The notes beneath the pieces were generated by a model, which was not told the origin of the DNA, ran no database searches, and was given only the letters and a program-made list of their open reading frames with translations. This document shows, one piece after another, positions 1 through 64,000 of a stretch of 64,000 bases of DNA. The position numbers and the translations under genes are program-made. This stretch comes from Chryseolinea soli (lineage in GTDB: Bacteria; Bacteroidota; Bacteroidia; Cytophagales; Cyclobacteriaceae): positions 7,564,001 to 7,628,000 of the forward strand of contig NZ_CP032382.1 in NCBI RefSeq assembly GCF_003589925.1, given 5' to 3'. How positions within the stretch are numbered: position 1 is the first letter of the stretch; each line of letters starts with the position of its first letter.

Positions 1-1037
1 TCGTTGTGTTTCGGTTCCTGGGCGGGATTGGGGTGGGCGCCTCGTCGGTAGTGGGGCCGATGTATATCGCGGAGATCTCGCCTGCACACGCACGCGGCAA
101 GTTGGTAGGTTTGTTTCAATTCATGGTCGTGAGCGGCATCCTCATCGCCTTTGTGTCCAACTTCCTCTTATTCGGCGTGGGCGAAGAGGCCTGGCGATGG
201 ATGCTGGGTGTGCAAGCCATACCCGCACTCCTGTATTTTGTGCTGGTTTTCTTCGTACCCGAAAGCCCGCGCTGGCTGGTCAAAGAAGGCCGACCCGATG
301 AAGCGCTGAAAGTATTCGTCAGCATCGGCGAGCCGCGGCCTGCCGAAGCCGTTGAAAAGATCAAGGCGTCGCTGCATTTGGAAACCGGTGGCAGACGGGA
401 GAGCGTTTTCAACGGTCAGTACAACAAACCCATTTTGTATGCCGTGGTGCTGGCCATGTTCAATCAACTGTCGGGCATCAATGCCATCATGTATTACGCA
501 CCCCGCATCTTCGAAATGACGGGGCTGGCCAAAGACACGGCTTTATTGCAAGCGGTGTCGATCGGCGTCACCAACATGATCTTTACCTTGCTCGCCATTT
601 CCGTGATCGATAAATTTGGAAGACGCACGTTGTTGATCATCGGCTCGGTGGGCATGGTCATCTCGCTCGGTTTGGTGACCCATGCTTTTTATACAAAACA
701 ATACGGCGGCTATGCCGTGATGTTGTACCTGGTGGGCTTCATCGCCTTCTTCGCATTCTCGCAAGGCGCTGTGATCTGGGTATTCATCTCCGAGATCTTT
801 CCCAACAAGGTGCGATCGCAAGGACAGACGCTGGGCAGTTCCACGCACTGGATCATGGCGGCAATTATTTCGTGGACCTTTCCCGTGCTGGCTGAGTCGT
901 CGGAGATGGGTGGATTCATTTCATTTCTCATCTTCACGATCATGATGTTGCTGCACGGGTTCTTTGCGTGGAAAGTGCTGCCGGAGACGAAGGGGAAATC
1001 GCTGGAGGGAATACAGGAATCGTTGGGAATTCATTGA
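1..1037 (+). CDS. Sugar porter family MFS transporter, C-terminal part (5' end outside window)
   Basis: Inner-membrane sugar importer of the major facilitator sugar porter family. The window opens inside the gene: about 345 residues remain of a usual 440-480, so roughly the first three helices are missing and the GTG at position 6 is not a true start. Visible family motifs are PESPRWL after helix 6, NQLSGINAIMYYAP in helix 7, DKFGRR between helices 8 and 9, and PETKGKSLE near the C-terminus. It resembles the complete porter at 42694-44115 (both have WRWMLG and FFVPESPRWL). Substrate cannot be read from the sequence. Family assignment is secure. Confidence 0.93.
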   Translation, partial: VVFRFLGGIGVGASSVVGPMYIAEISPAHARGKLVGLFQFMVVSGILIAFVSNFLLFGVGEEAWRWMLGVQAIPALLYFVLVFFVPESPRWLVKEGRPDEALKVFVSIGEPRPAEAVEKIKASLHLETGGRRESVFNGQYNKPILYAVVLAMFNQLSGINAIMYYAPRIFEMTGLAKDTALLQAVSIGVTNMIFTLLAISVIDKFGRRTLLIIGSVGMVISLGLVTHAFYTKQYGGYAVMLYLVGFIAFFAFSQGAVIWVFISEIFPNKVRSQGQTLGSSTHWIMAAIISWTFPVLAESSEMGGFISFLIFTIMMLLHGFFAWKVLPETKGKSLEGIQESLGIH

Positions 1038-1077
1038 GAGAAAGAGTTTTAGTCAATAGTAAACGTGACAAATCGCT

Positions 1078-1485
1078 ATGGCAAAGAACAAAACCACCGA
1101 AACTAAGGTAAACGTAAATGACTTTATCGAATCCTATGTGGAGAACGAGCAAAAGAAAGCCGATAGCTTTCGATTGCTTGAACTCATGAGCAAATGGTCT
1201 GGGCGTAAACCGAAAATGTGGGGACCGACCATTATCGGTTTTGGAAGTTACCACTACAAATATGCCAGCGGCCATGAAGGCGACGCGCCGCTCATTGGGT
1301 TCTCGCCGCGTAAGGCCGAATTCTCACTCTATGTTTTTTTACCAACCGAACAAAACAAGCATCTGCTGGATGACTTTGGCAAATTCACGATGGGGAAATC
1401 CTGCATCTATGTAAAGAAGCTGTCGGACGTCAACCTGGCGACATTGGAGAAACTGTGCAAGCATACTATTGCTCTACATCAGTGA
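1078..1485 (+). CDS. DUF1801 domain protein
   Basis: Small soluble protein of 135 residues with the DUF1801 (YdhG-like) fold, recognised from the block GRKPKMWGPTIIGFGSYHY and the later FSPRKAEFSLYVF. The family has no firm biochemical role; members are short cytoplasmic proteins. No signal peptide or membrane segment is seen. It begins 40 bases after the transporter and is followed 28 bases later by a DinB gene, so the two small genes may be co-transcribed. That is inference from spacing only. Confidence 0.85.
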   Translation: MAKNKTTETKVNVNDFIESYVENEQKKADSFRLLELMSKWSGRKPKMWGPTIIGFGSYHYKYASGHEGDAPLIGFSPRKAEFSLYVFLPTEQNKHLLDDFGKFTMGKSCIYVKKLSDVNLATLEKLCKHTIALHQ

Positions 1486-1513
1486 ACATCACCGTGCTTG
1501 TAAGGACTAAGCC

Positions 1514-2008
1514 ATGCATCTCCAAAACCTCACCACCCGCTTCATTCGCTACAACCTTTGGGCTAACGAACGCCTTGCTTCCTGGTTGATGACCGTCGAC
1601 AGAAATATACTCTACGAAAAAACAGGCTCAAGTTTTGGAACAATCGATCGGACACTCCAACATATGCTGTCCGCACAAATTTACTGGCTTACCCTCTTTA
1701 CCAAAGGACAGATCACTGAATTCAGTCAACCGATAAGAGAAAATGCTGTAGACCAGATCATAGCCGATCTCATTATTAGCTCACAACAATTGATCGATGG
1801 CCTCTCCGTACTGAATGAGCAGCAGCTAACTGAACGCATCAAGGTATCGGACAGCACGCAAAGTCGATATGAGTATATCCTGCATATCGTCAATCACGGT
1901 TCGTACCATCGTGGCCAGGTCGTTACAATGTGTCGCGCACTGGGAATCACAGGAGAAATACCTGTAACCGATTACGATGCGTACCTCTGGTGGATAGAGA
2001 ACATGTGA
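1514..2008 (+). CDS. DinB family protein
   Basis: A 164-residue four-helix-bundle protein of the DinB/YfiT superfamily. Metal-binding histidines typical of the family are visible: one in LQHMLSAQIYWL near residue 50 and a pair in HIVNHGSYHRGQ near residue 133. In Firmicutes and Bacteroidota many members are thiol-dependent enzymes, while others are only known as damage-inducible proteins; the substrate here is unknown. It is convergent with the membrane gene that follows, whose stop lies five bases away. Confidence 0.88.
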   Translation: MHLQNLTTRFIRYNLWANERLASWLMTVDRNILYEKTGSSFGTIDRTLQHMLSAQIYWLTLFTKGQITEFSQPIRENAVDQIIADLIISSQQLIDGLSVLNEQQLTERIKVSDSTQSRYEYILHIVNHGSYHRGQVVTMCRALGITGEIPVTDYDAYLWWIENM

Positions 2009-2012
2009 CTGA

Positions 2013-2558
2013 TCAATCGGGAGCCTCGCTCCCAAAAAATTTGCTAGGAGAAGCAAGTTGGTGGAGCGTATCAACTGGGGTTAATGTAAGCCTGTCTATG
2101 GATCGTTTTGCATGCAAAAAAACATTCTGTATCAAGAACACAGGTATCAAATAGATGAGCATGCAGAACGAATTCGCAAAAACAGCATAGTTCATCAATA
2201 CAGAAAGCTCATGATATATTTCCCGGACTCCTCCGATTGAGCAGGACTCAATCGCACGCCGCCTTTGCTCAATGACATCTTTCAAATCCGGATCACTTTC
2301 CTCCGCTCTGATCATTCTACGTACAAAATTTATATTCAGAACGGGCAAAACTTCAAGCATGCCGTTAATAATGTCGTGCAGGTGATCGAATTCACTATCC
2401 TTGAATTTGTGGTTTTCATTGATCTTGAGGTCACGAAGGCCATCGCGTAGCGCATAAAGCTCGAAGCGAAGTTTCAATCTGATGCTTGGCAACAAGATCC
2501 CTTCGTAGATAAAATGCCAAAGGCAGATAATCACCAAAGTTACAAATAGGTACGTCAT
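2013..2558 (-). CDS. Predicted membrane protein, two transmembrane segments, unknown family
   Basis: Not recognised. A hydrophobic helix lies close to the N-terminus (TYLFVTLVIICLWHF) and another near the C-terminus (FCMLIYLIPVFLI), with about 110 charged, probably cytoplasmic, helical residues between them. An upstream in-frame ATG at 2615 would overlap the preceding gene by 53 bases. The ATG at 2558 leaves a 4-base gap and places the first helix directly at the N-terminus, so it is preferred (181 residues). It probably forms a two-gene operon with 2563-2928. Confidence 0.6.
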   Translation of the reverse strand: MTYLFVTLVIICLWHFIYEGILLPSIRLKLRFELYALRDGLRDLKINENHKFKDSEFDHLHDIINGMLEVLPVLNINFVRRMIRAEESDPDLKDVIEQRRRAIESCSIGGVREIYHELSVLMNYAVFANSFCMLIYLIPVFLIQNVFLHAKRSIDRLTLTPVDTLHQLASPSKFFGSEAPD

Positions 2559-2562
2559 AGCA

Positions 2563-2928
2563 TTAATGATTTGAAGAACGTAATTCCCTTTCCAACAATT
2601 TGGCCTGTTTCTCATTTCGCTCGCGCGAAATCCTCGCCATTTCCTTGTTGATCATTCTACGTTGATGCTTAGAATGCAACAACCACCCGATGCTCGTTAC
2701 TACTCCCAAAGTCCAGCCGACCAAATGGAGGGACTTAAAAAGCGCCAATAGTTCAAAAACCAATTTCGAAACATCTTTCTCCGGCATTTTGAAAACGAAG
2801 CAGATAACTACCAGCCCGATAAGGGCAACAGGAAACTGCCCTTTATTCATCGACATGACCAAAATGTCACGTATGGCCTGCCAAAATCCGATTTTGCCGT
2901 TTCCAGTTGACCTTCTTTTTGTCATCAC
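2563..2928 (-). CDS. Predicted small membrane protein with basic C-terminal helix
   Basis: Not recognised; 121 residues. Two hydrophobic stretches (VALIGLVVICFVF near residue 35 and LVGWTLGVVTSIGWLL near residue 70) suggest two transmembrane helices. A long, highly charged amphipathic tail follows, rich in Arg, Lys and Glu, that may form a coiled coil. The upstream gene of a probable two-gene unit with 2013-2558. Product and partner are unknown; the shared membrane topology suggests the two proteins act together. Confidence 0.55.
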   Translation of the reverse strand: MMTKRRSTGNGKIGFWQAIRDILVMSMNKGQFPVALIGLVVICFVFKMPEKDVSKLVFELLALFKSLHLVGWTLGVVTSIGWLLHSKHQRRMINKEMARISRERNEKQAKLLERELRSSNH

Positions 2929-3121
2929 AACGTTTTTCGAACAACGGGTCTAACCCTGTGCCTACACTAAATTACAGCGCTCCACTGCAATAATTTTGCA
3001 GTGCCAAAATATTCGCAAAAAAAGTCACGTTGAGCTGGCGCGTATGGAAAGAGAATATTGCAATCAAATAATCACAAAACCGATTCTACTAGATGAAAGC
3101 AAATAGCACTATATTTAGCTT

Positions 3122-3619
3122 GTGGGCGACATCGAAAACCTTCTCCATAAAATCGAAAGCGAATCCAACTATGGATTGCTTGGGGACTGTTATTGCTTAC
3201 AGGGTCACGTTGAGTTAGGTTTATTTAGGATAAAGAAAATCGAGGACGTTTACCAGGACGCTTTCAAAGATTTTACACTAGGTCTCCCAAACCCCTTTGT
3301 TACTATTGGCATATCCGTCGATCAGAACGAATTGTGGCGAATGAAAGAACAGATGATCGACAATGGTAAGAAGGACTTTTCGGGCAACATCTTAATTGAT
3401 GACAAGTTTCATGTGGTTGAGGGTGAACCAACCCGGAATTTAATTTTCACATCAACGAAGCTGATCAATCTATACGATAAAAACCTGATCTCCCTCAGAC
3501 TAGGGGTCAATCGAAATTGGTTGCTGCTTGGCGTGGCCCCGAGTTTTGAGATCGCTCAAATGCATAGCACAACGGTAAGGGTGTTAGGTGGGAGAAAAGA
3601 AGACCCTCCTAAAGAATAA
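3122..3619 (+). CDS. Hypothetical protein, 165 residues
   Basis: No family recognised. The start is a GTG. The sequence has no signal peptide or membrane segment and reads like a small mixed alpha/beta cytoplasmic protein (blocks FVTIGISVDQNELWRM and RNLIFTSTKLINLYDKN). It ends only 10 bases before the stop of the convergent TerB-like gene, so any terminator would have to overlap one coding end. Existence is supported by the long uninterrupted frame and tight packing; the function is unknown. Confidence 0.6.
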   Translation: MGDIENLLHKIESESNYGLLGDCYCLQGHVELGLFRIKKIEDVYQDAFKDFTLGLPNPFVTIGISVDQNELWRMKEQMIDNGKKDFSGNILIDDKFHVVEGEPTRNLIFTSTKLINLYDKNLISLRLGVNRNWLLLGVAPSFEIAQMHSTTVRVLGGRKEDPPKE

Positions 3620-3628
3620 AAAAAGGCG

Positions 3629-4075
3629 TCAATCGAAAACTTTCATCTTTGCCACAACCGTGCGCATGGTTTCCTCCGGGCCAATCCATTTTGCAATATT
3701 CTCGCGGATCAGATCGATCATTTCCCGGACGATCTCTTTCCGGAAACCGAATTTGATGGCAAAGATCTCGCACAACCGCAGCTCTTCAACATGAATGTTC
3801 TTGTCGACGGACATCATGTGAACGAGGTCGTACAGTTGTTTGAATTTTTCACGATCGCTGCCCGGAACTTGAAACTTGATGTCAGAAGAGTCGTGCTGCA
3901 TCGCTTGTAGCTCCGCCGATGAAATGTTATTTCGTTGCGCTGCGTATTTCAAAAGTCGTTGTTCTTCCGTCCCCAAACCGCCATCAGCTGCGGCAATTTC
4001 GATCAGGTTGCGCATATGGCTTTTCGCTGTGGCCTTGCCCATCTTGAAAAGGTCGAGGACGTCGTTGATATTCAT
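3629..4075 (-). CDS. TerB-like protein
   Basis: All-helical 148-residue protein of the tellurite-resistance TerB type. Two repeats of the acidic metal-binding helix pattern are visible: EIAAADGGLGTEEQRLL near residue 28 and HMMSVDKNIHVEELRL near residue 86. TerB-like domains occur both in tellurium or phage resistance operons and as free-standing regulators. No terC, terD or terE genes are nearby, so a stand-alone role is more likely. No signal peptide is present. Confidence is good for the fold and low for the role. Confidence 0.78.
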   Translation of the reverse strand: MNINDVLDLFKMGKATAKSHMRNLIEIAAADGGLGTEEQRLLKYAAQRNNISSAELQAMQHDSSDIKFQVPGSDREKFKQLYDLVHMMSVDKNIHVEELRLCEIFAIKFGFRKEIVREMIDLIRENIAKWIGPEETMRTVVAKMKVFD

Positions 4076-4441
4076 GAGAGCGGATATTTCTTACGAAGAT
4101 AGTCAAGGGCCATCGCTTTCTTGCGCGTTTTTTCGTTCAAACGTTTAACGATTTGCTACTTTTCGATTAAGAATATCAAAAATCTGAAAGTGTGCTCAAA
4201 AGGTCTTCGTTGTTGAGGCGCAAATCGAAGTGATTCGAAATAAGAGATACTATTCTCAAAGAATTTTGCCAACCCTGGCGCCCATCCCCACAAAAATCAG
4301 GGCTCAAGGCGATTGTCACTACATCAATCCGGTCAAGCGCTCGCTCGATCTCTCTCATCCGTAAAAAAATAATCAATATCAAGATTTAAGATCCACTGCA
4401 GATTATTTTTATATTGAGAGCCTTTCTCTTTACTCCTTACC

Positions 4442-4834
4442 TCACAGCTCCACCGCCATCAGCTCGCTTGCCAACTTGTGAATACCCGTTTCCAATTTCT
4501 TCAACTGTTCCGGGCGTGGTTTTTTTCTTCCGGTGGCGTAGTGGTTAATCTGGCGTTGGTTAATGCCGGAGATCCTTTCCAGCGCAGCATTGGTGAATAT
4601 ACCCTTGAAGTAATTCAGGAAACTTTGTCCGTCGTATTTGTAGATCAATTCGTAGTCTTTGTTCTTTACCCAATCGGCCACCTCGTTGTGTTTGACGTAT
4701 AGTTTAAGACCCTCCTTCAAATTCTTCTTTACCTCCGCTACGGTCTCGCCCGCACCATACACACCCGGAAATTTTTCAATCCAGGCACCATAGTCGTCCG
4801 GGCCTTTTGAAATAATCACTCTAAGCTTTCTCAT
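4442..4834 (-). CDS. hicB: HicB-family antitoxin with C-terminal HTH
   Basis: Antitoxin of a type II HicAB system: it binds and blocks HicA, and its DNA-binding domain represses the operon. The N-terminal partly degenerate RNase H-like HicB fold is seen in GAWIEKFPGVYGAGETVAEV followed by KKNLKEGLKLYVKHN. The C-terminal helix-turn-helix is seen around residue 90 (ALERISGINQRQINHYATG). At 130 residues it has the usual length for HTH-type HicB. It starts 32 bases after hicA on the same strand, giving the common toxin-first order. Confidence 0.88.
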   Translation of the reverse strand: MRKLRVIISKGPDDYGAWIEKFPGVYGAGETVAEVKKNLKEGLKLYVKHNEVADWVKNKDYELIYKYDGQSFLNYFKGIFTNAALERISGINQRQINHYATGRKKPRPEQLKKLETGIHKLASELMAVEL

Positions 4835-4866
4835 TTTTTTGATTTTATTACTGAACAGAACGTTGT

Positions 4867-5043
4867 CTAAAGCCCCATATCTTTTGCAATCCTTTTTCGC
4901 AACCCTTCCCCTATTTCCTTCGCCCCATGAAACGGAACATGGTATCGCACACCATCTTTTTCATAGATATAGTGGCTTCCCTCGGCACCCGCCCAAATCC
5001 ATCCACTCCGACGAATCTGTCTGTGAAATTCCGAATACTTCAC
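4867..5043 (-). CDS. hicA: HicA-family mRNA interferase toxin
   Basis: Toxin of the HicAB pair: a small double-stranded-RNA-binding-fold ribonuclease that cleaves mRNA. The sequence has the family core KYSEFHRQIRRSGW, then GSHYIYEKDG carrying the catalytic histidine, then VPFHGAKEIGEGL. The GTG at 5043 is chosen because family members start at (M)KYSEF and this gives 58 residues, the normal size. The longer frame from an ATG at 5106 would add unrelated residues and run through the upstream palindrome. Confidence 0.87.
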   Translation of the reverse strand: MKYSEFHRQIRRSGWIWAGAEGSHYIYEKDGVRYHVPFHGAKEIGEGLRKRIAKDMGL

Positions 5044-5086
5044 GGCTAACAGGTTTAGGCTTGAAACATTCGAGGGATGAAATAAA

Positions 5087-5104
5087 GGTAGTAAAATTAC
5101 TACC
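5087..5104. promoter_or_regulatory. Probable HicB operator (8-bp inverted repeat)
   Basis: Perfect inverted repeat GGTAGTAA-AA-TTACTACC centred about 52 bases upstream of the hicA GTG. HicB antitoxins autoregulate through palindromes in their own promoters, so position and symmetry fit an operator. No test of binding is possible from sequence alone. Confidence 0.6.
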
Positions 5105-5150
5105 ATTTAAAACCGATTTATCTCCAAAAAGCTGCCCTAAAATAAAAAAA

Positions 5151-5184
5151 GACGCAAAGCCACCATTGCACCTGGCTTTGCGTC
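5151..5184 (-). terminator. Intrinsic terminator of the secreted protein gene
   Basis: Perfect 12-bp stem (arms 5151-5162 and 5173-5184, GACGCAAAGCCA) with a 10-base loop. On the minus strand it is followed by a T-rich tract. It lies about 70 bases beyond the stop at 5253. Confidence 0.85.
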
Positions 5185-5252
5185 TTGCAAATCGTATTGA
5201 AACTTATTCTTGTTAAGTCGAGAAAACGAGCACGGCTCGCGCTTTGCCTTCG

Positions 5253-5570
5253 TTAAAAACTCTTCGTGCTGTCACCGGCATCGGTCTTCTTCTCCTTCGG
5301 CTGTGGGCATTCGATCTTCCATTCGCGCGCCAGGAAAAGGGTCCCCTCCTTGGCTTTCTTCACCACCTCGTCGAGCTTCTTGCTGAATTTACATCCCATG
5401 TCGACGTAGCGATACTTCGCGCCGTCGACCACGAAATTGAAATGACAGGTGTTGCTGGCCTTGTGGGTCTTCATGCAAACGAATTCAACATTGTCGCCCT
5501 GGTCGGCGCGAAACGAAGCCAGCACGACAAACAAAGTGACGGGAACCAAGCGGATCAGGAAGGATCTCAT
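5253..5570 (-). CDS. Small secreted protein, unknown family
   Basis: Predicted exported protein of 105 residues. The ATG at 5570 gives a compact signal peptide (MRSFLIRLVPVTLFVVLAS); an in-frame ATG six codons earlier adds nothing hydrophobic. The mature part contains three cysteines (FVCMKTH, TCHFNF, MGCKF) that could form a disulphide or bind a ligand, then a charged Lys/Glu-rich tail. No known domain was recognised. It is separated from ahcY by a terminator hairpin, so it is probably transcribed alone. Confidence 0.65.
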   Translation of the reverse strand: MRSFLIRLVPVTLFVVLASFRADQGDNVEFVCMKTHKASNTCHFNFVVDGAKYRYVDMGCKFSKKLDEVVKKAKEGTLFLAREWKIECPQPKEKKTDAGDSTKSF

Positions 5571-5630
5571 ATGAATTGGGATGGGCATTTAATGCTGCAA
5601 ATGTAAAGACAACCGTCATGCCACAAAACA

Positions 5631-5658
5631 AAAAAACCTGGGGCTGCCAGGTTTTTTT
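5631..5658 (-). terminator. ahcY terminator
   Basis: AAAAAACCTGG and CCAGGTTTTTTT form a stem with A and T tracts on both sides, so it can terminate in either direction. It sits 24 bases past the ahcY stop on the minus strand. Confidence 0.85.
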
Positions 5659-5681
5659 GTTTGTATAGCGATCGTTTCGGA

Positions 5682-6992
5682 TCAGTATCTGTAATAATCC
5701 GGTTTGAAGGGACCTTTCACATCCACGCCGATGTATTTGGCTTGGGTAGGCGAAAGCACATCCAGCTCCACGCCGATCTTCTTCAAGTGGAGGTTTGCCA
5801 CTTTTTCGTCCAGGTGCTTGGGCAGCATGTATACTTTGTTTTCGTAGCTCTTGGTATTGGTCCAGAGCTCCAATTGCGCCAGCGTTTGGTTGGTGAAGGA
5901 GTTCGACATTACGAACGACGGGTGGCCCATAGCGCAACCGAGGTTCACCAGACGGCCTTCGGCCAACAGGATGATCTCACGGCCGTTGCTGAGCGTGTAG
6001 ATGTCTACCTGAGGTTTGATGGTATCCTTCTTGCCATTCTTGTTCAACCAAGCCACGTCGATCTCGTTGTCGAAGTGACCGATGTTACACACGATGGTCT
6101 TGTCTTTCATGCTTTGGAAGTGACGATCCTGGATGATGCCGAAGTTACCGGTAGCCGTCACGATGATGTCGGCTTCCTTGGCAGCGTCGTCCATTTTCTT
6201 CACGGCATAGCCGTCCATGGCGGCTTGCAGCGCGCAGATGGGGTCGATCTCGGTCACGATCACGCGTGCACCGGCACCGCGCAGCGAAGCGGCAGAGCCT
6301 TTACCCACGTCGCCGTATCCGGCTACGACGGCTACTTTACCGGCGATCATGACGTCGGTGGCGCGACGGATCGCGTCTACGCAAGATTCTTTGCAACCGT
6401 ATTTGTTATCGAATTTCGATTTGGTAACCGAGTCGTTGATGTTGATGGCGGGCAGGGGCAATTTGCCATTGTGCATGCGCTCGATGAGGCGGTGCACGCC
6501 GGTAGTAGTTTCTTCGGAGATACCGCGGATGCCTGCGACGAGTTCGGGGAAACGATCCAGCACCATGTTGGTGAGGTCACCACCGTCGTCGAGGATCATG
6601 TTCAGGGGCTTGCCACCTTTGAAGGCATAGAGGGTTTGCTCGATGCACCAGTCAAATTCCTGTTCGTTCATTCCTTTCCAGGCGTATACCGGAATACCGG
6701 CAGCGGCGATCGCGGCGGCGGCATGGTCTTGCGTGGAGAAGATATTGCAGGAAGACCAGGTCACTTCGGCGCCCAGCTCAACGAGGGTTTCGATGAGCAC
6801 AGCGGTTTGAATGGTCATGTGGAGGCATCCTGCGATGCGTGCATCTTTCAATGGCTTCTGCTTGCCAAATTCCTCACGGAGGGCCATCAAACCGGGCATT
6901 TCAGCTTCCGCCAGTTTGATCTCTTTGCGACCCCATTCAGCCAGGGAGAGGTCTTTTACCTTAAAAGGGAGTTTTTTCTCGTCAACAGTCAT
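5682..6992 (-). CDS. ahcY: Adenosylhomocysteinase (S-adenosylhomocysteine hydrolase)
   Basis: Cytoplasmic enzyme that reversibly splits S-adenosylhomocysteine into adenosine and homocysteine, removing the product inhibitor of methyltransferases. At 436 residues it is full length. Diagnostic blocks: [14 protein letters not shown] near residue 81, LDDGGD near 133, [13 protein letters not shown] near 185, the NAD-binding [10 protein letters not shown] near 224, and the conserved C-terminus ending PDYYRY, where the family has a Lys/Tyr that reaches the NAD of the neighbouring subunit. No methionine-cycle genes flank it. A possible promoter -7 box lies 30 bases upstream and a terminator lies downstream, so it is probably monocistronic. 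Confidence 0.97.
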
Positions 6993-7022
6993 TTTTTTTG
7001 GATTTTTGCTTTAATAGACCTC

Positions 7023-7030
7023 CAAAAGTA
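7023..7030 (-). promoter_or_regulatory. Candidate -7 box of ahcY
   Basis: On the minus strand this reads TACTTTTG, matching the Bacteroidota -7 consensus TAnnTTTG, about 30 bases upstream of the ahcY start. A clear TTG at the -33 position is not seen, so this is tentative. Confidence 0.4.
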
Positions 7031-7228
7031 CGATAAAGGTTTTTAAATAACTACATACACCCGCGGGCAAAGGGGTCCATAAAGTTGGGAGTGTGGCATT
7101 TTGAGCATTTAATGACCATCCAGGACCTGCCATTTTTTAAACGCCGCCGGGGGCCGGGCACCGAACCATAACGGAAGCCGTGCTGTTATGCCAAAAATTA
7201 AAATCAGTAATCTTATTTACGCTAACGA

Positions 7229-7354
7229 ATGAAAACCATTATAAAGCCCGTTATCCGGATCGACATTGTGTCGGACGTTGTATGTCCCTGGTGTTATATT
7301 GGCCCCCTAAAAAACGCGAAACAACGCGAAACAAATCCAGTCAACAGTAGATAA
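7229..7354 (+). pseudogene. 5' fragment of an FrnE-like DsbA-family oxidoreductase gene
   Basis: A 41-codon frame starts at the ATG at 7229 and reads MKTIIKPVIRIDIVSDV, then VCPWCYIG. This is the characteristic N-terminus of FrnE-like DsbA-family thioredoxin-fold proteins, including the CPWC active site. After CPWCYIG the family match stops abruptly near 7307. The frame then runs through a 10-bp tandem duplication (7313-7332) into the first unit of the repeat array, where it meets TAA at 7352. The remaining some 200 codons of such a gene are absent downstream. The fragment is clear; how it was truncated is inference. Confidence 0.75.
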
Positions 7355-7487
7355 ATCCAACCAACCCTAAGATAATCAGGAGTTGCAATCCCTAAATAAA
7401 TCGATTCAACGCTAAGATAATCAGCGAGTTTCAACCTAAATAAATCAAACCAACGCTAAATAAATCGCAACCAACCCTAAGATAATC
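7342..7487 (+). repeat. Seven degenerate 16-base direct repeats, spacing 19-25 bases
   Basis: Copies begin at 7342, 7362, 7386, 7407, 7432, 7451 and 7472. The consensus is close to CAACSCTAAGATAATC, with an alternative ending CTAAATAAATC. Units 2 and 7 are identical over 16 bases (CAACCCTAAGATAATC). Start-to-start distances are 20, 24, 21, 25, 19 and 21 bases, about two helical turns. No spacer of constant length or dyad symmetry is present, so this is not a CRISPR array. Confidence 0.8.
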
Positions 7488-8150
7488 GGGGCGTTGCCTT
7501 CAAATTTGACGTAATCGTCGGTTACGCTTCTGCGCGCCATTCTTTCATTCCTTTGTGACTGCTTGAATCTTTCCGAACATCGCGCAAATTCGTTACCCGG
7601 TGTTTCAGCAGAATTTGAGAATGATCTTGCCTAAATGGGATGTGCCTGGGCAGGTGACTTCCAGGTCATTCCAGGATGTGGATACGATTAAGCTCTTTTG
7701 GATCTGTTGGAGTAAGCAAAGGTTTCGAAGAGGTGTAAAACGAACTTGTTGATGCCTTCCCGTTGTACGGCAAACGCCCACGTCAGACGGTCTTCATAGT
7801 ATGCGCCTCCTTCGACAAAGGACGGCGGCACAAAGTTATCTTTACAGAAAATTCTGAATGGCGTTGAAGTTAAGGTGGGAAGTCGAGCAAGGTGGTAATG
7901 CCTTCCTCCGGTCGGCGGACACATTCCGTTGTACTTAGTTGCAGGATCATATTATTAAACGCATAACCCTTGAAAGCCTGAGACCTCCCATTCAACTTCC
8001 ACGCTTGCTATGCAAGCCGAACGGCATCTAACGTGACTTGCGATCCACAATAATCCTCAATCGAAGAGCATCCCGGACGGAGCTACTTCGCGGGTATAAC
8101 ATGAAGGCTTTGGTAAAATCATTGAGGGCTCTGAGCGTCGCTTTAAGAGA
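7488..8150. other. Gene-poor stretch, no supported gene
   Basis: Nothing with recognisable homology was found. A 78-codon minus-strand frame at 7688-7924 ends EDRLTWAFAVQREGINK and so on, and is faintly protein-like, but it has no family match, no close promoter and no operon partner. The stretch may be decayed DNA continuing from the broken FrnE-like gene. Confidence 0.5.
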
Positions 8151-8651
8151 CTATTTTATTCGTTTTTCATATAGAAAACTGCCCTTCCGTTTAGGAGATA
8201 AAGTTTTTTTCAGTTTCTTCTCGATAACAAGTTTCTTCAGGACTCCAGAAGTAGCAGAACTATTTAGACGCACGCTGTACAAATCCGCGCATTTTTCTGT
8301 TATTTCCAGAACCGACCTCGGTTTTTCCAAGTAGTCGGTATGTAATAATTCTATAATGGTAGCGGTTGTCGCGGGGCGATTTTTTTTTCGATGAAGTAGA
8401 CTGAAGTCAGTGTTGAGTTTAAGAGGGAATTCAAACCTAAGAAGTTCGTCTGGATACTTACCGAGCGCAATAGCAATGGCCTTGATCGTATGCATATTAG
8501 CAGCGTGCCTGCCATTTTCAATTCGCGAGATTTGATTCACTTCCATTTTAGACTCCGTTGCCAACTGATCCTGCGACCATTGCTTCTCTTCCCGCAGACG
8601 CCGGACGTGTTTTCCAAATGCCTTTTGAAATTCTTTATCCTTATTCCTCAC
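8151..8651 (-). CDS. XRE-family transcriptional regulator
   Basis: Cytoplasmic DNA-binding protein of 166 residues. An N-terminal Cro/C1-type helix-turn-helix spans about residues 10-68 (GKHVRRLREEKQWSQDQLA, then VNQISRIENGRHAAN). The C-terminal part is basic (PATTATIIELLHTDYLEKP, then KKTLSPKRKGSFLYEK) and may hold a second winged-helix-like domain. It stands alone in a gene-poor region of decayed sequence and repeats, which suggests an accessory or mobile-element origin. No target operator could be assigned. Confidence 0.85.
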   Translation of the reverse strand: MRNKDKEFQKAFGKHVRRLREEKQWSQDQLATESKMEVNQISRIENGRHAANMHTIKAIAIALGKYPDELLRFEFPLKLNTDFSLLHRKKNRPATTATIIELLHTDYLEKPRSVLEITEKCADLYSVRLNSSATSGVLKKLVIEKKLKKTLSPKRKGSFLYEKRIK

Positions 8652-9206
8652 TCAGGGCAAACTGCGCCCCCTTAATGGTTAGTTTATTATCAAATTTGTA
8701 TATAAATTGATTATTCTATATTTTTGATAGAGTTTAAAGAGAATCAAAAAACGGGAGCCATTCCTATTGCCGATACCCGAAAAACACCGCGTAGGTCACA
8801 TTGCCCCAAATTTGAATCCATTTGATGTTTTAGGTGGTGAATTTGTGGCACGGTTGAGTTTCCCTTCAAGAAAAGAGCCCAGCGAAAAGGGATCCTCAGA
8901 TCTTTCGTTACATGATTTTGAGTCGTGCCCGGTCTTATTTCATTCTCCGTATGAAACAACCCTGAAACTAGTTTAACCCAATTTTGGACAAATTGTCCAA
9001 ACCAATTTGATTATCGACTTGAATGTTCAGGATTTCTCAGTCAATTTAAGAAGGTAAGACCACCTGAAAACATATGTCATTCCGCGCCATTGGCTTTACA
9101 GTAGTTTTCGTTAGGATTTTTTGATATGACAGGAATCAATTGATAAGTTTAGAGTAGATGCAGCTGCAATAGCTCCATAGTGCTTTTAGAATAAAACTTT
9201 TGATTC
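8652..9206. other. Intergenic stretch, no supported gene
   Basis: AT-rich sequence between two regulator-like genes facing away from each other. Short overlapping frames near 8744-8976 lie on both strands and look random. No tRNA, hairpin terminator or clear promoter was seen. Confidence 0.5.
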
Positions 9207-9536
9207 ATGAAATCACGATTTTTAGCTCACATGACCATAGAGGAATTCAAAATTCTTTTGAGAGAAATTTTGAAGGAAGTATTGGATGAAGAAAAACGAA
9301 CTGGTCTGGATACCGACTGCTTATTAAGCACTCGGGAGGCTGCCCTTCTGTTGAATCTTGAGGTCACAACTTTATACGACAAAACTTCTCAACGATTAAT
9401 ACCACATTATAAGCGCGGTAAAAAAGTATTGTTCAAAAAGTCCGAGTTGCTTGCATGGATTGAGGCAGGAAAAGTTGCTACTACACAAGAGATCCAAAAA
9501 GATGCATCCCAACATATTTGGAAGAGAATGCCCTGA
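9207..9536 (+). CDS. Excisionase-like helix-turn-helix protein (HTH_17)
   Basis: Small DNA-binding protein of 109 residues. The MerR/excisionase-type winged helix lies at residues 40-90: LLSTREAALLLNLEVTTLYD, then IPHYKRGKKVLFKKSEL followed by AWIEAG. An N-terminal amphipathic helix (IEEFKILLREILKEVLDE) probably drives dimerisation. An ATG at 9231 (residue 9) is an equally good start. In Bacteroidota such proteins commonly accompany conjugative or integrative elements, but no integrase or mobilisation gene is nearby, so it may be a relic. The HTH assignment is firm and the role is not. Confidence 0.8.
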   Translation: MKSRFLAHMTIEEFKILLREILKEVLDEEKRTGLDTDCLLSTREAALLLNLEVTTLYDKTSQRLIPHYKRGKKVLFKKSELLAWIEAGKVATTQEIQKDASQHIWKRMP

Positions 9537-10068
9537 TTCCTCTTTGTCGATCTCCTTGCACATCCAAAAAAACTCAATGAATAAGCCAAGGGCACCGGCC
9601 AATAAAGTCCCAGTCCTACAGTAGCCTCAGTTCTTTCTTTAATCTCCGGTCTTATGATTAGCCTTAACCCACATCATTTATAGTCATTCCACAATCATGC
9701 ATTTGGCTTCTTTGATTTTGGCAAGAAAGAATACATACCGAAAGACTTCAAAAGGGTGGAACCTGCCAGTATGCGGGGCACCATTGCATGGAAGGCGGAC
9801 AGCCGTCTATCCACGCGCATGGCGTTGCTGGCGACCAATCGTTTCAAACTTTTGGAGGACACATTCTAAAAACTAGTGTTAGCACCGGGTCCCTGGAAGT
9901 CCTCATTATTCCGCACGACAAACTTTTTGAACGAAAACATGATGATAGCATAGGCACAGACGTTCTCGACATCCAAACACCTTGATGCTACCTGGGAAAT
10001 TTAAGATTTGATGATAAAACTGAGACTATTCCGATGAGAAGGCAAATATCATTTTTAAGCTACAACAA
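9537..10068. other. Intergenic stretch, no supported gene
   Basis: One plus-strand frame around 9715-9870 reads protein-like (DFGKKEYIPKDFKRVE, then STRMALLATNRFKLLED) but has no start codon or recognised family. It may be the tail of a decayed gene. Nothing else was seen. Confidence 0.45.
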
Positions 10069-10515
10069 CTATCTATTTTCGATCCAGCAAACTTTTAATT
10101 TTCGCTCTGCAAATAACCACGAACCGTTTTGCTTTACCATGGAGTCATAGTAACGAATACCCGCGATCATAATTTTCTGGACTCCGTCTTGAATATTCAG
10201 GTGATAGGCCCTGCAATAGGAAAGGCTGGTCGCGCGGTCTCCCTCTAGTTTAATGGTACTTTGACCATTGAAATGCATCGTGGATATATAGGTATTCAGA
10301 TTGTCAAATACTGGAAAGAGGTCTCTCCGTGTACTAACCACTTGCGTCGGCGTTGACGCTTTTTCGTCCATATATACCTCAAAATTGGTATCCTCAGTAA
10401 AGAGTGCCATTTGGCCTTGCGCATCACGGGTGTCAGCACAGTAGGCGTACCGGTCGATTAGCTCACGGATTGCCAGTCGGTCTTCAAATTGTTGCAGTTT
10501 TTGTTCGACGTTCAT
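10069..10515 (-). CDS. NTF2/SnoaL-like protein
   Basis: A 148-residue single-domain protein of the NTF2-like superfamily (SnoaL_4 type). It begins with the usual helical block (IRELIDRYAYCADTRDAQG), followed by FTEDTNFEVYMDE and ends in the sheet ESKLKVCWI-like region. This fold makes ring-hydroxylating dioxygenase small subunits, ketosteroid isomerase-like and dehydratase enzymes; which activity applies here is not visible. It lies 55 bases downstream of an aldehyde dehydrogenase on the same strand, so the two may act on one substrate. Confidence 0.8.
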   Translation of the reverse strand: MNVEQKLQQFEDRLAIRELIDRYAYCADTRDAQGQMALFTEDTNFEVYMDEKASTPTQVVSTRRDLFPVFDNLNTYISTMHFNGQSTIKLEGDRATSLSYCRAYHLNIQDGVQKIMIAGIRYYDSMVKQNGSWLFAERKLKVCWIENR

Positions 10516-10570
10516 AGTATTTTATAGATTATTTTACACAGTTCGATCGGACCTTTCGAGTACAAACTTT

Positions 10571-11986
10571 TTATTCCAAGAATGCTTTCGGCTCAAGATA
10601 TTCCTCCAACCCAAATTCGCCATACTCCCTCCCAACGCCTGATTGCTTAAACCCTCCGAAGGGAGCTTTTGAATCGTGCATGAATCCGTTGATACAAATC
10701 CTTCCTGCGTCAATCTGCGAAGCTACCCGGTATGCCCTTTCCTTGTCTGCCGAAGTGACGTATGCGGCTAGGCCATAGGTAGTATCATTAGCGATGGCAA
10801 TCGCGTCTTCGTCATTTTTGTAGGGGATAATGGATAAGACAGGCCCGAAAATTTCCTCCTGGGCAATCCGCATGCTGTTCTTAACATTAGTAAAAATGGT
10901 GGCCTTGGCAAAATATCCGTTTTCCAGCCCCTTTGGTTTTCCTAGACCACCCACCAACAACGTAGCTCCCTCCTGTTGTCCGACTTTGATATACTCCTGA
11001 ACGCGGTCAAACTGTTTTTTACTTACCATCGGCCCCACCATTGTTTCCATACTGCCCGGGTCGCCGACTTTAATATTATCCACTGTATATTTTGCGATTT
11101 CGTTTACGTCCTTGAGTTTGCTTTCAGGCACGAGCAAGCGCGTGCCTGCGGCGCAGGCTTGGCCGCTGTTCAGAAAGGCAATCGTAATAGCCATCGGGAT
11201 AGCCTGCTGCAAATTGGCGTCGTCCAGGATAATGTTTGGCGACTTGCCACCGAGCTCCATGGTAACCCTTTTCATGCTTTCGACCGCTCCGCGCATAATG
11301 ATCTTGCCTACACCGGTGGAACCTGTGAACGCTATTTTATTAATGTCAGGATTTCTGGTGATCTCTCCGCCAATCACATCGCCCATGCCATTCAGGAAGT
11401 TGACGACACCTTTGGGTATGCCGGCTTCATGAAAGCACTCGGCCATTACTTGCGTTTGCTGAGCACTCATTTCACTGGGTTTGACAACGGATGTGCAACC
11501 TGCGGCTATCGCTGTTGAGAGCTTTGTAACAATAAATCCGTTACTCATATTCCACGGTATAATAATACCAACGACTCCAACGGGCTGCAGACGGACTCTC
11601 GACTTACCGGTCTTTCTTTCAAGGTCAAAATGCTTCAAGGTATCGATCATGGCACTGACGTCTTCAATCGCGTTGTTGGTAACCATCGTGCAGAATTGTC
11701 TCACGCCGCCATATTCTTCTACCATCACGTCCGTTAAATCATTGGCGCGCCTTTTTATTGTTGCACGCAGTTTCTCCAAATAGCCAATGCGCTCATCCTT
11801 TGTTGTCTTGGAGAACGTTGTAAACGCCACTTTTGCCGCGACAATCGCCGCCCTCGCATCCTCCACATCGCCCAAGGTCACCTCCGCCATCTTTTTGTTT
11901 GTCGTTGGGTTGATCAGTTCCAGTATCTCCGTACCATGTGGAGTAACAAACTCGCCGTTGATATAGAATTTATTGATCGTTTTCAT
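10571..11986 (-). CDS. NAD(P)-dependent aldehyde dehydrogenase
   Basis: Cytoplasmic enzyme oxidising an aldehyde to its acid. At 471 residues it is full length. Catalytic parts are intact: IIPWNMSNG near residue 142, the cofactor motif FTGSTGVGK at 220-228, the general base Glu244 in MELGGKSP, and the nucleophile Cys278 in NSGQACAAGTR. The C-terminal GFKQSGVGREYGEFG block is present. Its substrate is unknown; the family includes betaine, vanillin and aliphatic aldehyde dehydrogenases. It is probably co-transcribed with the NTF2-like gene downstream. A 7-bp inverted repeat lies 46 bases upstream. Confidence 0.93.
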   Translation of the reverse strand: MKTINKFYINGEFVTPHGTEILELINPTTNKKMAEVTLGDVEDARAAIVAAKVAFTTFSKTTKDERIGYLEKLRATIKRRANDLTDVMVEEYGGVRQFCTMVTNNAIEDVSAMIDTLKHFDLERKTGKSRVRLQPVGVVGIIIPWNMSNGFIVTKLSTAIAAGCTSVVKPSEMSAQQTQVMAECFHEAGIPKGVVNFLNGMGDVIGGEITRNPDINKIAFTGSTGVGKIIMRGAVESMKRVTMELGGKSPNIILDDANLQQAIPMAITIAFLNSGQACAAGTRLLVPESKLKDVNEIAKYTVDNIKVGDPGSMETMVGPMVSKKQFDRVQEYIKVGQQEGATLLVGGLGKPKGLENGYFAKATIFTNVKNSMRIAQEEIFGPVLSIIPYKNDEDAIAIANDTTYGLAAYVTSADKERAYRVASQIDAGRICINGFMHDSKAPFGGFKQSGVGREYGEFGLEEYLEPKAFLE

Positions 11987-12031
11987 CCGCGTAAATATTT
12001 AAGTAGAAAGGTCAAACAATACACTACACGG

Positions 12032-12057
12032 TCAGGCGCATCCGATATATCGCCTGA
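12032..12057. promoter_or_regulatory. Inverted repeat upstream of the aldehyde dehydrogenase
   Basis: TCAGGCG and CGCCTGA, 7 bp each, are separated by 12 bases, 46 bases upstream of the ATG at 11986. It could be an operator, or a leader hairpin; it has no T tract. Confidence 0.35.
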
Positions 12058-12241
12058 TCCTGTAATTCACCGTTCTGTTTTGTGGGACGAGTTTAGATGT
12101 TTTGTGTAAGGTTCTATTTGCTGTCCGGATCAAATTTCAATTGCTGTGCGGTGCAGCATCCCCTCTAGAAAAAAAAGGTCTCTTGGATCTGTCGTTTGAT
12201 GATACCGTGGCAATGACTGATTCTTTGTCCAAAATGTCAAT

Positions 12242-13057
12242 TCACTTTACCCCCATGATCTCCTTCGGCGTGGCACCAAATTTCTGTTTAAAGACCCGGT
12301 AGAAGTGCGTCAGATTCTCAAAACCTACATCCAAATAAATATCAGTCGGGTTATGCTTTTTCTTCTTGATCAAATGATAGGCCTCTGCGAGCCTTTTCTC
12401 CATCAGCCATTTGCCAGGAGGCATATTAAAAGTCTTTGTAAAGTCCCGTTTGAATCCAGCGAGACTTCTTCCGGTGAGTTTTGCAAAAGTTTCCAGTGAA
12501 GTATTGTAGTGAAAATTGTTCTTCATGAACTCCTCAAGATCTATTTTTTGCGGCTCACTAAAGTCAAACAGGATGTTTTTCAGCCTTTCGTCCCGCTGAA
12601 GGATCAATTCAATGGCCTCGCTTATCTTGATCCGTGCGAGCTTATCATTTAACGGCCGCGACTGCTCAAGGTAAGGCAACAACGATGAGAAGTATGTAGT
12701 AAAATAGCTGTCGGCATTTAGTAAAAGCATACCATCCCCTTCATACTTCCCATCACAATTCATGTTGTTTGTCAGGGCGTAGTGTTGCAAGCGTTCTTTG
12801 CTTAGAATAAGTGCCATTACTTTATACTCTTGATCCATCGCCGGAATCTTTAAGCTATTGGCCAATTGATTTTTGCGCGCCAATAAAAGTTGGTTTTTCT
12901 TCAGGATGGTCGTGCCTCCCTGGTGAAATACATGGGTCTCTCCAGAAATTTGATATGCGAGAAGATTTTCGGGCACAAATGGCTCGAGGCCGCGCTCTTC
13001 TTCAAACGAGCATGAATAAACAAATGCACCTTCAATGGTTGTTGTCGCTAATTTCAT
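12242..13057 (-). CDS. AraC-family transcriptional regulator
   Basis: A 271-residue regulator. The N-terminal two thirds resemble a cupin-type sensing domain (GETHVFHQGGTTILKKNQL). The C-terminal double HTH is seen in SLETFAKLTGRSLAGFKRDF and DIYLDVGFENLTHFYRVFK, ending FGATPKEIMG. Its ATG overlaps the stop of the upstream membrane gene by four bases (ATGA), so both are translated from one message. It faces the same way as the aldehyde dehydrogenase operon 255 bases further on and is a candidate for its control. Confidence 0.93.
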   Translation of the reverse strand: MKLATTTIEGAFVYSCSFEEERGLEPFVPENLLAYQISGETHVFHQGGTTILKKNQLLLARKNQLANSLKIPAMDQEYKVMALILSKERLQHYALTNNMNCDGKYEGDGMLLLNADSYFTTYFSSLLPYLEQSRPLNDKLARIKISEAIELILQRDERLKNILFDFSEPQKIDLEEFMKNNFHYNTSLETFAKLTGRSLAGFKRDFTKTFNMPPGKWLMEKRLAEAYHLIKKKKHNPTDIYLDVGFENLTHFYRVFKQKFGATPKEIMGVK

Positions 13058-13557
13058 TTGACGTTGGTCATACGTTCGAGCTGCTGGAGGTACTCCGAGT
13101 TGCGAGCGTCTGTGTTGCTGTCCACAATCAGTAAAATGATGGAAAGCAGAATGACCGTAATTCCGATTGCCCTCCAGGTGGTATTCGATACCAATATAAC
13201 CAGTAATGCCCCAAAGAGTATAATTAAGGGTAGCATTTTGAGCACCCTTGCCAGTTCACGTTTTGACTTCTGTGCCCTGGCAACCTCTTCTTTAATGAAG
13301 ACTTCTGAATCGGACCTGTATTCTTGTTCGAATCTTGAGATCCGGGGCATATTTGCCATGTATAAACCTGTCCCCACGGCGATCAGGAATAGACCGGCTG
13401 CCAGGAATGGCCAAATATAAGCTCTTGCCATTGCCGTTTTTCCGAAATAGGCAAATCCCGCCGAGGTGGCGATTACTAAGATGCTTGCAAGCCATACTAT
13501 TTTCGCTGAGAAAACTTCGGCTCTTGCCCAGTCGGTACTTAATTTTATTTCGTCCAT
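13054..13557 (-). CDS. Predicted integral membrane protein, partner of the AraC regulator
   Basis: A 167-residue protein with four likely transmembrane segments in two pairs: near residues 18-38 and 48-68, then near 110-125 and 130-145. A long charged cytoplasmic helix lies between the pairs (EEVARAQKSKRELARVLK). No family recognised. The stop overlaps the AraC start by four bases, an arrangement that suggests the membrane protein modulates or senses for the regulator; that is inference. Upstream lies the duplicated hairpin element. Confidence 0.72.
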   Translation of the reverse strand: MDEIKLSTDWARAEVFSAKIVWLASILVIATSAGFAYFGKTAMARAYIWPFLAAGLFLIAVGTGLYMANMPRISRFEQEYRSDSEVFIKEEVARAQKSKRELARVLKMLPLIILFGALLVILVSNTTWRAIGITVILLSIILLIVDSNTDARNSEYLQQLERMTNVK

Positions 13558-13657
13558 GGCTTAGTTCGTTGGTCGCACAAGTTTTAGAATTTAGCCGGCT
13601 ATTTCCTTGCTGTGCGGCTCAAATAATAGTTTCTATATGGCTCATCGGGTATAAATC

Positions 13658-13818
13658 CGAAATAGCAAAGTCCCCGAGGCGGGAGACTTTGCTATGGCGT
13701 GACACGCTATAGGGGAATGTATTGAGGCTACTTTCGTATCCTAAGGGCTGTCACTGTCCAAATCCAAGTCTCCCGCCTCGGGGACTTGGATTTCTCAACA
13801 GCGCAGTTACTATTTTAT
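13658..13818 (+). repeat. 161-bp structured element, copy 1
   Basis: First of two near-identical units 204 bases apart. Hairpin A has arms 13662-13672 and 13685-13695 (ATAGCAAAGTC) around the 12-base loop CCCGAGGCGGGA. A small hairpin (GCGTG-A-CACGC) follows. Hairpin B has arms 13760-13770 and 13783-13793 (AAATCCAAGTC) around TCCCGCCTCGGG, the exact reverse complement of loop A. Each loop can extend its stem by CCCG/CGGG, leaving one bulged base. The layout resembles REP/BIME or REPIN elements, although no REP-associated transposase is in the window. Confidence 0.85.
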
Positions 13819-13861
13819 GACTTGTCGTGAGTCGGGATTTATTTAGCGTCTAAGTCATATT

Positions 13862-14022
13862 CGAAATAGCAAAGTCCCCGAGGCGGGAGACTTTGCTATG
13901 GCGTGACACGCTATAGGGGAATGGATTGCGGCTATTTCGTATCCCAAAGGCTGTCGCTGTCCAAATCAAAGTTTCCCGCCTCGGGGATTTTGATTTCTCG
14001 AACAACGCAGTTACTATTTTAT
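13862..14022 (+). repeat. 161-bp structured element, copy 2
   Basis: Second unit, separated from copy 1 by 43 bases. Hairpin A is identical. Hairpin B arms are 13963-13973 and 13986-13996. Compared with copy 1, one C-G pair has become A-T (both sides changed) and two further changes turn pairs into G-T or T-G wobbles, so the stem is kept. One single-base deletion and one insertion balance, giving equal length. The right end contains the stop codon of the gene at 14019-14360. Confidence 0.85.
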
Positions 14023-14360
14023 ATCTCTACGTTCCCGGGGTGCAATATCTCATCAAAGATCTCATCAACCGCTCGCCGAAAAAAACGGCTATCTATATTC
14101 TCCAGGTCCAGATACTGTTCAGGGTTGTTGATCACGCTTTCCCTGGTCATCGACACAAAATTGCCCCATGCGGCAACGCTAAGGGTTTCGTGCTTATATT
14201 CCAAGAGTTGAATAAAAGGATATAACGAGGCATGGAGCCTATTTTTTTGTGTATTAAATTCATCCGTCATGGCTTCCAGGGATTTGGGATGGTCAATGTA
14301 GGAGTTTTTACGCTGCCAGGCAGATATCAAGTGTCTACTAATGTGCACCAAAAAAAACAC
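14019..14360 (-). CDS. Hypothetical protein, possibly a truncated gene
   Basis: A 113-residue frame with no recognised family. It is rich in charged and aromatic residues (TDEFNTQKNRLHASLYPF, then FFRRAVDEIFDEILHPG) and looks helical and soluble. Its TAA stop at 14019-14021 falls inside the right end of hairpin element copy 2, so the original C-terminus may have been replaced by the element. No operon partner is present. Real-gene status is uncertain. Confidence 0.4.
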   Translation of the reverse strand: MFFLVHISRHLISAWQRKNSYIDHPKSLEAMTDEFNTQKNRLHASLYPFIQLLEYKHETLSVAAWGNFVSMTRESVINNPEQYLDLENIDSRFFRRAVDEIFDEILHPGNVEI

Positions 14361-14572
14361 GTGCCGATGCGTTAGGAATGGTGAAATATTATAGAAATTC
14401 CGGTGAGTGCTTCACAGCTCTGCCTTCTGTTCATTCAACAATATGGTTTGCGGGTTGTTAGAAGTGGGTTTAGTTTAGGGAGAGAATAGGATATAATTTA
14501 CTATCGTAGGAGGGCTCAGAAATAGCTGCCATTATAAACCACGAAACTTGATCAATACTAAGCAAACATGTC

Positions 14573-15124
14573 ATGAGAAACTATCCCCTCGAGAAAGTAT
14601 ACAGGCTTATGGAGCCTAGTCCGATCGTATTGGTAACAACTTTTCACCGCGGAAAGCAAAACATCATGACGATGGGATTTCACATGATGGTTCAGCATAC
14701 GCCTCCTCTTATCGGAGCGGTCATTGGTCCCTGGGATTATAGCTATAAAGCGTTGAAGGCAACGCGCGAGTGCGTTATCGCCATACCTGGAGCAGACCTG
14801 GCAGAAAAAGTCGTTGACATTGGCAACTGTTCCGGAGACGACATTGATAAATTCGGAAAATTCAGACTCACTCCGACCGAAGCACAGCATGTCAAGGCAC
14901 CTTTAATCGAACAGTGCATTGCAAACATTGAATGCAAAGTGGCCGATATGCGATTGGCAAACCGGTATAGCCTTTTCATTCTTAAAGCCGTAAAAGCCTG
15001 GGCAAATCCCGATAGAAAGGAGCAGCGAACATTACACCACCAGGGCAATGGTACCTTCAAAGTGGATGGCAGGACTATAGACTTGCGCAAGCGAATGGTG
15101 AAGTGGCGGGAATTGGTGGATTAA
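14573..15124 (+). CDS. Flavin reductase-like FMN-binding protein
   Basis: A 183-residue protein of the flavin reductase-like split-barrel family, which binds FMN and reduces it, or acts as the reductase partner of flavin monooxygenases. Typical early block: PSPIVLVTTFHRGKQNIMT, then PPLIGAVIGPWDYSYKAL, and later CVIAIPGADLAEKV with the GNCSGDDIDKF segment. It is cytoplasmic with no signal peptide. It stands at the head of a plus-strand run that continues with AraC genes and dehydrogenases, and may supply reduced flavin to a nearby oxidoreductase. Confidence 0.87.
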   Translation: MRNYPLEKVYRLMEPSPIVLVTTFHRGKQNIMTMGFHMMVQHTPPLIGAVIGPWDYSYKALKATRECVIAIPGADLAEKVVDIGNCSGDDIDKFGKFRLTPTEAQHVKAPLIEQCIANIECKVADMRLANRYSLFILKAVKAWANPDRKEQRTLHHQGNGTFKVDGRTIDLRKRMVKWRELVD

Positions 15125-15244
15125 TGCGAGCGAAGAATAAGAAACAACTCACCTTCATGCTTAATAGATCGCATCCCACCGCTGGCGGAATGGATCAGGA
15201 AACTGGATAGCAAATTTGCTGCAGTTTTTATAGATTGGGCAAGC

Positions 15245-16201
15245 ATGGGAAAAACAAAAAAAACGCCCGCAACCGAAAACATCCCTTATTTGCGTGACTT
15301 GGAAAGCTTTTATAAGCATGTAAAGGCAAGGCCACCATTGCATAAAGATTTCGACATACGGGAAATCGACCCCGAGGTGCTAAAGGCGTATGACTATGTA
15401 GCCAAGCCATTCCGTCATTCATTCTATTGCGTCACCTTATTCCTCCAGGGAGACATTACCTTGAACGCAGGCTTTTGGAAAACAAGATTAAAGAGACCTG
15501 CAGTATATTTTAAGACACCATGCCAGATAGTATCCTGGACCAAACCCGAACGATGGCTGCAAGAATATTTCATAGTATTTACCGACAATTTTCTCCTAAA
15601 TAACAGGGCGCTGGCAGATATCATTTTTGATTTGCCATTTTTCAAGTTGGATAAGGCCATTCCCTTTGAGATAGAACCTGATGAAGTGGAGTTGCTGGTA
15701 AGTATTTACAAGCAAGTCCTGAAAGAATATCATTCTGACAGCAAGGACAAATTCGCACTTATAGCCTCCTATGTTCATACGCTGTTGCTGCATGTGCGCA
15801 GGCTCTTTCTCAAATACTCGCAGACGGACGAAGTGCTTGTGAATCATATCCATTCGCATGAGCAGATGCTCGTCGAGAGTTTTCGCGCGCTCATCAGAAA
15901 AAGCCTTGTCAATGGCAATGTTGACCGGCGGCATTTGACAGTGAGGTATTTGGCGGCGCAACTGTCGGTCCATCCCAACTATTTGAACGCTGTGGTCAAT
16001 CGTCAGAATGGAAAGACCGCGATTGCATCCCTGCACGAACAGATTTCGCATGAGGCGCAAACACTCCTGAGCCAGACGAAATTTACCCTTAAAGAAATAG
16101 CCTTCCGGCTTGGTTTTGCAGACGCGCCGCATTTCAACCACTTCTTTAAAAAGCAGACAGGCTTCACGCCTGCGGCCTATCGGAAAAAACAAAATCTTTA
16201 G
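15245..16201 (+). CDS. AraC-family transcriptional regulator (paralogue A)
   Basis: A 318-residue regulator with a long N-terminal sensing domain (FRHSFYCVTLFLQGDITL, then GFWKTRLKRPAVYFKTP) and a C-terminal AraC double HTH (LTVRYLAAQLSVHPNYLNAV, then LKEIAFRLGFADAPHFNHFF) ending TGFTPAAYRKK. It is clearly paralogous to the equally long protein at 16956-17912, matching it along the whole length. The pair flanks one gene of unknown function. Targets are probably the adjacent dehydrogenase genes. Confidence 0.93.
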   Translation: MGKTKKTPATENIPYLRDLESFYKHVKARPPLHKDFDIREIDPEVLKAYDYVAKPFRHSFYCVTLFLQGDITLNAGFWKTRLKRPAVYFKTPCQIVSWTKPERWLQEYFIVFTDNFLLNNRALADIIFDLPFFKLDKAIPFEIEPDEVELLVSIYKQVLKEYHSDSKDKFALIASYVHTLLLHVRRLFLKYSQTDEVLVNHIHSHEQMLVESFRALIRKSLVNGNVDRRHLTVRYLAAQLSVHPNYLNAVVNRQNGKTAIASLHEQISHEAQTLLSQTKFTLKEIAFRLGFADAPHFNHFFKKQTGFTPAAYRKKQNL

Positions 16202-16328
16202 TTTTTTCAATAATCGCTTTGATTTATACAACGCTTTCCTTGTCCGTATTAAGGAGATTTGGCTGCATAGTGTTTAGGGCGATCCGCGATTTCGTCGTAC
16301 CTGAATTAGACATTAAAAACAAATAAAA

Positions 16329-16892
16329 ATGAACACTGATCAGCTACAGAAAGCTTCTTTTGGAGAATGGAAAAGCATAGCGGTCGAGGTGCGGCCGAGC
16401 AATACGAAGAACCCGAACGGGACATTGAAACCATTTTACTTAACCAGGGAATTTACCCTCCGCCCGGAGAGCAGGTTCAATCTTGTTGTCACCAATTTTG
16501 CCGACCCCTTTGGCAAGGTAGCCCTTGCCAGAATGTCTATCACGGGTCATATCGAATGGTGCGGTGACCACGCTGTCGTCCCTAATACCCAAAAAGTAGA
16601 CTTCTCGGCAGACGAGGAATATATCGTCACTCCCCTGTTGCAGGGTTTTGCAGACGTGCTGAACCAGTATACCAAAGGCTTTAACGAATGGAAAGTCAGT
16701 GAGCCGCAAAGCATATTCAAGAAGGCGTTTGCCCCCTTTGGCCTTACGGAGGGAAACATATTCAAGGAGTACGACCTCATTTACGTTCTAAACGATATGA
16801 TGTTCTGGGGCGCAAGACATGTAGATGGCCGGGGATTTGATACTGAGGAAAACAGGCCTACGAGTTTGCAAATCCCGATGGTCAGAAAATAA
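16329..16892 (+). CDS. Hypothetical protein between two AraC paralogues
   Basis: A 187-residue cytoplasmic-looking protein that I do not recognise with certainty. Visible blocks are FGEWKSIAVEVRPSNTKN, LTREFTLRPESRFNLVV and FWGARHVDGRGFDTEENRP. The repeated beta-strand pattern suggests a calycin-like or small barrel domain that could bind a small molecule. It lies 127 bases after one AraC gene and 63 bases before its paralogue on the same strand. This suggests all three belong to one response unit, with this protein either the regulated product or a ligand-handling partner. Confidence 0.6.
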   Translation: MNTDQLQKASFGEWKSIAVEVRPSNTKNPNGTLKPFYLTREFTLRPESRFNLVVTNFADPFGKVALARMSITGHIEWCGDHAVVPNTQKVDFSADEEYIVTPLLQGFADVLNQYTKGFNEWKVSEPQSIFKKAFAPFGLTEGNIFKEYDLIYVLNDMMFWGARHVDGRGFDTEENRPTSLQIPMVRK

Positions 16893-16955
16893 AACATTGA
16901 ATATCCCATCGTATCTTCAGCGTCTTGCAACCATCCGCCAGAACAAGCCTTCGAT

Positions 16956-17912
16956 ATGGCCTCAAAAAATAAAGTATCCAGCCAAGCGCACATTCCACTC
17001 CTGGAAAACCTGGTTGATTTCTATAAATTCGTCGGGGCTGCTCCTCCTTTGAGCAAAGATTTTGATCTGCGTGAGGTTGATACCCAGCTCATGAACTTGT
17101 TCGATTCCGTTGTTGAGCCCTTCCGTCATCGATTTTATTGTGTGTCCTTGTACTTAGAGGGCGGTGGTATCATGAATACTGGCTTTTGGAAGACCACCCT
17201 CAGCAAACCCGCATTATATTTTAAGACGCCCAATACAATTCTCTCCTGGGTGATTCCTGAAGGTACGCGCAAGGAGTATTACATTCTTTTTACTGAAGCC
17301 TTTCTCATCAAACATAAAGCATTGGCAGAGCTTGTTTTCGATTTGCCTTTCTTCCAACTGGAAAAAGCTATTCCCTTTGAGATAGAACCTGAGGATGCTG
17401 AATTTCTTGCTGGCATTTACAAAACAATTCAGAAAGAGTATCATTCCGACAACATTGATAAATTTGAATTCATAAGTGGATACACTTATTTGTTGTTGCT
17501 CAATGTGCGTAGATTATATTTCAAGTTTGCCGAGAGAGAACAAGAATTGGTACTGGAGTTGAAGTCAGGCGACGACGCCCTGGTGAATAAATTTCAGTCT
17601 TTCATTAAACAATATCTGCCAGACCCGGCTGTCAACGAACAAGCAAGAACTGTAAATTTTTACGCTAGCCTTCTGAATGTCCATCCTTATCATTTGAATG
17701 CAGTCGTAAAGCGTGTTACGAAGGAAACCGCGATTTCATTTATCCATCGGCATATCATCAATGAAGCCAAATCGCTACTTATTCAGACCAACCTGTCTAT
17801 AAAAGAGATTACATTCAAACTTGGTTTTAACGAACCCGCGCATTTTAACAACTTCTTCAAGAAACAGCTCCAGGTAACTCCGGCTATTTACAGGACCCAG
17901 GGCGGAATTTGA
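16956..17912 (+). CDS. AraC-family transcriptional regulator (paralogue B)
   Basis: A 318-residue regulator, paralogous to 15245-16201. The shared sensing-domain pattern is FRHRFYCVSLYLEG, then GFWKTTLSKPALYFKTP. The C-terminal HTH pair is seen in NFYASLLNVHPYHLNAVVKR and LSIKEITFKLGFNEPAHFN, ending QVTPAIYRTQ. Equal length and co-linear similarity point to tandem duplication followed by divergence. It is followed 84 bases later by an SDR gene on the same strand. Confidence 0.93.
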   Translation: MASKNKVSSQAHIPLLENLVDFYKFVGAAPPLSKDFDLREVDTQLMNLFDSVVEPFRHRFYCVSLYLEGGGIMNTGFWKTTLSKPALYFKTPNTILSWVIPEGTRKEYYILFTEAFLIKHKALAELVFDLPFFQLEKAIPFEIEPEDAEFLAGIYKTIQKEYHSDNIDKFEFISGYTYLLLLNVRRLYFKFAEREQELVLELKSGDDALVNKFQSFIKQYLPDPAVNEQARTVNFYASLLNVHPYHLNAVVKRVTKETAISFIHRHIINEAKSLLIQTNLSIKEITFKLGFNEPAHFNNFFKKQLQVTPAIYRTQGGI

Positions 17913-17996
17913 TTTTTGCAACCTTCACTTTGGTATTTGCACTGTTATAACCATCGGTTCTAGATAATTTTGAACCATAGTCAAACGGAAAATATC

Positions 17997-18803
17997 ATGA
18001 GTAAAACAATTTTTATTACCGGAGCGTCAAAGGGATTTGGCAGAATCTGGGCAACCGCTGCGTTAGAACGCGGAGACAACGTCATTGCTACTGCAAGAAG
18101 AGTCGAAGACCTGAATGACCTTAAGCAACAGTTCGGTTCTTCTGTTCTGGCGATTCAACTCGACGTAAGAAACAAGGCAGCCGGAGCGGGGGCCCTGAGA
18201 AAAAGCCTCGAGCACTTTGGAAGTCTCGACGTGGTCATCAATAATGCAGGCTATGGTTTATTCGGAGCCATCGAAGAAAACTCCGAGGAAGAAGTACGTG
18301 CGCAGATGGAAACAAATTTCTTCGGCGCGTTGTGGATTACGCAGGCAGCCATCCCCATCATGCGTAAACAGCGACACGGCCACATCATTCAGGTTTCAAG
18401 TATTGGCGGGGTGATCGCACTGCCTGTTCTTGGAATCTATCACGCATCAAAATGGGCAATGGAAGGCTTTTCTGAATCCCTTTCCAAAGAAGTCGCCGAA
18501 TTTGGCATCAAAATAACACTGGTTGAACCAGGTGGTTATGCAACCGATTGGGGCGGCAGTTCCTCTTTTAAAAGCAAACCAGTGGAAGGTTACGAGCAAA
18601 CAAAAGAATTTGTGTTCACGTTGCTTCAAAATTCAGCTGCCGATCCGCAAGCGACGGGCCAGGCAATTCTCAAAGTGATCGATGCAGAGAATCCACCATT
18701 GAGAATCTTCCTGGGAGATATGTTGCCATTGATAAAACCGCAGTACCTGGAGCGCTTGCAAACATGGGAAAACTGGTCGGCTGTGTCAGTGTCCGCCCAA
18801 TAG
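17997..18803 (+). CDS. Short-chain dehydrogenase/reductase
   Basis: Classical SDR of 268 residues. It has the nucleotide-binding TGASKGFG near the N-terminus, the NNAGYGLFGA block, catalytic Ser in IIQVSSIGG and the YHASK catalytic Tyr-Lys pair. The C-terminal half (VEPGGYATDWGGSS) fits the extended-substrate SDRs acting on alcohols or carbonyls. The ATG at 17997 is chosen over an in-frame TTG at 17970 because it starts two codons before the first beta strand. It is probably in one unit with the downstream GlcG-type and SDR genes. Confidence 0.92.
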   Translation: MSKTIFITGASKGFGRIWATAALERGDNVIATARRVEDLNDLKQQFGSSVLAIQLDVRNKAAGAGALRKSLEHFGSLDVVINNAGYGLFGAIEENSEEEVRAQMETNFFGALWITQAAIPIMRKQRHGHIIQVSSIGGVIALPVLGIYHASKWAMEGFSESLSKEVAEFGIKITLVEPGGYATDWGGSSSFKSKPVEGYEQTKEFVFTLLQNSAADPQATGQAILKVIDAENPPLRIFLGDMLPLIKPQYLERLQTWENWSAVSVSAQ

Positions 18804-18911
18804 TAAACCAATAATGAAACACATTGGACATAACGTGCGCCACCGTTGTCGTGGATCGCTGGAATATTGTCCAAACTCTCCGGAAAACATTTACACCAAC
18901 TCAAACAATTT

Positions 18912-19304
18912 ATGGAGATCACAACCAAACAAGCAGAAAAACTTATGAGCCAGGCAAAAGCCAAGGCCGAAGAGATCAATGTTGCTATGAACATCGCCAT
19001 CACCGACAAATGGGGACACTTGAAGGCATTCGAACGAATGGACGACGCCTTCCTAGGATCGATCGATATCGCAATAAAAAAAGCCAAGACGTCAATGCTT
19101 TTCCGTATGACTAGCGAACAGGTAGGAGAATTCCTAAAGCCTGAAGTGGCCGCATATGGAATGGAGAATACCAGTGGTGGGCTCATCGGATTTCCGGGAG
19201 GAATGCCTGTAAAAGCCAATGGCGAAATCATCGGATACATCGGAGTTTCCGGTGGCTTTCCCATCCAGGATCAAACCGTTGCATCCGCCGGAAGCACTAT
19301 CTAA
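18912..19304 (+). CDS. GlcG/HbpS-family protein (DUF336)
   Basis: A 130-residue protein of the GlcG/HbpS family, which includes heme-binding and sensory proteins and companions of oxidoreductases. Typical features are KAEEINVAMNIAITDKWGH, the AFLGSIDIAIKKAKT helix and the glycine-rich C-terminal block (GGMPVKANGEIIGYIGVSGG). The ATG at 18912 (MEITTKQAEKLM) is preferred over an earlier in-frame ATG at 18846, which would add 22 residues unlike the family. No signal peptide follows, so it is probably cytoplasmic. It lies between two SDR genes on the same strand. Confidence 0.85.
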   Translation: MEITTKQAEKLMSQAKAKAEEINVAMNIAITDKWGHLKAFERMDDAFLGSIDIAIKKAKTSMLFRMTSEQVGEFLKPEVAAYGMENTSGGLIGFPGGMPVKANGEIIGYIGVSGGFPIQDQTVASAGSTI

Positions 19305-19331
19305 TTATTATATCGATAACCATCCATTATC

Positions 19332-20144
19332 ATGTCAAACAAAAAAACAATACTCATCACAGGGGCTGGCTCGGGCCTGGGAGAAGGCACGGCTATCGGT
19401 TTAGCGAAAGCAGGGTATAACGTCATTGCCGGTGTTCACATATCACCACAAGTAACAAGTCTGCGGTTAAAGGCAGAAGAACTTGGACTTCAGGATAAAC
19501 TCAGGGTTGAAAAACTTGATGTATTGGATCCATTCGATGTCAACTATGCCCTCACGTGGGACATCGATATTTTACTCCTCAACTCCGGAATAGGCGAAGG
19601 AGGACCGGCTTTTGAAATTCCAATTGATCTCGTTCGGAGAAATTTCGAATCGAACGTATTCGCCCCGCTGAATCTTGCACAAAAATTTATTGGCAAGTTT
19701 ATCACGAATAAGAAAAAGGCTAAAGTCATCTTCACTTCTTCCATGGGCGGGTTTCTATCACCATGGGGATTGGGAATTTATTGTTCAACAAAGCACGCAA
19801 TTGAGGCCATAGCAAATTCCTTGCAGCAAGAACTCACACCCTACGATATTCAGGTACAAACCATTAATCCAGGCTCATACCTGACAGGCTTCAACGAAAC
19901 CGTAGCCGACTCTGCTTTCCGCTGGTTGGACGATGCAAAAAACTTCACCAAGCAAAGTGCCATGAAAGCACAATTTGATCTTTTGCTAGCCAACGACACG
20001 TCACGTCTGGACCCAAATGAAATGATTGATGCCATGGTAAACATTGTTCCGCAGGAGACTGGTAAATACAGAAACGTTGTACCGAAGTTTGTCGAAGATT
20101 TCATAAGAGATCTCCAGGTGAAAGCCTGGGACCAAACCATTTAA
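19332..20144 (+). CDS. Short-chain dehydrogenase/reductase
   Basis: Classical SDR of 270 residues: TGAGSGLGEG for the cofactor, LLNSGIGEGG in place of the usual NNAG, catalytic Ser in IFTSSMGG, and YCSTK carrying the Tyr-Lys pair. It starts 27 bases after the GlcG-type gene, suggesting one transcript. The NSG variation of the NAG motif is known in divergent SDRs and need not abolish activity. A strong hairpin follows the stop. Confidence 0.9.
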   Translation: MSNKKTILITGAGSGLGEGTAIGLAKAGYNVIAGVHISPQVTSLRLKAEELGLQDKLRVEKLDVLDPFDVNYALTWDIDILLLNSGIGEGGPAFEIPIDLVRRNFESNVFAPLNLAQKFIGKFITNKKKAKVIFTSSMGGFLSPWGLGIYCSTKHAIEAIANSLQQELTPYDIQVQTINPGSYLTGFNETVADSAFRWLDDAKNFTKQSAMKAQFDLLLANDTSRLDPNEMIDAMVNIVPQETGKYRNVVPKFVEDFIRDLQVKAWDQTI

Positions 20145-20160
20145 AATAATTCAGCAGCGG

Positions 20161-20204
20161 AAAAGGCGCCTCCACTTATTACATCAAATGGAGGCGCTTT
20201 ATTC
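20161..20204. terminator. Bidirectional terminator between convergent genes
   Basis: GCGCCTCCA (20166-20174) pairs with TGGAGGCGC (20189-20197). An A tract precedes and a T-rich run follows, so it serves both the SDR gene and the convergent HxlR gene. Confidence 0.85.
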
Positions 20205-20230
20205 TTTATTTCGCAGGTTTTAACAAAAAA

Positions 20231-20572
20231 TTATTTCTTTAACCCTCGCCTCATATCTTTTAGTCCCCATTGCTGAATGGTGACTATTACAGGCCACATC
20301 GTTTTGCCATATTTCGAGACTTTGTATTCTACCCTTGGCGGAACTTCTGGAAATACGGTCCGCTCGATAATACGGTCTTGCTCCAACTCGCGGAGTTGAT
20401 TGATCAGCGTTTGCTTGCTGATATGCGGAATCACTTTGCGCAGTGTACTAAAACGATTATGCCCCATCTCTATTCCGTATACGACCAACACTTTCCATTT
20501 GCCTCCTATCTTATTCATGAAATGTGTAACGGGGCAGTTGTTCGGATTAAAATCTTTGTTTTTTCTATTCAT
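20231..20572 (-). CDS. HxlR-family transcriptional regulator
   Basis: Winged-helix regulator of 113 residues. Family signature: CPVTHFMNKIGGKWKVLVVY near residue 14, then FSTLRKVIPHISKQTLINQL with the recognition helix, and the wing RTVFPEVPPRVEYKVSKYG. A single cysteine (Cys14), placed like the redox- or quinone-sensing cysteine of YodB-type HxlR proteins, is visible. It is divergent from the NTF2-like and hydrolase genes starting at 20664 and probably controls them across the 91-base gap. Confidence 0.93.
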   Translation of the reverse strand: MNRKNKDFNPNNCPVTHFMNKIGGKWKVLVVYGIEMGHNRFSTLRKVIPHISKQTLINQLRELEQDRIIERTVFPEVPPRVEYKVSKYGKTMWPVIVTIQQWGLKDMRRGLKK

Positions 20573-20663
20573 TGGTCTAAAAAATTGTACTAAGCATATA
20601 TTTTATGACTACTTGTTTATACGTTACTAACCTACGAATTTAGGCTCGTAAAATCACAAAATA

Positions 20664-21035
20664 ATGAATCCTAAAGAGCTGGCGTTAAAAGCCATTACGG
20701 ATGTTTTTGTCCGCAAGGACATCACGGCATTTGATAAGTACTTTTCCAAAGATTACAAACAGCACAATCCGTTCATCCCGAATGGCACGGAAGCGCTAAA
20801 ACAATTTCTCCCTACGTTGCCTAAGAATTTCAAATACGAACCTGGAGTAATCACCGATCACGGAAATATGGTCATGATTCACGGACGGTATGAAAACTGG
20901 AATGGCAAGAACATGATCGCAGTAGATATTTTTAAGATAGAGGACGGCAAACTCGTGGAACACTGGGATGTCATGCAGGAAGAAGTTTTGCCTTCCCAAT
21001 CAGCCAATGGAAATGCTATGTTCCCAATTATTTGA
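20664..21035 (+). CDS. NTF2/SnoaL-like protein
   Basis: A 123-residue NTF2-fold protein (SnoaL-like polyketide-cyclase type). Blocks include AFDKYFSKDYKQHNPFIP near residue 23, MVMIHGRYENWNGKNMI and FKIEDGKLVEHWDVMQEE near the end, the usual signature of the family. The reaction is unknown; relatives do cyclisation, isomerisation or hydrolysis. It is divergent from the HxlR regulator and followed 72 bases later by an alpha/beta hydrolase on the same strand. Confidence 0.85.
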   Translation: MNPKELALKAITDVFVRKDITAFDKYFSKDYKQHNPFIPNGTEALKQFLPTLPKNFKYEPGVITDHGNMVMIHGRYENWNGKNMIAVDIFKIEDGKLVEHWDVMQEEVLPSQSANGNAMFPII

Positions 21036-21107
21036 AGAGCGTCTAAGTCCTTAATTCAGTCATTACCTTTTGCAATTAGGTGAGTACCTGCCGCTTTTAA
21101 AAATCAA

Positions 21108-21881
21108 ATGAAATATCAGGTAAACAACACTACCCTTCACATCGTTGACGAAGGTAAACATTCACCAACCTTGCTCTTCCTGCATTTCTGGGGAGGTTCA
21201 TCAAGAACGTGGACCGAGGTCGCTGGCTTACTCAGCGATCGCTATCGCACGATAAGATATGATCACCGCGGGTGGGGTGAATCTGATAAACCGGACAACG
21301 GCTATGACATCAAAACTCTGGCCTCAGACGCTTTGGCCCTCATTGCACAATTGAATTTGGATAGTTTTGTATTGGTGGGCCATTCCATGGGAGGCAAAGT
21401 GGCACAATACGTCGCAGCGCGGCAACCGAAAGGGTTGCGCAAACTGATCCTGGTTGCACCTTCTCCCGCAACGCCTACAATCTTTCCTCAGGAAGCTCTC
21501 AATAACATGATGAATGCGTATACCACAGAGGCAGGAATAAATAAAACCATCGATCAAGTATTTCAGGCTGGCAACATCAATTCCACGATACGAATACGGA
21601 CCATCGAGGATATGAAAAAGCATAGCAAGGCTTCGAGAATAAGTTGGCCTAACATCGCCCTGTCGGAAGATGCCTCCGAAGGGCTCAGCAACATCAATGT
21701 CCCTACGCTCATTATTGCCGGCGAAAAAGATGTGGTGGATACTCCGGCAAGATTAGAACACGAAGTAAAAGACCGAATACCCGGCTCTTCCATGGTAACT
21801 ATCCCGCAAGTGGGGCACTTAATGATGCTACAAGCACCTGAACCGGTAGCCGCTTTTATAGACAGTTTTGCCAAACAGTAG
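21108..21881 (+). CDS. Alpha/beta hydrolase
   Basis: A 257-residue alpha/beta hydrolase. The nucleophile Ser lies in GHSMGG near residue 90, the acid in GEKDVVDTP near 205 and the His in GHLMMLQAP near 240. The oxyanion block is FLHFWGGSSRTW. The family covers esterases, C-C hydrolases and haloperoxidase-like enzymes; the substrate is not clear. Probably a target of the divergent HxlR regulator together with the NTF2-like gene. Confidence 0.92.
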   Translation: MKYQVNNTTLHIVDEGKHSPTLLFLHFWGGSSRTWTEVAGLLSDRYRTIRYDHRGWGESDKPDNGYDIKTLASDALALIAQLNLDSFVLVGHSMGGKVAQYVAARQPKGLRKLILVAPSPATPTIFPQEALNNMMNAYTTEAGINKTIDQVFQAGNINSTIRIRTIEDMKKHSKASRISWPNIALSEDASEGLSNINVPTLIIAGEKDVVDTPARLEHEVKDRIPGSSMVTIPQVGHLMMLQAPEPVAAFIDSFAKQ

Positions 21882-21904
21882 TCATAGTTTGCGTAAGAGC
21901 ACAG

Positions 21905-22753
21905 TTATTCAATGGTGCTCAACTCGGCCATTTCTTCTGCTGTGAGCTTAACCTCTGCCGCTTTCACGTTCTCCGCGAGATGGCTTGCTTTGGAGGTGCC
22001 CGGTATGAGCAGGATGTTCGGTGAATGATGATACAGCCAGCTTAATGCAACCTGTTGCCCGGTAGCTTTGTGCTTGTTGGCAATCTTGGTGAGCTTTGCC
22101 GCATAGGTGATATCGCCGGCATTGATAGGGTTCCAGGGAATGAAGGCGATATGATGTTCTCTGCAGTATTCCAACTCTGGTTCCCAGTTACGCGCGACGA
22201 TACTATACCTGTTTTGCAGTGACACAATGGATACGAACTGCTGCGCTTTTTTTAATGTGGCCAAGTTTACTTCTGAAAGCCCGATGTGTTTTATAAGGCC
22301 CTGCTGCTGCGCTTTTTGCAAAAAGGACATCGTGGATTCGAAAGGAACTTTGGGGTCTATCCTGTGTAATTGATAGAGGTCTATGCGATCAAGTTTCAGT
22401 CGTTTGAGGCTGCCTTCGAGTGCTTCTCTCAGGTGGTCTGGGTGACCGTTGATGTGCCATGCATTGGGACCGGAACGCTCGAGACCACCCTTTGTGGCGA
22501 TCACCATATCGGCAGGATAGGGATGGAGTGCCTGGGCAATGAGTTCTTCAGATACATAAGGGCCATAACTGTCGGCTGTGTCAATGAAATTAACGCCGAG
22601 CCCTGGAAGGGCTTGCAGTACACGGATGGCTTCGTCCCTGTTTTTTGGTTGGCCCCAAACACCTTCCCCCGTGATGCGCATGGCACCAAAACCGATTCGA
22701 TTTACGGCAAGATCGTTTCCAATCTTATAGGTATTGTTATCCGGGATCGTCAT
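21905..22753 (-). CDS. Aldo/keto reductase
   Basis: NADPH-dependent aldo/keto reductase of 282 residues. The catalytic Asp and Tyr appear in NFIDTADSYG, Lys in VIATKGGLERSG and the His region in DLYQLHRID. The C-terminal cofactor block is ILLIPGTSKASHLAEN. The ATG at 22753 gives the usual N-terminus; an earlier in-frame codon at 22786 adds eleven residues and nearly abuts the next gene. It is the last gene of a three-gene minus-strand run behind two alpha/beta hydrolases. Confidence 0.92.
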   Translation of the reverse strand: MTIPDNNTYKIGNDLAVNRIGFGAMRITGEGVWGQPKNRDEAIRVLQALPGLGVNFIDTADSYGPYVSEELIAQALHPYPADMVIATKGGLERSGPNAWHINGHPDHLREALEGSLKRLKLDRIDLYQLHRIDPKVPFESTMSFLQKAQQQGLIKHIGLSEVNLATLKKAQQFVSIVSLQNRYSIVARNWEPELEYCREHHIAFIPWNPINAGDITYAAKLTKIANKHKATGQQVALSWLYHHSPNILLIPGTSKASHLAENVKAAEVKLTAEEMAELSTIE

Positions 22754-22791
22754 AGGTTTTCTAGTATATTTCTTATTCGACGGCACAGGCC

Positions 22792-23640
22792 TTATTCAAA
22801 AGTATTCAAAAAATAATTGGCCTGTTCCACAAATAACTCAGGATACTGAAAAAATGACCCATGCGCGGAATCAGGATAATAATTGAGAAGTGCATTGGGG
22901 ATTTGCCTGAAAAGTTCCTGTGACGAAGCGCTGTCCATCATGTTGTCATGGCTGCCTTGTATGATCAGGACAGGTTGTTGGATTTCTTCAAGCTTTATCG
23001 TGACGGGATCGGTTCCCCATCGTGTGAGCGCCTTGATTTGCGCCTGCACCGAAGGCAGACTGGTATTTTTGTCGCGGTCTTGCTTTCTTTCCATCAATCG
23101 CTGAAGTGTGGCCGTCAGTTTTGACCTGCTTTTTTCAGATTTGGTCGCAAAAATAAAGAGAAAGCTTTCCATGGGGTTGTTCAATTGAAATGCTTTTTCC
23201 GCCAACTGCGGGAATGAATGCAAAGCCTTCGTCCCCTGTGGCGCTGTTCCCACCAGGATAATTTTGCGCAAGATGTCTGGCTTCTTCGTGGCGATCATTT
23301 GCGCGACAAAACCACCTAACGAAAAGCCAAGCAAATCACACTGTTTCACGCCTAGGGCGTTGATGACCTTTAGAACATCCAGCGTCATGGCCTCCACGTT
23401 GTCGGGCGTTATCCCTTCTGAATTACCGATGCCGCTGTTGTCAATAGTAATAACATGCCTTTCGCGGGAAAGGCCATCCATAATGATCGGGTCCCAATTG
23501 TCCAATGTGCCCGTAAAGTGTTGTAAACAGACGATGGGAGATCCGGATGGCATGCCTAATGACCGGTAAGCATAGCGAATTCCATCCACCTCGATATACT
23601 CGGTTGGCGCATCTTTGTATGCTAAGATTGGGTTGCTCAT
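22792..23640 (-). CDS. Alpha/beta hydrolase
   Basis: A 282-residue alpha/beta hydrolase with nucleophile Ser in GFSLGGFVAQM near residue 107, acid Asp in GSHDNMMDS near 232 and His in DSAHGSFFQYPE near 260. The oxyanion block is CLQHFTGTLDNWDP. The whole looks like an esterase or chloroperoxidase-like enzyme. It is separated from the next upstream hydrolase by 62 bases and from the aldo/keto reductase by 38, so all three may be one operon. Confidence 0.92.
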   Translation of the reverse strand: MSNPILAYKDAPTEYIEVDGIRYAYRSLGMPSGSPIVCLQHFTGTLDNWDPIIMDGLSRERHVITIDNSGIGNSEGITPDNVEAMTLDVLKVINALGVKQCDLLGFSLGGFVAQMIATKKPDILRKIILVGTAPQGTKALHSFPQLAEKAFQLNNPMESFLFIFATKSEKSRSKLTATLQRLMERKQDRDKNTSLPSVQAQIKALTRWGTDPVTIKLEEIQQPVLIIQGSHDNMMDSASSQELFRQIPNALLNYYPDSAHGSFFQYPELFVEQANYFLNTFE

Positions 23641-23702
23641 AGTTTGGTTTTACAGCATAAAAATTCTTCCTTAGCCGCGAGGCTCTTCTAATTTGACTTT
23701 GT

Positions 23703-24548
23703 TCACAAAGCCCTTAGAAGCGAGCGATAGTCTCCATCAAGCCACGAGACAATGGTCTTATTATACTCATCGGCGGCCTCTTCCCAAAGGCGATGTTCTG
23801 CCTCAAGCAGCAAGTGGCGATTGTTCGGCAATCGATCTGCCAGAAATTGAAGATTTACCGGCGGCACGATGGCATCATGCTTTCCTGATAGGATCAATGA
23901 CGGCGTTTTCACATTGAGCAACAGCGGTTCCAGTTTAGGAAGATCGTGAATATATCCCCGTACAAACTGGGTCGCCTCTTCAAGACGCCGGCCAGCAGAC
24001 GCAGCCCGAAAGTCTTCAATGATGGCGGCGGGCGTCAATAGCGCCGCTTGCTCCAGGTAGGGTTTCACGCCATCGGCCCCGGCGTTGGCCAGATAGCCCT
24101 CGGGCGAATGAATAAGGTCTTTCAAAGCACCTCCGGCAAGATCAGGTTTCATCGCGGCACCGCCAATGACCAGGCTCTCAAAAAGTTCTTGCTGTTTCGA
24201 AGCAGCAAACAAAACGGCAGGTGTACCCACGTCAGGTGCGACGGCATGCACGCGGCTGAAGCCGAAATATTTGAGAAGCTTTATGACAAAATCCCCCATC
24301 GCTTCTGGCGCCATGACATCAGCACGACTTTGTGAGAGACCGAAACCTGGTAGGTCAACGATTATAACACGATGTGTGGCGGCAAGCCGTGGTGCCAAGT
24401 GATAAAATGCGTAAATACTTTCTGGCCATGGCGCAGTAAGAAGAATAGGCATGCCTTTCGATGCGCCGGACCGTGCATATCGAATGGCTAATCCGTCAAT
24501 CTCGGCTGTCGCCACAGCACCAATGTTTGGTAAATTGTTTTCGCTCAT
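23703..24548 (-). CDS. Alpha/beta hydrolase with Asp in the nucleophile position
   Basis: A 281-residue alpha/beta hydrolase. At the nucleophile elbow the sequence is VAPDVGTPA, putting Asp106 where esterases carry Ser. Asp is the nucleophile of epoxide hydrolases and haloalkane or fluoroacetate dehalogenases, so this protein may belong to that branch. The acid is in GKHDAIVPP and the His in EAEHRLWEEA, giving a complete Asp-Asp-His set. The first gene of the three-gene minus-strand run; an inverted repeat lies 36 bases upstream. The substrate is unknown. Confidence 0.88.
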   Translation of the reverse strand: MSENNLPNIGAVATAEIDGLAIRYARSGASKGMPILLTAPWPESIYAFYHLAPRLAATHRVIIVDLPGFGLSQSRADVMAPEAMGDFVIKLLKYFGFSRVHAVAPDVGTPAVLFAASKQQELFESLVIGGAAMKPDLAGGALKDLIHSPEGYLANAGADGVKPYLEQAALLTPAAIIEDFRAASAGRRLEEATQFVRGYIHDLPKLEPLLLNVKTPSLILSGKHDAIVPPVNLQFLADRLPNNRHLLLEAEHRLWEEAADEYNKTIVSWLDGDYRSLLRAL

Positions 24549-24583
24549 ATTTTATAGTTTGATTTCGCAACTGATGGCGTCAC

Positions 24584-24609
24584 TTTGCCTGAAATTTATC
24601 AGTCAGGCA
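24584..24609. promoter_or_regulatory. Inverted repeat upstream of the hydrolase operon
   Basis: TTGCCTGA and TCAGGCAA, 8 bp each, are separated by 10 bases, 36 bases upstream of the start at 24548. It is well placed for a repressor operator; no regulator can be assigned. Confidence 0.45.
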
Positions 24610-24749
24610 AGATTGAAGAACAAATCAAGAACGGATTGTATAAATCAAAGCAAGTATTGTAGAAACTAAATATTTCGCTGATATTTTCCTGGTAATTCCC
24701 TGAATCATACCCTGGCGGAATGAACTGGGCAAGGGGGTCGGAATCTCAT

Positions 24750-24955
24750 CTAGTCATCCAACTTCCAATTTGGCTTCCATTGTATTTGAAATAATCCCTT
24801 CTCAAACTTCATCGGTAACCAAACATAAGTGGAGTTCTCCAGGTCAACTTTGTTCCAACGATCCGCTAAGAATACAAAGTCGTCCTGACCCTTTTCCGTC
24901 AGGGGCAATACGAAGGTGCTTTGTGATAAAAATGTCGAATCAGCCTTAGGGCAAA
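24750..24955 (-). pseudogene. 3' remnant of a GH43-type glycoside hydrolase gene
   Basis: An open minus-strand frame without a start codon ends at the TAG at 24750-24752. It translates to blocks typical of the C-terminus of GH43 enzymes: DSTFLSQSTFVLPLTEKG, then DDFVFLADRWNKVDLE, NSTYVWLPMKFEKG and a final WKPNWKLDD. Upstream the family match ends near 24955 and a TGA closes the frame some 25 bases further. Only about 65 of an expected 350 or more residues remain, so this is a deletion scar next to the zinc locus. Confidence 0.72.
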
Positions 24956-25013
24956 ACGACAGGCAGAGCTCAGGTTTTCATCTCGATCACAAGGTCGTCT
25001 GTGTAAACATATT

Positions 25014-25664
25014 TCAAAAATCCAATCGCAAGAGAAGTCTTTTTCCCCCAAGTTGCTGAATAGCGGGGGAGCGATGAACGATCCCTTTTCCGCCCGGACG
25101 CGAGGGGACTTCACCTTTAAGTATGGCCACTTCAAAAGGTTCAGTCTGCTTCACTTTTGAAAAGTCACGGATGATATCCTTATTGGACCCGGTGACCAAT
25201 TTTTTTTGGTTTACATACCGATCTTCAATCCACTCTGTGCCGCTTCCCTGGTACGTGCATAATAAGCGCAAATCATAGGCATCGGTGTGGAATTTTCGAC
25301 AAGCGTCATCACTAACCACTTTAAGAATTAGTTGGATCTGCTGTGCCTTCGTGATGTTAAAAAACACTTGCGTGATGTTGAGAATATCCTGCATGAATTT
25401 TCTTTTCCATAAAAGATGGGCATCATCGTTACTTAACCGAGCTGCCAGCGTTTTGGCCACGTTGTGCGGAGTTACCGATTCACTAATTCCGTTAAAATCA
25501 TTCTCGATCAAATACCAGATAAATAATTCAATATCGTCATCAATCGGCCGCTTGTAATAGACAAAATTTACATACGGATCATGGATCAAGGCTAAGTCAT
25601 TCATTTGATCAACTTCGACCTGACAGAATTGTCTTCTGCCTACAAGTTCATTTAACCACCTCAT
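25014..25664 (-). CDS. DUF1826 protein, zinc-locus member
   Basis: A 216-residue protein of the DUF1826 family. These proteins are often encoded beside COG0523 GTPases in Zur-type loci, as here. Visible blocks: [19 protein letters not shown] near residue 125 with a conserved Cys and His, and [11 protein letters not shown]. The start ATG at 25664 overlaps the stop of the GTPase gene as ATGA, so translation is coupled. The last gene of the zur operon. Its biochemical role is unknown; a zinc-saving or replacement function is inferred from context. Confidence 0.85.
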
Positions 25665-26869
25665 ATTGGCCACTGGTCTTGAAATTTTCCGCCTAACTGA
25701 AAATGGTTGATCTCTGCTTCATTGCAAAGGCACTCCTCCAATTCTCGCTGTACCTTATCCTTATCCAGGTGTTGACCGATGATGACGAGTTCATTGAGCC
25801 TGTCACCCCAGGTGTTGTTCCATTTCCGCTGAATGAGATCCTGGTTTTCCATATAGGCCGCGCTTTTAGCACGGTCAGCCAGGGGAACGGAGGCCCACCA
25901 TTTGCCATAAACCTCCGCTTTCGACGCCCCCCCGACCTGGCTCCACAGCAGGGCATGATCCGGCCGGGACAACATCCAGAAAACCCCTTTGCTCCGGATG
26001 ACGTTACCAGGCCATTTGTTCTTGATATACATCCAAAGGCGATCGGCATTGAACGGCCGATGTTCACGGAATACAAATGAGCTAATCCCATATTCATCCG
26101 TTTCCGGTGTGTGTATACCATTCAGTTCCTTGATCCACCCGGCAGACTGTTCCGCTTTTTCGTAATTGAAAAGCTTTGTATTCAGAATATCATTAACATC
26201 AATCTTACTGAACGAAGTCTTTATGACGCGAGCATCGGGATTTAGTTTGCGCAGGGTGCCTTCGAGTAATTTTAGATCTTTAGCGTCAATCAGATCGGTC
26301 TTATTCAATACAATTACATTGGCAAACTCAATTTGGTCGGTTAGCAAACTTACAATGCTGCGTTGATCTTCCATATCATCGGTCATTTCTCTGGTCAACA
26401 CGGTATCGGCACTCCCAAAGTCTTTAAAGAAATTGAGTGCGTCGACCACCGTAACCATCGTATCCAGCCGGGTAATGTCCGCGAGGTTGAGAAGTTGGTC
26501 CCTGGTATCGAAGGTGAAGGTCTGTGCTACAGGAATAGGCTCCGATATGCCGGTGCTCTCGATGAGCAAGTAGTCAAACTTTCCTTGCGCGGCCAACGCA
26601 CCTACTTCTTTGATCAGGTCTTCGCGTAACGTACAACAGATACAACCGTTGCTCATTTCCACCAGCTTCTCTTCCGTTCGCGAAAAATTGATCTCATTCT
26701 TTACCAGCTGAGCATCCACATTAACTTCGCTCATGTCATTGACGATCACGGCTACTTTCAATCCATCCCGGTTGTGAAGGACATGATTGAGGAGGGTTGT
26801 CTTGCCGGCTCCTAAAAAGCCGCTGAGAACGGTTACCGGCAATTTCTTTTCTTTAAAAAATCTCATCAT
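25661..26869 (-). CDS. COG0523 GTPase, putative zinc metallochaperone (ZigA/YeiR type)
   Basis: G3E-family GTPase of 402 residues with a CobW C-terminal domain. Walker A is [12 protein letters not shown] near residue 17, the metal-binding CxCC motif is NGCICCTLR near 73, and base recognition is VLNKTDLID near 208. The C-terminal domain carries [18 protein letters not shown]0523 proteins in zinc-repressed operons are thought to hand zinc to essential enzymes during shortage. It follows zur and a secreted protein gene and overlaps DUF1826 by four bases. Confidence 0.93.
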
Positions 26870-26893
26870 TAAAGGGTTACGGTTAAATACTTT

Positions 26894-27358
26894 TTAATTT
26901 TCAATGATCTCAGCCTCTACCAATATGAAGTTCATATGATTGATGTCCTTATCGTTGAGCTTTAGTTTACCTTTCACGGTAATGGTCTGATCGGATTTCA
27001 GTTTAGGTGCCTTGGATTTTAGAATGGCCTCCGCTACGGACTCTGGGCCAGCCCCACCACAGAAAAAACAGGAGGCAAGCGGGCTTTTTGAAATGATGAT
27101 TTGATCCCTCGGCCCATCAAAGGGTATGTAGTGTCCCTTTACCGTAATCTCCGTGCCCGCCAATGACGTAATCCGCTGGTCAAAGAAGGGAACCAAGTAA
27201 TATTCATTCAGCTTTTTGAACAACCTTGAGGTGAATTTTACCTTGGCAAATATGGGCCATCCGTCCACCGCGCCGCTTTGAGCAAAGGCGGCCGGAAAAC
27301 AAAGGAGCGCGAAGATTAAAATATACCCCCTGTAAATCCTTCTTCCTGTTCGCTGCAT
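26894..27358 (-). CDS. Secreted CFFCG protein, zinc-locus member
   Basis: A 154-residue protein with an N-terminal signal peptide (GYILIFALLCFPAAFAQ). The mature part has an OB-like beta pattern (GTEITVKGHYIPFDGPRD, then QTITVKGKLKLND) around a conserved CFFCGGAGPES block whose two cysteines could bind metal. I do not know a named family. The ATG at 27358 is two bases after the zur stop; the earlier in-frame start would overlap zur. Placed between zur and the GTPase, it is probably a periplasmic component of the zinc-limitation response. Confidence 0.75.
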   Translation of the reverse strand: MQRTGRRIYRGYILIFALLCFPAAFAQSGAVDGWPIFAKVKFTSRLFKKLNEYYLVPFFDQRITSLAGTEITVKGHYIPFDGPRDQIIISKSPLASCFFCGGAGPESVAEAILKSKAPKLKSDQTITVKGKLKLNDKDINHMNFILVEAEIIEN

Positions 27359-27360
27359 AA

Positions 27361-27771
27361 CTACGAATACCTGCATTTTTTGCAACTGCCCTTTATTAAT
27401 AATATCTGTTGTTGCACGACATATCCAGGAGGGGCTCCTACGTTTTCAATCTTTCCGGTCAGGCAAAAAACCTTGCCGCAGTCGGTGCATTGAAAATGAG
27501 CATGATCATCAAGGGTCTTGTCGTGGGTTGACAAAGCATACTTCAACACTCCCTGGTCGCAAATCACCTGGTGGATAAAATTCTTTTTGATCAATATTTT
27601 GATAGTACGGTAAACCGTGGTCCTGTCGAATTCTCCACGGAGTTGATCCCTGATCTCTCCCTCCGAAAAGGCTATACCGGAATGATCCATGAATATCTTT
27701 ACTATTTCTTTTCTACAGGAGGTCTGGTGAATTTCCAGATCAGCGATTATTTTATTTCTCTTCGTCACCAT
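27361..27771 (-). CDS. zur: Fur-family regulator, probably Zur
   Basis: A 136-residue Fur-superfamily repressor. The winged HTH is at about residues 20-75 (SEGEIRDQLRGEFDRTTVYRT). The metal-binding half has HAHFQCTDCGKVFCL near residue 92 and the final KGSCKKC, so both structural-zinc CxxC pairs are present. Its operon codes for a zinc GTPase and DUF1826 and it neighbours a TonB receptor locus, so Zur is favoured over Fur. The symbol rests on context. Two TTGAGAA direct repeats, ten bases apart, lie just upstream (27782-27798). Confidence 0.85.
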   Translation of the reverse strand: MVTKRNKIIADLEIHQTSCRKEIVKIFMDHSGIAFSEGEIRDQLRGEFDRTTVYRTIKILIKKNFIHQVICDQGVLKYALSTHDKTLDDHAHFQCTDCGKVFCLTGKIENVGAPPGYVVQQQILLIKGSCKKCRYS

Positions 27772-27838
27772 AAATAATGATTGAGAATAGTTGAGAAATT
27801 TGATTTTAAAACCGGAGACAAGAAGAAGAAGAGGAAGA

Positions 27839-27897
27839 ACGGCTGCCCGATACCAACCCTAACCTACGAAGAAAAAAATGCGGTATGGGCAAGCCGT
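27839..27897 (-). terminator. Imperfect hairpin between the outer-membrane arm and zur
   Basis: Arms 27839-27854 and 27882-27897 (ACGGCTGCCCGATACC against GGTATGGGCAAGCCGT) pair with mismatches around a loop of about 27 bases. On the minus strand it lies 70-130 bases past the beta-barrel gene stop. It may terminate that operon or shape the zur leader. No clean T tract is present. Confidence 0.4.
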
Positions 27898-27968
27898 TTC
27901 AGCCTTCAAAGCCTGGGTTGATCCGCGTCATGCTCCAGGCAGGAAGCCGTGCTTCTGTCATCTCAGTA

Positions 27969-28706
27969 TTATTTACCCAATGAAAAAGATAATCCCACCG
28001 AAGTATTGACCCACGACATGGGTTGTTTGGTCACCAGGCGGCCTGCCCTATTCTCGCGGTGCTCATTCTCGATTTTCACCCCATCGGAATTGAAATAGTC
28101 GGCGCGAAACATAAGGCCAAGCTTGTCGGTAAGGGTGTAACGAAATCCCGCACCCACTTGCCATCCAAAAGCTGATCCCGTTGAACTGTTCTGCTGAAGT
28201 GGCGCTGCCGTATTATCTTCTAACACCACCGTCATTTCCGGTGTTGAAAGACTCTTCAGAAGACCGCCCAACAGCCGGATGTCAAATGTGAACTTGTTCA
28301 CTGGGAAGGAGAAATAGGGACCCGCCATCAGGTTAAGCGAGCTATAGTTGCCGCTAGTGGTGACGGTAGAGGCATCGACGCCAAAGGCATCGGTATAGCT
28401 TGCACCCAATTTGGCAGCATCGGTTTGACTGAAACCTCCGTGTTGCGCATAATACAGTGTTCCCCCTACTCCGATATGGGGAAGAAAGTAATAGGCACCT
28501 TCTACGCCGGCGGCGAAACCGGTGTTGGCAAAGCCCGCCTTATTGTTCCAATTATTAAAAGTGCCGGCCTCTGCTTTCGCGAAATCACCGGTAGGGATGG
28601 ATGCGCCCAGCGTGAAACCGATGAAGTTCTTTGCCCTGTCTTGTGCTATGGATGAAAAAGAGATCAGCACAGATAGTGCGCAGAAAATTATAAATTTTGT
28701 TTTCAT
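27969..28706 (-). CDS. Outer membrane beta-barrel protein
   Basis: A 245-residue OmpA-like or porin-type small barrel. A signal peptide (FIIFCALSVLISFSSIAQ) is followed by alternating strands such as FIGFTLGASIPTGDFAKA, GVEGAYYFLPHIGVGGTL and LMAGPYFSFPVNKFTFDIR, ending SVGLSFSLGK with the strand-terminal pattern of outer membrane barrels. It is the last gene of the minus-strand arm after the TonB receptor and lipoprotein genes, 33 bases after the latter. Role in zinc handling is inferred. Confidence 0.82.
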   Translation of the reverse strand: MKTKFIIFCALSVLISFSSIAQDRAKNFIGFTLGASIPTGDFAKAEAGTFNNWNNKAGFANTGFAAGVEGAYYFLPHIGVGGTLYYAQHGGFSQTDAAKLGASYTDAFGVDASTVTTSGNYSSLNLMAGPYFSFPVNKFTFDIRLLGGLLKSLSTPEMTVVLEDNTAAPLQQNSSTGSAFGWQVGAGFRYTLTDKLGLMFRADYFNSDGVKIENEHRENRAGRLVTKQPMSWVNTSVGLSFSLGK

Positions 28707-28739
28707 AGTTGAGTCCGTTTATCGTTTGCTAATAATCCA

Positions 28740-29405
28740 TTATTGAATAGTGACCGTGAAGCCTACATCCAGATCGGTTGATCCGGGCGCGTATGTTCCA
28801 TTTTTTACATTGGGTTGGTGGCGCATCACGATGCGCAGCCATCCGGTGCCTGCCGCTCCCGCTGCAAAATTGCTTTCGAGGCCAACCGGGTATTGTTGCG
28901 GGTTGATGTCATGATCGGTAATTGCAATCGTCAGGTTAAGGGCGCTTCCTGCTGGAATGGGTGTTGGAATAGGTTCCGGGTAGACATCATTTTTATCATC
29001 CGGATAGCTGTTGGGGATAACCAGGGGCTGACTTGTCGGCAACGGTTGAAAAAAGAACAAGTGATAATTTGCCCGCTCCTTGATCTCGTCCGAGACCACA
29101 AAAACAGGGCTCTGTGTTTTGTCCAGCAATACAATTTTGGCGGTATAGGTCGCATTCGCTTTTAAAGTCAGATTCGCCTGACTGACATCCACGGGCAAAG
29201 GATTTCCATTGTTATCCAGCAACTGCTCCCACTGGGCAGTAGGTTTGTCTGACGCGTCGGCCGTATTGATAAGTTGTAGCTGCACGGTGGTCAAGGCCTC
29301 GTTGGCGATGGTTGGGGCTACAACCTGTTCGTCCTTGTTACAGGAGAATACCACCAGCGCCCCGCCGGCGATCATCATGGAAAGTGATTTTCTAAAGTTC
29401 ATCAT
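28740..29405 (-). CDS. Putative lipoprotein of the zinc locus
   Basis: A 221-residue lipoprotein with the lipobox LVVFSCNKDE after a short signal. The mature domain is all beta (LTTVQLQLINTADASDKP, then YTAKIVLLDKTQSPVF) and ends in LNLTIAITDHDINPQQYP and a barrel-like tail. There is a short His-containing stretch but no His-rich metal motif. It lies 31 bases downstream of the TonB receptor gene, a usual place for a receptor partner lipoprotein. The family was not recognised. Confidence 0.78.
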   Translation of the reverse strand: MMNFRKSLSMMIAGGALVVFSCNKDEQVVAPTIANEALTTVQLQLINTADASDKPTAQWEQLLDNNGNPLPVDVSQANLTLKANATYTAKIVLLDKTQSPVFVVSDEIKERANYHLFFFQPLPTSQPLVIPNSYPDDKNDVYPEPIPTPIPAGSALNLTIAITDHDINPQQYPVGLESNFAAGAAGTGWLRIVMRHQPNVKNGTYAPGSTDLDVGFTVTIQ

Positions 29406-29436
29406 TGTATTTATTTAGGTTATTTTATTTTGTTGG

Positions 29437-31773
29437 TCATTTTGATTGTTGTTTGGTCATCCCAAAGGGTATGCGCACCCGCACCGTAAAATTTCTTCCA
29501 GGCTCATCAGTGAAATAGCGGAACCTGTCCATATAGTCGCGATAGACCTCGTTCAGTAAATTGTTGGCCGAGACATTGAACATCATAGGCTGCCTGCCCA
29601 CGTGAAGGGAGAACCCCACGTTAGCATTCAGAAGAAAGTAAGCGGGGGGTGGATCGACATAGTCGCTGTTGGCGGGGACGCGACCCTGATGCCCCACGTA
29701 AATTCCCGTGGCGGCCATGAAGAGCTGTTTTAAAAATCCATGATCGCCGAGTCCGTAACGGATCGAATTTTCAAACCGGTTGGCCGGTATCAATTGCAAG
29801 TAGTCGTGAATGGTGTTGTTCCAGGCATAGAGCAACGACATTTTGGTTGTGAACGCCAATGAATCCGTCAGCTTATACGTGGCCGAAAGATCCACTCCGC
29901 GAAACCGTGCATTGACTTGCGTGTAGGTGAACGTCGGATAGGAGCCTCGCACGGTGTGGATGTATTGCAGATCCGGCTTGAGGAAAATGTAGCCGTCAAT
30001 AATGTTGTTGTAGAGGCCCAATTCTCCATGCCAGCGATCGCCATCATAATGAAGCGAGGTGCTGAAGTTATACGCCCTTTCAGAATGCAGATCCGGGTTC
30101 CCGATCTCATAGGCCACAGCGCTCTGGTGCACCCCCTGCGACATCAGTTCATTGATGGTCGGCGCGCGCCAGGCCGTTCCGATATTGACTGCCCACGACA
30201 GATTAGGTCTTATATAATACTGGGCGCCGATGGTCTCCGTAAAGTTCTGAAAGGTCCACGTGGGTGTGACAACCTGTGCCGTATTGTTGTCCAGCGCATA
30301 GGCTCTTAACCAACGGTAGTCGTATCGCAGGCCAGCTTCTAGCGTCAACCGGTCTTTTGTCCACTTTCCAATATAGAATGCGCCGCCACCGTAGTTCCGG
30401 AAGTTGGGGATCAGCATTTCATATTGACGCACATTGCCTTGGGTAATGCCATTGAACCCAAAGCTTCCCGAATAATTTCCCATCGCTTTGTGCTTGTAGG
30501 TCACATCCAGCGTGTGAGACACAAGCCGCAAGTAAAGCTCAGGGTTCTGCCGACCGCTGAGTGGCACGTAATCGTATTCGGACCGTTCATTCTGTTGCCT
30601 GGCAAATACCACATCCAGGCGGCTTTCATTATTGAAGATCAGGAATCCATTGGCCTTGAACAGATCGTGCTTCACCTGCTGATAGGGACGGTCAATGGAG
30701 TAGCTGAAATAGGATGGAGTGATCGGTTCGGGCCTGCTTATGGCTGCCGTAATATCGCTTATCGATTCCGCATGGGTTCCGGAGAAAATGCCGAGTTTGG
30801 TATTGAATTCACTGTAATAAAGCGCTCCCCCGTAATTTTTTCTCTTGTAGGATAGCGCTGTCGAGAAGTTTGCCTCTTCGAAGCCGGTGTTCTCCATATA
30901 GTAGTTGGGCGTTTTAGAATTCCCCGCTCGCCTATACGTTCCCTGAACCCGCCAACTCAGCCCGCTAAGTTTCCTGTCGAAGGCGCCTTGCGTGATGCCC
31001 GAGACCACACCCATGCGATTATTGCTTGCCGCTACCGTGTTGAATTCTCCACTGATCCCGGGGGAATCCGGAAACGAGGCTGGCTCCACCAGGATCACGC
31101 CGGCGATGGCATCCGATCCATAGCGAATACTGGACGCGCCTTTAATAACGGAGAGTTTTGTTGCAATGAAAGGATCGATCTCCGGAGCATGCTCCGATCC
31201 CCATTGCTGCCCTTCCTGTCGCACGCCATTGTTAAAAATGAGGATCCGATTGCTATGCAAACCGTGTATGACAGGCTTGAAAATTGACGGCCCCGACTGA
31301 AGCGTGTAAACACCGGGGACACTGGTCAGCGATTCTCCCAACGTAGCGCCCCGTACTTTGATGAGGTCTTCTCCTTTGATCTCGGTCTTCGACTGTGAAA
31401 CAAGGGCTTGCTCCTCTTCCTTTTTTCCCACCACTTCAATTTCTTTTAACGAAGTGACTTCCGGCCTTAGCGAGAAATCGTACGTGACGTTCCTCTGTAT
31501 AGCAACCGAATACGTGATGGACTGATAGCCGACAAACGAACACACAACGGTATAATTACCCGCGCAAATTGAGTCGATCGAAAAGCTTCCATTCCGATCA
31601 GCAGCCGATCCTCTATTTAATTCCCTGACATAAACATTTGCAAAAGGTAATATCGCTTTGCTTTCAGCATCATATACCTTACCGCCGAACGAAATGGAGC
31701 AAGTGTGCTGCGCCATTCCAATAGCGGGAAGGAACACTACCAGCATAGCTATTCGTATGATGAAATTCACCAA
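29437..31773 (-). CDS. TonB-dependent outer membrane receptor, probably for zinc
   Basis: A 778-residue receptor. Signal peptide, then a carboxypeptidase-regulatory-like domain (ISFGGKVYDAESKAILPFAN), plug (IKGASSIRYGSDAIAGVILV) and a 22-stranded barrel ending with an aromatic-rich C-terminus (NFTVRVRIPFG). The ZnuD-type zinc receptors of Gram-negative bacteria have this general layout. Assignment to zinc rests on its company with a Zur regulator and metallochaperone; an iron or cobalamin substrate cannot be excluded. It follows a small Cys/His protein gene and precedes a lipoprotein and barrel gene. Confidence 0.9.
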   Translation of the reverse strand: MVNFIIRIAMLVVFLPAIGMAQHTCSISFGGKVYDAESKAILPFANVYVRELNRGSAADRNGSFSIDSICAGNYTVVCSFVGYQSITYSVAIQRNVTYDFSLRPEVTSLKEIEVVGKKEEEQALVSQSKTEIKGEDLIKVRGATLGESLTSVPGVYTLQSGPSIFKPVIHGLHSNRILIFNNGVRQEGQQWGSEHAPEIDPFIATKLSVIKGASSIRYGSDAIAGVILVEPASFPDSPGISGEFNTVAASNNRMGVVSGITQGAFDRKLSGLSWRVQGTYRRAGNSKTPNYYMENTGFEEANFSTALSYKRKNYGGALYYSEFNTKLGIFSGTHAESISDITAAISRPEPITPSYFSYSIDRPYQQVKHDLFKANGFLIFNNESRLDVVFARQQNERSEYDYVPLSGRQNPELYLRLVSHTLDVTYKHKAMGNYSGSFGFNGITQGNVRQYEMLIPNFRNYGGGAFYIGKWTKDRLTLEAGLRYDYRWLRAYALDNNTAQVVTPTWTFQNFTETIGAQYYIRPNLSWAVNIGTAWRAPTINELMSQGVHQSAVAYEIGNPDLHSERAYNFSTSLHYDGDRWHGELGLYNNIIDGYIFLKPDLQYIHTVRGSYPTFTYTQVNARFRGVDLSATYKLTDSLAFTTKMSLLYAWNNTIHDYLQLIPANRFENSIRYGLGDHGFLKQLFMAATGIYVGHQGRVPANSDYVDPPPAYFLLNANVGFSLHVGRQPMMFNVSANNLLNEVYRDYMDRFRYFTDEPGRNFTVRVRIPFGMTKQQSK

Positions 31774-31801
31774 AATAGAATTTAGAAGTTGAAGGCAACA
31801 C

Positions 31802-31816
31802 TACAGCTTAGTTGCA
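31802..31816. promoter_or_regulatory. Weaker second copy of the zinc-locus palindrome
   Basis: TACAGC-TTA-GTTGCA keeps one perfect half-site (GTTGCA) and four of six positions of the other compared with 32236-32250. It lies 29 bases upstream of the TonB receptor start. Candidate second operator of the same repressor. Confidence 0.45.
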
Positions 31817-31862
31817 GCGGGTGCCCGACACTGAAGTCAAAAAGAAAAAAAGGGGGAAAGGA

Positions 31863-32192
31863 TCAGTCCATCAAGACTGGAGGGGCGCGGTCCCGGGATA
31901 ACGAAGCGGACCAGCAGGTTACATCAATACTTGAGGGAACGGAAAGCGTTACCTCGGGTGGTAATGTGCTTAATCGGAAAGAGGGATCAATGAATAAATG
32001 AAACAGAATATCCAGGGCACATATCGTACAACGTTCGGTATGCGCTTGAACCGAAGACTGGCCTTTTTGCAATTCCACGACCGGCTTCCGGAAATCGTGG
32101 TTGTCGTGCAACAGGTTAATAACCACCTGGCTGAAAAGCAGGTTGGCTATCAGGAAGCAGGGAAAGGCAATATGGCGAATTGTCTTTTTCAC
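31863..32192 (-). CDS. Small exported Cys/His protein at the head of the zinc receptor operon
   Basis: A 109-residue protein starting at the GTG at 32192 (MKKTIRHIAFPCFLIANLLF), which gives a normal signal sequence. An earlier in-frame TTG at 32213 lies inside the promoter and is rejected. The mature part carries LLHDNHDF, then AHTERCTICALDILFHLFI, a pattern of His plus CxxC followed by aromatic residues seen in small proteins encoded next to Bacteroidota metal receptors. No named family. The first gene of the operon with the TonB receptor; probably binds metal in the periplasm. Confidence 0.7.
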   Translation of the reverse strand: MKKTIRHIAFPCFLIANLLFSQVVINLLHDNHDFRKPVVELQKGQSSVQAHTERCTICALDILFHLFIDPSFRLSTLPPEVTLSVPSSIDVTCWSASLSRDRAPPVLMD

Positions 32193-32210
32193 GGATTTTG
32201 TTGGCGCATA

Positions 32211-32240
32211 CAAATATAGGACGATAACCTGTTAATGCAA
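32211..32240 (-). promoter_or_regulatory. Bacteroidota-type promoter of the zinc receptor operon
   Basis: On the minus strand this reads TTG (32238-32240), 19 bases, then TATATTTG (32211-32218). This matches the consensus TTG-N19-TAnnTTTG exactly. The GTG start at 32192 lies 18 bases past the -7 box, giving a very short leader. Confidence 0.8.
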
Positions 32241-32250
32241 CTAGGTTGCA
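32236..32250. promoter_or_regulatory. Candidate Zur operator overlapping the -33 element
   Basis: Perfect inverted repeat TGCAAC-TAG-GTTGCA. Its left half contains the TTG of the promoter's -33 element, so a bound repressor would block polymerase. The assignment to Zur follows from locus content. Confidence 0.65.
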
Positions 32251-32415
32251 CTAAATTTACAGGAACGGAAGGCCTGGAGCATTTAACCCTTAAATTGTAA
32301 CAGATGAAATCAAAATTTCGTCTAAATGAAAAAGTGCGGCTTGACTTTAATTTTGGTTTGTTGACGTCTTGACAACGGCATCGTGTGAAGTGGTTCCAAA
32401 CAAAAATGCTAAACA

Positions 32416-32757
32416 ATGACACTGGAAGACTTAAGACAGACTTGCATTTCTCTGCCCCACGTGACAGAAGATGTAAAATATGGAACTGACTTATGTTTTT
32501 CGATTGGCAATAAAATATTTTGCGGGACACGAATTGAAGGGCCCTTTAGGACAGGTATAAAATGTGAAGAAAGCGATTTTGCCCATTTAGTAGAAAGGGA
32601 AGGAATTGTTCCTATGCCAAGACTTTCAAAGACATTTTGGATAAGGATCGAGAAGGCTAATTCACTAACCCCGGCAGAATGGAAGAATTATCTCAGAAAG
32701 TCCTATGCGTTAGTGTTATCAACCTTGCCGCTAAAAGTAAGACAATCCTTAAAATAG
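32416..32757 (+). CDS. MmcQ/YjbR-family protein
   Basis: A 113-residue MmcQ/YjbR protein (CyaY-like fold, often called a DNA-binding protein). Family pattern: LRQTCISLPHVTEDVKYGTD near the start, then CFSIGNKIFCGTRIEG, and FWIRIEKANSLTPAEW with the terminal KSYALVLSTLP. It lies alone between the zinc locus and a convergent hydrolase, with a strong hairpin at its stop codon. Confidence 0.88.
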   Translation: MTLEDLRQTCISLPHVTEDVKYGTDLCFSIGNKIFCGTRIEGPFRTGIKCEESDFAHLVEREGIVPMPRLSKTFWIRIEKANSLTPAEWKNYLRKSYALVLSTLPLKVRQSLK

Positions 32758-32808
32758 AAGTACCCATCCCTAAACAACTCCAAGTAGTTCCTCGGGATGG
32801 GTACTTCT
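32756..32808. terminator. Terminator between convergent genes
   Basis: Perfect 15-bp stem: AGAAGTACCCATCCC (32756-32770) pairs with its complement at 32794-32808. The left arm begins inside the MmcQ/YjbR stop codon. There is no strong T tract, but the position between convergent stops fits a bidirectional terminator. Confidence 0.75.
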
Positions 32809-32814
32809 CATTCC

Positions 32815-33561
32815 CTAAACACTGTGTTGTAGCAAGATCTCATGTGCTTCCGTAGCAGCTTCCACGATCACTTTGGCCACTTTCTCGGGCTGCGACATGA
32901 AAATCACGTGGCTTCCTTTCACCTCGGTAACTTTAGTATTGGAGCGCTTGTACATGGCGTGTTGAATTTCGGGAGCAATACTCTTGTCTTGCGTAGCGAC
33001 AAGAGCATAGGTAGGCTTGTCTCTCCAGGCCGCCTTGCCGATCGGTGTAGCAAAACCCTTGGCATAGAAAGCGCCTTGCGATGCAAACATGAATTCCGCT
33101 TCCTCCTTGGGGATATCGGCGCAAAAGCCCGCATGGTACTTTGCTTCGTCGTAATAAACGATTCCCTTTTCGTCGGGAGGCAACACTCCGTTCTCCGATG
33201 CCGGCGGGGCGGTTTGAAGCCACTGCAATGCCGACTCTCCATTGTCAGGCTGAAAGGCTGCGATATAGACAAGGGCCTCCACATTGGGGTGATTACCGGC
33301 CTCCGTTATGACAGCCCCTCCCCATGAATGCCCAGCCAGGACGGTGGGACCATCCTGTTTGTCCAACACCACTTTTGTAGCAGCAACGTCGTCCTCAAGG
33401 GAGGTCAATGGGTTCTGCACTACGGTGACGCGATAGCCTTTTTTCGTAAGGACATTATACAATGCCTTAAATCCAGAACCGTCTGCGAATGCTCCATGCA
33501 CCAGTACGACATTCTTAATGTTGGAGTTAGACTCCGGGTTGTTTTGATTTGTGCTTTTCAT
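32815..33561 (-). CDS. Alpha/beta hydrolase (EstC-like esterase)
   Basis: A 248-residue alpha/beta hydrolase. The oxyanion block VVLVHGAFADGSGF is followed by the nucleophile Ser in AGHSWGGAVI near residue 98, with the His in KGSHVIFMSQPEKVA near 222. This is the EstC/methylesterase-like subfamily, often annotated as salicylate esterase-like. It ends at the terminator with the MmcQ/YjbR gene. A decayed paralogue lies 220 bases upstream, so the locus once held a tandem pair. Confidence 0.92.
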   Translation of the reverse strand: MKSTNQNNPESNSNIKNVVLVHGAFADGSGFKALYNVLTKKGYRVTVVQNPLTSLEDDVAATKVVLDKQDGPTVLAGHSWGGAVITEAGNHPNVEALVYIAAFQPDNGESALQWLQTAPPASENGVLPPDEKGIVYYDEAKYHAGFCADIPKEEAEFMFASQGAFYAKGFATPIGKAAWRDKPTYALVATQDKSIAPEIQHAMYKRSNTKVTEVKGSHVIFMSQPEKVAKVIVEAATEAHEILLQHSV

Positions 33562-33695
33562 AATTAGGGTTTTTTATGGTTTACTGTGAAATTGTTTCTT
33601 ATGCAAAAATACTCCCCCACTGTGCTAGCAGCATTGTTGAAAAATCCCGAGTTCCTGTAATTATTTCCCGGGATGCATGATCTGGTCCTATGGCG

Positions 33696-33712
33696 TTTGG
33701 TCTGAAATAGAC
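33696..33712. promoter_or_regulatory. Inverted repeat upstream of the EstC-like hydrolase
   Basis: TGGTCT-GAAAT-AGACCA, 6 bp arms around 5 bases, lies 135 bases upstream of the start at 33561. It resembles small-repressor operators. The half-site TGGTCT also occurs at the HxlR gene start (20573-20578). Confidence 0.4.
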
Positions 33713-33726
33713 CATAAAATGAGAGC

Positions 33727-33754
33727 AGCCGTACCACTTTTTAAGGGTACGGCT
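33727..33754 (-). terminator. Terminator left by the decayed hydrolase gene
   Basis: AGCCGTACC (33727-33735) pairs with GGTACGGCT (33746-33754). It lies 27 bases past the stop of the remnant at 33781 on the minus strand. Confidence 0.6.
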
Positions 33755-33780
33755 ATCTGATACCTTCGGTGTGCAAGCCT

Positions 33781-33930
33781 CTACTTCGTTTTAATGGCAT
33801 TGGTCGCCGCTTCGACAATCACATTGATAGCGGCTTCCGACTAGGATATAAAGATCAACGTCTGGAGCGACGCTCTGTCCACGGCTGCCAACATGCATAA
33901 GTCGGTTTGTCGGTCATGCTGCGTGCGTAT
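33781..33930 (-). pseudogene. Decayed alpha/beta hydrolase paralogue, C-terminal remnant
   Basis: The minus strand encodes pieces matching the neighbouring intact hydrolase but in shifting frames: DKPTYA, then GQSVAPD (for DKSIAPE), then LIFIS-stop-SEAAINVIVEAAT (for VIFMSQPEKVAKVIVEAAT). A Gln codon has become TAG, at least two frameshifts are present and about 20 residues between the pieces are deleted. The ending NAIKTK and stop is at 33781. It is a dead tandem duplicate. Confidence 0.7.
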
Positions 33931-34187
33931 GGTAATCAGAGGTCAACGTTGTGGGACTCAATTTAGGAGTTTTTAAGTTGCTTGCATCGCTGAAAATGGA
34001 CAATTTAGCTCACGTCTACCTCTTGTATATTTTCGTCAAACTTTGTATGTTATGGCTTTGGGCTTAATCCAACGTTGTAATCCCTCATGCCAAATTTTCC
34101 ATCCCCTAATAAATAACCGAAAGACCGGATTGCCGCACGCAGGGCTGCGAGTCGTAGCAGAAAGTGAAGAGATTGGAGCGTGCATTT

Positions 34188-36191
34188 TTACCGGATCATC
34201 ACAACAAACTCTGATCCCTGATCCACCGTGCTGCTAGCAGTAATGTCTCCGCCAATCAGCTTGGCTGCCTTCATCGCCAGGTAAAGTCCCAAGCCACTCC
34301 CAGTCGATTTGGTGCTGCAGCGGACATAGGGCTTGAATATGTTTTCAAGGAACTGGGGTTCGATGCCAATGCCCTGGTCTTTTATCACGATATAAGCGAA
34401 GCCATTCCCATTGTGTACGGTAATCGTCACGTGATCACTACAGCCCATTGAAAATATACAAGCATTTTCGAGAATGTTCATCATGACGATGTTGACCAGG
34501 ACAATGTTAGATTTAACCACTACTTGATCGCTTTCAATGATCTCGAAGTTCATCCGGGGATATTCTTTGCGCAGTTCCTCTATTTTAAGCCCCAAATATT
34601 TATTAATACTTATTCGAACGCGGTTACTCTTCCTTTCTTTTTCAAGCTCATAGGCCATTTGTAGCTTTTTGAGCATTTTGTCCATTCCGTTCGCTGTTTT
34701 TTGAATAGCATTAAATATCTCAATGCGTTCGCTTTCATGGGTAAGAGGAGCTATTTGGACGAGCCCTAATATTGTCGTGATCGGCCGGCGTACATCGTGC
34801 GATGCCCGGTAAAGGTACGTGTCCAGTTCCTGGTTGGTCTTCCGTAGCCGTTCTGTTCTAGCCTTCACCCTGTTTTCAAGGACCCGGTTCAGCTCATTGA
34901 GCTGCTTATTGCCTCGCCTTATAATATAGAGTAATCCCGCGAGCAGCACAGACACCAGCACAAAAGCTATCATCGAGATACGGCTTATCGTAAGCTCCTT
35001 TTCTTTCAGTTCATTTTCCTTTTTTAAAAGTGCGATATCGGAACGTTGTTTTTCAAAACGTTTTTGATTTTGAATTTGCTGAAGCTGCGAGTTGATCTGT
35101 ATACTTTGCACCGAATCGCGGAATGTAATGTGTCTTTTGTAATATTTGAAAGCATTGACGGGATCTTGCTTCAGCTCAAACCATTGCGACATCAGATAGT
35201 TATATTTGCTCAGCGAAATAGGCCGTCCTGACCGCGACAGCAATGCATAGGCCGAGTCGTAATATTGCCTGGCGAGTGCAAGCCGCCCCTCGGACACGTA
35301 TATCGCCCCTAGGCTAAGCAACGATAAGGCTGCTGAAGTAGGGTCGTTGTGTTTCAGGCTTGTACGGATATCATTTTCGTAACTTTCTATAGCCTCCTTT
35401 GCCATTCTCTTGGCGAGATAAATATCGGCCGCATTACCCGCCACGAGCGCCTGCCAAAATTCCTCTTTCAGCGAAGTGGCCAGGGCATATGATCGGTCGT
35501 AATATCGCTGCGCGCTATCGATGTTGTTCTCCTTGTAATATGCCAAGCCTATGGTGTTATACACTTGCATAAGCTGTATGGAGTCTCCGTGCGCCTTGGG
35601 AAAAATACCATGCAACAAGTCAATCACACGGCGGCCGTTCTCAATAGCCAGGGGATAGTTCGCCGTGTTATACTGCAAATTCGCGATGCCGACGTAGCAC
35701 GATGAGGCTTTGCGCGCCAGGCCCAGTTGAAGATAGATGTCGGCTGCCATATAGAGGTCCTCGGCGGTCAGTTCCATCCGGTAGGTATTGCTGATGAGTG
35801 AACTCCTGAGCACCAGAAGCTCCGCCCGCTCGAATAGCAAACTGGGATTTTCTGTGCGGGGCAATATACCCTCTATGACTTCGATCGCTTCGAGGCCTAG
35901 GTTGTTGTGAAAAAGGGCCTGGGCCGTTGCATACGCTTGCCACACATTCCGGTCAATTCCCGTTATCGTATCGATATCAATGGCTGTCTTTGCACACAGA
36001 AGAATAGAGTCTACGTGTCCGTTCTTGCACCGGGTCAGCGCATCCGAATATTCCTGAAAATTCTTCATCTTTAATGCAAGCGTATCCGCCATCTCGGGTG
36101 CCCTCTTACAGGAACACAGGCCAATACAAAAAACAATAAAAACGGTTATAGCTCGATGGGTCAAAGAAATACGTTTGAAAGGTTTGTACAA
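34188..36191 (-). CDS. TPR-containing membrane sensor histidine kinase
   Basis: A 667-residue kinase. An N-terminal lipoprotein-like signal (CIGLCSCKRA) leads into periplasmic tetratricopeptide repeats up to about residue 370 (TIGLAYYKENNIDSAQRYYD is one). A coiled coil follows, a transmembrane helix lies near 403-423, then comes the phospho-acceptor box RASHDVRRPITT near 463, and HATPase blocks NILENACIF near 575, KDQGIGIEPQF and GSGLGLYLA. No receiver or output domain is present and no response regulator is adjacent, so its partner is elsewhere. Probably a stimulus sensor for the neighbouring polysaccharide locus or stress. Confidence 0.92.
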   Translation of the reverse strand: MYKPFKRISLTHRAITVFIVFCIGLCSCKRAPEMADTLALKMKNFQEYSDALTRCKNGHVDSILLCAKTAIDIDTITGIDRNVWQAYATAQALFHNNLGLEAIEVIEGILPRTENPSLLFERAELLVLRSSLISNTYRMELTAEDLYMAADIYLQLGLARKASSCYVGIANLQYNTANYPLAIENGRRVIDLLHGIFPKAHGDSIQLMQVYNTIGLAYYKENNIDSAQRYYDRSYALATSLKEEFWQALVAGNAADIYLAKRMAKEAIESYENDIRTSLKHNDPTSAALSLLSLGAIYVSEGRLALARQYYDSAYALLSRSGRPISLSKYNYLMSQWFELKQDPVNAFKYYKRHITFRDSVQSIQINSQLQQIQNQKRFEKQRSDIALLKKENELKEKELTISRISMIAFVLVSVLLAGLLYIIRRGNKQLNELNRVLENRVKARTERLRKTNQELDTYLYRASHDVRRPITTILGLVQIAPLTHESERIEIFNAIQKTANGMDKMLKKLQMAYELEKERKSNRVRISINKYLGLKIEELRKEYPRMNFEIIESDQVVVKSNIVLVNIVMMNILENACIFSMGCSDHVTITVHNGNGFAYIVIKDQGIGIEPQFLENIFKPYVRCSTKSTGSGLGLYLAMKAAKLIGGDITASSTVDQGSEFVVMIR

Positions 36192-36354
36192 TTTAGGTAA
36201 AATATATCCAGGTTTTCAGGTAGCCGGTCAAGAGACATTCAAATTTTCAGAGCAACGGGGCCACCTTTATCACGAAGCGTAAACTAAGTCGGGATGGAAA
36301 CTCAAATCGTTTGTAAGTTATACTGAGGTCGGGGCAAATGTCCGGAATGGAAAA

Positions 36355-36600
36355 TTAACCTGCGCGTTCTTGTAGGGATGCCGGTCGAGAGAGCTTCAAC
36401 GTAACATCCCACGGGAAGTGCCGGACGCTGATCCATTTGATCCACTTCACATCGTAGCCTATGCCGTAAAAAGATACTGCTCGTCCGCCGCCAGGTGGGC
36501 ACCATATTCATACGTTTCCGTATTGAATTTACTGCCTATGTTTTTCGAAGCGCCCCACGATAGCTAACGGACGTTTGGCATCGCCGATGAACAGCATCAT
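36355..36600 (-). pseudogene. Decayed gene of unknown family
   Basis: Three minus-strand reading pieces in different frames join into one protein-like string: LFIGDAKRPLAIVGRFEK, then IGSKFNTETYEYGAHLAA, then GYDVKWIKWISVRHFPW and TLKLSRPASLQERAG with a TAA at 36355. Two frameshifts separate them. The aromatic-rich pattern resembles a surface or outer membrane domain, but I do not recognise it. Confidence 0.35.
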
Positions 36601-36632
36601 CGATGAAACATTTACTTTCATTCTGAATTTCC

Positions 36633-37817
36633 TTAAAGGCTTTTTTTTGGCTGAAATTCTTTCCGATACTCCAGAGGCTTGAATCCAGTGGCCATCTTGA
36701 AATAACGGGTAATGTTATCAGGATTACCAAAACCCATCTCGTAGGCAATTTGCTGAGCCGTAAGATCAGACTCCGCTAAAAAATTTTTAATCCTTTTAAT
36801 CCGCACTTTCTTTATCTCTTCCAAGATGGAGGAGTTGAGCAACAGGCTAAACTTTTTTTCCAGTATCCGGCGGGAATGATTGGTAGCGTGGACTACGTCA
36901 TTAACATGGATGTCGCGATAAGGTGCGTTGACGTTAATATAATTCAATGCCTTCCGCACCTGTTCGTCTTCTATCGCCAACGCACTGGTCGAATGGCGCT
37001 CTATGACAACATTAGGTTTAATCATGAAGTCTTGCTGCGGTCTTTTTTGTGTCTCAATCCACTGTAGCATTCCCTGCGCGATTTCGTAACCTGCCCTCCA
37101 GGCATTCTGATCGATGCTAGACAAAGTGGGAAGGGCCATGTCGCATAACAATTCGTCATTATCCACTCCAAGGATAGCGAGTTCGTCGGGAACTTTATAG
37201 TCGGCGACTTTGGCGGCATCCAGAAGGTGTACGTTTAACTCATCTGTAACTGAAAAAATGGCGCATGGTTTTGGAATGGTTTTTAGCCATGACAGGAGGC
37301 GAAGTGGCAGATCCTCCCAGAGCATTCTGTGATCATCGAACAAAAACTTTTCAACCCGTACGTGACGTTTACCAGCACTCAGTTGAAATCCGTTCTCACG
37401 CTCAAGTGACCAAACAAATTTTTTGAAACCCAGCAGCCCTAAGTTCTTGTAGCCTTTATTGAGGAAGTACTCGGCAGCAAGTTCACCGATACCGGTATTG
37501 TCCGCCCAAAGGTTGACACAATCCTTATATAAACGGGTATGTGGCGAGACAATCATCGGGATGTTCCATGACCGCATGGTTTCAAGACTTGGTATCTCCC
37601 GTGTGACAATACCTTCCGGTTTCCAGTCCCAAAGTCTCTCTATCAACTTTGTGTTATCATCTGCGTGGATGTACTTTGGAGAATAAAAAAAGAAATTGAA
37701 TCTGTCATAAAGTTTATTGAAATGCGTAATGCCTCTAAGGACATCCCTGTCATATGCGCGAGAGGCATCAAGTAACACGGCGACTCTGAACTTCTTTTCC
37801 ACCTTAGTTTTATTCAA
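36633..37817 (-). CDS. XylR-type transcriptional regulator (LacI-like sensor plus AraC HTH)
   Basis: A 394-residue regulator of the XylR type. A periplasmic-binding-protein-like sensor domain occupies residues 10-270 (VAVLLDASRAYDRDVLRGI, then DELAILGVDNDELLC, a LacI-type hinge block), followed by a C-terminal AraC double HTH (LTAQQIAYEMGFGNPDNITR, then TGFKPLEYRKEF). It is divergent from susC, separated by 226 bases with a 12-bp palindrome, so it most likely controls the polysaccharide locus in response to an intracellular sugar. Confidence 0.92.
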   Translation of the reverse strand: MNKTKVEKKFRVAVLLDASRAYDRDVLRGITHFNKLYDRFNFFFYSPKYIHADDNTKLIERLWDWKPEGIVTREIPSLETMRSWNIPMIVSPHTRLYKDCVNLWADNTGIGELAAEYFLNKGYKNLGLLGFKKFVWSLERENGFQLSAGKRHVRVEKFLFDDHRMLWEDLPLRLLSWLKTIPKPCAIFSVTDELNVHLLDAAKVADYKVPDELAILGVDNDELLCDMALPTLSSIDQNAWRAGYEIAQGMLQWIETQKRPQQDFMIKPNVVIERHSTSALAIEDEQVRKALNYINVNAPYRDIHVNDVVHATNHSRRILEKKFSLLLNSSILEEIKKVRIKRIKNFLAESDLTAQQIAYEMGFGNPDNITRYFKMATGFKPLEYRKEFQPKKSL

Positions 37818-37890
37818 TGCCTGAAATTAGTCTTTATAAAGAAATAATTCACAATGTGTATTAAGCGCTCGAAACTTGCTGCTCATTTAA

Positions 37891-37902
37891 GCGTTGCAAC
37901 GC
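37891..37902. promoter_or_regulatory. Palindrome between the regulator and susC
   Basis: GCGTTGCAACGC is a perfect 12-bp palindrome 74 bases upstream of the regulator start and 142 upstream of susC. Three AAGCG-type half motifs cluster around it (37863, 37889 and, inverted, 37990). A likely operator of the XylR-type regulator. Confidence 0.5.
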
Positions 37903-38043
37903 ATTCCGATCAATCGCAGTCATTTCAAGATGCCTATGTGTCGTTCGCATTTGGAATGCTTATAGACGCAATCGGAAGATCGACTTAACGCTTGGTTAAC
38001 AATCTTTATCAAAGATTCAAGCTTAACCAAAAAAACAAAACCT

Positions 38044-41000
38044 ATGTTCAAACTCTACCCCAAATGTATTTTGGTGGTGATACTTCTATGCCTTTTCGCG
38101 TCAAGCATGAACGCTCAAGGTCAGACGATCACCGGAATTGTGACAGAGGCGGATGCATCCCCTCTCCCTGGCGTCAATGTGCTGATCAAAGGCACGACGA
38201 ATGGCACCTCCACAGATGCCGAAGGAAAATTTTCCTTAAGTGTCAATGACGCGAATGCTACGCTTGTATTCAGCTTTATTGGGTATCTGACGCAGGAAGT
38301 TGCGTTGCAAGCGCGGACGTCTCTGACGGTTGAACTGCAGCCCGATGTACGAACGCTGAACGAAATTGTCGTAGTAGGTTATGGAACGCAGCGAAGAGCG
38401 GATGTCACCGGGGCAATTGCGTCTGTGGGGTCTGAACGAATCGCTTCAAGACCGTCGGCCAACCCATTGGATGCCATCGTTGGGCAAGTGCCAGGCTTGA
38501 GCATTGCTAGTAACGGGGGCAGGCCCGGAGGCGACCTTCGCATCAATATCCGGGGATTTAACTCCATCAATGCATCGAACGCACCCCTCTTTGTTATCGA
38601 TGGCATCGTTGGTGCCGACATCAATTTCATAAATCCCGCCGACATTGAGTCAATGGACGTTTTGAAAGACGCATCCGCGACAGCGATCTATGGTGCCCGC
38701 GGTGCCAACGGCGTAGTCATCGTCAACACAAAAAAAGCAAAGAGCGGAGATCTAGTGACAACATACTCCGGTACAGTCGGTGTTGATGTTCTTGCCCGAA
38801 AAGTTGACGTGTTGAATTCCGATCAGTATATGGCCAATTTGCGGGCTGGCTATGCTTTTGTTCCTGGCAGACCGGTACCAGACTTTGCAGCACTATATCC
38901 AGATTTGTTCAATGCAGACGGCTCTCCAAAGTATAATACAGATTGGCAGGATGAGGCAACCCGGGCTGCATTCACTCAAAGACATAACCTTACGATCAGT
39001 GGTGGAACGGAAAAATCCAGAACTGGCCTTTCTCTTGGCTACCAGAATCTCGATGGAATACTGCTGAATACCTTCTATAAAAAATACAACGTCGGCTTCA
39101 ACAATGAAGTGCAATTGAAGCCTTGGCTAAAGTTGAGCACCAATGTCATGTATAGCTATACAAAGACAAACCGCATTGACGACTATGGCGTTGGAGCAAA
39201 TAACGCTACCCGGGTTATGACGGAGTTTCTGCCCATGCTGCCTGTGAAGTACGCTGACGGACACTACAGTAGATTGACAGACTTCTTAAACATGTTTCCC
39301 GTCGAAAATCCAGTCAGATTGTTGAATGAACTACAGAAAATATCTACCGACAATCAACTTCTTGGCAACCTTGCCGTCCAAATCAAACTTACACCATCAT
39401 TATCATTTAAGTCAACTGTTGGTGTCGAGTCCAAGAATTTCAATGTCGACTTCTATGCTGGACGTGACCTCCTTGATATTTCAGCCTCTCAAAAAGGCAG
39501 CGCCACACGATCCAGTCAGCGCATCTTATTCTGGCAGAATGAGAACTTCATGAACTATAACAAAACGTTCGGACAACATCACATAGATGCCATTTTGGGA
39601 GCCAGCTGGAGTCAATCCGTTGATCAAAGCTTTACAACCACGGTCACTGGCTTTTCCGACGACGCTTATCAATTCAACAATCTCGGAGCGGGTACGGTGT
39701 TTAATGCGGGCAGTGGCTATACAGCGTGGAAGCTTAACTCGTACTATGCACGGGCAAACTACAATTATGCGGATAAATATTTGTTCACGGCAACCGGCAG
39801 ATACGATGGATCTTCAAAATTTGGTAAGGACAATCGATACGCCTTCTTTCCTTCCGCTGCTGTAGGCTGGAGAATATCAAATGAAGGATTCCTCAATACT
39901 TCAAACGTAATCTCCGATTTGAAACTTCGCTTTTCGTCCGGCGTGACGGGTAACTCCGAAATTGGTCCGTACGCCGCGCAAGGCTCTACAGGAAATTATA
40001 CGGTAATCCTGAACGAAGCCAGAACGCCGGGTATTGCCATGGGCGGCATTCCCAACCCTTCCTTAAAATGGGAGAAGACCATTCAACAAGACTTGGGTCT
40101 TGACCTCGGCGTGTTGCATGATCGCATCCGATTGACAGCGGATCTTTATCTGAAAAGGACAAAAGATCTTCTGCTGGCAAAACCCATTCCATTCGTATCC
40201 GGATATGGAACAGTCACCGACAATATCGGCGAGCTTGAAAATAAAGGGATCGAACTCTCCCTGCAAACCCACAACATTCGTTCATCCAATTTTCAATGGA
40301 ATTCGATCATTAACTATAGCGCAAATCGTAATAAGATCATTGCCCTTGGCGCGAACAACGAAGATATCTTTCCAGGACCTGGTTTTCTTGCCCAGACAAA
40401 CATCTTGCGTGTAGGCGAATCTGTAGGTTCGTTTTGGGGATACCGCAGGCTTGGCACCTATAGTACCGACGAAGTTGATGAGGCTGCCCGGTACGGAAAA
40501 AAACCAGGTGACCTAAAACGTCTCGACAAAGACAATAACGGCACTTTCAACGATAAAGATCGCGAAGTAATCGGCCATGCTTATCCAAAGTTTGAATTGA
40601 TGGTAGGTAATACATTCACCTACAAAAATTTCGATCTCTCTATCGACATCCGCGGTGTGTATGGCAATCAGGTATTGAACCTTACGCATCACTCCATGGA
40701 GGACCGTATCTGGTACGCAAATTCTTACACTTCAACGTTGGACGCCTGGACACCTGAACATCAAAATACTCAGGTTGGAAAACTTCGCCTGGCTCCTTTC
40801 GATGGAACCGATACAACCATCGATTCGCGATTCGTTGAGGATGGATCATTCATTCGCGGGCAGAATCTCACTTTGGGCTACCGTTTTAGTCCTGGACTTC
40901 TGGACAAGCTCGGTCTGAAAGCCGCACGCTTATCTTTCAATGTTCAAAACTTCTTCCTGATCTCTAACTACAAAGGATTTGATCCGGAAGTAAGCACATA

Positions 41001-41085
41001 TACTCAAAGTTTTGCGCAAGGGATAGAGTTTCACGGGTATCCAAAGTCAAGAAGCTTCAACCTCGGCGTCAATGTTCAATTTTAA
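38044..41085 (+). CDS. susC: SusC/RagA TonB-linked outer membrane transporter
   Basis: Outer-membrane glycan importer of 1013 residues. Signal peptide at the start, then a carboxypeptidase-regulatory-like domain (ITGIVTEADASPLPGVNVLI) at about 25-100, the TonB box region EIVVVGYGTQRRADVTGAI, plug (GRPGGDLRINIRGFNSIN) and a barrel ending YPKSRSFNLGVNVQF. It works with the SusD lipoprotein that starts 11 bases downstream. Substrate is inferred to be a mannoside from the downstream genes. Confidence 0.96.
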   Translation: MFKLYPKCILVVILLCLFASSMNAQGQTITGIVTEADASPLPGVNVLIKGTTNGTSTDAEGKFSLSVNDANATLVFSFIGYLTQEVALQARTSLTVELQPDVRTLNEIVVVGYGTQRRADVTGAIASVGSERIASRPSANPLDAIVGQVPGLSIASNGGRPGGDLRINIRGFNSINASNAPLFVIDGIVGADINFINPADIESMDVLKDASATAIYGARGANGVVIVNTKKAKSGDLVTTYSGTVGVDVLARKVDVLNSDQYMANLRAGYAFVPGRPVPDFAALYPDLFNADGSPKYNTDWQDEATRAAFTQRHNLTISGGTEKSRTGLSLGYQNLDGILLNTFYKKYNVGFNNEVQLKPWLKLSTNVMYSYTKTNRIDDYGVGANNATRVMTEFLPMLPVKYADGHYSRLTDFLNMFPVENPVRLLNELQKISTDNQLLGNLAVQIKLTPSLSFKSTVGVESKNFNVDFYAGRDLLDISASQKGSATRSSQRILFWQNENFMNYNKTFGQHHIDAILGASWSQSVDQSFTTTVTGFSDDAYQFNNLGAGTVFNAGSGYTAWKLNSYYARANYNYADKYLFTATGRYDGSSKFGKDNRYAFFPSAAVGWRISNEGFLNTSNVISDLKLRFSSGVTGNSEIGPYAAQGSTGNYTVILNEARTPGIAMGGIPNPSLKWEKTIQQDLGLDLGVLHDRIRLTADLYLKRTKDLLLAKPIPFVSGYGTVTDNIGELENKGIELSLQTHNIRSSNFQWNSIINYSANRNKIIALGANNEDIFPGPGFLAQTNILRVGESVGSFWGYRRLGTYSTDEVDEAARYGKKPGDLKRLDKDNNGTFNDKDREVIGHAYPKFELMVGNTFTYKNFDLSIDIRGVYGNQVLNLTHHSMEDRIWYANSYTSTLDAWTPEHQNTQVGKLRLAPFDGTDTTIDSRFVEDGSFIRGQNLTLGYRFSPGLLDKLGLKAARLSFNVQNFFLISNYKGFDPEVSTYTQSFAQGIEFHGYPKSRSFNLGVNVQF

Positions 41086-41096
41086 TTCTGCAAACC

Positions 41097-42602
41097 ATGA
41101 AAATTCTCACATTAAAAATAGCTGCCGGTCTTACCGGATTACTCCTGCTGAGCGGATGCGAATCGTGGCTTGACGAGAGCCCTAAATCAGCATTAACACA
41201 ATCCAACTTCTATCAGAATTCCGAGCACGCCGAAGTTGCCGTAAATGCAATCTACGCGTTCACCACCAGTCCCTTCGTAGGCGCCGGCACGTATGGTGAA
41301 ACGCCCTTTGCCATGATGGAAATGGCCACAGGGCACTTCCTCACCAAGATTGGCCAAGCGCAATATGCCATCGAGTCGGGCAATCTGGATGTCAAACCGG
41401 AAAGTCCTTATGTATTGAGCTGGTGGCAAAGTTCATTTCAAGGAATCGAAGCTGCAAACCTTGCGTTGGATCATATTCCTGGAATTTCCATGGATGAGAT
41501 GAGAAAAAAACAACTGCTCGGTGAAGCGCATTTTTTCCGAGCCTACTATTATTTCAACCTCGTCAGGATGTTTGGCGATGTGCCCATGAAGACGACCAGC
41601 ACCGTGGCGCCAAACGATGGACAGATTCCCAAGTCGCCTGTCGCCGACATCTATTCGAACGTTATTGTTCCTGATCTTCTGGCAGCCGAACAAGCTGGCT
41701 TGTCGAACGTCGCCGTAGGACAACGGGTGTCACTCGGCGCTGTCAAGAGTCTTTTGGCAAAAGTCTATCTCACAATGGCCGGTGCACCCCTGAATCAAAC
41801 GGATAAGTATGGTTTGGCACGCGACAAAGCGAAGGAGGTCATCGATGCAGGTTGGTACTCCCTTTTCCAAACCGATGGCGACGGATCCTATTTTGACAAA
41901 GTTAATAACGTAACCTACGATTATACGGGTGAGCACATTTTCATGGCCAATTTTGCTACCGGCATCTTGAATGCCTATTTGCCAGCCTACCTCACGCCCC
42001 TGGAAGCCGACATCACGGCATCCATTGAGTTTGGAGGCTTATATCCTCATCAAACATTGCTGGACACTTACGATGCGAATGATCTTCGCGGACAAGACCA
42101 CGGATACTACTACGAGAATCTTGTGGTAGGCGCAAATACATTTAATTTTCCATGGGCCATATACAAACACTTCGACAAGAATATCATTACTACATCCCCC
42201 CAATCAGGCAAGGATTTCCCGATTATCCGATACCCGGACGTCTTATTGATCTATGCCGAAGCGCAGAACCAGGCCGATGGATCGCCAAATGCTTCGGCAT
42301 ACGCTGCTATCAATAGCATTCGGAGTCGTGCGGGTCTCGCCGATCTTTCCGGGCTCTCGCAAGCCGCCTTCCGGGAGTCTGTTTGGAAAGAACGCGTATG
42401 GGAATTGAGTTCTGAAAATATTGTTTGGTTTGATATGGTGCGCACCCTAAAAGCATTCGATACTTCCACGGGAACATTTGTAGACCTCTTGAGCTACAAA
42501 TTGCCGACGTCCGGCGTAACGTACAAGGAAAAAAACTTGCTCTTCCCATTACCTGCCCGCGAAGTGCAAGCGTCATCGTTGCAGCAGAATACAGGATACT
42601 AA
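41097..42602 (+). CDS. susD: SusD/RagB-family glycan-binding lipoprotein
   Basis: Surface lipoprotein of 501 residues that caps SusC and binds the glycan. The lipobox is LLLSGCESWLDESP; the family start PKSALTQSNFYQN follows. The SusD block GEAHFFRAYYYFNLVRMFG (near 140) and RYPDVLLIYAEAQNQ (near 378) are clear, with the C-terminal NIVWFDMVR. A terminator-like hairpin follows, separating it from the transporter gene. Confidence 0.96.
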   Translation: MKILTLKIAAGLTGLLLLSGCESWLDESPKSALTQSNFYQNSEHAEVAVNAIYAFTTSPFVGAGTYGETPFAMMEMATGHFLTKIGQAQYAIESGNLDVKPESPYVLSWWQSSFQGIEAANLALDHIPGISMDEMRKKQLLGEAHFFRAYYYFNLVRMFGDVPMKTTSTVAPNDGQIPKSPVADIYSNVIVPDLLAAEQAGLSNVAVGQRVSLGAVKSLLAKVYLTMAGAPLNQTDKYGLARDKAKEVIDAGWYSLFQTDGDGSYFDKVNNVTYDYTGEHIFMANFATGILNAYLPAYLTPLEADITASIEFGGLYPHQTLLDTYDANDLRGQDHGYYYENLVVGANTFNFPWAIYKHFDKNIITTSPQSGKDFPIIRYPDVLLIYAEAQNQADGSPNASAYAAINSIRSRAGLADLSGLSQAAFRESVWKERVWELSSENIVWFDMVRTLKAFDTSTGTFVDLLSYKLPTSGVTYKEKNLLFPLPAREVQASSLQQNTGY

Positions 42603-42608
42603 AAAAAG

Positions 42609-42638
42609 GGTCTCCACTAAAATGTGGAGACCTTTTTT
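42609..42638 (+). terminator. Intrinsic terminator after susD
   Basis: GGTCTCCAC (42609-42617) pairs with GTGGAGACC (42624-42632), followed by six T. It lies six bases after the susD stop and would reduce read-through into the downstream sugar-metabolism genes. Confidence 0.9.
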
Positions 42639-42693
42639 CGATTTACAACAAATCACTCAACGACTAATCGTGAATCTGGAAGTGGCCGAAAAT

Positions 42694-44115
42694 ATGATGG
42701 ATAATGCGCCGAAAATATCCGGCCAGGAGAAAAGCAATGTATCCTTTGTCTTAAGAGTATCCTGCGTCGCAGCGTTGGGTGGTTTGCTTTTTGGGTATGA
42801 TACCGCCGTCATCGCTGGAGCCATTGGATTTCTCGAGAAGAAATTTCTACTCTCGCCGGCCATGGTGGGTTGGGTCGCCAGTAGTGCCATATGGGGATGC
42901 GCTGCAGGTGTCTTGCTAGCGGGTCGCTTCGGTGACGTACTTGGACGAAAGAAGGCCTTGATATTGACAGCCCTGCTCTTCGGCCTTTCCGGTATCGGCT
43001 CGGCTGTTCCAAACAATCTTACCGTCTTTATTATCGCAAGATTTTCCGGAGGTCTCGCCATTGGTGCTGTTTCCATGCTTGCTCCTTTGTATATCTCTGA
43101 AATCGCGCCAGCAAGTATCAGGGGAAGGTTAGTTACTTTGTACCAGTTGGCTATTGTCTTGGGGATTAATCTCATTTACTATGTTAATCTCGAGATCGAA
43201 GCGTCGGGGGACTTATTGTGGAATATCGAGATGGGCTGGCGTTGGATGCTGGGTTCAGAAACCATACCTGCGCTCCTTTTCCTTTTTCTTATGTTTTTTG
43301 TTCCGGAAAGTCCGCGTTGGCTAATCGCGAAGGGCGATGAATCGGCCCAAAATATTCTTCAACGGCTCCATGGAGATATCGCAGGCAGGCGGGTATTCAA
43401 TGACATTGTTGCCTCGCTGAAAAATGAAAAGGTGTCTATAATGGAGTTGTTCAGGCCAACGCTTCGCGCGCCGCTCGCCATTGCCGTGGTATTGGCTTTT
43501 TTCTCCCAGGTCACCGGCATCAACGCGATCATCTACTACGCGCCAGAGATTCTGAAACGCACGGGAATTGCAACGGACTCGGCCATGATGCAGACTTTTA
43601 TGATTGGACTAGTCAATACCTTGTTTACACTGGTTGCCTTGTGGCTTGTGGATCGTCTCGGCAGGAGGAAACTTCTGTTGCTGGGGGTGTCGGGAATGGC
43701 GCTATGCCTTTTTGGTACTGGATACTGTTTTAACTTTAACATTACCGGCGGGCCGTGGTTGCTGATCTTTATTCTCGGATACATCGCCTGCTTTGCATCC
43801 TCTCTTGGGCCAATACCGTGGATCATCATGTCCGAGATCTTTCCCAACCGCACCAGAAGTATGGCCATGTCGGTGGCAACCGTTATCCTTTGGTTTGGGG
43901 TGATTATCGTCACACAACTTACTCCTATCCTGTTGGACAGCATCGGTGGCGCGTGGATGTTTTGGATATTCATGATCAATTCCCTGATCCTATTCACATT
44001 CACCTGGCTACGGGTTCCAGAGACAAAAGGCCTCACGCTGGAGGAAATTGAAATGCGTTGGAATGACAAACAACAAGGACCCGGTTTAAGGACTAACGAA
44101 CGATTGCAGATATGA
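42694..44115 (+). CDS. Sugar porter family MFS transporter
   Basis: Inner-membrane sugar importer of 473 residues, twelve helices. Motifs: FGYDTAVIAGAIGF in helix 1, GRFGDVLGRKKAL between helices 2 and 3, FFVPESPRWL after helix 6, TGINAIIYYAPE in helix 7, DRLGRRKLL and PETKGLTLEEIE at the end. The first plausible ATG is at 42694; an in-frame ATG at 42622 lies inside the terminator hairpin and adds residues before the usual N-terminus. It overlaps the kinase gene by four bases. Confidence 0.95.
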   Translation: MMDNAPKISGQEKSNVSFVLRVSCVAALGGLLFGYDTAVIAGAIGFLEKKFLLSPAMVGWVASSAIWGCAAGVLLAGRFGDVLGRKKALILTALLFGLSGIGSAVPNNLTVFIIARFSGGLAIGAVSMLAPLYISEIAPASIRGRLVTLYQLAIVLGINLIYYVNLEIEASGDLLWNIEMGWRWMLGSETIPALLFLFLMFFVPESPRWLIAKGDESAQNILQRLHGDIAGRRVFNDIVASLKNEKVSIMELFRPTLRAPLAIAVVLAFFSQVTGINAIIYYAPEILKRTGIATDSAMMQTFMIGLVNTLFTLVALWLVDRLGRRKLLLLGVSGMALCLFGTGYCFNFNITGGPWLLIFILGYIACFASSLGPIPWIIMSEIFPNRTRSMAMSVATVILWFGVIIVTQLTPILLDSIGGAWMFWIFMINSLILFTFTWLRVPETKGLTLEEIEMRWNDKQQGPGLRTNERLQI

Positions 44116-45089
44116 ACGAAGTTGGGATTGCTATTGATATGGGCGGCACGACAATAAAGATAGGCATTGTCAGAGATGGCGATGTTTTGGACCATGCCAT
44201 CGTCGTCGCAGGCTCGCATTCAAGTTTAAAAATGAAACTGGTTGAAATCGGAGACATCATCGATTCACTTTTATCGAAAGGTAAGTATACTCCCTTGGGG
44301 ATTGGACTTGCATTTCCAGGCATCGTTGATGCAAGGGCCAATAAAATTATTTCAAAGTACGTCAAGTACCCCGATGCCCAACAAATGAACTTGTCGCAAT
44401 GGGCCGCTGAACGTTGGCAACTTCCGATCGTCCTCGAAAATGACGCGCGGGCTGCCTTGTTGGGCGAGTGGAGGTATGGCGCTGGAAAGGGTTGTGATGA
44501 TCTGGTCCTGGTGACGCTCGGAACCGGGTTTGGAACTGCAGCGATGATGAACGGCACATTATTAAGAGGGCGAAATCACATTGCCGGAAACCTCGGCGGA
44601 CACATCACGATAAATTTACAGGGCAGTATTTGCAACTGCGGCAATATCGGCTGTCTTGAAACCGAGTGCTCGGCCTGGGCCATCGACCATTATGTTCGGA
44701 ACCTTGAAGGCTTTAATCAAAGCACGATAAAAGAAGCCAAAGAAATCAGCTTTCGAAACATTTTTCACGCCAGTGCAACGGGAGATGCCTTTGCCATAAA
44801 GGTTCTGAAGCATTGTCTAAACGTATGGTCCATTGGCGTAATCTCCCTGGTTCACGCATATGACCCTGAGAAGGTAATCGTCGGCGGTGGCATCATGAAG
44901 AGCAAGGAGGTGATCATCCCGCATATCTCGGAGATGATAAAAAAACATTCATGGATAAAGGACGGATCCGTTGACGTAGTGTCCGCAGAGCAAATTGACT
45001 TTGCCGGGATCCTTGGCATGTATCATCTGATTTCCTCTTTGAAAACAAAACTCAAATCGACGCACGAGAGCGGCTACAACAATCAATAA
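44112..45089 (+). CDS. ROK-family sugar kinase
   Basis: A 325-residue ROK (repressor, ORF, kinase) protein without a DNA-binding domain, so a kinase. Phosphate-binding AIDMGGTTIKIGIV begins the protein, a glycine-rich LGTGFGTAAM follows near residue 137, and the zinc site CNCGNIGCLE near 176 is intact. It overlaps the transporter stop by four bases and the next gene starts two bases after it, so the three are one transcript. With the neighbouring isomerase the substrate is probably mannose or fructose; this is inference. Confidence 0.92.
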   Translation: MNEVGIAIDMGGTTIKIGIVRDGDVLDHAIVVAGSHSSLKMKLVEIGDIIDSLLSKGKYTPLGIGLAFPGIVDARANKIISKYVKYPDAQQMNLSQWAAERWQLPIVLENDARAALLGEWRYGAGKGCDDLVLVTLGTGFGTAAMMNGTLLRGRNHIAGNLGGHITINLQGSICNCGNIGCLETECSAWAIDHYVRNLEGFNQSTIKEAKEISFRNIFHASATGDAFAIKVLKHCLNVWSIGVISLVHAYDPEKVIVGGGIMKSKEVIIPHISEMIKKHSWIKDGSVDVVSAEQIDFAGILGMYHLISSLKTKLKSTHESGYNNQ

Positions 45090-45091
45090 TC

Positions 45092-46846
45092 ATGAACATA
45101 AGAAAGACTTCACAATACGAACTACCCATAACCAAGAATGAGTCAGCTGAAGGTTATGACATCTATCCCACCCACGCGATAACGGCGAATAGCATTCACA
45201 TAGGATATACCTCGTTGGTCACACCGTTGATCCGCTACAAGGCAATTCGAATCGACGGCTTTACTGGAATAGTATTCGATGACATCAGGTCGCGCATGAC
45301 CAAGGCATTTGAAGCCTTCAACTTAGTGCCCCATTGGGTTGATGTAACGGAAGCGCTAAAAAGTCCTCAAGAGATTGAAAAAATGATCGAACCGTTCATG
45401 GGTGGTGACGATCCTGTTTTTGGTAAGATCGCCACAATCGAGCTCCGGGATTTTTTCAATGTTGAAGCCTTGAAAGATCTCGCTACTCGCTCCCAAGGTG
45501 CGTTAACCATTTTCTACGGCGTCGGTGCGTCGTTAATTGAGGTAAACAGCCCCTTGGTCTTTTTCGACATTCCGAAGAACGAAATACAATTCAGATCGAG
45601 AGCCGGAGTTGTCCGAAATCTTGGGGCCACAGCATCACAGGATCCAAAGGTCATGTACAAACGCTTTTATTTTGTTGACTGGATCGTTATCAACCGAAAT
45701 TTAAAATCCATTATTAACGCCATAGATTTTTTTGTCGATGGACAACGGTCGGATGAGATCACGTGGACGTCTGGCAAAATTTGGAGGGAATCGTTGAAGA
45801 ATATCACAAGATCATGCATCCGTGCACGGCCCTGGTTCGAGCCCGGTGCCTGGGGAGGAAGCTGGATCAAAAGGAACATTCAAGGACTTAATAAAGATGT
45901 GATCAACTATGCCTGGTCATTCGAATTGATCACACCAGAAAATGGCATTCTCCTTGAAAGTTCAGGTGTACTGCTTGAAACAAGTTTTGACTCGTTAATG
46001 TTTGTCGCCGGAAAAGAAGTTCTGGGAACGGACGCTTCGATTTTTGGAGACCTATTCCCCATCCGATTCGACTTTCTGGACACCTTTGATGGCGGAAATC
46101 TTTCTGTGCAATGTCACCCGAGAAAAAAATACATACGCGAACATTTTGGCGAGGCGATAACACAGGAAGAAACCTACTACATCCTTGACCGCCAGAAGGA
46201 ATCCAAAGTATATCTTGGCTTTAACGAAGGTGTAACCCCAGACCAGTTTGGCGCTGCCCTAAAACGGAGCTTTGAAATGAAAGAAACATTTGATGTCGAC
46301 CGATACATCCAGTCATTTGTAACCCAGAAGCATGATCTTTTCTTGATCCCGCCCGGCACTATTCATGCGTCAGGAAAAGATACGCTTGTCCTTGAAATTA
46401 GCTCCACGCCATACATCTACACCTTTAAGTTGTACGATTGGCTTAGGCTGGACCTTGATGGCAAACCACGCCCTATGAACATTGATCGTGGTTTAGAAAA
46501 TCTAGCCTTTGACCGTTCTGGAGCAGCCGTTGATCGGGACCTCATTTCCAAACCAAAACTCCTCGAGACGACGGAAGCGTACGATTTGTATCAGTTGCCA
46601 ACCCACCCAGAACACCTTTATGAGATCCACCGCTATAAGATAAAAACAAAGGCAAACATCAGAACCCATGATAAGGCTCACGTACTAAGCCTTGTGGAGG
46701 GAAGCTCTATTGAAATAATGGTTGGCAAAAAGAAATTTGAATATCAATATGCAGAAACGGTTCTCATCCCCGCAGCGGTACAAACGTATACCGTTACCAA
46801 CTTAGGTAGTAGTCCGGTGATGATGATACTGGCGTCGATAAAATAA
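45092..46846 (+). CDS. Class I mannose-6-phosphate isomerase-family protein with N-terminal extension
   Basis: A 584-residue protein. The C-terminal half is a phosphomannose-isomerase cupin: NLSVQCHPRKKYIREHFG near 335 with the Gln and His zinc ligands, ITQEETYYILDR near 357 and LFLIPPGTIHASGKDTLVLE near 415. The first ~260 residues include FMGGDDPVFGKIATIELRDF and FRSRAGVVRNLGATASQ, a region of uridine-kinase-like descent in this long family, without a P-loop. It interconverts mannose-6-phosphate and fructose-6-phosphate if the family activity holds. Directly behind the ROK kinase in the same operon. Confidence 0.9.
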   Translation: MNIRKTSQYELPITKNESAEGYDIYPTHAITANSIHIGYTSLVTPLIRYKAIRIDGFTGIVFDDIRSRMTKAFEAFNLVPHWVDVTEALKSPQEIEKMIEPFMGGDDPVFGKIATIELRDFFNVEALKDLATRSQGALTIFYGVGASLIEVNSPLVFFDIPKNEIQFRSRAGVVRNLGATASQDPKVMYKRFYFVDWIVINRNLKSIINAIDFFVDGQRSDEITWTSGKIWRESLKNITRSCIRARPWFEPGAWGGSWIKRNIQGLNKDVINYAWSFELITPENGILLESSGVLLETSFDSLMFVAGKEVLGTDASIFGDLFPIRFDFLDTFDGGNLSVQCHPRKKYIREHFGEAITQEETYYILDRQKESKVYLGFNEGVTPDQFGAALKRSFEMKETFDVDRYIQSFVTQKHDLFLIPPGTIHASGKDTLVLEISSTPYIYTFKLYDWLRLDLDGKPRPMNIDRGLENLAFDRSGAAVDRDLISKPKLLETTEAYDLYQLPTHPEHLYEIHRYKIKTKANIRTHDKAHVLSLVEGSSIEIMVGKKKFEYQYAETVLIPAAVQTYTVTNLGSSPVMMILASIK

Positions 46847-46875
46847 TCATCTCGTTTAGGTTTAGGGTAAAGAAG

Positions 46876-46909
46876 GCCGTGTCACCCGCATATAGGGTGC
46901 ACGGCTTTT
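46876..46909 (+). terminator. Terminator of the transporter-kinase-isomerase operon
   Basis: GCCGTG-T-CACCC (46876-46887) pairs with GGGTGCACGGC (46895-46905), leaving one bulged T, followed by TTTT. It lies 30 bases past the isomerase stop. Confidence 0.85.
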
Positions 46910-46994
46910 CCGATGCGGTGATTCAAGGGCGTCATAGAAAGATGGAGCCCCGTTCGCATTCGGACAGGTTTTAATCGCAATTTGCTTATCTTAT

Positions 46995-47002
46995 TACATT
47001 TG
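46995..47002 (+). promoter_or_regulatory. Candidate -7 box of the GH92 gene
   Basis: TACATTTG fits TAnnTTTG, 50 bases upstream of the GH92 ATG at 47052. No TTG at exactly 19-21 bases upstream, so this is tentative. Confidence 0.4.
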
Positions 47003-47051
47003 CCACTCGCACCTTCGGGTGGTTTTTTGTCCCAACTGTCCCCCATATCCC

Positions 47052-50000
47052 ATGAAATCTTGTTCTTTTTTTCCCTTTCGGGTTGGTATCGCATTTTTCA
47101 TTTATACCTCGATAAGTTGGGCTATTAATCTGAAGCCATCGTCCGCTCAGGGAACGATCTGGCAGATTGGAAAAAGTGATAACAATGGAAAAGAATTCGC
47201 TTTGGCCCCGCGGGACTTTCAAAAGTTCCTCCCAAGTGACTTTGGATGGGAAGACAGATTTTTCCTCCCCGGCAATTCCGACCCCCTGGTCGATTGGCCT
47301 TATGTCATGCCTGGCCCTAAGGACAAGTGGGGTGGAACAGGCCCAACATCCGGAGTACGAACGAATGAACTTAACATTCTGTTTGGTCTCCCTAAAAAAT
47401 CCGATGGCGGCGCCTGGACACTTGTCATAGACCTATTGGATACGCATGCAAAGTTACCGCCTTTGCTAAAGGTCTCCGTCAATGGAAACGCTCAGAAGTA
47501 TCGACTTCCTGCCGGTGGCGAAATCGTTCCAACACTGGATAGTTTAAGCCACGCAAGGGAACACATTCTCGAGATCCCGCTTGAATCACAATGGATCAAC
47601 GAAGGCGGAAACGAAATTAAATTGACCATATTAGATGGCGGGTGGCTCATGTTTGATCAGATCCGCCTGGAAGGACCTCCTGGCATTTCACTGAATGCGA
47701 ATAAGAGCGTCTTTATAAGAAGTATAAACCCGGCAGACTATGAAATCGTGAGGAATGCAAAACACTTTCAGCCGTTGTTAGTAGATGTCGAACACCTCTC
47801 AGGTAATCCAACGGTTGAAGTAAAGCTGGACGACAAATTAATTCTTTCCCAAACTATTGAAAGAGGAAGGTATCAACTGGAAGTCCCTATGCCATCCGTT
47901 ACAACGAACACGAGGAGCAAGTATGATGTCCTCGTCGATGGCAAATTGTTGCAGTCTGGCTTTGTTGCGCGGTCGCAGCATCATCTTATATCGCCGGCGA
48001 TGTACGTGGACACCAAAATTGGCACTGCCCATTCCCGCTGGATGATTGCGCCGGGGCCCTGGATGCCCTTTAGCATGGTGAAAATAGGCCCAGACAATCA
48101 GCCTGCTGGTTGGATGGCAGGCTATGATCCATCCATTGAAAGCGTTGGTGCTTTCAGTCACATCCATGAATGGACGATGGCTGGGGTTGGCATGATGGCA
48201 GCCACGGGGCCGTTGAAGATCAAGGTGGGTGACGACGCACATCCGGGAGAAGGCTATCGCTCCAGCATTGACAAGCTCTCGGAGGAATCGCCACTAGGAT
48301 ATTACAAAGTATTGCTCAAAGACTATGGGGTTAAGGCAGAACTTACGGCGACCACCCGGTGCAGTTTCCAACGGTTCACGTTTCCTGGAAGCATTGATTC
48401 ACGGATCATCGTGGATTTTCAAACGCCAGCCGAGTATCGATACGACATCAAGGAGATCGCGTTTAACAAAATCGACGACCACACGATCGAAGGACACAGT
48501 GTTCAACTGACACCACGCGCTTGGGGCGACGACGCGAGCCAGGAGTACACGATTCATTTTGTTATTGAATTCGACCAACCCTTTACGAAGATTGGTTCTT
48601 GGTTGAATGATTCCATTTCAACACAGTCAAGCGTGATCGCAAAAGATGTCGCGGATGCAGGGGTATATGTTGAATTCGATACAAGAATAAAAAAAACCGT
48701 TCAGGTCAGAACCGGAATCTCATTTGTAAGCCTGGAGAATGCAAGGGCCAATCTACATGCTGAAGTCATTGCACCCTTTGGATGGGACTTCAATGCGGTT
48801 CGGGAGAGTCAGGTAAAGGCGTGGGATACTTTGCTTGGTCGTATTGCCATCACCACCAACGACCGGCGGGAAAAAGTACGATTCTACACGAACATGTATC
48901 GTGCCCTTTGCAGCAGAAATACATTTAGTGACATAAACGGTGAGTGGATCGATGCCACGGAGCAGAAACAAAAAATGCAGGCCGGAGACGTCGCCCTTGG
49001 ATGCGATGCGTTTTGGAATACATTCTGGAACCTAAACCAATTTTGGAACTTGGTCACACCCGAATGGTCTTCTCGTTGGGTCAAATCACAATTATCGATG
49101 TACAAAGCAAATGGCTGGCTGGCAAAAGGACCAGCAGGCATGGAATACATTCCCGTCATGGTCGCTGAACACGAAATTCCATTAATTGTCAGTGCATACC
49201 AAATGGGTATTCGCGACTTCGATGCGACTACCGCTTTTGACGCCGTCAGCAAAATGCAAACTACCTTGCCCCAGAAGGTCGGCGGAGGCCTCGCCGGAAA
49301 CGCCGACCTCGCTGCCTATCTCCAATATCATTATGTTCCATATGACAAAGGAAGATTCTCGAACTCATTAGAGTATTCATACGATGACTACGCGGTTGCA
49401 CAATTTTCAAAAACACTTGGTCGAACAAAAGACTATGATGTCTTTAAACAGCGTTCTGAGAATTGGAAAAATGTAATCGATCCTGAGACAGGCTACGCAC
49501 GACTCAAAGATTCCAACGGAAAGTGGATGTCCGATTTTGATCCCTTCAAGTCTGGTGCAAACGAACATTACGTCGAAGGAAACGCATGGCAACTAACATT
49601 TTTTGTTCCTCAAGATGTGCCTGGACTGGCCTCATTGATTGGCAAAGATCATTTCGTAGAGCGGCTGAATTGGGGATTCGAAGAAAGTAGCAAACTAAGA
49701 TTCAATGCGCCGGGCGACCAGTATTGGGACTATCCCGTTATTCAAGGCAATCAACAATCCATGCATTTCGCTTTTTTGTTCAATTGGGTTAATAAACCAT
49801 GGTTAACGCAAAAGTGGAGTCGCTCTATACTTGATCGCTACTACGGGTTTGGCGTTTCAAATGCTTACTTAGGCGATGAAGATCAAGGACAGATGAGTGC
49901 CTGGTTCATCATGGCCACCCTGGGATTGTTTCAAACAGACGGTGGATGCTCGATAAATCCCATCTATGAGATAGGAAGTCCACTGTTCGAAAAGGTATCG

Positions 50001-50225
50001 ATTGATTTAGGACAAAAATATGGCCGTGGCAAATCATTTACGATTGAAGCACATCACGCGTCCAGAGACAACAAATATGTTCAAAGCGCGACCCTTAACG
50101 GCAAGCCTTTGACCACCTGTTGGTTCCCATCTTCAGAATTGCTCAAGGGCGGCAACCTGATCCTTGAAATGGGCAACCAACCAAACATGAAGTGGGGTTT
50201 GCAGACACCACCCGTGTCACATTAG
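47052..50225 (+). CDS. Secreted GH92 alpha-mannosidase-like enzyme with extra N-terminal module
   Basis: A 1057-residue exported glycosidase. The ATG at 47052 gives a signal peptide (MKSCSFFPFRVGIAFFIYTS). Residues about 35-220 form a beta-rich module resembling the C-terminal carbohydrate-binding-like domain of family 4 polysaccharide lyases (VDWPYVMPGPKDKWGG, then LLKVSVNGNAQKYRL). The GH92 body follows: SHIHEWTMAGVG, GLAGNADLAAYLQYHYVP, SLEYSYDDYAVAQF, YVEGNAWQLTFFVPQD and GDEDQGQMSAWFIMATLG. GH92 members are calcium-dependent exo-alpha-mannosidases. The N-terminal module in this family is unusual. Confidence 0.9.
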   Translation: MKSCSFFPFRVGIAFFIYTSISWAINLKPSSAQGTIWQIGKSDNNGKEFALAPRDFQKFLPSDFGWEDRFFLPGNSDPLVDWPYVMPGPKDKWGGTGPTSGVRTNELNILFGLPKKSDGGAWTLVIDLLDTHAKLPPLLKVSVNGNAQKYRLPAGGEIVPTLDSLSHAREHILEIPLESQWINEGGNEIKLTILDGGWLMFDQIRLEGPPGISLNANKSVFIRSINPADYEIVRNAKHFQPLLVDVEHLSGNPTVEVKLDDKLILSQTIERGRYQLEVPMPSVTTNTRSKYDVLVDGKLLQSGFVARSQHHLISPAMYVDTKIGTAHSRWMIAPGPWMPFSMVKIGPDNQPAGWMAGYDPSIESVGAFSHIHEWTMAGVGMMAATGPLKIKVGDDAHPGEGYRSSIDKLSEESPLGYYKVLLKDYGVKAELTATTRCSFQRFTFPGSIDSRIIVDFQTPAEYRYDIKEIAFNKIDDHTIEGHSVQLTPRAWGDDASQEYTIHFVIEFDQPFTKIGSWLNDSISTQSSVIAKDVADAGVYVEFDTRIKKTVQVRTGISFVSLENARANLHAEVIAPFGWDFNAVRESQVKAWDTLLGRIAITTNDRREKVRFYTNMYRALCSRNTFSDINGEWIDATEQKQKMQAGDVALGCDAFWNTFWNLNQFWNLVTPEWSSRWVKSQLSMYKANGWLAKGPAGMEYIPVMVAEHEIPLIVSAYQMGIRDFDATTAFDAVSKMQTTLPQKVGGGLAGNADLAAYLQYHYVPYDKGRFSNSLEYSYDDYAVAQFSKTLGRTKDYDVFKQRSENWKNVIDPETGYARLKDSNGKWMSDFDPFKSGANEHYVEGNAWQLTFFVPQDVPGLASLIGKDHFVERLNWGFEESSKLRFNAPGDQYWDYPVIQGNQQSMHFAFLFNWVNKPWLTQKWSRSILDRYYGFGVSNAYLGDEDQGQMSAWFIMATLGLFQTDGGCSINPIYEIGSPLFEKVSIDLGQKYGRGKSFTIEAHHASRDNKYVQSATLNGKPLTTCWFPSSELLKGGNLILEMGNQPNMKWGLQTPPVSH

Positions 50226-50293
50226 TGCTTAGGGTTGCCGCATCGGGCTGGCGAAAAATTGATTAAGGAGTTTTGACGGTGGCCGCAAATCTT

Positions 50294-51607
50294 TTACTTC
50301 GCCTCACAACCCCCTTCTCCCTGCGCCCATTTTTCAAGCGCAGTCACGGCATCATACAAGACGCCGGCCGAGCCTCGAAATGTTCCTGATCCTTTGGGTT
50401 GATTGTCGGGCGTGTACCATTCGAAAAATCCGTGATTGGATCGGGCACGCTGAATCATGGGCGCGAGTTGTTGTGTAGCTTCCTTCACGTAGCCAAAGCG
50501 TACAAGCTGCGTAATCATCCTTCCACCAAACCAATCCCAGTCACCGCCATTCTGATATCCAAACGGCCCCATGCCCTTGTTGGCAAAAAATCCTTCAGGG
50601 TAGGTTGGATACAAAGTAAGTCCAATCGTTGCAGCGTTCGCTGCTTTCATATTTGAGATCATTTTATCAAGAGAAGCCTTCACTTCGTCTTTTGTCAGCA
50701 ACCCAGCCTCGATGGCAACGGCAGTTCCGCCATGATAGTAAATAATGTCTTCGTTAAAGTCGGCCGGAAAAGGCGACCCATCTAAGTATATGTGCGGCCT
50801 GAATTTTTGCCGGTCTTGATCCCATAAGTGCTTTCGGACATTCATTGCAATGGAATCTCGCTTCGGTTGCCAGTCTGATCTTTTATTCGGAAACATTGCT
50901 AAATAATTATCAATGGCAATTAGGAACATTGCATTGTCATAAACATCAATGGCATAGTGCGTTTCCTTGGTGATGTAAACGCCCCATTCATGTTCGGGTT
51001 GAACATCCCCCCAATCCGCTGTCGTCGCGCCGTACAGCAGACCATATTCTCTGTTGAACCTGTGGTCCAATAGATATTGCAGACATAGATGCAGTCGCTC
51101 CCCTACGTTCCTTTCACCAACGCGCTGATGGAGGATTGTTGAATCACCGGTCGCCTGAATATATCGGAACACGGCTTGAACCAGAGATGACTCCTGGTCG
51201 GTCTCGACTGTATTCTTATGGCCAGCATAACGCGGTTCCAGCGGTGAAAACCTGTATTGATAACCAACGCCTGCTTTTGCGACAGGAATAAATCCGTCGA
51301 TGATGTTGCCGTCCCCAGCCTGAAGTGCAAAAAAAACCAATAGATTTTCCCGCAACAAGGAACTGGGATGAACGGCAGCGGCCAATGTGATAAATGTATT
51401 GTAGTCCCGTATCCAAACTTCACCATAGCCGTCGCCTGCGTTGAAACCGGCCTTAACCACATCGCGGCTTAGATTTTTTAGAAAGGTATAGTCCTCGTTT
51501 ACACAAATTGCTTTCGCAAGTTCTTTGTTCCTTTCGTTCCTGCAGGATGTGATGAATACGGTCAATGTGAGATAAACCAGAATAACATATCTCCTATCAA
51601 AACCCAT
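50294..51607 (-). CDS. Lipoprotein of the (alpha/alpha)6 glycosidase type (amylo-alpha-1,6-glucosidase/GH63-like)
   Basis: A 437-residue predicted lipoprotein. The ATG at 51607 gives a signal ending in the lipobox TVFITSCRNE; upstream in-frame ATGs only add non-hydrophobic residues. Six-hairpin glycosidase blocks: GEVWIRDYNTFITL near 60, VETDQESSLVQAVFRY near 140, GATTADWGDVQPEHEWG near 205, NGGDWDWFGGRMI near 365 and FRGSAGVLYDAVTALEKW at the end. The Asp and Glu in these blocks are plausible catalytic residues. It is convergent with GH92 and probably trims oligosaccharides in the periplasm; the exact family (GH63, GH37-like or debranching type) is open. Confidence 0.78.
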   Translation of the reverse strand: MGFDRRYVILVYLTLTVFITSCRNERNKELAKAICVNEDYTFLKNLSRDVVKAGFNAGDGYGEVWIRDYNTFITLAAAVHPSSLLRENLLVFFALQAGDGNIIDGFIPVAKAGVGYQYRFSPLEPRYAGHKNTVETDQESSLVQAVFRYIQATGDSTILHQRVGERNVGERLHLCLQYLLDHRFNREYGLLYGATTADWGDVQPEHEWGVYITKETHYAIDVYDNAMFLIAIDNYLAMFPNKRSDWQPKRDSIAMNVRKHLWDQDRQKFRPHIYLDGSPFPADFNEDIIYYHGGTAVAIEAGLLTKDEVKASLDKMISNMKAANAATIGLTLYPTYPEGFFANKGMGPFGYQNGGDWDWFGGRMITQLVRFGYVKEATQQLAPMIQRARSNHGFFEWYTPDNQPKGSGTFRGSAGVLYDAVTALEKWAQGEGGCEAK

Positions 51608-51804
51608 AGGCTTCAATAACACTCGATTGGAAGCGAAACAAATCATAGCCATTGGAATATATAATCGCCCAAACTCATGAATTCTAAAGTAATACCTCGA
51701 TCGGAATGCGACAAAAATCTGTCGAAATGCGACCTTCAGGCTCAACCGACAGGCCCTGGGGGTAATTTTAATCGATCACGATCAAAGACTAAGTTGGCAA
51801 CGTA

Positions 51805-52746
51805 TTATGGAACGGAAACTATTACTTTTCCCACCGTCCTTCCCGTTTCAACATGTTTGTGCGCTTGATTCATCTCGGCGAACGCGTATGTCTTCGCGAC
51901 ATGCGATTTTATTGCGCCGATGGCCAGAAGCTCTGCAAGTGATTTCATGTCGCTGCCATTGGAATGGACAAGAAATGCGCTGCACGCAACATCGCGAACT
52001 TTCGCCTTTTCAACCACTGCGGGTGTGGCGCCGCCCAAAATGCTCACCACACCGCCTCCGGGCTTGATGATGGCGAGCGATTTTTCAACATTTTCAGCGC
52101 CAAGGCAATCCAGCACAAAATCAACTGGCGCCAGGGTTTCAATTTTGCTGTTCTTGTAATCGAACTGTTCATCCGCACCCAGGTTAAGAACAAAATCCTT
52201 GTTCTCCGGTGAAGACGATCCGATTACATGTGCGCCAAAATGCTTAGCGATCTGAACAGCGAAATGGCCGACGCCACCCGCAGCCGCATGAATGAAAACC
52301 CTGTTTCCTTTTTTTATCGCATAGTGATGCACCAACGCCTGCCATGCGGTTAGTGCTGCGAGCGTCGCAGCAGCCGCTTCTTCGTAGGAAATGTTCGATG
52401 GCTTCAAAGCCACGTGATCCGCAGGAGCTGCGACAAATTCTGAATAGGCTTTTCCGTGTCCGGGAAAATTCACCATGCCGAATACGTCGTCTCCTATTCG
52501 AAATCCCTTGACGCCATTGCCAACTGCGGTCACCGTTCCGGCAATGTCCCAACCGAGAATTATCGGCATAAATTCTCTCATCCGCGCGGCAAGCCCGTGC
52601 CCAGCGCGCGTCTTAACGTCAACAGGATTGATGCTTATTGCTTTTACCTTGATCAACACTTCATGGTCTTGAATCTCCGGCACGTGTAAATCCACCAACT
52701 TCAAATTTTCGGCAGAACCAAATTCGCTAAGTACTAAGGTTTTCAT
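51805..52746 (-). CDS. NADP-dependent quinone oxidoreductase-like MDR enzyme
   Basis: A 313-residue zinc-free medium-chain reductase. The GroES-like half has VLIKVKAISINPVDVKTR, and the cofactor fold has AAGGVGHFAVQIAKHFGA near residue 150. The C-terminal part lacks a zinc cysteine cluster, fitting the quinone oxidoreductase/enoyl reductase branch. It reduces quinones or activated alkenes with NADPH. It is divergent from an AraC gene (52896), which probably regulates it. Confidence 0.92.
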   Translation of the reverse strand: MKTLVLSEFGSAENLKLVDLHVPEIQDHEVLIKVKAISINPVDVKTRAGHGLAARMREFMPIILGWDIAGTVTAVGNGVKGFRIGDDVFGMVNFPGHGKAYSEFVAAPADHVALKPSNISYEEAAAATLAALTAWQALVHHYAIKKGNRVFIHAAAGGVGHFAVQIAKHFGAHVIGSSSPENKDFVLNLGADEQFDYKNSKIETLAPVDFVLDCLGAENVEKSLAIIKPGGGVVSILGGATPAVVEKAKVRDVACSAFLVHSNGSDMKSLAELLAIGAIKSHVAKTYAFAEMNQAHKHVETGRTVGKVIVSVP

Positions 52747-52895
52747 AGAAATCTTTTAGAATGATTATATGGCAAAATTATACCCTATTTGGGGGCCTCT
52801 TCTGGTACATTCTTTCCGTTTTTTTGTACTTTTAAGCCCTATCTGAAAACTTTTAGGCTCTTTCCAACCAAGGAAAAACACAAATCGCGCCCGAT

Positions 52896-53750
52896 ATGAA
52901 AAAGAGAAAAGCCAAACGCGTGCTTTCCGAGCCGTTCGAGATTGAATTCAGAACACTTGACGCCGCGCCCAAGGAAGAGCGCCGACAGCTTTACTTTGAA
53001 TTGATATTTATTATTTCCGGGACGGGGGTCCAGTATATCAATCAAAGAAAATTTAACTATAAGCCGAATCACATGTTTTTGATCACGCCGGAAGATTCGA
53101 ATTCCTTCGAGGTCGAGACGACAACGGAATTTTTCTTCCTCAGATTCAATGACATCTATATAACGTCCAACGCAATTCATGCGGACAATATCAAGCGGCT
53201 CGAGTACATTCTTCAAAATGCCAACCACGAACCCGGCTGCATTCTGAAGCATCAACCCGACAAAGGATTGATTCGCCCCATCATCGAGGCGATCCATCGC
53301 GAGCTTCAACAACATGACCTTTATAATAAGGACCTGACACAACATTTGGTAAACACGATGATCGTGGTCGTAGCCCGCAACATAGCCCGATACGTGCCGC
53401 ACGTCGTGGCGGGGAAGTCAGACAACAAGGCGCTCGACATCGTGAATTACATTCAGCGAAATATTTACTCGCCTACGAAGATCCGCGCTGAATCCGTGAG
53501 CCGCCATTTTAATATATCGGAGAATTACCTTGGCAAATATTTCAAGCGCCATACAAACCAGACGCTGCAACGGTACATCATCGATTACCGGATCAAGCTC
53601 ATTGAGGCGCGACTCCAGCACAGCGACCTCAGAATAAATGAAATAGCGCATGAATTAGGGTTTACCGACGAAAGCCATCTCAATAAATTTTTTCGCAAAA
53701 CAAAAGGGATCAATCCGAAAGCGTATCGCGAAGCGTTAATGATACAGTAA
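52896..53750 (+). CDS. AraC-family transcriptional regulator
   Basis: A 284-residue regulator with a cupin-like N-terminal sensor (FEIEFRTLDAAPKEERRQLY, then YKPNHMFLITPEDSNSF) and a C-terminal AraC HTH (IRAESVSRHFNISENYLGKY, then INEIAHELGFTDESHLNKFF), ending NPKAYREALM. It is divergent from the quinone reductase-like gene across a 149-base gap. Confidence 0.93.
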   Translation: MKKRKAKRVLSEPFEIEFRTLDAAPKEERRQLYFELIFIISGTGVQYINQRKFNYKPNHMFLITPEDSNSFEVETTTEFFFLRFNDIYITSNAIHADNIKRLEYILQNANHEPGCILKHQPDKGLIRPIIEAIHRELQQHDLYNKDLTQHLVNTMIVVVARNIARYVPHVVAGKSDNKALDIVNYIQRNIYSPTKIRAESVSRHFNISENYLGKYFKRHTNQTLQRYIIDYRIKLIEARLQHSDLRINEIAHELGFTDESHLNKFFRKTKGINPKAYREALMIQ

Positions 53751-53900
53751 GCTGACTTTTAAACCACTCCCTCGGTATTTCTACTATTTCAGGCTATTCG
53801 ATGCAAGCCCCCAATCTGATTCTCCTCGGTAGCGTATTTGTTGATCTCATGCGGTCTGTCCCCTGTGGTCGAATTGGTAAACGATGGGCGACCGTCAGCC

Positions 53901-54347
53901 CTATGACGCCTTATGTTTCTTCCTTTCAAAAACAATTAGAAAATTTCCGTCAACATCCCTTAACATCGTATTCCTGATACGATCGTCGCAGATCACTAAT
54001 TTTTGCCAGATGACGTCAATGTCTTTTCCTTCAAGTCGTGTTGAAAGCTCATCCAGGTCGTTCACGATCAAAATTAAAGACTTCCTTCCTATCGGACAGA
54101 AGTGTTCCGGAGGCTCGGCACACATCTCTTCAAGGCGAATCGATCTATCCGGCTGCAACAATTCAAGACGAATACCCATCCCGTCCAGAAAAGCGCCCTT
54201 AGCGTTAATAGCCTTAAATTCCGTCTTTGAAACCAAAACGAATCCAAGTACATTTTCATACCATGAGACGGACAGATCAATGTCTTTTACCGACAAGGCG
54301 AATAGGTCAAATTTGAGTTTTAATTTATTGTCACGTATTACAATCAT
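53901..54347 (-). CDS. VOC-superfamily (glyoxalase/bleomycin-resistance-like) protein
   Basis: A 148-residue VOC protein. Typical halves: FALSVKDIDLSVSWYENVLG with the first strand-helix, then GFVLVSKTEFKAINAKG, and later MLRDVDGNFLIVFERK at the end. The fold hosts metal-dependent lyases, dioxygenases and antibiotic-binding proteins. The canonical histidine and glutamate ligands are only partly visible (GIRLELLQPD), so function is open. Isolated from operon partners. Confidence 0.8.
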   Translation of the reverse strand: MIVIRDNKLKLKFDLFALSVKDIDLSVSWYENVLGFVLVSKTEFKAINAKGAFLDGMGIRLELLQPDRSIRLEEMCAEPPEHFCPIGRKSLILIVNDLDELSTRLEGKDIDVIWQKLVICDDRIRNTMLRDVDGNFLIVFERKKHKAS

Positions 54348-54404
54348 GTGATTAGAGATAAGGGTGAGTCAAAGATTTTCTTTCAAGCAAAGGAATACCG
54401 CGAA

Positions 54405-55007
54405 TTACAATTGAATTAGATTTAACGTCGCCAGGGGACCCTTCGCCTGTTGAAACTCACTGCCGTTGGCCAAGTCGCCTAAATCAACTACTGCAAAACC
54501 AAGCTCCTTGATTACTTCAGCTACTACTGACTTTGAAGGAGCATCGTCACCGGAGATGAATAATACTCTTCTCCCACCGGACTGGTTCGGGTCTTGGCCC
54601 AGTATCTTGAAATTAAGCGTGTTAAACGCCTTCACTACGCTGGCGCCTGGAAGATGCTCAGCTACTATCTGAGATGACGCCTTTCCATGAAGATCTGCCA
54701 ATTGATAGTCGGGTGCATGCCTAATGAAATGATTCGTCGCGTCGATGACTAACTTATTTTTCCAGTCAGCGGCTTTTGTAAGGGACGAAGCCTGGGTCCA
54801 TGGAAGTGAAAGAAGAACGACGTCGGCCTTGACCGCATCCCTTACCGATCCTGCCTTAGCCCCCTCGCCTAACGATTTTACCACATCTCGAACCGACTCC
54901 GGCCCGCGACTGTTACTCATGATTACGGGGTATCCAGCTTTAACTAAATGTTTTGCAACGGCTTGTCCAATGTTGCCCGATCCGATAATACCAAATGATT
55001 TTTTCAT
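54405..55007 (-). CDS. F420-type NADP oxidoreductase family protein
   Basis: A 200-residue NAD(P)-binding protein of the NADP oxidoreductase (coenzyme F420-dependent) family. The dinucleotide motif GIIGSGNIGQAVAKHL starts the protein, and VIMSNSRGPESVRDVVKSL follows in the adenosine-phosphate-binding position; DVVLLSLPWTQA and KLVIDATNHF are family blocks. In Bacteroidota such proteins are usually NADP reductases acting on other partners, since F420 is not generally made. It lies in a row of oxidoreductase genes on the minus strand. Confidence 0.88.
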   Translation of the reverse strand: MKKSFGIIGSGNIGQAVAKHLVKAGYPVIMSNSRGPESVRDVVKSLGEGAKAGSVRDAVKADVVLLSLPWTQASSLTKAADWKNKLVIDATNHFIRHAPDYQLADLHGKASSQIVAEHLPGASVVKAFNTLNFKILGQDPNQSGGRRVLFISGDDAPSKSVVAEVIKELGFAVVDLGDLANGSEFQQAKGPLATLNLIQL

Positions 55008-55188
55008 GGTTATTTTCGTTTTTGCGTAAAAGTAGTCGGGAACTCAGTGCTCGAAAAATGATGTATGCCAAAATCAGGTTGATATGGAAGCCATCCGGAC
55101 GCAGTAGAATTCATCCAGGTTGGTACGCGCACAATAAAGGACAAACAGCCGATCGAAAAACTGTTCCGCACTGGGGCCATAGCCTAGA

Positions 55189-55749
55189 TTACGCCACACG
55201 CAGTGGCTTGAGTGCCCTAGCCCAGGCAATAACCTGATCAAGCATTTGATTCAAGTTGGCCTGATGATAATCAGCTGGTTTGAAAATATGGAAGTTCTCA
55301 AAATCGGTTATCAATGAAAGTGAAACCTGAGTCCGCACACCCGCTACATGCAATTCGGCCATAATCAATCTCAAATGCTCAACGGCCCGCGTAGCCCCGG
55401 AAGCTCCATACCCTACGAAGCCCGCTGCTTTGTTATTCCATTCCTTGTACAGGAAATCAATTGCATTCTTGAGAGATGCACAGGTGGAGTGATTGTACTC
55501 CGGGGTCACAAAAATAAAGGCGTCGAATGGAGCGATTGTTTCTGCCCACTTCTTTGTGTGCGCATTGGCATATTGCCCGAATGATGCCGGCATTGGTTCA
55601 TCCAGCAAAGGAAGATTAACACTTCTCAGATCGATCAACTGGAATTCAGCGTCAGTGCGTTTTGCTGCCAGTTGATACACCCATTTGGCAACAGCCTCGC
55701 CATTCCTGTTAGGGCGAGTGCTGCCTAAAATAATAGCAATCTTGGTCAT
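55189..55749 (-). CDS. NADPH-dependent FMN reductase
   Basis: A 186-residue flavodoxin-fold reductase. FMN phosphate-binding LGSTRPNRNGEAVAKWV begins it, then FVTPEYNHSTCASLKNAID near residue 80 with the conserved PEYN, and the GASGATRAVEHLR region. It supplies reduced FMN or reduces azo and quinone compounds. Two TGAC-N4-GTCA palindromes lie 57-91 bases upstream of its start and are good regulatory candidates. Confidence 0.93.
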   Translation of the reverse strand: MTKIAIILGSTRPNRNGEAVAKWVYQLAAKRTDAEFQLIDLRSVNLPLLDEPMPASFGQYANAHTKKWAETIAPFDAFIFVTPEYNHSTCASLKNAIDFLYKEWNNKAAGFVGYGASGATRAVEHLRLIMAELHVAGVRTQVSLSLITDFENFHIFKPADYHQANLNQMLDQVIAWARALKPLRVA

Positions 55750-55805
55750 AGTATATTTTGGTTGGTTTGCTCAGCCAAATTGCATTTTAGACTGGTCTTT
55801 TCTAA

Positions 55806-55840
55806 TGACAGAAGTCAATAAATAAATGTGACCTAAGTCA
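55806..55840. promoter_or_regulatory. Tandem TGAC-N4-GTCA operators upstream of the FMN reductase
   Basis: TGACAGAAGTCA (55806-55817) and TGACCTAAGTCA (55829-55840) share arms and are 23 bases apart, about two turns. This is the half-site type of the CRP/FNR superfamily, especially the FNR/DNR branch. Confidence 0.5.
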
Positions 55841-55891
55841 ACAAAACAATTCGTCCGTTCAGTTTGTCAAAACTTATCAATCTTCTTTACG

Positions 55892-56710
55892 CTAGGTTAA
55901 AAAACTTCTTATGTCGTTGATCGCCCGTACGGCCGATTCACTTTGAATGTTGTCCATTAACCATACATGCGTCTGACCCTGGTAGATTTTCAATTTGGCT
56001 AAAGGCTGACTAGCAACAATTCTTGAAAATATTGTTTTACTATCGTCTAGCAAGATCTCGTTCGAACCCACCATAATCAGCGTTGGTGGGAAAGTCCCAT
56101 ACAACGTTTCCATCGGGTTCACTTCTGCCAAATTCTTATTCCCGACATACAGTGACGTAAAATAGTCTAAGCTTTCCTTGGTTAAAACCGGGTCTATGCT
56201 TCTATTACCCTCTATTGAATCGCCATTGTTCCTTAGGTCAATCCAAGGTGAAATCATGACGATGTCCCTTAGGTTACGGGTTCTTTTTTCCCGGTTTAAG
56301 ATAGACACAACAGACGCCGTCAATCCCCCTCCGGCGCTATCCCCCACAAAAGATATGTTTTGGATGCGGAGTTCATCGACTAAGTAATTGTAAACGTTCA
56401 AGACTTCGTTTACAGCCGTGGGAAAAGGGTGCTCCGGCGCCAGACTGTAGTCAACGAAAAGAATAGTGGCATCCAGTTGGGCTGAAAGATGAGACACAAG
56501 CGCCTGGTGAGACTTAATCGAGCCTACGGCATAACATCCTCCATGTAAATATATCATTACACTGACGTCAGATTTGGCGCCCTCTTTGAAGAACCAATGG
56601 CAAGGTGTGCCTTTGATTTTTTGTTTTCCCATCCAAACATTATCTGCCGCTCCATAGCGTCCTCCTAATTTGTCAAACCCGGAACGAGTTTCCTTAATTT
56701 TTATGTCCAT
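55892..56710 (-). CDS. Alpha/beta hydrolase of the hormone-sensitive lipase family
   Basis: A 272-residue HSL-type esterase. The oxyanion motif is YLHGGCYAVGS near residue 74 and the nucleophile motif GDSAGGGL near 147, with acid Asp and His (QGQTHVWLMDN) toward the end. The ATG at 56710 is chosen, as the codon at 56719 is TTG. It probably hydrolyses short-chain esters. A GTGA-N6-TCAC site lies 123 bases upstream. Confidence 0.91.
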   Translation of the reverse strand: MDIKIKETRSGFDKLGGRYGAADNVWMGKQKIKGTPCHWFFKEGAKSDVSVMIYLHGGCYAVGSIKSHQALVSHLSAQLDATILFVDYSLAPEHPFPTAVNEVLNVYNYLVDELRIQNISFVGDSAGGGLTASVVSILNREKRTRNLRDIVMISPWIDLRNNGDSIEGNRSIDPVLTKESLDYFTSLYVGNKNLAEVNPMETLYGTFPPTLIMVGSNEILLDDSKTIFSRIVASQPLAKLKIYQGQTHVWLMDNIQSESAVRAINDIRSFLT

Positions 56711-56832
56711 AGTATTCAATTAATTCTGACTAGACAAGGACCAAAACGTTTGTCCTGTCTTCGTTTCTTTCTTTTAAAGAAAATTGGAAATAAAAAATGG
56801 TGAGCACTCGTGACTAAAGGCAAAAAATTAGC

Positions 56833-56846
56833 GTGACAAACATCAC
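56833..56846. promoter_or_regulatory. CRP-like site upstream of the esterase
   Basis: GTGA-CAAACA-TCAC is a perfect 4-bp inverted repeat with 6-base spacing, close to the CRP consensus core. It lies upstream of the esterase and may be related to the TGAC-N4-GTCA pair next door. Confidence 0.4.
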
Positions 56847-56907
56847 AATACGCTTCAAATGTGATGGCATCTAAACGCGACCACATGAAAGTCAACTAAA
56901 GGAAAGG

Positions 56908-57945
56908 TCAGGGACCTAAGAACTTTTTGACGATTGGTATAACTCGGGTTCCGATCAACTCAATACTCTTCATCATTTGCATTTGTGCCAGGTTGGCGTT
57001 GTCCATTTGAAAAGTAAAACGGCTGATACCTCCTAACGCTTGGCTATGTTGAATGATCTTCGCCGCCGCATTTGCCGGGTCACCGATTACAATCGCCCCC
57101 TCAGGACCAATCATTCCATTGAAGCGTTCGCGTGTTATCGGAGGCCATCCTCTTTCGCGGCCTATCGTGGTAAAAACTTCTGCATAGCCTGGATAATATT
57201 CCTCAATGGTGTCAGGTGTGTGCTCTCCTACATAACCCAATGAATGCAAGGCGACCTTCATATTTGAAGGGTCATGACCGGCAGCCATATAACTCTCTCG
57301 GTACAGATCGACCAAAGATCTAAAACGATGCGTTTGTCCTCCAATGACAGCAACCGCCAAGGGAAGTCCAAGCACCCCAGCTCTTTTAAAAGATGCCGGT
57401 GTACCTCCAACGCCCATCCAAATCGGCAGTGAATTTCGAAAAGGTCGAGGGTATATTCCCTGGTCATGTAACGCCGGTCTGAACTTGCCACTCCAGGTCA
57501 CCTTTTCGTTCTTGTTGATGGTCAGCAACAGGTTCAACTTCTCAGCGTACAACGCATCGTAATCGGCGACGTCGAATCCGAAGAGCGGGAACGCCTCTAT
57601 GAATGAACCTCTCCCGGCAACGATCTCCGCTCGTCCATTCGATATCAGATCAAGGGTTGCAAATTGCTCGAAGACTCTAACAGGATCGGCAGCGCTTAGC
57701 ACGGTAACGGCACTGGTCAACTTGATCCTTTTTGTGATGGCTGCAGCAGCCCCCAGTATAACGGCAGTCGCTGAGTCTAAAAATTCATGTCGATGGTGTT
57801 CGCCAATTCCAAATACATCAAGGCCGACCTCGTCGGCCAGTTTGATTCTTTCCAACTGCTCAGCAATCGCCTTGGCATCACTTTGACCACGTGATTGTTT
57901 TTCATTTGATTTTCTTGCCACAAAGCTGTCTATTCCAATTTCCAT
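56908..57945 (-). CDS. LLM-class flavin-dependent oxidoreductase
   Basis: A 345-residue bacterial-luciferase-like flavin monooxygenase with a TIM barrel. Recognised from EIGIDSFVARKSNEKQSRG, GLDVFGIGEHHRHEFLDSA (residues 40-58), GRAEIVAGRGSFIEAFPLFG and LPIWMGVGGTPASFKRAG. It uses reduced flavin from another enzyme; the FMN reductase about 1.2 kb downstream is an obvious candidate. Substrate unknown. A GTCAA-N2-TTGAC palindrome lies 24 bases upstream of its start. Confidence 0.93.
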   Translation of the reverse strand: MEIGIDSFVARKSNEKQSRGQSDAKAIAEQLERIKLADEVGLDVFGIGEHHRHEFLDSATAVILGAAAAITKRIKLTSAVTVLSAADPVRVFEQFATLDLISNGRAEIVAGRGSFIEAFPLFGFDVADYDALYAEKLNLLLTINKNEKVTWSGKFRPALHDQGIYPRPFRNSLPIWMGVGGTPASFKRAGVLGLPLAVAVIGGQTHRFRSLVDLYRESYMAAGHDPSNMKVALHSLGYVGEHTPDTIEEYYPGYAEVFTTIGRERGWPPITRERFNGMIGPEGAIVIGDPANAAAKIIQHSQALGGISRFTFQMDNANLAQMQMMKSIELIGTRVIPIVKKFLGP

Positions 57946-57968
57946 ATCAATAGCACTTATAAAGTCAG

Positions 57969-57980
57969 GTCAAACTTGAC
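57969..57980. promoter_or_regulatory. Palindrome upstream of the LLM oxidoreductase
   Basis: GTCAA-AC-TTGAC, a 5-bp inverted repeat 24 bases upstream of the ATG at 57945. A possible operator; the regulator is unknown. Confidence 0.35.
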
Positions 57981-58027
57981 GGCGTAACTGCTCCCGTCCT
58001 GGTTATCCACTGGGCAAAGCCCACTGC

Positions 58028-58453
58028 TCACCATGTGCGGTTCTTACCCCATCTGAACCTGGCTTCATCCTCACCGATATAGTCAGGATCAAGATAGATG
58101 TGTATACTAACGATTCGCTGGTTGCGAAATTTAAACACGTTACAAAAACGTCCACCCGGTGTCTTACCTCCTGCCCATGACTTGCCAGACATTTTGCCAT
58201 GTGAAGTGCCCTCAACCACCACGTAGTCTCCAGAAGGAATAAACGTCAACGTGTCATAGTCGTGCTGAATACTTTCCAATGCGCCTTCAAACCCCTTAAC
58301 CATTTCAAATAGCGATTGTCTCCCCTGTCCGATGCCGAACTTTGGGAAATAAATCTCTGCATCCTCCTCCAATAGATCAAGCACGTCAGCTCGTCCTTGG
58401 TCGGCCCTGATGAAGTATTCGCGCGCGATAGCAATCCTTTCCTGATCGTTCAT
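58028..58453 (-). CDS. NTF2/SnoaL-like protein
   Basis: A 141-residue NTF2-fold protein. The start block RIAIAREYFIRADQGRADVL is followed by DLLEEDAEIYFPKFGIGQGR, with the C-terminal NVFKFRNQRIVSIHIYLDPD strand pair typical of the family. It is the first of three NTF2-like genes in this minus-strand block and follows an SDR gene by 61 bases. The chemistry is unknown; these folds often do isomerisation, hydration or cyclisation of ring compounds. Confidence 0.82.
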   Translation of the reverse strand: MNDQERIAIAREYFIRADQGRADVLDLLEEDAEIYFPKFGIGQGRQSLFEMVKGFEGALESIQHDYDTLTFIPSGDYVVVEGTSHGKMSGKSWAGGKTPGGRFCNVFKFRNQRIVSIHIYLDPDYIGEDEARFRWGKNRTW

Positions 58454-58514
58454 AGTGATTACGTTTATGATTAATTTATTGTACCGTTGCCCATTCGGCT
58501 GCTTCTCTCTCGAG

Positions 58515-59279
58515 CTACAGATTCATTCCACCCGACACTTCAATTCGCTGCCCATTGATCCATCTTGCTTCTTCGCTGCACAAGAATGCGACCACCCCGC
58601 CAATATCATCGGGCAGTCCTACACGTCCCAGTGCGGTGACACTGGCCATGCGCGTATTCAGTTCCCTGTTGTCTCTTACCTGTCCTCCACCGAAATCAGT
58701 TTCGATAGCCCCGGGTGCTACTGCATTGACAGCAATACCACGAGGGCCAAGTTCTTTTGCGAGGTATCTTGTTAATACTTCGATAGCCCCTTTCACAGAA
58801 CCGTAGGCGGAGTAACCCGGAAAAGTGAAACGCGCAAGGCCCGTAGAGATGTTGATGATCCTTCCCCCGTTATTTATTAACGGGAGGGCCCTTTGTGTAA
58901 GGAAGAATACGCCTTTGAAGTGAATGTTCATGATGGAATCAAAGTCTTCTTCCTTGGTTTCGGCAAAAGGCGTGTATAAACCGGTTCCCGCGTTGTTAAT
59001 GAGAAAATCAAAATTCGGCTCGCCTGTTTGCTTTTCTAAATAGGTGGCTACTTCCTTAAAAAATCCATCAAATGATTTTATATCCTTTGTATTGAGTTGA
59101 AATGCTTTTGCTTTTTGTCCTTGCAATTGAATTGCCGCGACGACCCTGTCTGCTTCTTCTTTGCTATTGTTGTAGGTGAACAAGATATCAATTCCTTTTT
59201 TAGCAAGGCTGATGGCCATATTCCTCCCGAGACCGCGGCTTCCTCCCGTGATGAGCGCTATTTTATTCGTTGTTCCCAT
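58515..59279 (-). CDS. Short-chain dehydrogenase/reductase
   Basis: Classical SDR of 254 residues, intact: TGGSRGLGRNMA for the cofactor, INNAGTGLYTPF, catalytic Ser in IINISTGLA, YGSVKGA for Tyr-Lys, and ALGRVGLPDDIGGVVAFLC with the C-terminal INGQRIEVSGGM. It uses NADP(H) or NAD(H) on an alcohol or ketone. It lies 30 bases past the stop of the damaged SDR gene. Confidence 0.93.
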   Translation of the reverse strand: MGTTNKIALITGGSRGLGRNMAISLAKKGIDILFTYNNSKEEADRVVAAIQLQGQKAKAFQLNTKDIKSFDGFFKEVATYLEKQTGEPNFDFLINNAGTGLYTPFAETKEEDFDSIMNIHFKGVFFLTQRALPLINNGGRIINISTGLARFTFPGYSAYGSVKGAIEVLTRYLAKELGPRGIAVNAVAPGAIETDFGGGQVRDNRELNTRMASVTALGRVGLPDDIGGVVAFLCSEEARWINGQRIEVSGGMNL

Positions 59280-59308
59280 GATGCATTTTTAAATTTTTCC
59301 TGCAGTGA

Positions 59309-60145
59309 CTACCAAACCTTCATTCCGCCGTCGACGACGATGTTTGTTCCTGTGACATATTAACTGTCATCACACGCCAGGAATAAAGCAACGTTTGCTA
59401 CTTCCTCCGGCCGGCCGAGACGACCCAGCAATGTCTTTCCAAGCATATAGCCAGCCCATTCCGGATCTTTCAATTGCTCTCTGGTCTGGTTGGTTTCAAT
59501 CACTCCAGGCGAAATCGAGTTAGCCCTGATCCCATACTCTCTGCCTTCCATGGCAAGCTGTCGGGTCATGCCGATAATACCGGCTTTGGCTGTTGTATGC
59601 GCAAGGCTGGGCAACGTCTTGAAACTTAGCAGCGCATTGAGAGAAGCGTTGTTCACGACTACACCGCGGCTTGCCTTTAAGTGTGGCCAGGCGGCGCGTG
59701 TGAGATAGAAAACAAGGTCCACTTCATTCCGGCGATTGCTACTCCACTCCTCGTCAGAAATGTCTTCGAGCCAGTTGAAGGAAGCCATGGCTGCATTATT
59801 AAAAAGTACGTCGATTCGACCAAAGCTGCGAAGGGCAAAATCAACCAGCGCCTGACAGTCGGCTGACTCACTCAGGTGGCATGGCTGCAGGGAGACCATT
59901 GTTCCCCCCGTGCCTTGTACAGCTTCAACAGTAGCCTGTGCGGTATCACTTTGAACATCACACCCTACAACCAAAGCGCCCTCTCGTGCAAACGTCAAGG
60001 CTGCTGCACGCCCCATGCTTCCACCGGTCCCCGTGATAATGCAGACTTTCCCCTCAAGTCTTTTCGATGTCGGAATTCTTGACTGGGATCCTGAGTGTGC
60101 CTCCTGGCCTTTCCCAGATTCATTTTCAGCGTTCTTCGAAGCCAT
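59309..60145 (-). pseudogene. SDR gene with premature stop near its 3' end
   Basis: A 261-codon frame ends LFLACDDS and a TAA at 59360-59362. In the same frame, without any shift, the sequence continues YVTGTNIVVDGGMKVW to a TAG at 59309. That is the expected conserved SDR C-terminus, so a Ser codon such as TCA has become TAA. The catalytic Tyr position is also unusual: the block reads SLAHTTAKAG, with His where YxxxK enzymes have Tyr. The rest (TGTGGSMGRA, NNAAMA, NNASLNALL) is intact. Either a recent nonsense mutation or a sequence error. Confidence 0.8.
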
Positions 60146-60300
60146 TTCGTATCGATAATTTTAATGTTTATTAATCGGAGACGGTATCAGTATTGAAACA
60201 AAAGCTTCGCTCTATAATGCCTGCCCGATCTTTTCTTTATAAGGATGCCAAACACCTGTATTCTGTTTTGATGATTGAAACTCATAGACGTTTCAGTCCA

Positions 60301-60723
60301 TTACTCATCGAATCGATTGCCAGCCATGGCTGCCAGGAATGCTATTGGATTCCAGTACTCGCGATAGACCAGAATACGACCATCACGAAATGTCACAAAA
60401 GTGGCATAACTCATTTCATAAGGATTTCCGTTGCCAATGACAACACCGGATGCACTCCATTCCGCAATAGCAACGTTTGGATCATCGGTTGCATAGGCCT
60501 TCAAAGTTGGAAGCTTGCGGACATCGATGAAACTTGGATAGTTCTTCAAATATTCATACAGCGCGACACGACCTTCAATTCTGGAGGGCGAGCCTTCAGG
60601 GGCAAAAGGAAATTCCGCGACTACATTTTCATCGCACAACTCCGACCATCCCTTCATGTCTTTTGCAAGAAACCTGTCTAAACTTTTTCGAAGCAGCTGA
60701 ACTGCTGTTTGCTTGTTTTCCAT
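60301..60723 (-). CDS. NTF2-like (PhzA/B-type) protein
   Basis: A 140-residue NTF2-fold protein. Blocks: LRKSLDRFLAKDMKGWSELC, then DENVVAEFPFAPEGSPSRI and the strand TFVTFRDGRILVYREYWNP. The PhzA/B-like branch acts in cyclisation of phenazine-type compounds, but most relatives are uncharacterised. It lies between two SDR genes on the same strand. Confidence 0.83.
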   Translation of the reverse strand: MENKQTAVQLLRKSLDRFLAKDMKGWSELCDENVVAEFPFAPEGSPSRIEGRVALYEYLKNYPSFIDVRKLPTLKAYATDDPNVAIAEWSASGVVIGNGNPYEMSYATFVTFRDGRILVYREYWNPIAFLAAMAGNRFDE

Positions 60724-60762
60724 TTCTTTAATTGGTTATAGTTATAAACTTCCCTCGCTCTA

Positions 60763-61503
60763 CTAGCCAATCCGATACTGGCCGCCATCGACGACAATTG
60801 CCTGACCTGTAATGAATGAAGCGTCATTGCTCGTTAAAAACAAAACGGCTCCCGTGATATCATTCGGTTTTCCCAGGCGCTTTATAGCTTGTTGCTCCCA
60901 TACCGAGCGCTTCATCTCATCAGGCTGTTGCGCGGTAGCCAATGTTTCCGTGAGACCTGGCAATACAGCATTTGCCGTGATGCCATCGTCTGCCACATCA
61001 TTCGCCAGTCCTCGCATGAATCCGATGATTCCCATTTTTGTCGCGATGTAGTGGCTCATGCCTGGTATGGCAAGCCCAACCATATTGGACGATATGCCCA
61101 CGAAGCGGCCCCATTTCTTCTTCCGCATTGCAGGCAAGAAATATTTTACACTCAAAAAATGAGAATCAAGATTTGTTGTGATCGTTTTCCTCCAGGTCGC
61201 GAGATCCAGTTCATCTATAGGACGGTTTGGGAAGTAACCGGCATTGTTCACAACGATGTCAACACCACCCCAGTCCTGACTTTTGGTGAGCACAGCGTTC
61301 CAATCCTCCTCCTTTGTGACGTCTAGTTGAAATCCGCGTGCGGTGGAACCAATCTTGCTTACAGTCTCCTGCGGGATAGCAAGGTCTGTTGCGATAACGC
61401 TTGCTCCCCGCTCGCCAAGCGCTACCGCGATTGCCTGTCCGATACCCTGACCAGCGCCTGTTACCAGAGCGACTTTTCCCTCGTGTGTTTTTCCTGTTGT
61501 CAT
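60763..61503 (-). CDS. Short-chain dehydrogenase/reductase
   Basis: Classical SDR of 246 residues, fully intact: TGAGQGIGQAIAVAL, NNAGYFPNRPI, Ser in VGISSNMVG, YIATKMG for Tyr-Lys, and the closing ITGQAIVVDGGQYRIG. It lies 40 bases from one NTF2-like gene and 15 from another, forming a compact NTF2-SDR-NTF2 cluster in one transcript direction. Confidence 0.94.
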   Translation of the reverse strand: MTTGKTHEGKVALVTGAGQGIGQAIAVALGERGASVIATDLAIPQETVSKIGSTARGFQLDVTKEEDWNAVLTKSQDWGGVDIVVNNAGYFPNRPIDELDLATWRKTITTNLDSHFLSVKYFLPAMRKKKWGRFVGISSNMVGLAIPGMSHYIATKMGIIGFMRGLANDVADDGITANAVLPGLTETLATAQQPDEMKRSVWEQQAIKRLGKPNDITGAVLFLTSNDASFITGQAIVVDGGQYRIG

Positions 61504-61518
61504 GGTTTGTCGAGATTA

Positions 61519-61968
61519 CTATTTGATAGCTGCGCCAAGGTTTGTCAAAACCCCTAACTGAGCGAATATTATTGTTCCAGCGTTGTAACAGTGAAATGCC
61601 TTTATCTTTCCGTTCTCCAGATACCAAACATCACAGCAAGGCGCATTCATTTTATTCTTCGTCGCAGGGATACTGCCAGCAGGGAGGGCAAGGGGACCGT
61701 TGTGCGTGCCTTGTAGATTCAGTTCGACGATGACCACATCCTCATCATCTTTAACGATGAACTTCAAAAGCTCGCGGTGCATATCGGGAAATGCTTTCGC
61801 GTACACGTCAACGGTTTTCCCAATATCGTTTCCATAATATTTCTGCCCTGCTGATACATCCCAGAAATAACCATCACTTGTAAATAGAGAAACAAATGCT
61901 TTTGTATCCTTCACTTCAGCAGCTCTGTATGCTTCGCGAACTACTTGCTCATTTGACATTTTTTTCAT
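61519..61968 (-). CDS. NTF2/SnoaL-like protein
   Basis: A 149-residue SnoaL-like polyketide-cyclase-type protein. Blocks: VREAYRAAEVKDTKAFVSLF, then YYGNDIGKTVDVYAKAFP and DVWYLENGKIKAFHCYNAG, a conserved pattern of this branch. Fifteen bases upstream of the SDR gene on the same strand. Function is unknown; probably acts on the same substrate as the SDRs. Confidence 0.86.
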   Translation of the reverse strand: MKKMSNEQVVREAYRAAEVKDTKAFVSLFTSDGYFWDVSAGQKYYGNDIGKTVDVYAKAFPDMHRELLKFIVKDDEDVVIVELNLQGTHNGPLALPAGSIPATKNKMNAPCCDVWYLENGKIKAFHCYNAGTIIFAQLGVLTNLGAAIK

Positions 61969-62029
61969 GTTTTCTTGATTTTAGAATTGTTGTTTAATGG
62001 CGCTTTGGATCCGACCAGAGCCGGTTGAA

Positions 62030-62992
62030 TTATTTTTGATTGTATAAAGATTTGAGTCTCGGGAACAGGCTGAGCGCGTTGCCACCCAATACTTGTTTTC
62101 TTTCATCGTCTGACAGTTCGGCGCTTCCTGCAACTTGGATTTTGCTTTTTACAGCGAGGTCTCTTCGCAGGTAAGGGAAATCCGTGCCATAGACCACCTT
62201 GCTTATCCCGGCGATTTGGCGGAGCGTGTGCAGTATCGGATCGGACCAGGCCAGGGCGGTATCCCAGTATATTCTCTTGAAGGACTCGCTGATCGTTCCA
62301 GTCTTGGAGCTGTCGCCCATGACTTTCATCTCGTCAACTATGGACAGTCTATGCGCGAGGTACGGGATTGTTCCACCGGCATGCGAGAAGATGTACTTGA
62401 CATCAGGTGTGGCCGCAAAGGTTCCCCCATAGTGTAGCTGAGCAATTGTCCTGGTAGTATCCGTCGGAAAATCGATCAGATTATCCGCAAGGCCAAGGCT
62501 ATGGGCAATGGGATCTGGAGAAGGATTTGGATGTACATAGACGACAGCCTTTCGTTTCTGCAGTTCATCAAACAACGGCCTGACGGTTGGGTCACCAAGG
62601 TAAACACCAAGAGAATTGGTGAATAAAACGACACCATCCAGCTTGAGCACATCAAGAGCATATCGTACCTCCTCGATCGCGTCATGGATGTTTGGCATGG
62701 CTACGCTTGCGAACGCACCGAAACGTTTGGGATACTGGGCGATAAGGGAGGCGGCAAGTTCATTGCATCTCCTTGCAAGCTCGCGCCCCGCCACTTGATC
62801 GGACAACTGAATGCCCGGTGTACTTGTCGAAAGGATAGCCACGTCAATCCCCGCTTCGTCCATAAAGGACAGCGAAGTTTCCGGCGTCCATTTCTGCGGT
62901 TTAAGACCGCCAACAGGATGTTCTGTTTCGTTTGTTGCCTCATAGAAAAAATCCGGCAACATGTGATGGTGGGTGTCAATAGTCAATGCCAC
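62030..62992 (-). CDS. Amidohydrolase of the ACMSD type
   Basis: A 320-residue metal-dependent TIM-barrel amidohydrolase-2 protein related to aminocarboxymuconate-semialdehyde decarboxylase. The HxH motif is in IDTHHHMLPDFFYE near residue 8, a His in YVHPNPSP near 165, His in FSHAGGTIPY near 215 and the Asp in VYGTDFPYLRRD near 277. The GTG at 62992 (MALTIDTHHH) is preferred over an in-frame TTG at 63016, which falls inside a hairpin. It may decarboxylate or hydrolyse an aromatic ring-cleavage product. The aldehyde dehydrogenase lies just upstream. Confidence 0.9.
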   Translation of the reverse strand: MALTIDTHHHMLPDFFYEATNETEHPVGGLKPQKWTPETSLSFMDEAGIDVAILSTSTPGIQLSDQVAGRELARRCNELAASLIAQYPKRFGAFASVAMPNIHDAIEEVRYALDVLKLDGVVLFTNSLGVYLGDPTVRPLFDELQKRKAVVYVHPNPSPDPIAHSLGLADNLIDFPTDTTRTIAQLHYGGTFAATPDVKYIFSHAGGTIPYLAHRLSIVDEMKVMGDSSKTGTISESFKRIYWDTALAWSDPILHTLRQIAGISKVVYGTDFPYLRRDLAVKSKIQVAGSAELSDDERKQVLGGNALSLFPRLKSLYNQK

Positions 62993-63006
62993 GGTGGTAG
63001 GTTTAA

Positions 63007-63044
63007 AAATGTACAAAGCCCGACGGCCGGTACTTTGTACATTT
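63007..63044 (-). other. Intercistronic hairpin between aldehyde dehydrogenase and amidohydrolase
   Basis: Perfect 12-bp stem AAATGTACAAAG / CTTTGTACATTT (63007-63018 and 63033-63044) with a 14-base loop. On the minus strand it is followed by a short T run and precedes the amidohydrolase start by 15 bases. It may act as a leaky terminator or mRNA-stability element. Confidence 0.6.
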
Positions 63045-63067
63045 CGTTGTCGTGATTTAAAAACTGA

Positions 63068-64000
63068 TTAAAAAGGATACTGACGTTGCGTGCTTCGGGA
63101 GTTGACCCATATGAGGTCCGTGAAATCCTCGATGCTGTGTGGACCGGTACGTCCCCAGCCGCTGTCTTTGACACCGCCCATCGGCGCATGTGTTTCCTCA
63201 TTTACCGTCGGCGAATTGATGTTTACTACGCCATGCAGGATCTTTGGTGCCAGCTCAAACGCCTTGTAGGTGTCTTTTGTAAAGATCGATGATACCAAGC
63301 CATAGGATGTACGGTTTGCTACGGCGGCTGCTTCTTCAACCGTATCAACGGGCTCCACAATCACGATCGGGCCGAACGTTTCTTCATTCGATACGATGGC
63401 ATCGTAGGGAACATCGATCAGAATGGTGGGATGGTAGATCGGGCCATCAGACTTCCCGCCGGCCATCACCTTTGCTCCTTTGCTGACGGCATCTTTCACA
63501 CGATCGTCGGTCAACTTGATTGCCGCCTGATGGATGAGCGGACCAATGATTGTCTTATGATCTTCCGGATCACCAAACGGCAACGACTTGGTTCTGGCAA
63601 CAAACTTCTCGAGGAACTCCTTATAAATCTTTCGTTGAATAATGATTTTCCTGGTATTCATACAGATCTGCCCCTGGTGAAAGAAAGATCCGAATGTCGC
63701 CGCCCTTACTGCATCGTCCACATCAACATCGTCGAGGATAATCATCGGGTTATAACCACCCAGTTCAAGGACCGTTCTCTTTAATGTTTTTCCGGCGCGC
63801 TCGGCAAGATACCTGGCCGTCTTAACGCCACCGATCAGGTTGATGACCCGTACGTTAGGGTTTTCAAAAATTTCATCGGACAACGGTCCCGCCTCACCAG
63901 GTGCGTGGGTCACCACATTGATGACACCGGGAGGGAAGCCGGCTTCGTGCGCGATCTCGGCAATCATAAGTCCCGCTGAAACCGGTGCAAACTCTGAAGG
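63068..64000 (-). CDS. Aldehyde dehydrogenase, N-terminal part outside window
   Basis: The gene is cut by the right edge, leaving about 310 of ~480 residues. The frame continues from the internal Met at 63967 up to the last base with SEFAPVSAGL, the usual alpha-helix sequence, so the ATG there is not the start. The general base Glu is in LELGGYNP and the catalytic Cys in HQGQICMNTRK, followed by NEETFGPIVIVE and the closing GWGRTGPHSIEDFTDL. It resembles vanillin/benzaldehyde-type dehydrogenases. A hairpin separates it from the amidohydrolase, its probable pathway partner. Confidence 0.92.
   Translation of the reverse strand, partial: PSEFAPVSAGLMIAEIAHEAGFPPGVINVVTHAPGEAGPLSDEIFENPNVRVINLIGGVKTARYLAERAGKTLKRTVLELGGYNPMIILDDVDVDDAVRAATFGSFFHQGQICMNTRKIIIQRKIYKEFLEKFVARTKSLPFGDPEDHKTIIGPLIHQAAIKLTDDRVKDAVSKGAKVMAGGKSDGPIYHPTILIDVPYDAIVSNEETFGPIVIVEPVDTVEEAAAVANRTSYGLVSSIFTKDTYKAFELAPKILHGVVNINSPTVNEETHAPMGGVKDSGWGRTGPHSIEDFTDLIWVNSRSTQRQYPF

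Follow-up and report, generated by a model that had tools for sequence, protein, structure and literature searches.

A probable tandem pair of REPINs in Chryseolinea soli, from a REP family that accompanies one RAYT clade in related Bacteroidota

In the account of Bertels and Rainey (2011, PMC3116915), a REPIN consists of two REPs in inverted orientation that fold together into a single hairpin, REPs adjoin the genes of RAYTs (REP-associated Y1 transposases), REP singlets are remnants, and near-identical REPINs occur in tandem clusters that include flanking sequence. GTAG- and CGTC-tagged REPs are described as small dispersed palindromes, often present as dimers, and the CGTC repeats, which occur in Bacteroidetes, are given there stems of 8–9 bp, loops of 4–5 nt and no associated transposase (PMC3733652). 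The known enzymes are reported to act on one strand only and to use GTAG (PMC8266576), and REPINs are also reported from E. coli genomes that contain no RAYT (PMC8049555). For Bacteroidetes, TnpAREP proteins of subclass 2.6 were noted to have "atypical secondary structures" on their flanks, of which further copies lie at other places in the genome (PMC6006769). Our search of a limited literature collection returned this known REPIN/RAYT literature and nothing on extragenic palindromes of Chryseolinea or on REPINs of Cytophagales.

We analyzed a 64,000-nt stretch of the genome of Chryseolinea soli (hereafter the window; contig NZ_CP032382.1, positions 7,564,001–7,628,000). Judged by sequence comparison, two REPINs very probably lie there in tandem, and in relatives their REP family accompanies one clade of RAYTs (HUH/Y1 enzymes acting on single strands). 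A duplicated hairpin element had been proposed at this place in a preliminary description, and it proved to be real, with two units of 164 nt (92% identity, 11 mismatches and 2 gap positions) and hairpins at four positions. The features are as follows.

13655..13818, no strand assigned: tandem unit 1 (REPIN copy 1 plus right flank), 92% identical to 13859–14022
13662..13695, plus strand: left hairpin (REP) of copy 1, core on the plus strand, from covariance model and DNA fold
13760..13793, minus strand: right hairpin (inverted REP) of copy 1, core on the minus strand, from covariance model and DNA fold
13859..14022, no strand assigned: tandem unit 2 (REPIN copy 2 plus right flank), 92% identical to 13655–13818
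13866..13899, plus strand: left hairpin of copy 2, sequence the same as that of 13662–13695
13963..13996, minus strand: right hairpin of copy 2, with one pair swap, two core-strand mispairs and a weaker fold
13830..14005, no strand assigned: stretch of copy 2 common to the near-complete C. serpens copies (87% and 90%), the estimated mobile unit including a 5' module

Each unit consists of a hairpin with its core on the plus strand, a spacer of 63–64 nt and then an inverted hairpin, and the two units are 204 nt apart in their left part and 203 nt in their right part. The hairpin core is AGTC-CCCGAGGCGGGA-GACT, with CCC/GGG pairs, a single bulged A and 9 stem pairs that enclose a 12-nt apex with internal pairing of its own. 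The doublet form (13662–13695 and 13760–13793 are inverted and 64 nt apart), singlets as remnants, the link to RAYTs and the tandem clusters with their flanks are as described for REPINs in PMC3116915. Unlike those REPINs, the elements found here have another sequence, with the bulged AGTC/GACT stem and the 12-nt apex, and no cognate RAYT was found in the genome that carries the window. GACG, the complement of CGTC, was present just 3' of the stem in 37 of 150 hairpins, which recalls the CGTC REPs; the 12-nt apex and the RAYT link in relatives differ from the description of those repeats. The GTAG tag is not characteristic of the family, as it occurred within 20 nt on the 5' side in only 4 of the 150 hairpins; in its place there was a conserved 3' tail, with G at +12 in 134 and A at +13 in 111 of them.

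The whole unit was predicted to fold as DNA into one long hairpin (z −9.05), and for two intact window hairpins z ranged from −6.2 to −7.8, whichever strand was folded. The loops of paired hairpins are exact reverse complements, as had been pointed out, but this follows merely from the second hairpin being an inverted copy of the first; a kissing complex between them was rejected as unneeded, the whole unit folding as one hairpin. The stop codon at 14019–14021, within the right end of unit 2, does terminate a neighboring reading frame, but we rejected this "gene" as a conserved one: it is an orphan ORF whose one database match was an 83-aa protein, apparently from the same genome, and a Pfam search with it gave nothing above cut-off.

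The tandem unit sits between two same-strand ORFs, as might be expected if the hairpins were intrinsic terminators or mRNA-stabilizing structures kept for that role, their dispersal being incidental. In support of this, five terminator-like sites were predicted within 13500–14100 compared to 0.6 in shuffles, and four of them fell at the window hairpins, on both strands. However, the T tracts of the tails are poor, and such a role leaves the fixed loop, the inverted doublets and the RAYT link unexplained. We consider it very unlikely as an account of the element, although the window hairpins may act as terminators in a side role.

The REPIN reading was further examined by a covariance-model search of the genome and its relatives, which had been proposed in the preliminary description and which showed that the element is not single-copy. 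The model was built from 48 of the 51 distinct hairpins of the genus, the three without the AGTC/GACT core being left out, and its counts are lower bounds, with up to 150 candidates scored per genome. At least 30 hairpins, repeated and dispersed, were found in C. soli (G000, a single contig of 8.24 Mb), and at least 21, 44, 23 and 19 in four of five congeners (G001, C. serpens or G002, G003 and G004, respectively), whereas none was present among the candidates scored in the fifth (G005). The matches in G004 were weak (best 3.9e-5); this genome carries its own core variant. A BLAST search with the 164-nt unit listed 30 matches in C. soli, some of which were both strands of one hairpin. Inverted pairs less than 100 nt apart accounted for 10 of the 27 listed C. 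soli hairpins, and a second tandem pair was detected at C1:5362438-5362758, with a spacing of 202. Copies occurred in both orientations. Of 16 sites examined, 8 had no overlap with an ORF of at least 110 aa, and the other 8 overlapped putative ORFs. Near-complete copies were present at other sites in C. serpens (L222, 87%; L224, 90%). The first of these and L003 of C. soli (C1:8042455) look like one site, at which the left hairpin has been rebuilt round a new loop in C. soli while the spacer and the right hairpin are retained. The exact core was found in 10 of 295 genomes of the family and in 62 stretches of the genome_contigs collection, every one of which had a Bacteroidota title. At three loci of other Bacteroidota (L116, L133 and L157), the core stands at either end of some 316 nt of conserved sequence, the 3' sides of the hairpins facing outward; this is an extended version of the element.

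The resemblance to REP, BIME or REPIN sequences noted earlier was borne out in these relatives, in which the same core flanks a clade of RAYTs. When 17 genomes were searched with one RAYT protein, the core was found on both sides of four RAYT loci (L212, L214, L215 and L217) and upstream of a fifth (L216). Four of these core-flanked RAYTs were aligned (alignment A1) and searched for in the 295 family genomes, and the top matches were in G197, G225, G078 (Ohtaekwangia koreensis) and G212. All four belong to genus g74, in which the exact core and a RAYT of the clade (best E 1e-119 to 1e-127) were thus found together in 4 of 7 genomes; the other three (G130, G158 and G178) had neither a model match nor a clade-like RAYT. 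Hairpins were close to 24 of the 30 best clade loci compared to 0.32 expected from Markov resampling, a locus being counted if a GTC...GAC hairpin with at least 4 of 5 further pairs was nearby. Among 31 control loci (17 other RAYT and 14 IS200-like), one passed this test, L209 in G004, a genome that also holds a RAYT of the clade. At contig ends the flank was wrongly set on one side for 7 of the 30 clade loci (L234, L242, L245, L252, L256, L259 and L261) and for 4 of the 31 controls (L166, L178, L199 and L202); the positives among contig-end loci agree with separately listed hairpins. Of the six clade loci that failed, L260 and L261 carry related AGTT/AACT hairpins. Loops vary within the clade, with GTC/GAC constant. 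The 30 clade RAYTs grouped as one branch (99/99) in a 59-protein tree; 6 of the 29 non-clade rows had been labelled ahead of the hairpin test, and when tested later one of them (L209) was positive.

The link between core and clade also has exceptions. The exact core was present without a clade RAYT in G183, weak model matches without a clade-like RAYT in G139 and G021, and a clade RAYT (3.7e-74) without model matches or flanking hairpins in G293. G250 had a clade RAYT together with at least 6 model matches, and G278 had cores and a broken RAYT. A separate arrangement was seen at L246 (G004 C12:848504-849043), where two arrays of the core variant AGTCCCGGAGACCGGTGACT, which have spacings of about 125 and 220, enclose the clade RAYT.

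Two clade RAYTs matched the NCBI model of REP-associated tyrosine transposases (NF047646) over almost the full length of the model but did not reach the cut-off score (65.4 and 74.1 of 80), RAYTs of the clade also stayed under that of Pfam Y1_Tnp (19.4 and 21.7 of 23), and a PDB search with the clade profile gave no match at E 0.01. These proteins share the NHxH motif described for subclass 2.6 TnpAREP (PMC6006769). However, the aligned RAYTs have WK and YIH[ED]NP where the table in that paper gives WQ and YIH[QN]NP, so that assignment to this subclass is tentative, and the flanking structures of subclass 2.6 were compared with the REPs found here by description rather than by sequence. Because Bacteroidetes TnpAREP with flanking structures had been reported in that paper, the suggestion of an undescribed element holds for the REP family, which is new, but not for the kind of repeat, which is known.

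A RAYT-type Y1 transposase had also been proposed as a search target; such a protein of the clade was present in relatives as described above, but none was found in C. soli, which was searched with Pfam Y1_Tnp, one RAYT protein and A1. The Y1 matches in this genome, none of which lies inside the window, in agreement with the preliminary description, were an IS200-like gene (L031), a gene whose coding sequence is divided over two frames (L032) and a RAYT belonging to another clade (L205). All three were rejected as a cognate RAYT, L205 having other hairpins, and this other-clade RAYT was the sole A1 match at E up to 1 (8.6e-8). A1 gave no clade-like score in G001, G002 or G003 either (3.3e-20, 2.7e-15 and 0.03), whereas G004 has a clade RAYT at 1.7e-66. 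With no clade-like RAYT found in these four genomes (C. soli and G001–G003), their repeats look orphaned. As separate observations, L205 (C1:7716575-7716967) has hairpins of its own on its flanks, TTGTTGGTGAAGAACACCAACAA, which gives C. soli a second REP family, and the split gene L032 (C1:7482607-7482949) is followed by AACCCCAGGCTTTAGCCTGGGGTT hairpins.

The presence of IS200-like genes in C. soli is compatible with the hairpins being the termini of an insertion sequence, of IS200/IS605 type or another, with the window units as deletion derivatives (MITEs), and in some relatives (L116, L133 and L157) pairs of hairpins some 316 nt apart have internal sequence in common. Yet hairpins were near 0 of 14 IS200-like loci, and none of the annotated loci showed an insertion sequence with the core at its ends, which makes such an origin very unlikely.

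The stems of the REP family show paired changes. Among the 48 distinct hairpins, standard pairs made up 92.2% of pair cells compared to 83.3% in shuffles, both-side changes occupied 53 cells compared to 15.8, and covariation was 0.243 compared to 0.083, a value reached in 0 of 500 shuffles; 4 stem pairs had a both-side change at all, which does not exceed the shuffles (3.6). One stem position shows AU, UA, GC and CG. The C-G to A-T swap in the right hairpin of copy 2, which was as described earlier, is thus part of a general covariation pattern in the family. The two further changes in this hairpin, likewise correctly described as plus-strand wobbles, weaken its DNA fold from about −14 to about −7 and its RNA fold from −21.5/−22.1 to −13.9/−10.9. 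Its DNA fold has z values of −3.1 and −2.1 on the two strands, and as RNA the plus strand is better by 3 kcal/mol. Since the hairpin is weaker on both strands, these changes look like decay. Mispairs on the core strand over 148 hairpins comprised 36 A-C, which are wobbles on the complement, and 11 G-T. Of the 36 A-C, 18 fall at one stem position, and the count covers copies that share ancestry and includes one or more chance palindromes. We therefore rejected the plus-strand selection that had been proposed: the mispair count favors the complement of the core strand, and the changed hairpin has lost stability on either strand. Almost no credence can be given to a structured RNA, whether riboswitch-like or an sRNA, under such selection. 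Although the stems covary and, as RNA, the copy 2 right hairpin is more stable on the plus strand, the window had no Rfam match over the gathering score, the mispair count points the other way and copies are found in both orientations.

The flanks of the window locus had no DNA match in the genus, and we therefore used another site for empty-site comparison, that between the genes of TrhO and molybdopterin adenylyltransferase (NCBIfam names; trhO-moaB). This site has a doublet in C. soli and, in C. serpens, a single hairpin whose stem carries a paired change, and the element was absent from it in G003, G004 and G005; G001 was uninformative because the two genes are on different contigs. Flank identity to C. 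soli was 69–76% in G003–G005 and 91–95% in C. serpens, and from these values we infer that a gain before the split of C. soli and C. serpens, rather than a loss, is likeliest. In G001, a different long palindromic repeat, AGCATGTTCCCATCTG..., was observed beside the TrhO and molybdopterin genes on both contigs (L285 and L290).

If the window does hold a tandem REPIN pair, its copies would owe their spread to the action of such a RAYT on hairpins in single-stranded DNA, the RAYT would then have been lost from this lineage, and the second copy would derive from a local duplication that carried the flanks along. The element in C. soli is probably a fossil. We also put forward, as a speculative and rather doubtful proposal, that a RAYT clade spread through this bacterial family may recognize its REPs by the fixed AGTC/GACT stem, a clade-dependent loop and, where other REPs use the 5' GTAG guide, a 3' GGA tail, which would make the choice of cutting site unlike that of known TnpAREP, and that the Chryseolinea repeats may have outlived their RAYT and still multiply by local duplication. 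The missing GTAG guide makes the choice of cleavage site testable. Within one genus, G004 has the RAYT while none was found in C. soli and G001–G003, which would allow the persistence of REPINs after RAYT loss to be compared, and in Bacteroidota, where the flanking structures were called atypical, a definite REP sequence family is tied to a definite RAYT clade.
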